Assembly (NCBI GenBank): GCA_003022385.1 | Contig: PYGV01000021.1 | Location: forward strand, 1 to 35,796 | Length of the DNA stretch: 35,796 bases | Direction of reading: 5' to 3' | Source of the DNA: a filamentous cyanobacterium CCP3 | Lineage (GTDB): Bacteria; Cyanobacteriota; Cyanobacteriia; Phormidesmidales; Phormidesmidaceae | Shown: positions 1 through 35,796 of the stretch, piece after piece | How the letters are laid out: the number at the start of each line of letters is the position of its first letter | Position numbering within the stretch: the stretch's first letter is position 1 | Program-made: the position numbers and the translations under genes | Notes under the pieces: generated by a model | Told to the model about the DNA's origin: nothing | Databases searched by the model: none | The model's input: the letters and a program-made list of their open reading frames with translations, nothing else

Positions 1-135
1 TTATTCTCGATGCCCTACTTCAAACCGCATTCCACAAAGTAGCCTGAATTATGCGCATCTTCATTTTTTATTGGTATAAGCCTAGATCCAGGTAATCAAT
101 GCAGGCACCCAATCCCCAAATAGCTGTGTAGCGGC

Positions 136-789
136 TTAATAGGCCGATCGCATGTCGCCCCGCTCGGCGCGGGCGCTTTCTTTGGCTTTGGCGGCGCTCT
201 TTTTGAGCGCTTCTAGACGCTTGATGTAGCGATCGCGCTGGCGCTTCTTGGGGGTTTGCTCAATCAGGGTTTTGAGCGCGCTGCCCAGGCTCTTGTAGGC
301 GTTGGGCAGGGTGTAGCCAAAGCGGGTGGCAATGGCGATCGCCCGCTCGTCGGCGCTGATGCTCTCCTGCAGGGTTTTTTGGTTGTTGTTGCGCTTGTAG
401 AGCCGCCAGCTAGAGAAGCCGCACAGGCTCAGGGCCAGCATCAGCAGCAGCCCATCCTGCACCCACAGCTCGCCTACGGCACCGCCGAGGCCAATGGCCA
501 GCGCCGCCATCTCCCAGCCGTCGCGGGGGATGGTGTCGTTTTGAATGCGACCCACCTCGTGCCAGAACAGCAGGTTGCGCTGGTCGAGGGCCAGCTGCTC
601 CCACTTGAGCAGATCGACTTGAATTTCGACCTGGTCTTTGCCCAGTTCTTCACAGGTGATCAGCGGCGGGGTAACATCAATGGCTGACTCCACCGTCACC
701 CAGCTTTGCAGCTCGGGGGGCAGTAGGCTTCTCAGACGGCGAAGCTCACCCATATCGGCGCGGGCAGTGGCGGTGGCGTACGAGGTCAT
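136..789 (-). CDS. DUF3318 membrane-associated protein
   Basis: A 217-aa protein that resembles the DUF3318 family, which is conserved in cyanobacteria and has no established function. The N-terminal ~85 residues are soluble and mixed in charge. Residues ~93-130 hold two short hydrophobic stretches separated by an acidic/Trp segment, suggesting a membrane hairpin, followed by a basic boundary (RLYKRN). The C-terminal ~60 residues are very rich in Lys, Arg and Ala and probably helical and cytoplasmic. No catalytic motif is visible. It lies downstream of dusB on the same strand with a 75-bp gap, so co-transcription is possible. No clear Shine-Dalgarno precedes the ATG; an internal ATG at codon 13 is an alternative start. 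The 135 bp beyond its stop codon show no gene. The family call is by recognition only. Confidence 0.75.
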   Translation of the reverse strand: MTSYATATARADMGELRRLRSLLPPELQSWVTVESAIDVTPPLITCEELGKDQVEIQVDLLKWEQLALDQRNLLFWHEVGRIQNDTIPRDGWEMAALAIGLGGAVGELWVQDGLLLMLALSLCGFSSWRLYKRNNNQKTLQESISADERAIAIATRFGYTLPNAYKSLGSALKTLIEQTPKKRQRDRYIKRLEALKKSAAKAKESARAERGDMRSAY

Positions 790-864
790 GGAGATTACGG
801 GGAGGAAACTGCAAATTAAATTTATTAATAGATCCTACCTTAAAGCCCATTAGTCAAGGGTCGG

Positions 865-1941
865 TTATCCGACGGGTAGAACGTCATTACATTTGAACGG
901 CCAGGGCCGGGGGCGTTCGACCGCTGCGATCGCACTGTCTAGCTCAGCGATCGCGCCGTTGAGCAGTGCATACCCGGCCTCGACCGTATCGATTTGGCAA
1001 AGCTGCTGACGCAGGGGGGCGGCCCCCTCAAAGCCTTTGACATACCAGGCCATGTGCTTGCGGGCCTGGTAAATGCCCTTCTGCCCCTTGTACCGCCACA
1101 GCAGGCTCAGGTGCTCGTGGGCACAGCGCAGTTTATCTGTGGGTGTGGGCGCTAGGGGCACAGTGCCGGTCTTGAGAAAAGCGTCTATTTCGCCGACTAA
1201 AAAAGGATAGCCCAGGGTGCCCCGCGAGCACATGACCCCGTCGGCGCCGGTCTGCTCTAGACAGCGCACCGCCGCTTCCACCGAGACAATGTCGCCATTG
1301 GCAATTACCGGAATGCTCAGCGCCGCCTTGACCTGGGCAATCCAGTCCCACCGGGCCGGGCCGTGGTAGCCCTGGCTGCGGGTGCGGCCGTGGAGGGTGA
1401 GCATTTGCGCCCCGGCGGCTTCCATGCGGCGGGCAAAATCAACGGCGTTAATGTGATCGTCATCCCAGCCGATGCGGGTTTTGACCGTGACGGGTACGGA
1501 GACAGCTGCCGCAACGGTGCGCACGATCGCCTCGGCGACTTCAGGCTGGCGCAGCAGCGACGAGCCGCCCCCTTTTTTGGTGATTTTATTCACCGGGCAG
1601 CCCATGTTGATGTCGATGGTTTGGGCTCCTTCGGCTACAGCTTTGCGGGCGGCAGCGGCCATGAAGTCAGGCCGACAGTCAAATAGCTGAATACTGATCG
1701 GCTGCTCGCTGGCGTCGATGTCCATGATTTTTTCGAGCTGCTGGGCGTGACATACCCCGGTGGCCTGTACCATTTCGGTGTAGAGCATGGAGGCGGGGGC
1801 GTAGCGGCGCACCAGCTGGCGAAAGGCGCGATCGGTGACGCCAGAGAGGGGTGACTGTAGCACCCGGCTGTGAACGGTTACAGCGCCGATAGCTAGAGGC
1901 GATCGCAGCCGCTGCTGTAGGGTGGGAGACAGGCTAACCAT
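865..1941 (-). CDS. dusB: tRNA-dihydrouridine synthase, DusB family
   Basis: An FMN- and NADPH-dependent enzyme that reduces uridine to dihydrouridine in the D-loop of tRNA, in the cytoplasm. The 358-aa length is normal for the family. The TIM-barrel N-terminus has the SPLSGVTDRAFR motif (residues ~30-41) and TEMV at ~55. The active-site loop DINMGCPVNKITKKGGG holds the catalytic Cys115. VKTRIGWD, the HGRTRSQGYHG loop and the ANGDI phosphate-binding segment of FMN follow in the expected order. The C-terminal helical domain includes an RKHMAWY segment typical of Dus proteins. It is flanked by the DUF3318 gene downstream and by a 183-bp spacer toward the diguanylate cyclase. The Dus assignment is very secure; the DusB subgroup and exact target position are inferred. 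Confidence 0.93.
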   Translation of the reverse strand: MVSLSPTLQQRLRSPLAIGAVTVHSRVLQSPLSGVTDRAFRQLVRRYAPASMLYTEMVQATGVCHAQQLEKIMDIDASEQPISIQLFDCRPDFMAAAARKAVAEGAQTIDINMGCPVNKITKKGGGSSLLRQPEVAEAIVRTVAAAVSVPVTVKTRIGWDDDHINAVDFARRMEAAGAQMLTLHGRTRSQGYHGPARWDWIAQVKAALSIPVIANGDIVSVEAAVRCLEQTGADGVMCSRGTLGYPFLVGEIDAFLKTGTVPLAPTPTDKLRCAHEHLSLLWRYKGQKGIYQARKHMAWYVKGFEGAAPLRQQLCQIDTVEAGYALLNGAIAELDSAIAAVERPRPWPFKCNDVLPVG

Positions 1942-2124
1942 GTATTTATCAAACGTTACTAATTCGAGTTTCGGGGGCAGCGAGAGGGCAGCTTAGCCGC
2001 TTTAACGGCCAGTGAGACGATCGCAGGCTGAACCGCTTGGAGCTTTGGATCTTGACCTTGCCCAGCGATCGCTACCTGTTGCTCTAGCCTTTGACGTCTC
2101 GTTTAGCCGAGCTGGTGCTAACCC

Positions 2125-4131
2125 CTAGGCTGATTGTATCGGCTCAGACCACAGGCAGTAGGTATTGCGGCCGCTCTCCTTGGCGGCGTAGAGGGCCTGG
2201 TCGGCCCGCTGAATCAAGAGTTCGGTGGATAAGGTCGGGGCCGGGGTCAGAACCGCAATTCCAAAACTGACGGTGACCTGCCCGTACAGGGGCGAGGCCG
2301 CGTTGGGAATGGCCAGACGAGACAAATAGGTTTTAGCTTCTGTGGCCAGGGCGATCGCTCCGGCTGAGGTCGTATTGGGCAAAACCAGGGCAAACTCCTC
2401 CCCCCCGTAGCGGGCGGCCAGGTCGGCAGGTCGTTTGGTCACCTGGTTTAGCAGTCGGGCGATCGATCGCAGGCAGTCGTCACCCGCCAGGTGGCCGTAG
2501 GTATCGTTGTAGCCCTTAAAGTGGTCAACGTCGGCCAAAACCAGGGCCAGGCTGCCCTGTTCGCGCTGCAGCCGCTGCCACTCCTGGGCCAGGTAGCGAT
2601 CGAACTCGCGACGGTTGGCAATCTGGGTCAGCCCATCGAGGTGAGCCAGCCGCCGGAGTTCATCATTGGCCGCCTGGAGCTGCTGATAGAGGGCCGCCTG
2701 CTGCAGCGCCTGACTCAGCTGCATAGCCACTTCTTCAACCAGGCTCAGATCGCTGTGCTCCCACCGGCTGGTTTTGTCGATGCTGCTCAGGTGATTGGGA
2801 GCGGGGCAGGCCCACAGCACCCCCTGCACCTGGTTGTCAATACGAATAGCCGTAGCCAGGTAGGTATTGTCGCCCTGAACCACTAGCTGGGCCGCGTTGG
2901 GGCGCATCTGGAGTGGGTTGACCCGGTAGGGCACCACGATTAGGTCTTGGTCAAGCATGAGCTGCTGCCGCAGCGCCTCAGTAATCTCCAGAGGGGCGAC
3001 AGGCTCACTCAGTGCTGGAGCCTGCACCGTCACCACAAACGGCGTGGGCAGGCTGATCAGATTGTGGCGCAGCAGCGTAATGCCACACTGGTGCAGGTTG
3101 AGGGCGGTGCCCAGGTGCTCTACCGTGCAGGTGAGAATGTGCTGCACATCCAGGCTGGCGCGAATTTCATCCAGAATGTGGTTGAGCAACATCTCCTGGC
3201 GAGCCTGGTGCCGCACCTGCTCAAACAGGCGGCTCTGCTGAATGGCGATCGCCAGGTGGGCCGATATCTCCTGCAGTAGCTCAACCTCATCGGTCAGCCA
3301 CCGCCGGGGCTGGTAGCACTGGTGCACAATCATTAATCCCCACAGGTAGCGGTTCTGCCCCGGCAGGGTGTGGATGATCGGTGCCACCAGGTTGGCCCGA
3401 ATCTCAAAGCTCAGCAGCATGTCGCGGTAGCACTGGCTAACGTTGCCCAGAGCCTCTACATCGTCGATGTACCCAACCCGTCCTGACCAGTACTTAACCG
3501 CGTGCTCCTGGTCAAAGCAGGCATCTTCTACCTGGCGGTGCAGCACGCTGAGGTGTTCATCGAGCACGGCTTCGTGGGTTACCAGGCCCCGCCCATCTTG
3601 GCCAAACTGGTAAATAACGACGCGATCGGCCAGGATTTGCTGGCGTACATCCTGCACAGCCGTCTGCAAAATGGTGTCTAGATCGAGGGTGTTGTGCAGC
3701 CGCTGCAGGCTGTCTTTCAGCAACGAGGGGCGGATGGGCCTGGCGGCAGCAACGTCAATCCAGCGACCGACGCGAGCCGCTACATCGGCGGCTATGAAGG
3801 GAGACTCTAAATAGTCTGCGCCACCCACAGCAAAGACCTGCTCTCGACTAGCCGCGTCTTTAAAGGTGCCAGCAAAGATTAGCGGTATGGCGGCTGTAGC
3901 AGGGTTGCCCTTCAGCTTGCGGCCTAAGTGGTAGCCGCTGCTGTCGGCCCCAGCTACCTGCAAAAGGATTAGATCGGGCCATCGCTCCGGTCGCTGGGGT
4001 TGGTGTAAGATGTCGGCCTCGGTGCGCACCTGCACCTGATAGCTGGCAGCGACAAGCATTTGAACCAGGACCTCGGTCTGGTGGGGGGGCGCTTCTGTAA
4101 CGAAAACCGTGGCTGGCTGAAGTAACGTCAT
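2125..4131 (-). CDS. Diguanylate cyclase: pseudo-receiver, cyanobacteriochrome-like GAF, GAF, GGDEF
   Basis: A 668-aa sensor predicted to make cyclic di-GMP. Domain order: receiver-like fold ~7-125, GAF1 ~145-300, GAF2 ~312-480, GGDEF ~492-660. The GGDEF domain is intact: the active-site signature is GGEEF at 576-580, and an RxxD inhibitory site (R567-D570) lies five residues before it, so product inhibition is expected. The receiver fold lacks the usual phospho-acceptor Asp (the strand reads DLILLQVAG, with Gln58) and the conserved Lys (ESPF, Ser110), so it is probably not phosphorylated. GAF1 carries DACF (Cys205), then QCY (Cys234), then NLVAPI and LWGLMIVHQC...PRRW. These are hallmarks of bilin-binding DXCF cyanobacteriochromes, and the Cys-Cys spacing of 29 is close to that of TePixJ. 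The usual His after the second Cys is Tyr here. GAF2 shows no such cysteines in the right context. It is downstream of the adenylate cyclase gene on the same strand. Confidence 0.9.
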   Translation of the reverse strand: MTLLQPATVFVTEAPPHQTEVLVQMLVAASYQVQVRTEADILHQPQRPERWPDLILLQVAGADSSGYHLGRKLKGNPATAAIPLIFAGTFKDAASREQVFAVGGADYLESPFIAADVAARVGRWIDVAAARPIRPSLLKDSLQRLHNTLDLDTILQTAVQDVRQQILADRVVIYQFGQDGRGLVTHEAVLDEHLSVLHRQVEDACFDQEHAVKYWSGRVGYIDDVEALGNVSQCYRDMLLSFEIRANLVAPIIHTLPGQNRYLWGLMIVHQCYQPRRWLTDEVELLQEISAHLAIAIQQSRLFEQVRHQARQEMLLNHILDEIRASLDVQHILTCTVEHLGTALNLHQCGITLLRHNLISLPTPFVVTVQAPALSEPVAPLEITEALRQQLMLDQDLIVVPYRVNPLQMRPNAAQLVVQGDNTYLATAIRIDNQVQGVLWACPAPNHLSSIDKTSRWEHSDLSLVEEVAMQLSQALQQAALYQQLQAANDELRRLAHLDGLTQIANRREFDRYLAQEWQRLQREQGSLALVLADVDHFKGYNDTYGHLAGDDCLRSIARLLNQVTKRPADLAARYGGEEFALVLPNTTSAGAIALATEAKTYLSRLAIPNAASPLYGQVTVSFGIAVLTPAPTLSTELLIQRADQALYAAKESGRNTYCLWSEPIQSA

Positions 4132-4502
4132 CTCTGAAATCCTCTACCAGAGCCGCGCCCGACTCTGGCGCGGCTGAATTGAACCCCACCTCGACCTTAG
4201 ACAGCTGGCCCGGCTGCCGTCTTTAGGACGACTAAATGAACGACTAAATCAACGGCTATCCTTAGTTGCTGCGTTGACCTTATCCTTCCCCCGAGCGCCA
4301 TTGGCCTAGCACCGAGCCCCAGGTGAGGCCACGTATGTAAACCATGATTACGCTACTATCATAGGCGTCGAATGTGCCGCTGGTTAATGGGCTGAAAACA
4401 TGGTGGTGGCCTGTTGCCAGAACTGCGGGAGCTGGCCCACAACCATCTACTGTAGGTTGGCCATCAAAAGGCCTAACCGCTGTGGCGATCGCCACAGCTT
4501 GG
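4132..4502. other. 371-bp spacer between the two cyclase genes
   Basis: No convincing gene was found here. Short frames of ~70 codons exist on both strands but lack family resemblance and a ribosome binding site. The part next to the adenylate cyclase stop holds a strong palindrome, annotated separately as a probable terminator. The remainder is the leader of the diguanylate cyclase gene, which suggests that this gene has its own promoter. No confident -35/-10 pair was identified. Confidence 0.5.
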
Positions 4503-4506
4503 TTAG
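4473..4506 (-). terminator. Probable terminator of the adenylate cyclase gene, built on a HIP1 palindrome
   Basis: GCTGTGGCGATCGCCACAGC (4479-4498) is a perfect 20-bp palindrome centred on the HIP1 octamer. Flanking CTAACC (4473-4478) and GGTTAG (4501-4506) extend the stem, with TT as a bulge. On the minus strand the stem overlaps the stop codon (4503-4505) and is followed by GGCCTTTTGATGG, a weak four-T tract. The structure is seen directly; terminator function is inferred, and the short T tract makes it weaker than a textbook example. Confidence 0.5.
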
Positions 4507-5990
4507 AGTCGCCCTACCAACCAGTAGGTCATCATTTGGCCACGGCCTTTAACCGCCACGTAGCCGCGTTGCTCAAACTGAAACTGGTCCTTCAGTCGTT
4601 CATATAGCTCTGGGGTGACCTGAATGCGCTGGGCTTCGCCGGTTGCCTCCATGCGGCTGGCGATGTTGACGGTGTCGCCCCAGAGATCGTAAGCAAACTT
4701 GCGCCGCCCAATCACCCCAGCAACAACCGGTCCGGTATTGATCCCCACCCGAATTTGAAAGGTTTTGCCATCGGGACGCTGAAACTGCTTGATTGCGTCG
4801 CAAATATCGAGGGCAAACTGCGCGATCGCAACGTCGTGGTCATCGTTAGGGATGGGCAGGCCCCCGGCCACCATGTAGGCATCGCCAATCGTCTTAATTT
4901 TTTCTAGGCGGTGAAACTCAGCCAGCTGATCGAACATCGAGAAAACTTCGTTGAGCATTTTGACCAGCTGGCGCGGCGTCATCTGGCTAGAGGCGGCGGT
5001 AAAGTCGACTAGATCGGCAAACAGCACGCTGACCTGGTCGAGGCTTTCGGCAATGGTGCGGGCTCCCCCCTTGAGGCGCTGAGCAATGCGGTAGGGCAAA
5101 ATGTTGACCAGCAGGCGATCGGCCTGCTGGCGCTGCTGGCGCAGTTCGGTCTCCATCTGGCGCCGTTCGCTAATGTCGTGAACTATGCCCTCGTAGTGAA
5201 GGAAAGTGCCCTGCTTATCCCACACCTTCCAAATGTCTTCGCTGACCCAAAAGGTGGTGCCGTCTTTGCGAAACACCTCTGATTCGGCGTCGGTGATTTT
5301 GTCAAAGCGGTTGAGATAAACCGCTAGCTCGTCGCGGCGCTTGGGCTGAAGATAGATCTGGCGGCTAATATCGGCGACGGTGGCCACCATCTCCTGGGCT
5401 GACTCGTAGCCGTAGAGACGCGCCATGGAGGGGTTGACGCTGAGCAACTGCCCCTTTGATGAGGCTTTGAAGATGCCCACCGTGGCGTTCTCAAAAATGC
5501 TGCGGTAGTTCATCTCGACCGCAATCAGGGCCTGCTCCATCTGGGTGCGCTCGTGCACCTCTTGGATGAGCCGGGCGTTTTGCCGGCTGAGCTGCTGCCG
5601 CTGCTGGGCCAACCGCAGCTGGTTCTGCACTCGCACCAGCACTTCCTGCACGGCAAAGGGCTTGGTGATGTAGTCGGTCGCTCCGGCTTGAAAGGCTTTG
5701 ACCTTGTCGATGGAGTCAACCAAAGAACTCAGCACAATCACCGGGATCTCGGTGGTGAGAGGGTTTTGCTTGAGCTGCTGACAGAGGCTATAGCCGTCCA
5801 TGTCGGGCAGCAGCAGATCGAGTAACACCAGATTGGGCCGAGACGCCAAAATGGATGCGATCGCCTCCTGACCACTTTCGGCCACCTGAATTCGGTACCC
5901 TTGCTGGCTCAGCAGCCGCTGCAGCAGGCACGATGTTTCAGTATCGTCGTCGACGATGACTAGATCAATGGCGGCGAAGGCATCATCCAC
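4503..5990 (-). CDS. Receiver-PAS-class III adenylate cyclase
   Basis: A 495-aa signalling enzyme predicted to convert ATP to cAMP under control of a phosphorelay. The receiver domain (~8-125) is intact: acidic pocket D14-D16, phospho-acceptor D58 (LVLLDLLLPDMDG), and K110 in TKPF. A coiled segment follows, then a PAS/PAC sensor (~158-278, ending GIVHDISERR). The short helix QQADRLLVNILPYRIAQRLK is the usual signalling linker in front of cyclase domains. The catalytic domain (~318-490) has metal-binding D326 and D370, and transition-state N442 and R446. K366 and D435 occupy the purine-selecting positions in their adenine-specific form, so adenylate rather than guanylate cyclase is expected. 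The N-terminal region has no transmembrane helix, so the protein is cytoplasmic. No cognate histidine kinase lies in the window. Confidence 0.93.
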   Translation of the reverse strand: MDDAFAAIDLVIVDDDTETSCLLQRLLSQQGYRIQVAESGQEAIASILASRPNLVLLDLLLPDMDGYSLCQQLKQNPLTTEIPVIVLSSLVDSIDKVKAFQAGATDYITKPFAVQEVLVRVQNQLRLAQQRQQLSRQNARLIQEVHERTQMEQALIAVEMNYRSIFENATVGIFKASSKGQLLSVNPSMARLYGYESAQEMVATVADISRQIYLQPKRRDELAVYLNRFDKITDAESEVFRKDGTTFWVSEDIWKVWDKQGTFLHYEGIVHDISERRQMETELRQQRQQADRLLVNILPYRIAQRLKGGARTIAESLDQVSVLFADLVDFTAASSQMTPRQLVKMLNEVFSMFDQLAEFHRLEKIKTIGDAYMVAGGLPIPNDDHDVAIAQFALDICDAIKQFQRPDGKTFQIRVGINTGPVVAGVIGRRKFAYDLWGDTVNIASRMEATGEAQRIQVTPELYERLKDQFQFEQRGYVAVKGRGQMMTYWLVGRL

Positions 5991-6215
5991 AACGCGGGGG
6001 CGGGCAGGCTACGTCATTGGTCTAAGCATACGGGCATTGAGTCAAAACGATGCACCGGATCTATACCCTCGGCTCTAGGGTAGCGCCGTTACTCTACCCA
6101 CAGCCGGGGAATCACCTGAATTATTCAGCATTCTGGTGTTCAGCACTTTGGCGGTGGGCGCCTGGCCATAGGCAACAGTTATCGGCACCTTAGACCACAC
6201 CTTAGCGCCCCTACC

Positions 6216-7322
6216 TTAACGCACCTTGAGAGAGCCGCCGCGATCGCGGTAGCCAGTCACTAACCCCTGCCGAAAGGTGACTTCGCCGTCGCTGAAATGA
6301 AACACTTCCTCGCAGTTGGTGTCGTTGCGGCTAATCGCGATGGGGGTTTGCGCCTCGGCTCGCAGTACCTCGGCGCGGCTCGATCCCATTGTCCAGAACG
6401 GCGAGGCGACCTGGTCAGAGGGCGGGGCGGGCAGCTGTAGGGACACCTTGAGGTTGTTGTCGGAGTTTAGGTAGCCAATCACCTGGCCATTTTCAAACAG
6501 CACCGAGCTTTTGCCGTAGTAAAAGGTGGTAAACCGCTCAGAGGTGTACTGTTCCTGGCGGGTGGGCGCCCCCTGAATTTGTACCACATCGGCCTGGGTA
6601 GACCCTAGCGTCCAGCTGCCCTGGGCGGCTCTGGCCGACACGACGGTTGACTCATTGGCGAGCACCCGCAGATTGCCGTCGGCGTTGTCATACTGTTTGA
6701 CATAGCCGTTGTGCAGTTCGACAAAGCTGTTGCCGTAGCGCAGGGTTTGCTGGCAGGCGGTGTGGTACTGCATGGTCTGGGAGGGTGCCCCCTGAATCGC
6801 CATCACCAGGTCGTGGTCAGAGCCCAGTGTCCAGTAGGTTTTATCGGTGGGGGTGCGGCGGTTGCGGGTGCCTACGTTGCTCTGAGCGTACTTTAAGTTG
6901 CGCTCGTACTCGACCACTTTTTGCTGGGCCAGGGCGGCGCTGGGGTTGGTCTTGGGCACCGATCGCATGTGGGCGATCGCCTGCTGCCAGAGCATAGCGA
7001 CCTCGGTCCAGTCTTCGCTAAATTCTGCGGTTTGGGTCAGCTCTGCGGCAGCCATAGCCTGGCTGGCGCCCTGGCGAAAGGGGTCGTTCTGGGCAGCGGC
7101 GGTGGCTCGATGAGGCCAGGACCACGATCGCGCCTGGGGAACCAGCAGAAAAGCGCTGGCGGCTAGGCCCAGCCCCACGGATAGCCCCAGGGCGCTCCAG
7201 GTGAGGCGCTCTCGCAAGGTTTGGCCAGGGCGCTTGAGTTGGAAGGTGTAGAGGGTTTGGGGATTTTGCCCGTCTAGCTCAGGGTGGCTATGCTTAGTCA
7301 TAGTAGTTCGTGAGGAGTACAC
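6216..7322 (-). CDS. Membrane-anchored protein with three BamE-like repeats
   Basis: A 368-aa protein of unknown function. Residues ~44-61 form one hydrophobic helix after a basic N-terminus, so it is probably a signal anchor with the rest in the periplasm. Residues ~98-150 look helical. Three repeats of about 58 residues follow at ~163-220, 236-293 and 309-367. Each starts with an aromatic residue and WT[LM]GS, continues through a V..IQGAP-type turn, then a YG.S.V.F.NG.V.GY strand pair, and ends with LKV or LRV. The GS...V....G.P start resembles the BamE/SmpA fold, but that is an inference. The third repeat is the most divergent and has lost the IQGAP turn. An internal ATG at codon 8 (7301) is an equally good start; neither has a clear ribosome binding site. 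It is divergent from recJ. Confidence 0.7.
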   Translation of the reverse strand: MYSSRTTMTKHSHPELDGQNPQTLYTFQLKRPGQTLRERLTWSALGLSVGLGLAASAFLLVPQARSWSWPHRATAAAQNDPFRQGASQAMAAAELTQTAEFSEDWTEVAMLWQQAIAHMRSVPKTNPSAALAQQKVVEYERNLKYAQSNVGTRNRRTPTDKTYWTLGSDHDLVMAIQGAPSQTMQYHTACQQTLRYGNSFVELHNGYVKQYDNADGNLRVLANESTVVSARAAQGSWTLGSTQADVVQIQGAPTRQEQYTSERFTTFYYGKSSVLFENGQVIGYLNSDNNLKVSLQLPAPPSDQVASPFWTMGSSRAEVLRAEAQTPIAISRNDTNCEEVFHFSDGEVTFRQGLVTGYRDRGGSLKVR

Positions 7323-7465
7323 AACCCCAGCAGCCTGCTCAACCAGGGGCTAACGCAGCGTTTGCTTGGGGCTTCCGTTAAAAGTGGTAAAGGTGGGCCT
7401 GTAAATATCGGGAGCGGTGGCGGCTTTTCAGCTCCAGTGTGCCGACCTAGGAGAGATATATAAGT

Positions 7466-7639
7466 ATGAATGTATTCAGCCAGATGGACGAAGTTTCAGT
7501 ACTTGTAACTCTATCGCAGGACATAGATCTAGAATTTCTAGGCCATCTTGATTTTACGGAAGCTTATTTAAACTGCCCTTATCCGTCCGTCCTGCATCAC
7601 TCTGAATATCACTTTTTCCTGACTGAATTCCTTAATTAA
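7466..7639 (+). CDS. Candidate small ORF, 57 aa, unknown
   Basis: An ATG frame of 57 codons ending in TAA, located 14 bp before recJ. AGGAGAG (7449-7455) lies upstream; its GGAG core is 12 nt from the ATG, a slightly long but usable spacing. The predicted peptide is acidic, starts MNVFSQMDEVSVLVTLSQD, and has many Leu, Phe, His and Tyr residues. It has no recognisable domain, signal peptide or membrane helix. The segment is clearly more AT-rich than the flanking genes, so codon use differs from the neighbourhood. It occupies most of the 331-bp spacer between the repeat protein and recJ; the rest of that spacer shows no gene. It could be a genuine small protein, a leader for recJ, or a chance frame in AT-rich DNA. 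Confidence 0.3.
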   Translation: MNVFSQMDEVSVLVTLSQDIDLEFLGHLDFTEAYLNCPYPSVLHHSEYHFFLTEFLN

Positions 7640-7653
7640 TCTTCATTAACCCT

Positions 7654-9978
7654 ATGCATGCTCTAGCGTCGCCCTGGCAGCTGCCGACCGATGACGTTTG
7701 CCCCGATCGCTGGGTCGAGGCGGTAGGTGAAGCGCTGCCGGGGGCGGGGCGTCGGCTCGCTCAGGTGCTGTGGCAGCGCCAGGTGTGTGCGCTCGAAGAC
7801 CTGGCGGGCTGGCTCAACCCGGCGGCCTATCGGCCCACACCGGCCAGCGCGTTGGGCGACGATATGGCGATCGCCGTTACCCGACTGCAGCAGGCGATCG
7901 CCCGCCAGGAGAAAGTGGCTATCTGGGGCGATTTTGATGCCGATGGGGTGACGGCTACGGCGGTACTTTGGGATGGGCTGGGCCAGGTGATCCCCAAGGG
8001 CGATCGCCTCACCTACTTCATCCCCAACCGGCTGAGCGAATCCCACGGGCTGTCGCGACGCGGGCTTGAGCAGCTAGGCGAGTGGGGAGCTACTCTGCTG
8101 GTGACCTGCGACACGGGCAGCACTAGCGGCACCGAAATTGCCTACGCCAAGAGCTTGGGGATGGCGGTGATTGTGACCGATCACCACACCCTGCCCGCAG
8201 GCAGCATAGGCGCCTTGGCGCTGATTAATCCCCGCCGTTTGCCACCGGAGCATCCCCTGGCGACGCTGTCGGGGGTGGCCGTGGCCTACAAGCTGCTGGA
8301 GGGGCTGTATGACTCGCTCGACGCGCCACCGCCCCTGCCCCTGGACCACGTGCTAGACCTGGTGGCGATTGGCCTGATTGCCGATCTGGTAGAGCTGCAG
8401 GGTGACTGTCGCTATCTGGCCCAGCGGGGGCTGGCGCGGCTGCAAACCCAGACCCAACCCCAGCCGCCCTACCCGCGACCGGGGCTGGCCGAGCTGCTGG
8501 CGCTGTGTAAGCGCACGGGCGATCGCCCGACAGATATTTCCTTTGGGCTGGGGCCGCGCATCAATGCGGTCAGCCGCATTCACGGCGATGCCAGCTTTTG
8601 TGTAGAGCTGCTGACCAGTCAGGACCGCGATCGGGCTAAACCCCTAGCCTACGAAGCCGAGTTGGCCAACACCCGCCGCAAAGCCCTACAGCGCGACCTC
8701 TACGAGCAGGTGATGGCGCGGCTAACCCAGATTGATCTCGCCACTACCCGCTGCCTGGTGCTGGCTGACGAGCAGTGGCCAACCGGCATTTTGGGCCTGG
8801 TGGCGGGGCAGGTGGCTCAGGCGCTGGGGCGACCCACTATTCTGCTGCGCATCGACTCGCCCAGCGAGGATGGCCGCCCTCGCCTGGCGCGGGGGTCCGC
8901 GCGTTCGGTGAAGGGGCTCGATCTGTACCAGCTGTTTCAGGCCCAGGCCGAGCTGCTCACAGGCTTTGGCGGACATCCTCTGGCGGCGGGGCTGACGCTG
9001 CCGGTGGAGCATATCGAGGTGCTGGCGGCGGCGCTCAACCGTATGGTGCGCGAGCAGCTGGGCGGCGACGGCGTGCCTCAGCCCGGTTTAGAGATCGATT
9101 TGACCGTGACCGTGGCTGAGCTGGGCCAGCCCCTGTTTCGCGAACTCAAGGGGCTGGAGCCCTGTGGCATGGGCAATCCGGTACCGAAGCTGCTCGTCCG
9201 CAACGTCTGGTTTCAAAATGCCTTTCACAGGCGGCTGCGCGATCGCCAGAACCAGACCGTTGGATTTATCAAAACTGAGTTTGAGCTGTGGGACGACGGG
9301 GCCCTGGCTGGCTTTCCGGGCGAGTGGTGGGGGCACTATCGCGACGAGCTACCTGCGGGCCGCTGCGATGTGGTCGTGGAGCTAGACTTCAACAGCCACA
9401 ACGGCTACCACGTCAAACTGGTCGATGTGCGTCCGGTTCTGAATGCAGCAGCTGAGCCGCCGCCTCAGCCAGCTGCTTCAATTTTGGATTGGCGGCAGAC
9501 GGTTCCAGCTGAACCAAAAGCCGTGCTCAAGGTAGACCAAGCGCCGGTCCAGTGGAGCGATTGGCAAGCCTGGCAGCGGCAGGCGGCACAGAGTGGGTTG
9601 CCCCTGGCCCTGACTTTTTCTGTCGAGAACGATGACCTATCGCCGGTTGAGATTTGGCAAGAGCTGGTAGGGATGGCCAAGTATCTGGCTCGTACGGGGC
9701 AAGGGGTAGCGCGATCGCAGCTCAGCGATCGGCTGCACCTGTCGGCTACCAGTCTGTCGCTCGGCCTGGCCGCCCTGGCGACGGCTGGGTTTGAGGTCAC
9801 AGCCTTAGAGGATGATGCGATCGCCGTCCGAGCTGACCCGGTTCCCGGTGACTCTAAGTTGGAGCCCAGCGCAGAGCCTGATATAGAAATGGTGCAACGA
9901 TTTTTAGATGCAGTACAAGAGGAGCAGTTTCGCCGGCGCTATTTTGCCCAGGTGCCGATAACGGCGCTTTCCTGGTAG
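7654..9978 (+). CDS. recJ: Single-stranded-DNA-specific exonuclease RecJ
   Basis: A 5'-3' single-strand DNA exonuclease of the DHH superfamily, acting in recombination and in base-excision and mismatch repair. Motif I is GDFDADGVTA (D93, D95, D97), motif II is TCDTGSTS (D153), and the DHH motif is D176-H177-H178. The DHHA1 region includes a glycine-rich FGGHPLAAG segment, and an OB-like region follows (ELKGLEPCGMGNP). At 774 aa it is about 200 residues longer than the E. coli enzyme. The extra C-terminal ~190 residues contain a helix-turn-helix-like stretch (ARSQLSDRLHLSATSLSLGL...), which I recognise only as an accessory winged-helix-like region. No Shine-Dalgarno is visible before the ATG at 7654. 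sfsA follows after 30 bp and is probably co-transcribed. Confidence 0.95.
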   Translation: MHALASPWQLPTDDVCPDRWVEAVGEALPGAGRRLAQVLWQRQVCALEDLAGWLNPAAYRPTPASALGDDMAIAVTRLQQAIARQEKVAIWGDFDADGVTATAVLWDGLGQVIPKGDRLTYFIPNRLSESHGLSRRGLEQLGEWGATLLVTCDTGSTSGTEIAYAKSLGMAVIVTDHHTLPAGSIGALALINPRRLPPEHPLATLSGVAVAYKLLEGLYDSLDAPPPLPLDHVLDLVAIGLIADLVELQGDCRYLAQRGLARLQTQTQPQPPYPRPGLAELLALCKRTGDRPTDISFGLGPRINAVSRIHGDASFCVELLTSQDRDRAKPLAYEAELANTRRKALQRDLYEQVMARLTQIDLATTRCLVLADEQWPTGILGLVAGQVAQALGRPTILLRIDSPSEDGRPRLARGSARSVKGLDLYQLFQAQAELLTGFGGHPLAAGLTLPVEHIEVLAAALNRMVREQLGGDGVPQPGLEIDLTVTVAELGQPLFRELKGLEPCGMGNPVPKLLVRNVWFQNAFHRRLRDRQNQTVGFIKTEFELWDDGALAGFPGEWWGHYRDELPAGRCDVVVELDFNSHNGYHVKLVDVRPVLNAAAEPPPQPAASILDWRQTVPAEPKAVLKVDQAPVQWSDWQAWQRQAAQSGLPLALTFSVENDDLSPVEIWQELVGMAKYLARTGQGVARSQLSDRLHLSATSLSLGLAALATAGFEVTALEDDAIAVRADPVPGDSKLEPSAEPDIEMVQRFLDAVQEEQFRRRYFAQVPITALSW

Positions 9979-10008
9979 GGTGGGCACTGCCTACTAAACA
10001 TCCCTGCC

Positions 10009-10743
10009 ATGGCCACCGACTGGTTTTACCCCTTTCCCCCTCTGATCGAGGGCACGCTGCTGAGGCGCTACAAGCGGTTTTTTGCCGATATTGAGCTCGA
10101 GACCGGCGAGGTAATTACTGCCCACTGCCCCAATACTGGGCCAATGACGGGGGTTTGCCACCTGGACGGACGGGTGCTGGTTTCCCACAGTGCCGACCCC
10201 AAGCGCAAGCTAGCCTACACCTGGGAACTGGCCGAAGTGCGCGACACGGTGCCCACCTGGGCAGGGGTGAACACAGCCCTGCCCAACCGGGTCGTGAAGT
10301 CGCTGCTGGAGGCGCGGCAAATTCCAGAGCTGGGGGAGTACAGCGCCATTCGCCCCGAGGTGCGCTACGGTGGCGACGGCAAAAGTCGCATCGACTTCGT
10401 AATTTCTGGGGAAGATAACCAGATCCCTACCTACATCGAGGTCAAAAACACCACCTGGGCCAAGGGCACCCTCGCTCTTTTCCCCGATACGGTGACGACT
10501 CGCGGCCAAAAGCACCTGAAGGAGCTGGCCGCTCTCATTCCTCAGGCTCAGGCGGTGATGCTGTACTTTATCAACCGCAGCGACTGCACCGACTTTGCCC
10601 CCGGCGACGAGGCTGACCCCACCTACGGCGTGCTGCTGCGGGAGGCGATGCTCAAGGGCGTGAAGGTGCTTCCCTGTCGTTTTGAGATTACGCCAGCCGG
10701 AATTCGGTATTTGGGATTGGCGAATTTAAGGGTGGATCAATAA
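10009..10743 (+). CDS. sfsA: SfsA family nuclease
   Basis: A 244-aa protein of the SfsA family, named in E. coli as a sugar fermentation stimulation protein and since described as a PD-(D/E)XK-type nucleic-acid nuclease. The N-terminal OB-like part contains the family signature CPNTGPM (40-46). The nuclease core is seen as SRIDFVI (D129) followed by YIEVKN (E144, K146), with KGTLALFPD and TTRGQKHLKEL downstream as expected. Length matches the family. It starts 30 bp after recJ on the same strand, so the two probably form a short nucleic-acid-processing operon. It converges on the glycosyltransferase gene. The cellular substrate in cyanobacteria is unknown. Confidence 0.93.
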   Translation: MATDWFYPFPPLIEGTLLRRYKRFFADIELETGEVITAHCPNTGPMTGVCHLDGRVLVSHSADPKRKLAYTWELAEVRDTVPTWAGVNTALPNRVVKSLLEARQIPELGEYSAIRPEVRYGGDGKSRIDFVISGEDNQIPTYIEVKNTTWAKGTLALFPDTVTTRGQKHLKELAALIPQAQAVMLYFINRSDCTDFAPGDEADPTYGVLLREAMLKGVKVLPCRFEITPAGIRYLGLANLRVDQ

Positions 10744-10785
10744 CACATCCGAATCACATAACCCCGATTCCAAACAGGCGACTTG

Positions 10786-10822
10786 CGTAGGGCATAGGCG
10801 CAGCCGAGCCAGGGGCTCTACG
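10786..10822. repeat. Small inverted repeat between convergent genes
   Basis: CGTAGGGC (10786-10793) and GCTCTACG (10815-10822) are inverted with one mismatch, within the 132-bp spacer between the convergent sfsA and glycosyltransferase genes. It could be a degraded MITE-like end pair or a weak bidirectional terminator. There is no T tract. Support is limited to the visible symmetry. Confidence 0.3.
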
Positions 10823-10875
10823 ATGCTTGCCCAGCCCAGTCGGGGGTAGCCAAGGCGAATTCGGTATTAACCCTT

Positions 10876-11637
10876 CTAGCGGGCGGAGTAGGTGAGCGAT
10901 CGCAGGGCAAAGTGGGGCAGCGCCAGCATGCGCCGCCAGCGCCAGGGCTCTTTGTAGAGCCGGTAGAGCCACTCCAGGTGGTTGTCGCACATCCACTGGG
11001 GAGCGCGAGACTTCACCCCCGCCCAGATGTCAAAGCTGCCGCCGACGCCAATCCAAATGCTGTTGGGGCAGAGGTGGCGGTGCTCACGAATCCACAGTTC
11101 CTGCCGGGGAACGCCCATACCGACCAGAACAACGCTGGGCTGAAGCTGCTCCAGGCGCTGCAAAAATTCGGGCTGGTCTTCGGGGCTCAGATAGCCGTGC
11201 TGGGTACCGACAACCTTTAGACCTGCCAGCTGGCGCTGCCAATAGAGACCAGCCCGTTCGGCCACGCTGGGGACGCCACCGTACATGAAAACAGTCTCTG
11301 TCGGCGCCAGGCGCTTAAGTACCGCAGCGGCTAGCTCAATGCCAGGGGCCCGCTCAATGCGCCGACCCCTGGCACGGAAGTATAAAACCACCCCGGCCCC
11401 ATCGGGGATCACCAGCTCAGCATTGAGAATGACCTGGCGCAGGGCCGGGTTTTGGTCGGCCTGCATAGCCATTTCGGCGTTGAGGGTAACTACATGTGCC
11501 CCCTGCCCCTGGCGGTACCGATCGACTAGCCAGCCCGCATAGTCAGCCCGCCAGTGCACGGGCAAGCCCATCACCTTTAAAACTTCTGGGGTATTTGACC
11601 GATCTGCCAACACCATACGCCCCTTCCCAACCTGCAT
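10876..11637 (-). CDS. WecG/TagA/CpsF family glycosyltransferase
   Basis: A 253-aa glycosyltransferase of the family that transfers UDP-linked ManNAc or related sugars onto a membrane polyprenyl-diphosphate carrier during cell-envelope polysaccharide synthesis. The family motifs appear in order: TLNAEM (51-56), PDGAGVV (78-84, with the conserved Asp79), APGIEL, the Rossmann-like FMYGG (117-121), VGMGVPRQE (172-180) and GVGGSFDIWAG (197-207). The C-terminal basic-aromatic tail (EWLYRLYKEPWRWRRM) probably mediates peripheral membrane binding. An internal ATG at codon 8 is an alternative start. There are no other polysaccharide genes next to it, so its product is unknown. It is separated from cpcF (same strand, upstream) by 151 bp. 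Confidence 0.92.
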   Translation of the reverse strand: MQVGKGRMVLADRSNTPEVLKVMGLPVHWRADYAGWLVDRYRQGQGAHVVTLNAEMAMQADQNPALRQVILNAELVIPDGAGVVLYFRARGRRIERAPGIELAAAVLKRLAPTETVFMYGGVPSVAERAGLYWQRQLAGLKVVGTQHGYLSPEDQPEFLQRLEQLQPSVVLVGMGVPRQELWIREHRHLCPNSIWIGVGGSFDIWAGVKSRAPQWMCDNHLEWLYRLYKEPWRWRRMLALPHFALRSLTYSAR

Positions 11638-11788
11638 CTCTAAATGTAAAACGGCCTGGAGTGTAGACAGAATTCTTCAGCAAGGAAACTCAGTCTATGC
11701 GTGTTTCACTCAGGTCGCGATTAACCATAGAGACCATACCTCGAAATTGAGCTAATATGTCGCATTTCTCAACATTCAGGCAAAGGCT

Positions 11789-12454
11789 TTAAGGACGTGC
11801 TTCGAGGGTATCTAAGGCGAGGCGGGCGCGGGCCTGTACGGCTGGGGTTTCGTCGTGCTCAAAGATGCGGCGAAGGGAGGCGAGAATGAGCGGTTTTTTC
11901 TCAGGGTTGACCAGGTCTGTCGCTAGGGTCTGCAGCCCGGCCACCGCAGCGTAGCGCACAACCCATTCTGGGTCAGCGGTGGCCTGAGTGAGCACGTCTA
12001 GCACATCGCTCTGCGCGATCGCCGCCTGGTCGGCAGGCAGCAGCGCCCAGCGAATGGTGCCCAACCCCCGGGCCGCCGCCCGACGCACGCTGAGGGCAAA
12101 GTCACCCCTGGCGGTCTCCAGCAGCACGGGCAGGGCGCGGGGGTCACCAATCAGCGCCAGGGCGCGAATGGCCCAGGCCCGAGCGCCGTAGTTGTAGCCG
12201 TCGATCTGCTCCAGCAGGGCGGGCACGGCAGCGCTGCCCAAAGCGGCTAAGCCATCCACGGCGGCTACGGCGGCACCGGGGTTGTTGTAACCCAGCACCG
12301 TAATCAGGGCGGGAATAGCGGCGACATCTCGCGTGGCGGCTAAATTGTGAACGGCTGCCACCATCGCGCCCTTAGAGTCGGCGGCTTCGATCGCTCGAAC
12401 TAGCTCTGCTACGGTTGCACCCACGCCTGCTTTACCAGTCCTACAACAGCTCAT
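11789..12454 (-). CDS. cpcF: Phycocyanin alpha-subunit phycocyanobilin lyase, CpcF subunit
   Basis: CpcF acts with CpcE as a heterodimeric lyase that attaches phycocyanobilin to Cys84 of CpcA and can also remove it. The 221-aa protein is built of HEAT-like (E-Z type) repeats, seen as recurring AIPALITVLG, AVPALLEQIDG and ALPVLLETARG helices alternating with AVDGLAALG-type helices. The start used overlaps the 3' end of cpcE by 14 bp. A GTG at 12424 would give a shorter N-terminus without overlap, and the first ~10 residues (Cys/Arg/Lys/Gly-rich) look unlike HEAT sequence, so the true start is uncertain. It is the last gene of the cpc operon; no intrinsic terminator is visible after it. Confidence 0.93.
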   Translation of the reverse strand: MSCCRTGKAGVGATVAELVRAIEAADSKGAMVAAVHNLAATRDVAAIPALITVLGYNNPGAAVAAVDGLAALGSAAVPALLEQIDGYNYGARAWAIRALALIGDPRALPVLLETARGDFALSVRRAAARGLGTIRWALLPADQAAIAQSDVLDVLTQATADPEWVVRYAAVAGLQTLATDLVNPEKKPLILASLRRIFEHDETPAVQARARLALDTLEARP

Positions 12455-13274
12455 CCATTAAAACCAGCACCCGACGGGCCTCATCGCTCAGCGCCTGGCC
12501 AGGAAAGTCAAACTGGCGCAGGTGTGATTCTAAAACCCCCTGTAGGGCAATCAGCTTGAGGCTGTTTTCGGCCAGAGTAGCCGCGATCGCCTCTGCGGCC
12601 GGCAAATATCCAATCGCCCCCAGATCCATCATCGCCGATCGCCTGAGCTGGAGGTTGGGCTCTTGCAGGCGATCGACTAAGCGATCGCAGTAGGTGGCAT
12701 CGCCCGTGAGCTGGTAGAGGGCGCGGGTGGCCGCGTTTTGCACCTGGGCCACGTCGTGCTCCAAAAAAGGAGCAATGTCCTCGACGGCGTCAGTCGCGCC
12801 CAGGGTGCCCAGGGCCTCAAGGACAGCGTTATAGGGCTGCACTAGGTGGGGCTTGCCGGGCACCGCCATGGCGGCCGCGATACCGCCCGCCAACAGCGCC
12901 CTCAGCGCCGGAATCGCCTGAGGGTCGCCCAGGGATTCTAGGGCCTGAGCTGCCGCTTCTCGCACGTAGTAGTCGTCGCAGCCCAGGCATCGAATCAGAA
13001 CGGGAACGACGCTGCGATCGCCCAGCTTTCCTAATGCCCTGGCCGCATTGCGCCGCAGCGGATAGCCCCCGTCGGGGGCGCGATCGCTCTCGTCTTCTAG
13101 GGCAATGACCAGGGCCTCAACCGCCGCTGGCTCCGACACACGAAAACGCCCTAACCACCAGGCGGCGTAGTAGCGCAGTCCTGCATCGGCGGTTTGGCGG
13201 AGGTTGGCAATGGCCTGCTCAACCGTGAGAGGTTCTCCCTCAACATTGATTGGCTGTTGCAGATCCTGTTCCAT
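12441..13274 (-). CDS. cpcE: Phycocyanin alpha-subunit phycocyanobilin lyase, CpcE subunit
   Basis: The partner of CpcF in the lyase that loads phycocyanobilin onto CpcA Cys84. The protein shows the CpcE hallmark LTVEQAIANLRQTADAGLRYY followed by AAWWLGRFRV and about five HEAT repeats (for example AARALGKLGD, AAAQALESLGD). The ATG at 13274 is chosen because GGAG lies about 12 nt before it; the upstream in-frame ATG at 13286 abuts that GGAG directly and would leave no spacing. The result is 277 aa, normal for the family. It lies 33 bp downstream of cpcD and overlaps cpcF, which fits translational coupling of two subunits needed in equal amounts. Confidence 0.94.
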   Translation of the reverse strand: MEQDLQQPINVEGEPLTVEQAIANLRQTADAGLRYYAAWWLGRFRVSEPAAVEALVIALEDESDRAPDGGYPLRRNAARALGKLGDRSVVPVLIRCLGCDDYYVREAAAQALESLGDPQAIPALRALLAGGIAAAMAVPGKPHLVQPYNAVLEALGTLGATDAVEDIAPFLEHDVAQVQNAATRALYQLTGDATYCDRLVDRLQEPNLQLRRSAMMDLGAIGYLPAAEAIAATLAENSLKLIALQGVLESHLRQFDFPGQALSDEARRVLVLMDELL

Positions 13275-13307
13275 GCTCCACGGCATCTCCAGCGATAATC
13301 AAATCGC

Positions 13308-13544
13308 CTAATCAGCCGCCAGGGGCTGAATGCTGACGATCTTGCCGCCCATGCGGGTGATGCGCTGCATTTCTTCGTTCATGCGGCTGTAGGGCACTTT
13401 AATAAAGGTGCTGCCGCTTTTACGAATGGGGTAGTTGTTTTGGTCAGTGGTCTCGTTTTGGCGCAGCCCCTCAACTTCGTAGAGAAAAATACGGTTGCCC
13501 GAGGGGGAGGTGGTCTGACTGCCAAAGGCGTTTTGAGCGAGCAT
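13308..13544 (-). CDS. cpcD: Phycobilisome rod-capping linker CpcD
   Basis: A 78-aa small linker that caps the distal end of phycocyanin rods and limits their length. The sequence starts MLAQNAFGSQTT and contains the CpcD-domain strand pattern RIFLYEVEGLRQ, then FIKVPYSRMNEEMQRITRMGGKIVSI. The start at 13544 is chosen over an upstream in-frame ATG (13628) because AGGAGAG lies just before it and because the longer frame would translate through a perfect hairpin. The same domain recurs at the C-termini of CpcC1 and CpcC2. It sits 100 bp downstream of cpcC1 with a strong hairpin between. Confidence 0.96.
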   Translation of the reverse strand: MLAQNAFGSQTTSPSGNRIFLYEVEGLRQNETTDQNNYPIRKSGSTFIKVPYSRMNEEMQRITRMGGKIVSIQPLAAD

Positions 13545-13589
13545 AGGAAACTCTCCTGGTCGTTGCGAGATCTCGAATACGGGGCTAGG

Positions 13590-13637
13590 CGACGGGGGGT
13601 GTATTCCCAATATCTCTTGGGAATACACCCCCCGTCG
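13590..13637 (-). promoter_or_regulatory. Perfect 21-bp hairpin between cpcC1 and cpcD
   Basis: Arms 13590-13610 and 13617-13637 are perfectly complementary over 21 bp, with a six-base loop (13611-13616). The stem includes a run of six G:C pairs. On the transcribed strand it begins 7 nt after the cpcC1 stop codon and ends 45 nt before the cpcD start. No T tract follows, so it is unlikely to be a simple terminator. It more likely blocks 3' exonuclease decay or marks a processing point, setting the ratio of upstream linker messages to cpcD-EF. Confidence 0.85.
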
Positions 13638-13644
13638 GCTGGAG

Positions 13645-14520
13645 TTAGAGGCTAGCGGCGGTGACGCTGGTTACCCTGCCGCCCATGGCGTTGATCTGCT
13701 GCAGCTTGGCCGACAGCTTTTCGTAGGGCACCAGGTAGGAGGTGTTGATCCGCCGCACCTTGGGGTAGCGGGGCAGGTTAGCCCCCATAACCTCAATGCG
13801 GTAGACCTTGCCGGCGTTTTGGCCGTAGGGGGTCGATCCGCCCAACGCCTGGTTAGGGGTAGACAGCTTGTTGGCCTGAGACGACCAGCCCGCTGCCGCA
13901 CTGGTAGGAGCAACGACCGATGACGAGGTGTTGCGGCCCAGCTCACCCGCCAGGCGGGACTTTTTGCCGCCCGCTTGCGAGGTATCGCTAGTAGCATAAC
14001 CCCGGTACATCTGGAACATGCGGGTAAAGCCCACCGAACGCTGCCCGGCCTGGTAGACAAAGCTGCGGTAGTAGGGCACGACGTTGTCGCCAAAGTTGGC
14101 CTGGTACTCTTCGCTGTCAATGAAAGAATCCACGTCGGCGTCGTAGCCCTGGGTCTCGTAGCGATCGAGGTGCTCAACGACTTCAGACTCGTCGTAGACG
14201 GCGCGGCCCAGCAGGTGCTTGGTGTGCAGCTCGATCACGCGGGTCTGAAAGTTGCCGTAGAAAAACTTCTCTTTGTACAGCTCAGACTTGGCCACCGCTC
14301 GCACAAAGTCGCGCACGCTAATGTAGCCATTCTTCAGCAGCGACTCAGCCCCGACCAGGCGCTCAGACTTCATCAGGTAGTCGTTGCCCAGCAGCTGGCG
14401 GTATACAGCCTTGATCACGAGTTCGGCGTCTTCGGGAGACCAGTTGGCGCGTAGCTCTACGGGCGAGCTTTCATCGTACGCAGCGGTTCCCAACCGGGAT
14501 GCTGCCGTTGTAATAGGCAC
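13645..14520 (-). CDS. cpcC1: Phycobilisome rod linker CpcC1
   Basis: A 291-aa rod linker that joins phycocyanin hexamers inside the rod. The N-terminal ~25-150 is the phycobilisome linker domain (conserved [46 protein letters not shown] and [18 protein letters not shown] segments, in short form). A Ser/Gly/Ala-rich hinge (~190-235) leads to a C-terminal CpcD-like domain (~238-290, ending [11 protein letters not shown]). The start codon is GTG with a strong AAGGAGG upstream. The C1/C2 naming follows the usual operon order cpcB-A-C2-C1-D and is not proven by sequence. The 220-bp gap to the upstream linker contains a small hairpin. Confidence 0.93.
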
Positions 14521-14687
14521 AGGAATATCCTCCTTATCAACACAGTCTTATCAACACGGTGAGCGTGAACTCACTCTACGCAGCAGAATAAAAAAATGGC
14601 GAAGTACCCTTGGCTAAGCCCATCTAAGCCGAAGCGATCGCAGACCTTAGCCCCCGTCGCCCCCGCTCCTATGAGGTCGCCATCGCA

Positions 14688-14705
14688 GTCTTGCCAAAGC
14701 AAGAC
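14688..14705 (-). promoter_or_regulatory. Hairpin between cpcC2 and cpcC1
   Basis: GTCTTGC (14688-14694) and GCAAGAC (14699-14705) form a perfect 7-bp stem with a CAAA loop on the plus strand, 35 nt past the cpcC2 stop codon in the direction of transcription. It is the second of three hairpins found at successive gene junctions of the operon. There is no T tract. A processing or stability role is inferred. Confidence 0.45.
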
Positions 14706-14740
14706 CAAGCACTCCGCCAGAGAGGCATTAAAGCCGCAGC

Positions 14741-15553
14741 CTAGGCTAGGTCGACTTTAGTTACCCGACCGCCCGTGCGGTTAACTTGCTGAAGCTTGCG
14801 AGACAACTGCTCGTAGGGCACCAAAAACTCGGTGCAGGTGCGGCGCACCTGGGGTCTGCCCGCTACGGCAGACTGAGTTACCCGAACCCGGTAGAGCTTC
14901 TCGCGATCGCCCCCAGACCCACCCACAATGGCGGCTCCGGTTGCTCCGCTGCCCACGGGCGAAGCAGAGTTTTTAGCAATTTCAGATACCAGCCTGGCCC
15001 GCGCGCCTTGGGCGCGATCGCTGGTGCCGTAGCCCCGGTAGAGCTGAAAAAAGCGAGTAAACCCGACCGTCTTTTGGCTCCGCTGGGTCAGGTGACCGCG
15101 ATAGCTGGGCACCACATTGTCCCCAAAGTTGTCGCGGTACTCTTGGGAATCAAGGTAGGAATTGATTTCCGCTGCGTAGCCGTAGGTGTTATAAAGGTCG
15201 GTGTGAAAAGCGATTTCGTCCTGGCCGTAGGGCGCCCGGCCCAGCAGGTTTTTGTAGTTCAGCTCGATAAAACGATTTTGCGGACCGCTCAGGAAAAACT
15301 TATCCCGATATAGATCCGATAGGGCCAGAGCCCGCACAAAATCACGAACTGAAATGTCTCCCTGTCGGAGTAACGACTCGGCGCTGGTGTTGCGCTCGCT
15401 AGCCATGATGTACTGGTTGCCAAAGACCTGACGGTAAGCAGCCCGAATAACTGCTTCCACATCGCCTTCAGCCCAGTTGGGCCGTAGCTCAATCCGCATC
15501 GACTCGTTGTAGGGCGAAACGCCAAGGCGTCCCGCTGCAGTGGTTACTGCCAT
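14741..15553 (-). CDS. cpcC2: Phycobilisome rod linker CpcC2
   Basis: A 270-aa rod linker. It has the linker domain (~20-150: [58 protein letters not shown]), a Gly/Ala/Ser hinge (~195-215), and a C-terminal CpcD-like domain ending [13 protein letters not shown]. The start at 15553 is chosen over an upstream in-frame ATG (15601) because AAGGAGG lies directly before it and because [11 protein letters not shown] is the normal linker N-terminus. It is clearly paralogous to CpcC1 and probably acts at a more distal rod position, as in operons with this order. The gap to cpcA is 102 bp. Confidence 0.94.
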
Positions 15554-15631
15554 GGTTGCCTCCTTGGGCGTATATAGATACAACAATGCCCGGAGCAACA
15601 AACAATCGCTAACAAGTCGCTAACAACTGTC

Positions 15632-15645
15632 TGCCCCTCCGGGCA
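15632..15645 (-). promoter_or_regulatory. Short hairpin between cpcA and cpcC2
   Basis: TGCCC and GGGCA flank a four-base CTCC loop about 10 nt past the cpcA stop codon. The stem is only 5 bp but mostly G:C. It lies where cyanobacterial cpc operons commonly have an RNA structure that keeps abundant cpcBA message separate from the scarcer linker message. Next to it is a direct repeat of TCGCTAACAA (15606-15615 and 15617-15626). Function is inferred from position. Confidence 0.4.
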
Positions 15646-15655
15646 AATGGCCAAC

Positions 15656-16144
15656 CTAGCTTAGAGCGTTGATGGCATAGTCGATGTAGGAGTTGGCTTC
15701 AACAGCGCCGTCGCCAGACAGACCGTGGTTAGCTTTGATGTGCTTCAGAGCTTCCACGTACCAGCTGGGAGACAGTTCGAAGGTGCTGTTGATTTCATCC
15801 AGGCCAGCCACCAGGTACTCATCCATGGGGCCAGTACCGCCAGCGATCAGGCAGTAGGTGACCATCCGCAGGTAGTAGCCGATGTCGCGAGCGCACTTGG
15901 CTTTACCGCGCTCGTCAGCAGCGTAGTTAGGCCCCTGCATCTGGGTGGTGTAGGGGAACTTGTTGTACACGGCTTGAGCGGCGCCGCTCACCAGAGAGTC
16001 AGACTTGTTGGTCAGAGCTTTAGCAGCTTCTAGACCAGACTGAGCCTGGCGAAAACGGCCAAAGGCAGTTTGCATTTCAGTGCTGCTCAGGAAACGGCCC
16101 TGGGAATCAGCAGCAGCCACAGCTTCGGTCAAAGGGGTTTTCAT
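15656..16144 (-). CDS. cpcA: C-phycocyanin alpha subunit
   Basis: A 162-aa globin-fold phycobiliprotein that pairs with CpcB to form the phycocyanin monomer, the building block of phycobilisome rods. Cys84 (in [14 protein letters not shown]) is the phycocyanobilin attachment site served by CpcE/F, and the conserved Asp87 lies three residues on. The N-terminus [20 protein letters not shown] is the standard one for this subunit. AAGGAGA lies before the ATG. The 109-bp gap after cpcB is short and the two are surely co-transcribed. Only one chromophore site is present, as expected for C-phycocyanin rather than phycoerythrin. Confidence 0.98.
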
Positions 16145-16253
16145 AGCTTAAGGTTCTCCTTCAGTGGTCTTCACAGCGAGTAAATCAAATGAAAGGGATT
16201 GCGCAAGTGGCCATTGGCCAGCGGGCACAAATTGGCGAAGCGCTCGGTTAAAC

Positions 16254-16772
16254 CTAAGCAACTGCAGCCGCAGCCAGGTCGAAGTAGCTGCCGATCTCAG
16301 AAACGAGAGAGCTGCAATCACCCTGGGTGATGTTGCTGGTGTCGTTAACAATAGCGATAGCAGCACCTTTCATTTTCTCAACGCCAGCGGCTACGGAAGC
16401 ACCGGGGGTACCCAGAGCCACGTAGGTCTCACGCAGGCCGTTCAGGCAGCGATCGTTGAGAACGCTGGCATCGCCGGAGAAGATAGCGTAGGTGACATAG
16501 CGCAGGATGATTTCCATGTCGCGGAGGCAAGCAGCCATGCGACGGTTGGTGTAGGCGTTGCCACCGGGAGCGATCAGCTGAGGTTGCTCGGCGAACAGAG
16601 CGCGAGCAGCATCAGAGACGATCTTGGAAGAGTTGCTGGTGATGCGGTTCACGGAGTCCATGCGCTTGTTGCTGTCGGACACCATGCGCTGCAGAGCATC
16701 GATCTGATCGGTGGAGAGGAAGTCGCCTCGTGCGTCGGCTTGGGAAACGACTTTAGTGAATGCGTCAAACAT
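16254..16772 (-). CDS. cpcB: C-phycocyanin beta subunit
   Basis: A 172-aa phycobiliprotein and the first gene of the cpc operon. Both phycocyanobilin sites are present: Cys82 ([11 protein letters not shown], loaded by CpcS-type lyases) and Cys153 (TQGDCSS, loaded by CpcT-type lyases; no cpcT lies in this window). Asn72 (GGNAYTN) is the residue methylated by CpcM in this family. The start MFDAFTKVV is canonical and follows TTAGGAGA. The 172-aa length is exact for the family. Strong expression is expected; the long upstream spacer must hold the operon promoter. Confidence 0.98.
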
Positions 16773-16924
16773 CGACTCAAATCTCCTAATATTTTTGTCG
16801 CTGAGTTGGTTTGAAAATGGCCCTTGAGCAATCAGAGGACCGAGTTAATCATTAGTTCAGCCGGAGCTGCCTAACCAATCTATAGGAAGGATCTTAAAGA
16901 TCAGCGTGCTCGGTTTTCTCATCT

Positions 16925-16956
16925 AGTTTACATTTCTTCAAGCTTGTTCAAGCTTC
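16925..16956 (-). promoter_or_regulatory. Weak candidate promoter/operator for the cpc operon
   Basis: On the minus strand TTGAAC (16946-16951) and TAAACT (16925-16930) are a possible -35/-10 pair, but the spacing of 15 is short. The same stretch has two tandem 10-bp copies, TTCAAGCTTG and TTCAAGCTTC (16937-16956). TTTACATT (16927-16934) matches one half of the HLR1 consensus bound by RpaB, while the second half is degenerate. It lies about 155 bp before the cpcB start. No transcript data support it. Confidence 0.25.
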
Positions 16957-17288
16957 TACGCAATCGGCTCAACATGCTCGAAAGGAAGGCTGATGAGAAT
17001 GAGGGAAAGCGGCTCTGTAAGAGATCCGCAACATTCCTCGAAACCGTTGCCTGAATTGGCTTTCGCTAATTCAATTAACCCTCCAGACATGTTTATACAC
17101 CGCCAGTGTGTCTTTATCTTTTACAAGTTATTAAGGAAAAGCTACCTTTGTCGCAGGGACAAAGCGAAAGAATTCAACTATTCTGGGCACTCTAGCCCTC
17201 CGCAAGCCGCTTCAAGCCTTCTCAGGCAGCGTAATATTGCGTAACAAATAGATTCTGCCTGAGCCGCCCCGCAAGGGCCGCTGCTGCT

Positions 17289-17366
17289 GCCTTTATAAAG
17301 GCGTGAACCCCTTTCTTGGGGGGCGATCGCGCCTTTTGCCGCCGACCATTTCAGCCATTGGCGGCA
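17289..17366. repeat. Cluster of three inverted repeats upstream of cpcS
   Basis: Three symmetric elements lie in a row: the perfect palindrome GCCTTTATAAAGGC (17289-17302); CCCC/GGGG arms around TTTCTT (17308-17321); and TGCCGCC (17337-17343) with GGCGGCA (17360-17366). A HIP1 octamer sits between the last two. The cluster ends 107 bp before cpcS. It could be the structured leader of the cpcS transcript, an operator array, or a small non-coding RNA. Confidence 0.5.
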
Positions 17367-17473
17367 TTCACCCTGGTGACAGCGGTATGATCCATAGAGA
17401 GCAGTGCGACCAGTGTTTGTCGGGCTGAGTCGATGCATTTCTGAGAACGCTAGTAAGTAATAGAACCTGCCCC

Positions 17474-18061
17474 ATGGACGTAATGGACTTTTTCCGCATG
17501 AGTGCGGGCCAGTGGAATTCTCAACGCACCACCCACCACCTGCCCTTTCGCCGAGCCGAACTGGGCGGCTCTACGATTTCGGTAGAGGCCCTCGACCAGG
17601 GGCACCCCAGCGTCGTCGAAATTTGCCAGCTGCACGATGTCGACCCCGCCCTGGCGGTAGGCGGAGCCTATGTGACCTGGGACGGAGCTATGGCCTGGGA
17701 CAAAGACGACGAAAACCATGCTGGCAGCACGGTGTTTGCCCTGGTGCCCGATGCCGACGACCCCAGCCGAGGTCAGCTCTTGCGCGAGCGGGGCTATGCC
17801 GAAATTGTGCCCGTAATTGGTCGCTACGAAATTGATGGCGATGGCGGGCTGCTGCTGATTACCGAGTATGAAACGATGAGCTCGGTTGAGCGCTTTTGGT
17901 TTGCCAACCCCAACCTGCGGCTGCGCACCAGCGTGGTGAAGCGCTTTGGCGGCTTTAGCACGGCATCATTCTGTGCTGAGTCGCGTCTGGCTGAGCCTGC
18001 CGCTGAAGCTGAAGACACCAGGGAACAGGCGTTGGCTCCTGTCTCGGCCTTCGGGTGGTAA
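17474..18061 (+). CDS. cpcS: CpcS/CpeS-type phycobiliprotein lyase
   Basis: A lipocalin-fold lyase that attaches phycocyanobilin to Cys82-type sites of phycobiliprotein beta subunits and to allophycocyanin. The 195-aa sequence begins MDVMDFFRMSAGQWNSQRTT, the signature N-terminus of this family, and continues with alternating beta strands (FRRAELGGSTISVEAL, GAMAWDKDDEN, RYEIDGDGGLLLITEYE, ERFWFANPNLRLR) and the C-terminal KRFGGFSTASFCAESR segment. The final ~25 residues are an Ala/Glu-rich tail of low complexity. An ATG three codons on (17483) is an alternative start; neither has a clear Shine-Dalgarno. It is divergent from the cpc operon, so both lyase types needed for phycocyanin are encoded together. 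Confidence 0.93.
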   Translation: MDVMDFFRMSAGQWNSQRTTHHLPFRRAELGGSTISVEALDQGHPSVVEICQLHDVDPALAVGGAYVTWDGAMAWDKDDENHAGSTVFALVPDADDPSRGQLLRERGYAEIVPVIGRYEIDGDGGLLLITEYETMSSVERFWFANPNLRLRTSVVKRFGGFSTASFCAESRLAEPAAEAEDTREQALAPVSAFGW

Positions 18062-18587
18062 GCGTTGGGCTAATTCCTTCGCGGTAGGGTAAACAGCATC
18101 ACCACAGGCAAAGACCTCCCTAAATTAGGAAGGTCTTTGCCTGTGGGCATGACCAACTGTAGGTTCTACAGCAAAGCCGAATTCAATCTGTAGGGGTTGC
18201 CGTGGGACGAACGGCGTCATCCCGCTGCTGCGCAAATAACGCCATTAAGCCATCTCTACCAAATCTAGACCGCCTGTGGGCAGACGTCTGATTCAGGCTA
18301 GATGCCCAGGTGGGACTGTGGCTGGCATCGTCTCAAATTCTTTTTGGAGTGGAAAATAATGGTGCAGTAACTTTAAAGAAACGTGACTGTTTGTTACTCT
18401 CCCTGTCGAAATAAGAATGTCTGATCCCCGTTGCTCGTAGGCTAGGCCTTAGCTGTTTTTGACCCAGCTGTAGCTAAAACTCAAGCATAGTTAAGGGTCT
18501 TTAAACAGCATTGGAGATTGTCAATTTGTCGTGATCTCTGAGAGTTAGTAAAGGTCATTTTATTTTACGTGTGGAGGAAAAATCGTT
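18062..18587. other. 526-bp spacer between cpcS and cpcL
   Basis: No gene was found. It begins with a strong hairpin after cpcS (separate entry). A smaller one, CTGTAG/CTACAG around GTT (18157-18171), follows. The last 250 bp are AT-rich and should contain the cpcL promoter. No direct-repeat operator of the CcaR G-box type was recognised, and no ccaS/ccaR homologue lies in the window. A 22-codon frame at 18302 lacks a ribosome binding site. Confidence 0.5.
18102..18146 (+). terminator. Strong hairpin downstream of cpcS
   Basis: CCACAGGCAAAGACCT (18102-18117) pairs perfectly over 16 bp with 18131-18146. After one mismatch the stem continues with CCTA/TAGG, closing on an AAT loop. It starts 40 bp after the cpcS stop codon. 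No T tract follows on either strand, so it may stabilise the 3' end rather than terminate on its own. Confidence 0.55.
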
Positions 18588-19331
18588 GTGACTTTGCCGT
18601 TATTGACCTATGCTCCGAGCAGCCAAAACCAGCGTGTAGAGGGCTACGAGGTGCCTGGAGACGAGCATTCTGCAATTTTTACACTGGAGCAAAACCACGA
18701 TAAAGCCGATGTTGATGCCCTAGTGACGGCGGCCTATCGGCAAATTTTTCACGAGCAGCAAATGCTGAAAAGCAATCGTCAAACGCTGCTGGAATCTCAG
18801 CTGCGGGGCGGCTTGATTTCGGTCAAAGACTTTGTGCGAGGCCTGGCCACCTCGGATGCCTTTCGCACCTGGAACTATGAGGTCAACAACAACTATCGCT
18901 TTGCAGAGTTGTGTGTGCAGCGTCTGCTCGGCCGAAACATCTACGACGACAAAGAAACCCTGGCCTGGTCCATTGTGCTGGCAACGAAAGGGGTTGAGGG
19001 GCTAGTTGACGCCCTGATGAGTAGTGAAGAATATGTGACTAATTTTGGCGATCGCACCGTACCCTACCAGCGGCGGCGGGTGCTGCCCCAGCGATCGCAG
19101 GGCGACCTGCCCTTTGAGCGCACCCCCCGCTACACCCGCGACCATCTGACCACGCTGGAAGCCCTGGGCTATGACTTTTCGAGCGATCGCCGCCTTGATC
19201 AGGGCGACTGGATGGAAACCCCTGACGGTGTGCGCAAGGCGGCTGGGGCCATAACGGCTGGCCTGGCCATTTTCTTTAGCCTGATAGCGGTAGCCGTGGT
19301 GCTGTCGTGGTTTGGCTGGATCTCGATTTGA
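18588..19331 (+). CDS. cpcL: Membrane-anchored rod linker CpcL (CpcG2-type)
   Basis: A 247-aa CpcG-family linker. Residues ~20-185 form the phycobilisome linker domain (FTLEQNHDKADVDALVTAAY, ISVKDFVRGLATSDAFR, FAELCVQRLLGRNIYDD, SSEEYVTNFGDRTVPYQRRR). The C-terminus is a single hydrophobic helix, ~218-243, with a short polar end. That helix is the defining feature of CpcL as opposed to the core-binding CpcG1. In the family CpcL holds phycocyanin rods at the thylakoid membrane without an allophycocyanin core and is linked to photosystem I energy transfer. The start is GTG, chosen because GGAGG (18573-18577) lies 10 nt upstream. A rho-independent terminator follows, so it is probably a single-gene unit. 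Confidence 0.94.
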   Translation: MTLPLLTYAPSSQNQRVEGYEVPGDEHSAIFTLEQNHDKADVDALVTAAYRQIFHEQQMLKSNRQTLLESQLRGGLISVKDFVRGLATSDAFRTWNYEVNNNYRFAELCVQRLLGRNIYDDKETLAWSIVLATKGVEGLVDALMSSEEYVTNFGDRTVPYQRRRVLPQRSQGDLPFERTPRYTRDHLTTLEALGYDFSSDRRLDQGDWMETPDGVRKAAGAITAGLAIFFSLIAVAVVLSWFGWISI

Positions 19332-19395
19332 TCGCCAGGGTGGGACTGCCCCCCTTAGATTGACTGACACAGAGTTTACCTGCGCCTGTGACGTT

Positions 19396-19424
19396 GCCCT
19401 CCGAGACTGTCGGAGGGCTTTTTT
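19396..19424 (+). terminator. Rho-independent terminator of cpcL
   Basis: GCCCTCCGA (19396-19404) and TCGGAGGGC (19410-19418) form a perfect 9-bp G:C-rich stem with a five-base loop, followed by six T residues (19419-19424). It lies 64 bp after the cpcL stop codon. This is the cleanest intrinsic terminator in the window. Confidence 0.93.
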
Positions 19425-19453
19425 CTGGGGCATGCCTCGCTGTTCGGCTTGGA

Positions 19454-20638
19454 CTAGATCAGCGGTGGAACGGTGAGTCCCTTTAAAGTTTTAGCCTGAT
19501 TCGCCAGCTTCTTGCCCTGTACCAGCACCACAAAATTTCCCAGGCCCATGGGGTTAATCAGCTGGTGCAGGCGATCGCGCCGCTGAATGGCTAGGTTGAC
19601 GGTGGCGGGGTCATTGGCCTGAATTTGGCCCAGGGCCGTGAGGCGATCGCCCAAGCCCAGCGCCATCAAAAACATGCCCTGCTGCGTCGCCCCCAGGGTC
19701 TCTAAACCACAGTGCTCTCCCTGACGTTCTAGCGCCGTGAAGTTGACGTGGGCGGTAATATCTTGGTGACCCAGGTGGCTGTAAGGGTTGTTGTGGTGGG
19801 CGTGCTGGTAGTAGCACTGTAGCGTGCCCTGGGCGCGGGCGCGGCTGTAGTAGCGGCTGGCGGGGTAGCCGTAGTCAATGGTGAGTACGTAACCTCGATG
19901 CAGCTTAGCCGCAACGGTCTGCATCCAGTCCAGCGCGGCCAGGTGAACTTCGGTGCGGTAACCCACGGCATACTGAGGGTCAGCTAAATCGATGCCGACG
20001 AAGGCAAAATAGTCGGCCAGACGCGGAGTAGAAGGGGCGTCCACGACTTCTCGAAGCGGTGTGTTGGGGTTGTCGGTCAGCGTAATGTAGACCTCTTGCA
20101 AACCCGATTCTAGGATCATCACCTGGTGCACGGGCAGGGCATCGACCAGTTCATTTGAAAACAGGCAGCCGGTAATGCTGTCGTCGGGAATGTTTGCTAA
20201 ATTTAGCCAGCTAACTTTGCCCGCCCACGGCGACAAGCGCTGCTCTTGGGCAGCTCGCAGCTGGTCAGACCTCTCGACGATTTGATAATTCAGGGCGGCA
20301 AAGCAGTCAGGAAAGTGATTCTGCAAAGTGCTCAGCACATCGACGGCGACCAACCCCTGTCCAGCGCCCATTTCTACTAGAGCAAAGGGATCGGGATGCT
20401 CCAAATGCGCCCACATTTCGGCAAACTGGGTGGCCAGCAGCTCGCCAAAGTCGTGGCCTAGGTGGGCGGAGGTCACGAAGTCTCCTTCAAACCCAAGGAT
20501 GGCGTCTTTGGTGCTGTAGTAGCCCCCTTTGGGGTGGTAGAGGGCCAGATCCATAAACTCGGCAAAGGTGATGCGGCCCTGGGGCGATGGGTGGATGCGA
20601 TCGCGCAGAACTTCGTGCAGGGCAGGATTGTGGGGCAT
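19454..20638 (-). CDS. MidA/NDUFAF7-type SAM-dependent methyltransferase (DUF185)
   Basis: A class I methyltransferase of the family whose mitochondrial member NDUFAF7 methylates an arginine of a respiratory complex I subunit. By analogy the cyanobacterial target could be NDH-1, but that is inference. Family motifs are present: ITFAEFMDLALYHPKGGYY near the N-terminus, GDFVTSAHLGHDFGELLA, the SAM-binding VEMGAGQGLVAVD, FSNELVDALPVH, and LTIDYGYPASRYYSRARAQG. The start at 20638 gives 394 aa. An in-frame ATG at 20704 is rejected because the added residues are translated from an AAAATC-type intergenic repeat. It lies downstream of the DUF255 gene on the same strand, and converges on cpcL. Confidence 0.9.
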   Translation of the reverse strand: MPHNPALHEVLRDRIHPSPQGRITFAEFMDLALYHPKGGYYSTKDAILGFEGDFVTSAHLGHDFGELLATQFAEMWAHLEHPDPFALVEMGAGQGLVAVDVLSTLQNHFPDCFAALNYQIVERSDQLRAAQEQRLSPWAGKVSWLNLANIPDDSITGCLFSNELVDALPVHQVMILESGLQEVYITLTDNPNTPLREVVDAPSTPRLADYFAFVGIDLADPQYAVGYRTEVHLAALDWMQTVAAKLHRGYVLTIDYGYPASRYYSRARAQGTLQCYYQHAHHNNPYSHLGHQDITAHVNFTALERQGEHCGLETLGATQQGMFLMALGLGDRLTALGQIQANDPATVNLAIQRRDRLHQLINPMGLGNFVVLVQGKKLANQAKTLKGLTVPPLI

Positions 20639-20660
20639 GGGGCGATGGGGAAAGGAGACT

Positions 20661-20738
20661 ATTTTGGATTTTAGATTTTGGATTTTGGAGGGGTTGACTG
20701 CCATTCAATCTAAAATCGCCAGTCTAAAATCCAAAATC
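20661..20738. repeat. AAAATC-type intergenic repeat with 15-bp inverted arms
   Basis: ATTTTGGATTTTAGA (20661-20675) and its exact inverse (20723-20737) bracket further copies of the GATTTT/AAAATC unit. It fills most of the gap between the methyltransferase start and the DUF255 gene stop, and reaches that stop codon. Repeats of this type are widespread in cyanobacterial genomes and, when translated, give false KSKIQNPKSKI-like peptides. In transcripts it would fold into a long hairpin. Confidence 0.85.
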
Positions 20739-22800
20739 AGCTCAGCTGCTCCCTTAGTTTATCGATAGACTCGGCCACGGCCAGACATTTGGTGCCTCGA
20801 CACACCATCCCCACTGCCCTGGGCGGCAGGTCGTGGGCTACAGAAAAAACCGTAGTAGGCCAGTACTCACGCGCCAGTTCAGGGATGGTGGCCGGTGTGG
20901 CTTTGACCACGGTGCCATGGAGAAACCAGTTGAGGCCCGACAGCAGGCTAGGGCAAGCGCGGGGAATGTCTTTAATGACCGTGCCAAAGGCTTGCAGGGT
21001 GCGGTCGGCGCGATCTAAATAGTCTAAGTTGTCGGTGAGCAGAGACAGCCGCACCAGGTTGGCAACAGCGATCCCATTCGCCGCCGGGGTGGCGCTGTCC
21101 TGGTAGGGGCGCTCCTGGACTAACAGCTCGGCGTCAGCGGCGGTGCTGAGGTAGCCGACCTGGTCGGGGCTCCACAGGCGGTGGTCAAATTCCTGCTGGG
21201 TGGAGAGGGCGAGCGAGAGCCAATCGACTTTGGGTAAATCGGCGATCGCATCTAGGGCCGGATTTTTGGCGATCGCTAACTCGGCCTGGTGCAGGTCTAA
21301 ACAAGCTTTAATCAGCAAAGCGTAGTCTTCGGCCTGGGCCAATACCTGGGGTACGCCGTCGTAGCCCAGTCGGTGGAGGTAGCTGCCCACCCACTGATGC
21401 TGACGAATGTAGTCGGCGGCGATCGCGGCGGTCACCAGGTACTCAGGCTCTTGCAACGCCATCGCTGCCCGAGCCAGGCCAGAAATCATCAGGCTATTCC
21501 AGGCCACAATCAGCTTGGTATCGGTCACTGGAGGAATGCGCCCCGGCCAGGGATGAGTTTTAGCCGCCTGGTTGTCGGGGGCTGGGGGAAAGGTGTCTAG
21601 GGCCGCGGCTGGAGTTCCGTAGCGCAGGGTAAAGAGCTTATCCAGCGCCGACTCGACGCTCAGGGAGAGGGTATCGGGGTGGGAACGCTGCAGCACAATT
21701 TTTCCCTCAAAATTGCCGGCTGGAGGTAGCGCAAAGGCCTCGGCCATCCCCTGGAGCTGCTCTTTCGTCAGGGCAGACTCTAAAACCGGGTGGGGCCAGA
21801 CGTAGAAGGCGCCCTCCTCAGGCTCGGCGTCGTGGCGGGTGACAAAGCTATCAGCATCCTGGGCGGCATAGAAGTAGCCAGCAGGAGCGGTCATCTCGCG
21901 CTTTAGCCAGGTGTGGGTGCGCGCGATCGCTCGTTCAAACGCAGGCTTCCGCTGTCCGCTGGCCCACAGATGGGCCAAATACTCCACAATCATGCCGTTG
22001 TCGTAGAGCATTTTTTCAAAGTGGGGCACCGTCCAGCTCGGGTCAACGGTGTAGCGGTGAAAGCCGCCGCCCACGTGGTCAAAAATGCCGCCCAGAGCCA
22101 TATCTCGGCCCCGCTGTCCGCAAATGTGGGCAATATCTAGCTCCAGGTCGAGCCGCAGCCCGCCCAGCGCCGCTGCAGCGTAGGGAATCATCGGAAAACA
22201 GGTACCCTGCCCGCTTGGGATGAGGATCTTAGCGTTTGTGCCCAGCCCGGCATAGAGCAAATCTGTCGATGGAATTGACAGAGCCTCGGGCAGTTGTGCC
22301 CCCTGGTGCAGGTTACTCACCACCGCCTCGGTAATCTCAGCCAGGCGAGATTTCTCGGTGTCATAGAACTGGCGCAGGGCGGTGAGCACCTGCAAAAAGC
22401 CCGGTCGTCCGTACTTCGGCTCCATCGGAAAGTAGGTGCCGCCGTAAAAAGGCACCCGTGTTTCGGGATGTAGCACCACGTTCAGCGGCCAACCGCCCTG
22501 CCCGGTGAGCATTTGCAGCGCCTGCATGTAGATGCTGTCGATGTCGGGCCGCTCTTCGCGATCGACCTTAATAGGAATGAAGCTGGCGTTCATGTAGGAC
22601 GCGATCGCCTCATCCGAAAACGCCTCGCCCTCCATCACCGTGCACCAGTGGCAGCTGGAATAGCCAATCGAGAGAAAAATCGGCTTGTCATCAGCTTTGG
22701 CCCGCTCCAGCGCCTCGTCGCACCAGGGCCACCAGTCGATCGGGTTTTCGGCATGTTTGCGCAGATACAAACTGGGCGAATCTGCCAGACGATTGGTCAT
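20737..22800 (-). CDS. DUF255 / YyaL-type protein with thioredoxin-like domain
   Basis: A 687-aa protein of the COG1331 family (bacterial YyaL, animal SPATA20). The N-terminal ~170 residues are a thioredoxin-like domain opening with the family signature NRLADSPSLYLRKHAENPIDW and carrying CHWC (C50, C53). IPIKVDREERPDID and GQGGWPLNVVLHPET follow, with a GGTYFP cis-proline region. The remainder is a long helical region like the six-hairpin glycosidase fold (HDHVGGGFHRYTVD-like HFEKMLYDNG segment). Catalytic function is not established for the family; a redox or sugar-related role is speculative. Length is normal. No signal peptide is visible. It lies upstream of the methyltransferase gene with only the AAAATC repeat between. 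Confidence 0.92.
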   Translation of the reverse strand: MTNRLADSPSLYLRKHAENPIDWWPWCDEALERAKADDKPIFLSIGYSSCHWCTVMEGEAFSDEAIASYMNASFIPIKVDREERPDIDSIYMQALQMLTGQGGWPLNVVLHPETRVPFYGGTYFPMEPKYGRPGFLQVLTALRQFYDTEKSRLAEITEAVVSNLHQGAQLPEALSIPSTDLLYAGLGTNAKILIPSGQGTCFPMIPYAAAALGGLRLDLELDIAHICGQRGRDMALGGIFDHVGGGFHRYTVDPSWTVPHFEKMLYDNGMIVEYLAHLWASGQRKPAFERAIARTHTWLKREMTAPAGYFYAAQDADSFVTRHDAEPEEGAFYVWPHPVLESALTKEQLQGMAEAFALPPAGNFEGKIVLQRSHPDTLSLSVESALDKLFTLRYGTPAAALDTFPPAPDNQAAKTHPWPGRIPPVTDTKLIVAWNSLMISGLARAAMALQEPEYLVTAAIAADYIRQHQWVGSYLHRLGYDGVPQVLAQAEDYALLIKACLDLHQAELAIAKNPALDAIADLPKVDWLSLALSTQQEFDHRLWSPDQVGYLSTAADAELLVQERPYQDSATPAANGIAVANLVRLSLLTDNLDYLDRADRTLQAFGTVIKDIPRACPSLLSGLNWFLHGTVVKATPATIPELAREYWPTTVFSVAHDLPPRAVGMVCRGTKCLAVAESIDKLREQLS

Positions 22801-22997
22801 AACTCTGGGCCAGTAAGAGCACGACTACCCTACCACGTGAAAGTCGCGAGATTCAGAGCCTGTAGTTTGAGATCGCAGGATGGGAAAACGGCTCCTATGG
22901 CCTGTGGCATATTGGCAATTCTGTTTTCTATAAAAACGTATCACTCGCCTCGCCTTGCCAGGTTTCTTTAAGTAGACAGCCCCAATTAAACGATGCT

Positions 22998-23076
22998 GTA
23001 GGGTGCGCTGTGGCGGCAGCCCAATGCACCGCCGGGGTTAGCTTTGTGCGTCACGCACAGCAATGACGCGCCCTAC
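22998..23076. mobile_element. MITE-like element, 79 bp
   Basis: The ends GTAGGGTGCG and CGCGCCCTAC are inverted with one mismatch. The inside contains a further near-palindrome, TGTGCGTCACGCACA. Elements beginning GTAGGGTGCG and ending in the inverse are common non-autonomous repeats in cyanobacteria. No coding capacity and no clear target-site duplication were seen. Confidence 0.6.
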
Positions 23077-23104
23077 GAGTAATTGCGATCACTGACTCAG
23101 CCCC

Positions 23105-23138
23105 AGTAAAGATATCTCCAAAGTAAAGATATCTCCAA
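23105..23138. repeat. 17-bp tandem duplication
   Basis: AGTAAAGATATCTCCAA occurs twice without a gap (23105-23121 and 23122-23138). Each copy includes the palindrome AGATATCT. It is either a recent slippage duplication or a paired operator; nothing in the neighbourhood distinguishes these. Confidence 0.6.
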
Positions 23139-23389
23139 TAAATGATCTTCTGAGTTCTGATGTAAAAGCGCGGGAAAGCGCAAAGTAGCTGCCATGCCAA
23201 GTTCTTGTTTAAGCGTAGTAGTGGCTTTTATTCAAAGCAAATTGTCATCCATAGCTTGAATAGAATTTGCAGGGCTATTTCATTCTAAAAACGGTTTTGA
23301 GGGTATGTAGGCCAAATTTGCAAACCCTTCAGTCGTACGCCAGATCACGACTGCACACCAAAACTCGCTTCAGTCCGCTGCAACAGTCG

Positions 23390-23458
23390 ATGTAGGTTGG
23401 GTTGAGGCACGAAACCCAACGCCCGCATGGGTTACGCTATCGCTAACCCATCCTACAT
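23390..23458. mobile_element. MITE-like element, 69 bp
   Basis: The ends ATGTAGGTTGGGTTGA and the inverse of ATGTAGGATGGGTTAG match closely (two internal mismatches in 16). The interior repeats the theme (CGAAACCCAACGC, TGGGTTACGCT). This GTAGGTTGGGTT...AACCCATCCTAC layout is a familiar dispersed element of filamentous cyanobacteria. It lies about 130 bp before mazG, so it could add a hairpin to the mazG leader. No transposase is present. Confidence 0.75.
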
Positions 23459-23591
23459 TTGAATTGGCCAACCCACTTATCAAGGCCTGGAGGCGTACGC
23501 GAGAGAGCAGGTGCATAGAAGTAGTAGCTGATATACCCATCGCTGCAATTTGCTGCCATGCTATGAACGTTGTCATTGACGCGGTTTCGCT

Positions 23592-24443
23592 ATGGTTTCT
23601 GCGCCCCTGTCTTCTGAAATGCCTTCCCCTAGCCACCGCGCTGCCATCCTCGCCGCTCTAGAGCGTTTGATCGATGTGATCGCCCAGCTGCGCCACCCCG
23701 AAACCGGCTGCCCGTGGGATTTGGCCCAAACCCCCACCAGCCTGATTCCCTACGTAATCGAAGAGGCCTACGAGGTGGTCGATGCCATTCAGGTGGGGGA
23801 GAAGGATGCGATCGCAGAAGAACTCGGCGACCTGCTGCTTCAGGTGGTGCTGCAGGCCCAGGTCGCCAGCGACAAAGGCGACTTTGACCTGGGCACCGTG
23901 GCCACGGGCATTGCCGACAAGCTGGTGCGCCGCCATCCCCACATTTTTGGAGACGCCAGCGGGGCCACTCCTGAAGAAGTGAGCCAAAACTGGGACCGCA
24001 TTAAGGCCGCAGAGAAGGGCATTCCCCACAACCCTAACCAGCTCACCCCCAAGCTGGTCAAGTACAGCCGCACCCTGCCGCCCTTGATGGCCGCCAGCAA
24101 AATCTCCGTCAAAGCCGCCAAAGCCGGGTTTGAGTGGGATGACATCGACGGCGTGTGGGACAAGTTTCACGAAGAGCTGGGCGAGTTTCGCGCCGCCCTG
24201 GCCAGCGAACCCAGGGAAAACCAGCAGGCGGAGCTGGGCGACCTGCTGTTTACCCTGGTGAACCTGGCCCGCTGGTACGACCTCGACCCCTCGGAGGCGC
24301 TGCAAAGCACCAACCGCCGGTTTATTCAGCGCTTTGAGCTGGTCGAGGCGGTGGCCGAGAAGCCCCTGGGGGACTATGCGATCGACGAACTGGAAGCGCT
24401 GTGGCAGAAGGCGAAGGCGCGGCTGGCACAGCCCGAAAGCTAG
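23592..24443 (+). CDS. mazG: Nucleoside triphosphate pyrophosphohydrolase MazG
   Basis: An all-alpha NTP pyrophosphatase that hydrolyses (d)NTPs to NMP and pyrophosphate, a house-cleaning function also tied to the stringent response in E. coli. The 283-aa protein has two MazG domains. The N-terminal one carries the metal-binding set E57-E58-xx-E61 (IEEAYE) and E77-xx-D80 (EELGD), with RHPHIFGD after it. The second has HEELGEFRAAL and AELGDLLFTLVNLARW. The sequence CPWDLAQTPTSL is the usual substrate loop. The ATG at 23592 is used; no obvious Shine-Dalgarno precedes it, and an ATG at codon 10 is an alternative. It converges on the small methyltransferase gene. Confidence 0.96.
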   Translation: MVSAPLSSEMPSPSHRAAILAALERLIDVIAQLRHPETGCPWDLAQTPTSLIPYVIEEAYEVVDAIQVGEKDAIAEELGDLLLQVVLQAQVASDKGDFDLGTVATGIADKLVRRHPHIFGDASGATPEEVSQNWDRIKAAEKGIPHNPNQLTPKLVKYSRTLPPLMAASKISVKAAKAGFEWDDIDGVWDKFHEELGEFRAALASEPRENQQAELGDLLFTLVNLARWYDLDPSEALQSTNRRFIQRFELVEAVAEKPLGDYAIDELEALWQKAKARLAQPES

Positions 24444-24481
24444 GGATTTTCAACGCCTGATGGCACCCCAGGGCTAGCTGG

Positions 24482-25102
24482 CTATGGCTGGCGCTTGGTC
24501 GCGACTCCCTGATAAAAATAGCCCACCACCTTTGGTATCTTTTCGGCGTAGGCGGCCTCTAGCTTTACCTGGTCAAACTGCTGCTCGATCAGCTGGCGCA
24601 TGTCGCGGTTGATGTGGCATCCTCCGCCAATGCGCTTTTGCAGAGGCGTCAGCCTGTTCTGCCAGGTTTGAATGTCGGGTTCGTGGCTGAGGCCGTGCTC
24701 GACAAAAAAGAACCGGCCACCGGGCTTGAGCACCCGATAAATTTCGGCCAGAGCCTGCTCGACATTGGGAATGCTGCACAGCGTAAATGTGCTGATTACA
24801 CTATCAAAGGTGCTGTTTGCCATAGGCAGCGCTTCGCCGCTCAGCATGTGGTGCTCGACCACAATAGGAGAAGCCTCGATGCGCTTTTGGGCCAGATGGT
24901 GTACGCCTGGGCTGGGGTCTACGGTGACAATCTGGCGCACGTGGTCGGGGTAGTAGGGTAAATTTAACCCGGTGCCAAAGCCGATTTCGAGAACTGCGCC
25001 GCTAACCTCGGCTAGCGCGTTCCGCCGGTAGCGCTCTAGCGTGGGGCCAGCCATGGACCAATCGAGCAGGTAAGGCAAAATTTTTTCGTTATAAAGGCCC
25101 AT
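24482..25102 (-). CDS. Small class I SAM-dependent methyltransferase
   Basis: A 206-aa methyltransferase. SAM-binding motif I is VLEIGFGTGLNLPYY (37-51), with the acidic residue of motif II in TVDPSPGV, motif III-like DSVISTFTLCSI, and LAEIYRVLKPGGRFFFVEHG after it. The YNEKILPYLLDW start and the LTPLQKRIGGGCHINRD segment resemble METTL7-like and phosphatidylethanolamine N-methyltransferase-type proteins, so a lipid or small-molecule substrate is plausible but unproven. There is no transmembrane segment. It is divergent from the metallophosphoesterase gene with only 67 bp between the starts. Confidence 0.85.
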   Translation of the reverse strand: MGLYNEKILPYLLDWSMAGPTLERYRRNALAEVSGAVLEIGFGTGLNLPYYPDHVRQIVTVDPSPGVHHLAQKRIEASPIVVEHHMLSGEALPMANSTFDSVISTFTLCSIPNVEQALAEIYRVLKPGGRFFFVEHGLSHEPDIQTWQNRLTPLQKRIGGGCHINRDMRQLIEQQFDQVKLEAAYAEKIPKVVGYFYQGVATKRQP

Positions 25103-25169
25103 TGGGCTACGCTCCCGTCGGTCTAGCGATCCATGTTAGGGGTTATTCTACACACCGCACCTAAGCACT

Positions 25170-26735
25170 ATGGCTTTCAAACTGACCAAAGAACCTTCGA
25201 TTGAGACCAAGATTCGCTGTATGCGGCAGCGGGTGCGGTGGCAGCATCCCCAGCTAATCGAGCGAGGTATTGACCAAACTCGCCTGGTCATCGACGAGAG
25301 CGGTGCAGATGACGAGGCTTTCTCGTTTTTGGTGGTGGGCGACAGCGGCACCGGACGGCACCGCCGCAGCAGCCCCCAGCGCCAGGTGGCCAAGCAGCTG
25401 CTAGCCCATGCCGACTCGGCCAGGTTTATGCTGCACACGGGCGATGTGGTGTACCTGGTGGGCTCGCGCGACCAGTACCAGTCGAACTTTATTAAGCCCT
25501 ACCGGGAGTGGCTGGTGGGGGGCGACGACTATCGGCACCTGCCCTACGATCGCATGGTGTTCAAGCAGCCCATTTTGCCGGTACCGGGCAACCACGACTA
25601 CTACGACCTGCCCACCCTGATCGGTCTGCTGTCGGGCATAACGGGGCCGCTGCGCTTTGCCCTGCGCTCTTACCTCGATCTGGACGTCAGCTGGCGCGGG
25701 TCTCACCGGGGCGACGCCTACGCCAGAGCGTTTTTGGACTACCTGAAGGCCGTACCGCAGGATGCTTTGGGCCAGCATTTAGATACTCACTACACCAGCA
25801 CTGTAGACGACCCCGTGGGAGGCCGCCGCGCCCTTACCTATCGTCCTGGGGAGTTTACCCGGCTGCCCAACCGCTACTACACCTTTCGCTACGGCGGCAT
25901 CGACTTTTTTGCCCTCGACTCCAATACGTTTAACCAGCCCCTACCCGTCATTCACGACCGGGCCAGTCGTCAGGAGCTACAGCAGCAGTGTCGGCAGCTT
26001 GAGGCCGAAAAGGCCGACCTGATGCGACAGGTGGGGGTTGAGGCCATTACCCCCGACGATGAAGACCCCCAGGAATATCTCACCGAGAAGATTGAGTCGA
26101 TCGACGAGCAGCTGAACGACATTGCCAAGCAGCTCGACAGCGCTCGCATTGCCACTGTAGATGCCGAACAGCTCGACTGGATACGCGATCGCCTGATGGC
26201 CTCCTGGCAAAACCCAGCGGTGCGGGGGCGCATTGTGTTCTTTCACCACCCGCCCTACGTCACCGAAGCGACCAAGTGGCCCCAGGGGCAAACCCTGGCG
26301 GTGCGCCACCACCTGCGCCAGGTACTCAACGCCGTCGCCGCCGAGGTCGGCGATATGGCCCAGGGCCGCCCTCTAGTTGACCTGGTGCTCAACGGCCACG
26401 CCCACTGTTTTGACTACCTGACTACGGGCGACACTGGCCACGGCGATGCCCATATGGCCTGGGTAGTTTGCGGCGGCAGCGGCTACAGCCTCAGGCGGCA
26501 GCGCGAAGAAGGCCCCGAGCTGCCAGAAACGATCGATGGTACCCCCCGCACCGTCGCCAAGTCGCACCTGTACCTAGGCCGCAGCGGCAAAGGCAGCCAC
26601 CTCAGGCGGCCCTACTCAGGCCTGCGCGTCGAGGTATCAGGCGGCAGCCCGCCGAAGCTGACCCTAACCCCGCTGGTGGCGGAGAAGTTTGACGGCCACT
26701 GGAAGGGGTTTGAGATGGAGTCGTTTGAGGTGTGA
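25170..26735 (+). CDS. Calcineurin-like metallophosphoesterase with coiled-coil insertion
   Basis: A 521-aa dinuclear-metal phosphoesterase. The motif set is complete: GDSGTG (D58), HTGDVVY (D92), GNHDYYD (140-146), HHPP, and NGHAHCFDY near the C-terminal third. Substrate is unknown; the family includes protein phosphatases, nucleotidases and acid phosphatases. Between the GNHD and HHPP motifs lies a charged helical insertion (~268-330, rich in Glu, Gln, Lys and Asp) that probably forms a coiled coil. There is no signal peptide, so it is likely cytoplasmic. Its stop codon is followed at once by an 8-bp microsatellite array. Confidence 0.9.
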   Translation: MAFKLTKEPSIETKIRCMRQRVRWQHPQLIERGIDQTRLVIDESGADDEAFSFLVVGDSGTGRHRRSSPQRQVAKQLLAHADSARFMLHTGDVVYLVGSRDQYQSNFIKPYREWLVGGDDYRHLPYDRMVFKQPILPVPGNHDYYDLPTLIGLLSGITGPLRFALRSYLDLDVSWRGSHRGDAYARAFLDYLKAVPQDALGQHLDTHYTSTVDDPVGGRRALTYRPGEFTRLPNRYYTFRYGGIDFFALDSNTFNQPLPVIHDRASRQELQQQCRQLEAEKADLMRQVGVEAITPDDEDPQEYLTEKIESIDEQLNDIAKQLDSARIATVDAEQLDWIRDRLMASWQNPAVRGRIVFFHHPPYVTEATKWPQGQTLAVRHHLRQVLNAVAAEVGDMAQGRPLVDLVLNGHAHCFDYLTTGDTGHGDAHMAWVVCGGSGYSLRRQREEGPELPETIDGTPRTVAKSHLYLGRSGKGSHLRRPYSGLRVEVSGGSPPKLTLTPLVAEKFDGHWKGFEMESFEV

Positions 26736-26736
26736 T

Positions 26737-26892
26737 GGATGAGTGGATGAGTGGATGAGTGGATGAGTGGATGAGTGGATGAGTGGATGAGTGGATGAGT
26801 GGATGAGTGGATGGACCCACCTACCCATCTACCCACCTACCCATCTACCCACCTACCCATCTACCCATCTACCCACCTACCCATCCACCCCT
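26737..26892. repeat. Two-sided 8-bp microsatellite between convergent genes
   Basis: Nine exact GGATGAGT units (26737-26808) begin one base after the metallophosphoesterase stop codon. After GGATGGACCCAC come eight CTACCCAT or CTACCCAC units (26821-26884) and a degenerate unit. The two halves are roughly inverse in sense (ACTCATCC against ACCCATCT), so the transcript could fold back as an imperfect long hairpin and serve as a terminator for both genes. The second half runs into cobU and supplies its last codons and stop. Copy number should vary between strains. Confidence 0.95.
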
Positions 26893-27425
26893 ACTCCCAG
26901 CTGCTTCACATCCACCGCATACCCGGCTACCACTAAGTACACCGCATCGGCGACGGTGCCGACTTGGCGAGTCAGGCTGCCGAGGCGATCGCGAAACAAG
27001 CGCCCGATTGGGTAAGCAGGCACCACACCCCAGCCGGTCTCTTCGGAAACCAAAATGACGGTGCTGGGGGTCTGTTGCAGGCTTTCGATCAGGAATTTCA
27101 CGGTACTTTGCCAGGTGGCGTCGTCCTGCTCCAGCAGGTTGGCCAACCAGGTGCCGAGGGAGTCGATCAGCAGGCAGTCTTGGGCGGTGGCGGCGAGAAT
27201 GGCCTCGGATAGGGCAATGGGCACTTCTTGCAGGTGCCAGTGGGGGGGGCGGCGATCGCGGTGCAGTGCCACCCGCTGTTGCCAGTCCAGATCTGTCGGG
27301 TCAACGCTGGAGGTGGCGATGTAGATGACCGACTGGCCCGATTGGGTGGCCAGGGCTTCAGCCCACTCGCTTTTGCCCGATCGCGCCGGGCCGGTAACTA
27401 AGAAGATGCGATCGTTTGTGGTCAA
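26877..27425 (-). CDS. cobU: Adenosylcobinamide kinase / adenosylcobinamide-phosphate guanylyltransferase CobU
   Basis: A bifunctional enzyme of the nucleotide-loop assembly of cobalamin: it phosphorylates adenosylcobinamide and then transfers GMP to form AdoCbi-GDP. The 182-aa length is typical. The P-loop is TGPARSGKSEWAE (11-23). The catalytic, guanylylated His is H55 in the signature HRDRRPPHW. LIDSLGTWLANLL and VILVSEETGWGVVP follow, then RLFRDRLGSLTRQVGTVADAVYLVVAG. The final residues (about GVGVDG) and the TAG stop are translated from the flanking CTACCCAT microsatellite, so the natural C-terminus has been rewritten. No other cobalamin gene is in the window. Confidence 0.96.
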   Translation of the reverse strand: MTTNDRIFLVTGPARSGKSEWAEALATQSGQSVIYIATSSVDPTDLDWQQRVALHRDRRPPHWHLQEVPIALSEAILAATAQDCLLIDSLGTWLANLLEQDDATWQSTVKFLIESLQQTPSTVILVSEETGWGVVPAYPIGRLFRDRLGSLTRQVGTVADAVYLVVAGYAVDVKQLGVGVDG

Positions 27426-27481
27426 GGGAAGTATTGTTTCCGAAGCAAGCTAGGGCCTAAAGGCGCTGGTTCCAGTGTAAA

Positions 27482-27580
27482 TCAGCGAGCGTAGGTGGTG
27501 CCGCTGCTGCCCTGGCCCAGCGATCGCAGAAGGCGGTAGCGTCCGTCAATGATTTCGCGGCTGACTCGGGCGAAGGTCAT
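27482..27580 (-). pseudogene. Remnant of a Ser/Thr protein kinase N-terminus
   Basis: A 32-codon frame on the minus strand reads MTFARVSREIIDGRYRLLRS and then LGQGSSGTTYAR before TGA. This is the start of a Hanks-type kinase: the IIDGRYRLLRSLGQG strand and the glycine-rich ATP loop GxGxxG, followed by the beta-strand aromatic. The catalytic Lys, HRD and DFG parts are missing and cannot be found downstream, where cobU begins 57 bp later. The frame has no clear Shine-Dalgarno. It is either a fossil left by deletion or a truncated gene still expressed as a short peptide. Confidence 0.6.
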
Positions 27581-27616
27581 GGTGGGGGTTTGGGTTTACA
27601 ATGGCCTATGCCCATT

Positions 27617-27667
27617 ATGCCGCTGGCCCCCTCATGCCGCTGGCTCTAGCGTGCCGCTGGTCCAGAC
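27617..27667. repeat. Three direct repeats with a 17-bp period
   Basis: TGCCGCTGG occurs at 27618, 27635 and 27652, exactly 17 bp apart each time; the first two copies extend to ATGCCGCTGGC. The bases between copies differ. They lie between the kinase remnant and mgtE, about 160 bp before the mgtE start. The regular period near 1.6 helical turns resembles iterons or a multi-site operator, but no bound protein is known. Confidence 0.6.
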
Positions 27668-27788
27668 TGGTCGTTGCCTGAGCGCAATCCTTTGCAAGGC
27701 CAAATCCGGTCGATTGCAGGCCTAACATCTCTGTTTACCGGGTCTGAGAGAATAATCCTGCTGGTTTAGCTTCTCTAGGGGGCCAGGG

Positions 27789-27805
27789 GCCACTAGACTA
27801 GTGGC
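27789..27805 (+). promoter_or_regulatory. Hairpin in the mgtE leader
   Basis: GCCACTAGACTAGTGGC is a 17-bp symmetric element (8-bp arms around one base; realistically a 7-bp stem with a 3-base loop), ending 15 bp before the mgtE ATG. It could cover the ribosome binding region, which is itself weak (AGGCGAG directly before ATG). No M-box riboswitch was recognised in the preceding ~300 bp. Confidence 0.4.
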
Positions 27806-27820
27806 AGTTGTTTAGGCGAG

Positions 27821-29227
27821 ATGCAGTCGTTGAGCGATGCGCAAACTACACCGCTTCCCCTCACCGTAGACCGCAGAGAGCTGCAAGAGCTGGTGCGATC
27901 GCAGCTACAGGTACTGCTGGAGCAGGGCAATTTGCCAGGGGCCAAAGCGCTCCTGGTGCCGGTGCAGCCTGCTGATATTGCCGAGGCCATTGAAGAGCTG
28001 CCCGAGGCCATGCAGGCGATCGCCTTTCGGCTGCTGGGCAAGGGCGAGGCGATCGAGGTTTACGAGAACCTCGACACCAGCATTCAGCAGGCGCTGATCG
28101 AAGACTTCAAGCGTCAGGACGTGCTCGACATCGTCGATAAAATGTCGCCTGACGACCGGGCCAGACTGTTTGACGAATTGCCCGCCAAATTTGTGCGCAG
28201 CCTGCTCGCTCAGCTCAGCCCCCAAGAGCGCGAGGCCACAGCTCAACTGTTGGGCTACGAGGCGGGCACCGCCGGGCGCATCATGACCCCGGAGTACGTC
28301 GCCCTTAAAGAAGGCTGGACGGTGCTGCGCGCCCTCGACTACATTCGCAGCCGCGCCTTTGTCAGCGAAACCATCTACTACCTGTTTGTCACCGATGCCG
28401 CCCGCCGTATGACCGGCATTCTCTCGCTGCGGCACCTGGTCACCGGCCAGCCCGAGCAAACTATTGGCGACCTGATGACCCGTGAGGTGATCTCGGTGCG
28501 CACCGACACCGACCAGGAAGAAGTGGCTCGCCTGGTGCAGCGCTACGACTTTTTGGCGGTGCCGGTTGTCGATACCGAAGACCGTCTGGTGGGCATTATC
28601 ACCGTCGATGATCTGATCGATGTGATCGAGGCCGAAACTACCGAGGACATCTACACTCTGGGCGGCGTGCAGAGCGGCGGCGACAGCTATTTTCAGTCAA
28701 ACCTGTTCGATGTAGCTCGCAAGCGGGTGGTGTGGCTCTCGATTTTGCTGGTTACCAATACCGTCACCACCGCCGTCATTCGCAGTCAGGAAGATATTTT
28801 GCAGCAGGTGGTGGCCCTAGCGGCCTTTATTCCGCTGCTGATTGGCAGTGGCGGCAACGTGGGGGCGCAGTCGTCTACGGTAGTAATTCGCGGCCTCAAT
28901 ACCCAGGAGATTGGCCCCAAGCAGGCACTTTCGGTAATTCGGCGGGAGGCGATCGCAGGTACTGTGCTGGGTCTTATGCTGGGGGCCGTAGTCACCGTTT
29001 GGGCCTACCTGCTGCAGGGAAACCTGCCCGTTGCCATGACCGTGGGCATTAGCCTGGTGGCGATCTCTATTCTGGCCTCGACCGCCGGGGGCAGCTTGCC
29101 CATTTTGTTTGAAACCATGGGGTTTGACCCGGCCCTGATGTCGGCTCCGTTTATCACCACCATTGTCGATGTGCTGGGGGTGCTGCTCTATCTCACCCTG
29201 GCCCGTCACCTGCTCGGGCTGGCTTAG
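27821..29227 (+). CDS. mgtE: Magnesium transporter MgtE
   Basis: A magnesium-gated Mg2+ channel/transporter of the cytoplasmic membrane. The 468-aa order is typical: an N domain of helical repeats (~15-135; LPADIAEAIEELP-like and MSPDDRARLFDELP segments), two CBS domains (~137-265; GRIMTPEYV, TIGDLMTREVISV), a connecting plug helix (~270-300), and five transmembrane helices (~303-468). The membrane part has the PLLIGSGGNVGAQSST signature and the APFITTIVDVLG helix; D451 corresponds to the pore Mg2+-binding Asp of the Thermus protein. The gene stands alone, with non-coding DNA on both sides. A leader hairpin lies directly before it. Confidence 0.97.
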   Translation: MQSLSDAQTTPLPLTVDRRELQELVRSQLQVLLEQGNLPGAKALLVPVQPADIAEAIEELPEAMQAIAFRLLGKGEAIEVYENLDTSIQQALIEDFKRQDVLDIVDKMSPDDRARLFDELPAKFVRSLLAQLSPQEREATAQLLGYEAGTAGRIMTPEYVALKEGWTVLRALDYIRSRAFVSETIYYLFVTDAARRMTGILSLRHLVTGQPEQTIGDLMTREVISVRTDTDQEEVARLVQRYDFLAVPVVDTEDRLVGIITVDDLIDVIEAETTEDIYTLGGVQSGGDSYFQSNLFDVARKRVVWLSILLVTNTVTTAVIRSQEDILQQVVALAAFIPLLIGSGGNVGAQSSTVVIRGLNTQEIGPKQALSVIRREAIAGTVLGLMLGAVVTVWAYLLQGNLPVAMTVGISLVAISILASTAGGSLPILFETMGFDPALMSAPFITTIVDVLGVLLYLTLARHLLGLA

Positions 29228-29585
29228 TCAACCAACGGAAGCATAACGGCCTGTTCTGAAACCAGTCAGCGGGCTCCCGGCCTCGTTATGTTAGCCTCGC
29301 TACCCATTTGTCTTAGGATAGAAGCATAGTGGCCGGGTTCTAGCCCACAATCTGATCATGGTGCTGTACTTTTTACCCGCTTCTCGATACAAATGTTTAC
29401 AATGTAGCTGTGAGATAGTGGGGGTTGAGGTTGCCTAACCGCCTACGCTCAATAAGCGTCATATTCAATAAGCTCGTTTCATTTACGTAATTTAAGGTCA
29501 GCTAGGTCAAAATTAGTTCACCCAAAACCTTAGCCACCGTTCTGCGTTTGTAGCCTCAGCCATCCCTAGAGACCATTTTGGGATT
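29228..29585. other. 358-bp spacer between mgtE and the DUF502 gene
   Basis: No gene was found. The region carries a near-consensus HLR1 site (separate entry) and a small hairpin, ACGCT/AGCGT around CAATA (29445-29459), beside a repeated TCAATAAGC. The AT-rich second half is probably the promoter and leader of the DUF502 gene. Confidence 0.5.
29386..29403 (+). promoter_or_regulatory. Near-consensus HLR1 (RpaB) site
   Basis: GATACAAATGTTTACAAT fits the HLR1 consensus, (G/T)TTACA(T/A)(T/A) twice with two bases between, at 15 of 16 defined positions; only the second base of the first half differs. HLR1 is bound by the response regulator RpaB, which regulates genes by light intensity and redox state in cyanobacteria. 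It lies 182 bp before the DUF502 start. Binding and the regulated promoter are inferred. Confidence 0.5.
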
Positions 29586-30428
29586 ATGGATTTAAACGGT
29601 TCGCCCACCTTAAACAACCCACCGCGCTCAAGTCCCGATCACCCCGAGTCTTCCGTGCTGCAAAAGATCAAGCAAGACCTCAAAAACGATCTGATCGCCG
29701 GACTGCTGGTGGTTATTCCGCTGGCCACGACCATTTGGCTGACGATTACGATTTCCGCCTGGGTAGTGCGTCTGCTGACTCGCTTTCCCAAGCAGCTGAC
29801 GCCCTTTGATGGCCTCAACCCTGTTCTGCTGAATTTTATTAACCTGCTGATTGGCCTGTCGGTGCCGCTGCTAGCGATTTTGATTATCGGCCTGATGGCC
29901 CGCAACATCGCGGGGCGCTGGCTGTTGGATGTAGGCGAGAAGGTGGTGCAGTCGATTCCGCTGGCGGGGTCGGTGTACAAAACCCTGCAACAGCTGTTGC
30001 AGACAGTTTTTCAGGACTCCAGCACTCGCTTTCGCAAAGTAGTTTTGGTGGAGTACCCCCGTAAGGGCGTTTGGGCGATCGCCTTTGTGACCGGGGCAAT
30101 GACCGCCGCCGCTGTGCCCAGTGCCTCAAAGATGCTGAGCGTGTTTGTGCCCACCACTCCCAACCCCACTAGCGGCTGGTACGCCATCGTCCCCGAAGCC
30201 GACGTCATAAACCTTTCCATCTCCATTGAAGACGCCTTTAAAGTGCTGCTCTCTGGCGGCATTGTTGGCCCTAACTTGGCTTCGGCTGTGCCCGCCGATC
30301 GCACCATGGCCCTGGTCAACGAAGGCGATACGCCCATCTCTCTAGGCCAGGGCGATGCTGAGATAGACCCGGAAAGGGCTACCTACCCGCAGCAACTTTC
30401 CGTCTTGTCGATGGAAGAAGATTGCTAA
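29586..30428 (+). CDS. DUF502 integral membrane protein
   Basis: A 280-aa protein of the DUF502 (COG2928) family, conserved in cyanobacteria and plants (the LCV/COV family) with no established bacterial function. After a polar N-terminus come the family signature LKNDLIAGLLVVIPLATTIWL, a first hydrophobic helix (~36-64) and a second (~82-106). SIPLAGSVYKTLQQLLQTV follows, then a soluble C-terminal part with RKVVLVEYPRKGVWAIAFVT and VFVPTTPNPTSGWYAIVPE. The last ~35 residues are acidic. The gene is 103 bp upstream of nusB on the same strand and probably shares its transcript. Confidence 0.93.
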   Translation: MDLNGSPTLNNPPRSSPDHPESSVLQKIKQDLKNDLIAGLLVVIPLATTIWLTITISAWVVRLLTRFPKQLTPFDGLNPVLLNFINLLIGLSVPLLAILIIGLMARNIAGRWLLDVGEKVVQSIPLAGSVYKTLQQLLQTVFQDSSTRFRKVVLVEYPRKGVWAIAFVTGAMTAAAVPSASKMLSVFVPTTPNPTSGWYAIVPEADVINLSISIEDAFKVLLSGGIVGPNLASAVPADRTMALVNEGDTPISLGQGDAEIDPERATYPQQLSVLSMEEDC

Positions 30429-30537
30429 GATATAGCCTGGCTTTAGCCTGATTGCCCCCGGCAGCGCCCAAACCGGCCGCTGGGGCAGTGCTGCTTGAGC
30501 AAGAATTCTACACCGCCGCTTCTGGGAGACATTGACT

Positions 30538-31200
30538 ATGCAAGCTCGCCGTATGGCCCGCGAGTTGGCCCTACTGGGCCTCAGCCAGCTTCCTGAAAAG
30601 CCTGGCAAACTAGTCATGCAAGACTTTGAGAAGCTGCTGCTAGCCGCCGTTCAAACCCTGACTACCGAAGCTAAAGACGCCCTCGAAACCGCCTCTGATG
30701 AGCTAAAGCGAGGCAACCAGCACTTAGTCGATAGCGGCACCCGCGCCAGCGATGTCGAAAAAGGGCGAGCCATGGTCGAAGCTGCGATCGCTCTCACCCA
30801 GGCCGCTATCAACCGTCTCGCCCACGCGGTCGAGCTGCCTGAGTTTATTCGCCTCAGCAACCAGTCTGAGATCGAAGCCTTTGCCCTGGAACTGCTCAGC
30901 AACACCGCCAAGCACCAGACCCAGGTCGACACTATTCTCGACGAAGTGATGGTCGCCTGGAATCTCAAGCGCCTGGCCCGCATCGATCGCGACATTTTGC
31001 GCCTGGCCGTGGTCGAAATGCACTATCTAGGCACCCCCGACCGGGTTGCCATTAACGAAGCGGTAGAGCTAGCCAAGCGCTACAGCGACGACGACGGCTT
31101 TCGCTTTATCAACGGCGTGCTGCGGCGGGTGGTGACCCGTGGGGAGGCAGAGGCAGGGGTCGAAGAGAGTGGGGCGGCGGTGGATGGTTCGGTGGTGTAG
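30538..31200 (+). CDS. nusB: Transcription antitermination factor NusB
   Basis: An RNA-binding helical protein that works with NusE/S10 in antitermination of rRNA transcription. The start MQARRMARELALLGLSQL is canonical. The ATG at 30538 is chosen because GGGAG (30524-30528) lies 9 nt before it; a TTG two codons upstream is the alternative. The C-terminal core shows IDRDILRLAVVEMHYLGTPDRVAINEAVELAK and RFINGVLRRV in normal order. At 220 aa it is longer than E. coli NusB because of a ~60-residue helical insertion (~40-105) and a Glu/Gly/Ala-rich tail. That tail runs into a GTGG-type repeat, which continues past the stop. Confidence 0.94.
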   Translation: MQARRMARELALLGLSQLPEKPGKLVMQDFEKLLLAAVQTLTTEAKDALETASDELKRGNQHLVDSGTRASDVEKGRAMVEAAIALTQAAINRLAHAVELPEFIRLSNQSEIEAFALELLSNTAKHQTQVDTILDEVMVAWNLKRLARIDRDILRLAVVEMHYLGTPDRVAINEAVELAKRYSDDDGFRFINGVLRRVVTRGEAEAGVEESGAAVDGSVV

Positions 31201-31240
31201 GTGAGTGGGTGAGTGGATAGGTGGGTGGGCCGGGGCCGCT
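31186..31240. repeat. GTGGGTGA-type microsatellite at the nusB 3' end
   Basis: Around and after the nusB stop codon (31198-31200) the sequence is made of degenerate GTGG/GTGAGTGG units (GTGAGTGGGTGAGTGGATAG, then GTGGGTGGG), ending in GGCCGGGG. It is the same family, degraded, as the array at 26.7 kb and the copy inside mfd. Four G runs close together (31221-31237) could also form a G-quadruplex on the plus strand. Confidence 0.65.
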
Positions 31241-31325
31241 GCTGGTGTGGAGTAGCGAACCTCTGGTTAGGCCCTCAGGACGATACTATTAAAAACAGTA
31301 AAGACATCCGCAAGGTAGCTCTGAT

Positions 31326-32981
31326 ATGTCTGGGTTTAACTGGTTTCAGCGCAGTTTTGACAAGTCTAAAAGCGCCGAGGCCGACGCTAAAGCCGCCGAG
31401 GCCAAAGCCGCTGAGGCCAAAGCGCCTGAAACTGCAAAAGAGGCGAGTTCTGCTGGCCCTCAGCTCTCGTCGGAGGACTACCTGAAGTGGGCCAAGGCTG
31501 CCTACCAAAATATTCAAAAGCAGCAGAGCGAAGCAAAGCCCGAGGAACTACCTGAAGCAAAACCAGAGCAGCGATCGCCCGAGGCTACGCCAGTCGCTGA
31601 GGTTGAGGAAACGGTTGTTGCCCTGGCGGTAGAAACTGAGGTGGCGGCAGCCAACGATGGGGCCGAAACCGAAGCTGCTGCACCCCAAGCTGCTGAATCA
31701 GTAGCCGCTGACGACGAGGCGATCGCCGCCGCTGCCCCAGAAACCGTAGCGGCTGAGCCTGTAGCGACTGAAACTACAGCGGACGAGGTAGAACCGCCCG
31801 CTGACGAGACCGCCGCGCCTGAACCTGTCGCCCCTCGCCCCTTTTGGGCGCAGGCCGAGGCCGAGCGGCAGCAGCGTCTGGCCCAGCTCGAAGCCGATGC
31901 CATTGTGGAGCTGGAACCCGAACCCGAACCCGCCGCCGTCGCTGCTCCACCGGCCCCTATCCTTCCCGACATCGATCTCGATGAAGCCTTTCTCTGGTCA
32001 GCAGAAGTGCTGGCGGCCCAGGGGCGACGCCCCGACGATATCTCGGCGGAAGAAATTACCTGGCTCAACAAGCTGCGCCAGGGGCTTAACAAAACCCGCC
32101 TCAGCCTGGTCAACCAGCTCAAGGCCATCGTCGGTCAGGGGCCGCTCAACGACGATGCAGTGATGGAAATCGAGGCGCTGCTGCTGCAGGCCGATGTGGG
32201 TGTCGCCGCCACCGACAAAGTGATTGCAGCTCTACAGGATCGGATGCGCCAGGAGGTGCTGCCGCCCGACCAGGCGATCGCTTACCTGAAATCCATTCTG
32301 CGCGACATGCTTGACGCCCCCCTAGGCGACACGCACAACCTCACCTTTACCCCCGAAAAAGACAGCTTTAACATTTGGCTGATGACCGGGGTCAACGGGG
32401 CAGGCAAAACGACCACCATCGGCAAGCTGGCCCACATCGCCAAAAAATCGGGCTACAACACGCTGATTGCCGCCGCTGACACCTTCCGCGCTGCTGCGGT
32501 GGAGCAGGTCAAAACCTGGGGTGCCCGCAGCGATGTAGAGGTCATCGCCAACCCTGGGCAGAATACCGACCCGGCGGCGGTGGTCTATGACGCGATCGCC
32601 GCCTCCCAGTCCCGCAACATTGAGCTGCTGCTGGTCGACACCGCCGGTCGCCTGCAAAACAAAAAGAACCTGATGGACGAATTGGCCAAGATTCGCCGCA
32701 TTGTCGACAAAAAAGCCCCCGATGCCCAGGTCGAAGCCCTGCTGGTGCTCGACGCCACCCTGGGCCAAAACGGTCTGCGCCAGGCCGAAGTCTTTGCCGA
32801 AGCCGCTAACCTCAGCGGCGTGGTGCTCACCAAGCTCGACGGCACCGCCAAGGGCGGTGTTGCCCTGGCCGTGGTCGAGCAGCTCGGCCTGCCGATTCGC
32901 TTTATCGGTGCGGGCGAAGGCATCGAAGACCTGCGGCCCTTTTCCAGCTACGAGTTTGTCGAAGCTCTGCTGAGCGGCTAG
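31326..32981 (+). CDS. ftsY: Signal recognition particle receptor FtsY
   Basis: The SRP receptor GTPase that receives ribosome-SRP complexes at the membrane during co-translational insertion. The 551-aa protein has a long, low-complexity acidic N-terminus (~15-215, rich in Ala and Glu, starting with a short AEAKAAEAK repeat) that corresponds to the membrane-associating A domain. The helical N domain is ~235-335. The GTPase G domain follows: GVNGAGKTT (355-363), DTFRAAA, DTAGR (438-442), TKLDG (502-506) and the closing FIGAGEGIEDLRPF. MSGFNWFQRSFDK at the very start is amphipathic and probably membrane-binding. It follows nusB after 125 bp. Confidence 0.97.
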   Translation: MSGFNWFQRSFDKSKSAEADAKAAEAKAAEAKAPETAKEASSAGPQLSSEDYLKWAKAAYQNIQKQQSEAKPEELPEAKPEQRSPEATPVAEVEETVVALAVETEVAAANDGAETEAAAPQAAESVAADDEAIAAAAPETVAAEPVATETTADEVEPPADETAAPEPVAPRPFWAQAEAERQQRLAQLEADAIVELEPEPEPAAVAAPPAPILPDIDLDEAFLWSAEVLAAQGRRPDDISAEEITWLNKLRQGLNKTRLSLVNQLKAIVGQGPLNDDAVMEIEALLLQADVGVAATDKVIAALQDRMRQEVLPPDQAIAYLKSILRDMLDAPLGDTHNLTFTPEKDSFNIWLMTGVNGAGKTTTIGKLAHIAKKSGYNTLIAAADTFRAAAVEQVKTWGARSDVEVIANPGQNTDPAAVVYDAIAASQSRNIELLLVDTAGRLQNKKNLMDELAKIRRIVDKKAPDAQVEALLVLDATLGQNGLRQAEVFAEAANLSGVVLTKLDGTAKGGVALAVVEQLGLPIRFIGAGEGIEDLRPFSSYEFVEALLSG

Positions 32982-33015
32982 GCTGCTGCGGGTCGTGGCA
33001 GCTGCGTGACGCTAA

Positions 33016-33615
33016 TCACCCAAAAATCTCTCGGGCTATTACCTGGAGATTTGGGAATGTCGCTGATTCAATCGCGTCATCGTCGTGAAATTTCAGTGGG
33101 GCCGCGTATTCCCCATCTACCAATCGGTAAACAAAAATCGTAGGGCGTTTAGGAACGCCTAAATAACGGGCTGGCCCCAGGGCCAGGTAGTCTACCAGCC
33201 AATATTCCTGCACGCCTAAGCTCTCGTACTCGGCCAGCTTGTGGAGGTAGTCATCTTGCACCGAGCTGCGACTGACAATCTCTACGGTCAAAATAGCGGG
33301 CGATTCTAACACGGCCGGGCGATCACCCAAAGCCTCTAAATCAGCCGATTCTGCGACGAGTACATCAGGTAAACGGGAGTCATCTTCTCCGGTGCGCTGG
33401 CCAATCTCGCCGCGAATGGCCTCCCAGCCGTAGCCTAACCGCCGAATCTCAGCGCGAAAGGTATCCTCCAGGAAACGGGCAATTTTGATATGTGACCAGG
33501 CTGGCGGAGTCATCGCAACAAGCTGCCCCCGCACCAGTTCATAGCGAGTATCCGTGCCATCGTCATAGGTTAGATAGTCGGCGAAAGTAGCTGTATTTGC
33601 TTTCGTTTGAACCAT
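33016..33615 (-). CDS. Uma2 family (DUF820) putative nuclease
   Basis: A 199-aa protein of the Uma2/DUF820 family, a PD-(D/E)XK-fold group greatly expanded in cyanobacteria and without a known biological role. The family motifs are YELVRGQLVAMTP (E26), LPDVLVAES (D84), LTVEIVSRSS (E112) and DYLHKLAEYESLGVQEYWLVD. The catalytic Asp, Glu and Lys positions appear filled, so it could be active. Codon use looks more AT-tolerant than in neighbouring genes, fitting the mobile character of the family, but this is a visual impression. It converges on ftsY, with 34 bp between stop codons. Confidence 0.92.
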   Translation of the reverse strand: MVQTKANTATFADYLTYDDGTDTRYELVRGQLVAMTPPAWSHIKIARFLEDTFRAEIRRLGYGWEAIRGEIGQRTGEDDSRLPDVLVAESADLEALGDRPAVLESPAILTVEIVSRSSVQDDYLHKLAEYESLGVQEYWLVDYLALGPARYLGVPKRPTIFVYRLVDGEYAAPLKFHDDDAIESATFPNLQVIAREIFG

Positions 33616-33937
33616 CGGGCTACCGAGGTGCAGGGCTGAGGTAATAGGCTTATTCTACTGCCGCATCAGATATGACCCAAACGACTTTAGCGACTATAGG
33701 AATGCTAGAGGAGATGACCAATCGTGGACGATGCTGGCTCACACCCTAAAGGTATGGGTAAATGGGGCGGACATTATTACAATAGGTAAACGTGGGGCAC
33801 CTAACCTGCTTCACGCTGCGATTCCCAGCGGGATACTCGTTTTGAGTTGCTTCCCGAACGCTTCGTAAATTGCCCTCCACTGCAAAGTTGAGGGGTTTTT
33901 GTGCTTCTAATTTTTCTTTTTCCCTGTAGCGCTCCCT
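33616..33937. other. 322-bp divergent spacer upstream of mfd
   Basis: No family-recognisable gene was found. An 11-codon frame directly after GAGGAG (ATG at 33714) is too short to call. TACAAT (33779-33784) resembles a -10 element without a good -35. The second half contains a small CGCTG/CAGCG stem and then an intrinsic terminator (separate entry), before a T-rich stretch and the mfd start. Confidence 0.5.
33873..33900 (+). terminator. Intrinsic terminator or attenuator in the mfd leader
   Basis: CCCTCCACT (33873-33881) and AGTTGAGGG (33886-33894) pair at 8 of 9 positions around a GCAA tetraloop of the GNRA type, followed by G and five T residues. It ends only 37 bp before the mfd start. 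There is no plus-strand gene closer than ftsY upstream, so it either attenuates mfd or ends a short non-coding transcript of roughly 100 nt. Confidence 0.65.
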
Positions 33938-35796
33938 ATGGCTTTCTCTTCGATTACCCGTGCTCTGCAACGCTCTCCCCTGGCGGGTGAACTGCTGACC
34001 AAGCTTGACCAGCAGGGCCGCTTGGTGCTCAACGGTGTCGCCCGCCTGCCCAAGGGCTTGGTTTCCTCGGCGCTGGCCCAGGCTCAGCAGCGGCCCCTGC
34101 TGGTAATTACCGCCACCCTCGAAGAAGCCGGGCGATGGGCCACCCAGCTCGAAGCAATGGGCTGGGACACGGTGCACTTCTACCCCACCTCTGAGGCCTC
34201 GCCCTACGACCCCTTCGACCAGGAGTCGGAAATGACCTGGGGCCAGCTTCAGGTTTTGGCCGAGCTGCTAGCGCTGAAAGGAGAAGAATTGGCGACGCGC
34301 AAGCTGGCAGTGGTTGCAACCGAACGGGCTCTGCAACCCCATCTACCCCCGGTATCGGCGCTAGAGCCTTACTGCCTGCGGCTGGAGCTGAAGCAGGAGA
34401 TCAACTTTAAGGAACTGGGGCAGCGGTTAGCCACCCTCGGCTACGAACGAGTCACGGTGGTCGAAACCGAAGGCCAGTGGGCCCAGCGGGGCGACATCAT
34501 CGACGTGTACCCCGTAGCGTCGGAGCTGCCTGTACGCCTAGAACTCTTTGGCGACGAGCTGGAGCGCCTGCGCGAATTTGACCCGGCCACCCAGCGATCG
34601 CTCGATGCGATCGGCCACCTGGTGCTCACCCCCACCCAGTACGGCCCGGTGATTATCGAGCGCCTCCGCGACCAGGGCCAGCTCGATGGCCTGCTGTCTG
34701 AAGCTGCCCAGGAAGGCCTGGAAAGCGGCATTCTCCCCGAAGGCACCCGCCGCTGGCTGGGGCTGGCCTTTCCTCAACCCGCCTCTCTGCTGGACTACCT
34801 GCCGGAGAACAGTCTGATTGCCGTAGATGAGGTCGATCAGTGCCAGGCCCACAGCGATCGCTGGCTCGAGCATGTCGAAGACCACTGGCAGGAGGTCCGA
34901 GGTGGAGAGTGGGGAAATGAGGACGGTAAGGAAGATGAGGAAAAAGACTCATCCACCCATCCACCCATCCACCCATCCACCCTCTCTCTTCCCAAAATCC
35001 ACCGCTCCTTCACCGACGCCCTCAGCGACGCCGACATTTTCCCCAGAATCGATCTATCCGAAATTGCCGAGGCCAACAATGGTTTAAATCTGGCCAGCCG
35101 CCCAGTGCAGGCGATTCCGCACCAGTTTGGCAAGCTGGCAGAAACCATTCGAGCCGAGACTAAGCGCAAGTACGCCGTCTGGCTAGCCTCGGCCCAGCCC
35201 TCGCGCTTGGTGGCGCTGCTGCAGGAGCACGACTGCCCGGCCCAGTTCATTCCCAATCCCAGAGATTTTAATGCGATCGACAAGCTGCACGCCCAGCATG
35301 TGCCGGTGGCGGTGAAGTACTCTGGCCTGGCGGAGCTGGAGGGCTTTGTGCTGCCCACCTTCCGCATTTTGGTCGTTACCGATCGCGAGTTTTTTGGCCA
35401 GCACACCCTGGCGACCGGCGGCTACGTGCGCAAGCGCAGGCGGGCCGCCTCCAAACAGGTTGACCCCAACAAAATGAAGCCGGGGGATTTTGTTGTCCAC
35501 CGCAGCCACGGCATCGGCAAGTTTATCAAGCTGGAAAGCCTGGTGCTCAACCACGAGACCCGCGATTACCTGGTGATTCAGTACGCCGACGGGCTGCTGC
35601 GGGTGGCCGCCGACCAAGTGGGGTCGCTATCGCGGTATCGGGCCGCCAGCGGTCAGGCCCCGGTGCTGAACAAAATGACCAGCACCGCCTGGGAGAAGAC
35701 CAAGGGCCGGGCCAAAAAAGCGATCCAGAAAGTTGCGGTCGATCTGCTCAAGCTCTACGCCCAGCGAGCCCAGATGGAGGGCCACGCCTACCCCCC
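33938..35796 (+). CDS. mfd: Transcription-repair coupling factor Mfd, 3' end beyond window
   Basis: The ATP-dependent translocase that removes stalled RNA polymerase and recruits UvrA. The first 619 codons are in the window and open to its end. The N-terminal UvrB-like module includes LLVITATLEEAGRWATQLE, FYPTSEASPYDPFD, and RGDIIDVYP (residues ~188-196). The RNA-polymerase-interacting domain is seen as KPGDFVVHRSHGIGKF, and the start of the translocase linker as VLNKMTSTAWEKTKGRAKKAIQ. Residues ~321-350 form a charged, then Ser/Thr/His/Pro-rich insertion; its second half is translated from four CATCCACC units (34950-34981), so a microsatellite lies in frame within the gene. ATG at 33938 is the only good start; no clear Shine-Dalgarno precedes it. 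Confidence 0.96.
   Translation, partial: MAFSSITRALQRSPLAGELLTKLDQQGRLVLNGVARLPKGLVSSALAQAQQRPLLVITATLEEAGRWATQLEAMGWDTVHFYPTSEASPYDPFDQESEMTWGQLQVLAELLALKGEELATRKLAVVATERALQPHLPPVSALEPYCLRLELKQEINFKELGQRLATLGYERVTVVETEGQWAQRGDIIDVYPVASELPVRLELFGDELERLREFDPATQRSLDAIGHLVLTPTQYGPVIIERLRDQGQLDGLLSEAAQEGLESGILPEGTRRWLGLAFPQPASLLDYLPENSLIAVDEVDQCQAHSDRWLEHVEDHWQEVRGGEWGNEDGKEDEEKDSSTHPPIHPSTLSLPKIHRSFTDALSDADIFPRIDLSEIAEANNGLNLASRPVQAIPHQFGKLAETIRAETKRKYAVWLASAQPSRLVALLQEHDCPAQFIPNPRDFNAIDKLHAQHVPVAVKYSGLAELEGFVLPTFRILVVTDREFFGQHTLATGGYVRKRRRAASKQVDPNKMKPGDFVVHRSHGIGKFIKLESLVLNHETRDYLVIQYADGLLRVAADQVGSLSRYRAASGQAPVLNKMTSTAWEKTKGRAKKAIQKVAVDLLKLYAQRAQMEGHAYP

Follow-up and report, generated by a model that had tools for sequence, protein, structure and literature searches.

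A probable light-regulated diguanylate cyclase of the SesA kind, with a DXCF-type cyanobacteriochrome GAF domain and a degenerate receiver, in a filamentous cyanobacterium

The gene, its product and its orthologs

The DNA analysed here (the window) is a stretch of 35,796 nucleotides from the filamentous cyanobacterium CCP3 (assembly GCA_003022385.1, contig PYGV01000021.1). Its reverse strand carries a gene for a multidomain signalling protein, which lies between a nucleotide cyclase gene and dusB. The features of the locus are as follows.

2125–4131, minus strand: whole gene, 668 aa with an ATG start; receiver-like domain, cyanobacteriochrome (CBCR) GAF1, GAF2 and GGDEF diguanylate cyclase
3772–4104, minus strand: degenerate (pseudo-)receiver, residues 10–120; Pfam Response_reg at 22.1 bits (1.8e-4), under the cut-off of 30.2
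3958–3960, minus strand: Gln58 in the position of the phospho-acceptor Asp, by alignment
3802–3804, minus strand: Ser110 in the position of the conserved Lys, by alignment
3241–3684, minus strand: GAF1, probable DXCF-type CBCR GAF, residues 150–297; Pfam GAF and matches to CBCRs in the PDB
3514–3525, minus strand: DACF motif, residues 203–206, by motif position and alignment; the second cysteine, Cys205, is 3517–3519
3427–3432, minus strand: canonical Cys234 followed by Tyr235 (QCY is 233–235), by alignment; Cys-Tyr also in SesA and SesB
2692–3189, minus strand: GAF2, about residues 315–480, without the CBCR cysteines; second Pfam GAF stretch, with GAF_3 at 333–482 in the ortholog L010
2164–2646, minus strand: GGDEF diguanylate cyclase domain, residues 496–656, by Pfam
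2422–2433, minus strand: RPAD (RxxD) product-inhibition site, residues 567–570, by motif position
2392–2406, minus strand: GGEEF active-site motif, residues 576–580, by motif position
4503–5990, minus strand: upstream neighbour, REC-PAS-class III nucleotide cyclase, 495 aa, by Pfam
865–1941, minus strand: downstream neighbour, dusB (TIGR00737, 418 bits)

Two stretches of the protein pass the Pfam GAF model (4.8e-24), the best of which is 150–297, and the Pfam GGDEF model is matched at 4.8e-52 (176 bits) over profile positions 1–160 of 161. The sequence features expected of a diguanylate cyclase are present, namely GGEEF, RxxD and a full-length GGDEF domain. An earlier note, made from the sequence of the window, had described a DACF cysteine (Cys205) and a QCY cysteine (Cys234) 29 residues apart, followed by NLVAPI and LWGLMIVHQC, and an intact GGEEF motif with an RxxD site. 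These elements are found in the 668-aa translation, with NLVAPI starting at 247, LWGLMIVHQC at 263, RPAD at 567 and GGEEF at 576. The range given there, 2125–4131, is the whole gene; the degenerate receiver went unmentioned and GAF2 undescribed. An Rfam scan of window positions 1–12000 returned nothing at gathering scores, and structure prediction for the full protein from the window, L009 and L010 sequences (mean pLDDT 33.6) gave no model of the pocket.

The protein family was searched in 63 genomes at a cut-off of 1e-100, to which two named contigs (L009 and L010) were added. Twelve genomes encode the protein; seven belong to the same genus as the window, its own included (67–100% identical), and five to other genera, whose proteins (L095–L099) are 40–43% identical over 525–593 residues. 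Since the L009 protein is identical to that of L089 and L010 is from Nodosilinea sp. LEGE 06152, there are eight distinct genus-level proteins in all, with that of the window. DxCF, Cys-Tyr, RPAD and GGEEF are found in all eight, and DxC(F or L) with Cys-Tyr in 5/5 of the other-genus relatives. When the window gene is compared with seven orthologs, dN/dS is 0.13–0.21 for GAF1 and 0.03–0.09 for GGDEF; over all pairs, mean dN falls from 0.302 in the receiver through 0.215 in GAF2 and 0.116 in GAF1 to 0.076 in GGDEF. Among the matches listed from a plasmid collection, all were under 60% identity and none covered 80% of the query. Within the library of open papers that was searched, those on Nodosilinea and cyanobacteriochromes do not name this protein in the beginnings of their abstracts.

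The nucleotide cyclase lies upstream and dusB downstream of the light-sensing gene at all eight ortholog loci (L009 and L089 counted apart). Of the 26 genomes of the genus, some of which are incomplete assemblies, 24 carry the nucleotide cyclase and seven the light-sensing gene. Among the 24, dusB adjoins the cyclase directly in 12, the light-sensing gene sits between them in seven, and the examined flank did not contain dusB in the other five; a second, weaker cyclase copy in one genome (G021) was also examined. The nucleotide cyclase (4503–5990, minus strand) has a well-scoring receiver and is more conserved than the adjoining light-sensing cyclase. Beside it, in the window and in many congeners, is a 368-aa protein (6216–7322, minus strand) for which neither Pfam nor NCBIfam gives a match at 0.001. 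Further along the window, 18588–19331 (plus strand) encodes a Phycobilisome linker polypeptide domain (Pfam, 8.4e-45).

GAF1 as a probable cyanobacteriochrome domain

The Thermosynechococcus sensors SesA, SesB and SesC were located in a genome (G151) that has a GAF identical to the PDB stretch of TePixJ at 151/151 residues, and which is therefore T. vestitus/elongatus or a very near strain. One of its loci (L152) encodes three CBS stretches, a PAS, a GAF and a GGDEF domain (Pfam) and reads DPCF ... DCYRELL. The cysteines of SesA are Cys499 and Cys527. From the DXCF Cys of L152 it is 28 residues to the canonical Cys and 177 to the Arg of RxxD, and SesA numbering is reached via one offset of 4; the RxxD residue of SesA is given as R676 (PMC5871770). 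We take L152 to be SesA (Tlr0924). A second locus (L150, the same protein as L138), with a GAF, a GSDEF-type GGDEF and an EAL domain and reading DSCF ... CYRDLL, fits SesB (Tlr1999) by domain content and genome, as a third (L151), with PAS stretches, GAF, GGDEF and EAL and reading CHRDF, fits SesC.

In the PDB, 22 distinct sequences match GAF1 at 0.001 or below. The best is 6oap (6.3e-36), followed by miRFP nano proteins, 8k9o and RcaE 7ckv, with TePixJ 3vv4 at 3.4e-19; the PDB entries carry the names given by their depositors, 6oap is Anacy_2551g3, miRFP670nano derives from NpR3784, and the protein names of 3vv4 (TePixJ), 3w2z, 5dfx and 6bhn are background assignments. CBCR GAFs head this list, and the match is far beyond chance. 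The DXCF layout proposed in the earlier note also holds on alignment with TePixJ and Tlr0924: both cysteines line up, Cys234 falling on the canonical Cys of TePixJ and SesA, and Asp203, Cys205, Phe206, Gly217, Arg218, Cys234, Leu239, Ala246, Pro251, Gly265, His270, Cys272, Arg276 and Trp278 are common to GAF1, SesA, SesB, SesC and TePixJ. Trp264 is shared with SesA/B/C and is Phe in TePixJ. Both cysteines are present in all of the 15 top-scoring GAFs from outside the genus (among those collected in a table of domains longer than 110 aa); GAF2 of the window protein has neither cysteine.

The host is equipped with the genes for making phycocyanobilin: its genome holds one heme oxygenase match and one bilin reductase match, the latter at 360 bits against NCBIfam phycocyanobilin:ferredoxin oxidoreductase (PcyA; cut-off 206). 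It also has several further CBCR-type GAFs, and its GGDEF matches number 37, partial ones included. Two further proteins of this genome join such domains: L111 (contig C375) is a second GGDEF protein, with an N-terminal DPCF/Cys-Tyr GAF followed by PAS, GAF and GGDEF, and L101 (contig C304) is an EAL-GAF(DTCF/Cys-His)-GGDEF protein, the GAF of which groups with full support with those of L137 and L143, from genomes of another family.

The earlier note had pointed out that the usual His after the canonical Cys is Tyr in GAF1, and had feared unusual photochemistry or loss of bilin binding. Tyr235 is indeed there, but the meaning attached to it falls, because SesA and SesB carry Cys-Tyr and because Tyr is an ordinary alternative to His. 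This was seen in a sample drawn from a TePixJ search of 117 genomes, consisting of 29 newly numbered loci (L181–L209) and 40 of 41 consecutive listed matches (L131, already included, was left out), in which domains under 125 aa were left out and several domains come from one protein. Among 102 GAF domains, 74 have Asp-Xaa-Cys and the canonical Cys, and the next residue is His in 60, Tyr in 14 and never anything else, in a sample biased to His because the TePixJ query is itself a His-type domain. The other 28 comprise 13 with His and one with Tyr after a canonical Cys but without Asp-Xaa-Cys, five with Asp-Xaa-Cys but no canonical Cys, and nine with neither. When 121 dual-Cys rows, 85 with His and 36 with Tyr, are placed on a tree, the residue switches at least 22 times; SesB and L129 are close to each other but have different residues here, as do L125 and L130. 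As SesA, a characterised relative, reads Cys-Tyr, the pair does not stand in the way of normal function, and an objection to DXCF/Cys-Tyr GAFs as bilin sensors is removed by a well-studied light-activated cyclase having the same Tyr. A separate group of GAFs in the sample (L187, L183, L185 and L184) reads D-x-C-I, with Asp or Glu replacing the canonical Cys, and recalls the DXCIP lineage named in PMC6628166.

The phylogeny of GAF1 was examined in three trees. An 81-row tree was built without duplicate copies of a protein (L107, L110, L117, L118, L009, L089 and L138), without Thermosynechococcus stretches no longer than 120 aa, and without the second GAF of either L142 or L131; a 65-row quick tree dropped 16 long or degenerate rows, GAF2 included. 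A 128-row tree, from which the His/Tyr column was excluded, combined rows that carry both cysteines, Asp/Glu and His/Tyr with seven references lacking the DXCF cysteine. In the 81-row tree, the bootstrap of which was still unsettled, GAF1 joins six orthologs in a starred clade inside a 69-row part with eight PDB references and SesA/B/C; this part also contains degenerate GAFs without the cysteines, and is weakly separated (83/54) from the remaining rows. GAF1 lies outside a starred group (96/90) of 11 other GAFs, to which GAF2 of the window protein belongs. Grouping with non-bilin GAFs, which the earlier note had held would speak against a bilin, is not seen in this tree, but the trees are weak: in AU tests on the 65-row quick tree, joining the window clade to eight of those other GAFs is unrejected (p 0.39), and joining it to SesA and SesC is better than the free tree (p 0.76). 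In the 128-row tree GAF1 shares a 24-row fork (SH-aLRT 82) with SesA and SesC, and in the 65-row tree it adjoins L132. A stable place with a named CBCR lineage was thus sought and rejected, there being no supported sister in the 81-row tree and the placement shifting between trees. The stem of the clade is 0.83 (81-row tree) and 0.71 (128-row tree) changes per column. It is residues, scores and conservation that carry the case, and as judged from these the window protein is very probably, in line with the earlier note, a SesA-type diguanylate cyclase regulated by light, with a DXCF-type blue/green CBCR as GAF1.

The colours are the part of this reading with the most serious competitor. At 40–43% identity to SesA (63/159), SesB (70/161) and SesC (62/156) and 29% to TePixJ (44/151), and with a long stem lacking a stable sister, the colour pair cannot be read off a characterised close relative. 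GAF1 could instead be a dual-Cys CBCR that binds phycocyanobilin and has another colour pair, red/blue or with yellow/orange photoproducts, and an activating colour unlike that of SesA. Colours are described as varying across dual-Cys CBCRs (PMC6628166, PMC5240096); AM1_1186g2, a CBCR with the second Cys, is given as red/blue (PMC6628166), and AM1_6305g1 is reported to form phycoviolobilin without needing that Cys (PMC11284453). GAF1 also has five extra residues before the WGL motif (254–258) and one before Cys234 relative to SesA/B/C and TePixJ, and no stable sister among characterised CBCRs. On the other hand, Leu239, at the Tyr/Leu tuning position, is shared with TePixJ and with the majority of the CBCRs described in PMC7504144, whilst SesA, SesB and SesC, which are tabulated as phycoviolobilin proteins (PMC8846402), share DXCF and many neighbouring residues with GAF1. 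Another colour pair is thus a possibility to be kept in mind, though an unlikely one. Much less likely is an ordinary GAF that has kept its cysteines by descent and lost bilin binding, leaving the cyclase to answer another signal: the long stem (0.83 and 0.71) and the unrejected place beside GAFs without the DXCF cysteine (p 0.39) would suit it, but both cysteines are kept in 8/8 genus-level proteins and 5/5 relatives, mean dN is 0.116 in GAF1 as against 0.215 in GAF2 and 0.302 in the receiver, and the landmarks of the pocket are present.

The receiver and its loss

The residues of a phosphorylatable receiver are not there in the window protein (Gln58, Ser110), and we read its receiver as a pseudo-receiver. 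Across the genus, seven of the eight proteins have Gln where Asp would stand and the remaining one has Pro; in place of Lys all eight have Ser, Pro, Tyr or Leu. Of the four domains it is the receiver that varies most (mean identity 61% vs 82% for GAF1). The receivers of four Pfam-scanned relatives from other genera score above the cut-off. The possibility that it was copied from the receiver of the neighbouring cyclase is not supported, as other receivers of the genome score better (C327 at 59.3 bits vs 46.2 for the neighbour). That the receiver is still the main switch, by phosphorylation or through a partner's phosphorelay, with GAF1 only tuning, would accord with the Asp and Lys that L095–L099 keep ahead of a DXC(F/L)/CY GAF, but is the least probable reading given the replacement of Asp by Gln or Pro and of Lys by Ser, Pro, Tyr or Leu in 8/8 genus-level proteins and the low conservation of the domain. 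The window protein is probably free of phosphorelay input, and with a receiver that lacks the phosphorylation residues, light should be its main input. Among the proteins compared here, receiver loss appears to be a less usual trait within an otherwise known kind of protein, and it would offer a natural test of the move from phosphorylation to light alone in such proteins.

Proposed mode of action and comparison with known sensors

As a light-regulated cyclase of the SesA kind, the window protein would hold phycocyanobilin permanently on Cys234, probably turned into phycoviolobilin, and Cys205 would attach to and leave the bilin in the course of the photocycle, giving what are predicted to be blue-absorbing and green/teal-absorbing states. 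The light switch would pass via helices and GAF2 to the GGDEF dimer, where blue light would most likely raise c-di-GMP synthesis, if catalysis is as predicted, and RPAD would provide product inhibition. Light, together with anything bound by GAF2 or the pseudo-receiver, would be the main input in the presumed absence of phospho-control. Diguanylate cyclase activity of SesA is reported to be switched on by blue light, with product inhibition through RxxD (PMC5871770), and blue light to reverse phototaxis through SesA (PMC9090330); by analogy, our best guess is a blue-activated c-di-GMP synthesis that favours aggregation or reversal of movement. More tentatively, it may be that in one genus branch a REC-(PAS)-CBCR-GAF-DGC protein has turned from two-component-plus-light to light-only control, its pseudo-receiver taking no phosphate and perhaps binding a partner or ligand. 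As the gene adjoins a conserved receiver-PAS nucleotide cyclase, one locus would then feed both messengers, putative cAMP by phosphorylation and c-di-GMP by blue/green light. SesA-type light-to-c-di-GMP control would be extended to Nodosilinea-type cyanobacteria by the window protein.

The window protein is a new relative of the known sensors SesA, SesB and SesC and not a new kind of sensor. With SesA, a blue-activated DXCF CBCR diguanylate cyclase of Thermosynechococcus, it shares DXCF, Cys-Tyr and a GAF coupled to GGEEF and RxxD, directly so in SesA; by Pfam, SesA places three CBS stretches and a PAS ahead of a single GAF and lacks a receiver, in contrast to the window protein with its pseudo-receiver and GAF2. 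It was rejected as a SesA ortholog, since the CBS-PAS-GAF-GGDEF order is not matched and receiver-like, GAF and GAF domains stand instead. SesB, a teal-activated CBCR phosphodiesterase, resembles GAF1 in DSCF and Cys-Tyr-Arg-Asp but differs from the window protein in reading GSDEF rather than GG[DE]EF and in its EAL domain. The TePixJ GAF (3vv4), the blue/green DXCF prototype, has both cysteines and most landmarks of GAF1, but reads Cys-His, spaces its cysteines by 28 residues and bears the name of a chemotaxis protein in the PDB. The REC-(PAS)-GAF-GAF-GGDEF proteins of other genera in the family (L095–L099) share the DXC(F/L)/Cys-Tyr GAF, the second GAF and GGEEF with the window protein. Unlike the window protein, they keep the receiver Asp and Lys (5/5), and their gap between receiver and GAF1 is 169–180 residues, compared with 29–35 in the genus-level proteins; a PAS domain was found by Pfam in three of the four scanned (L095 and L097–L099), L095 being the one without.
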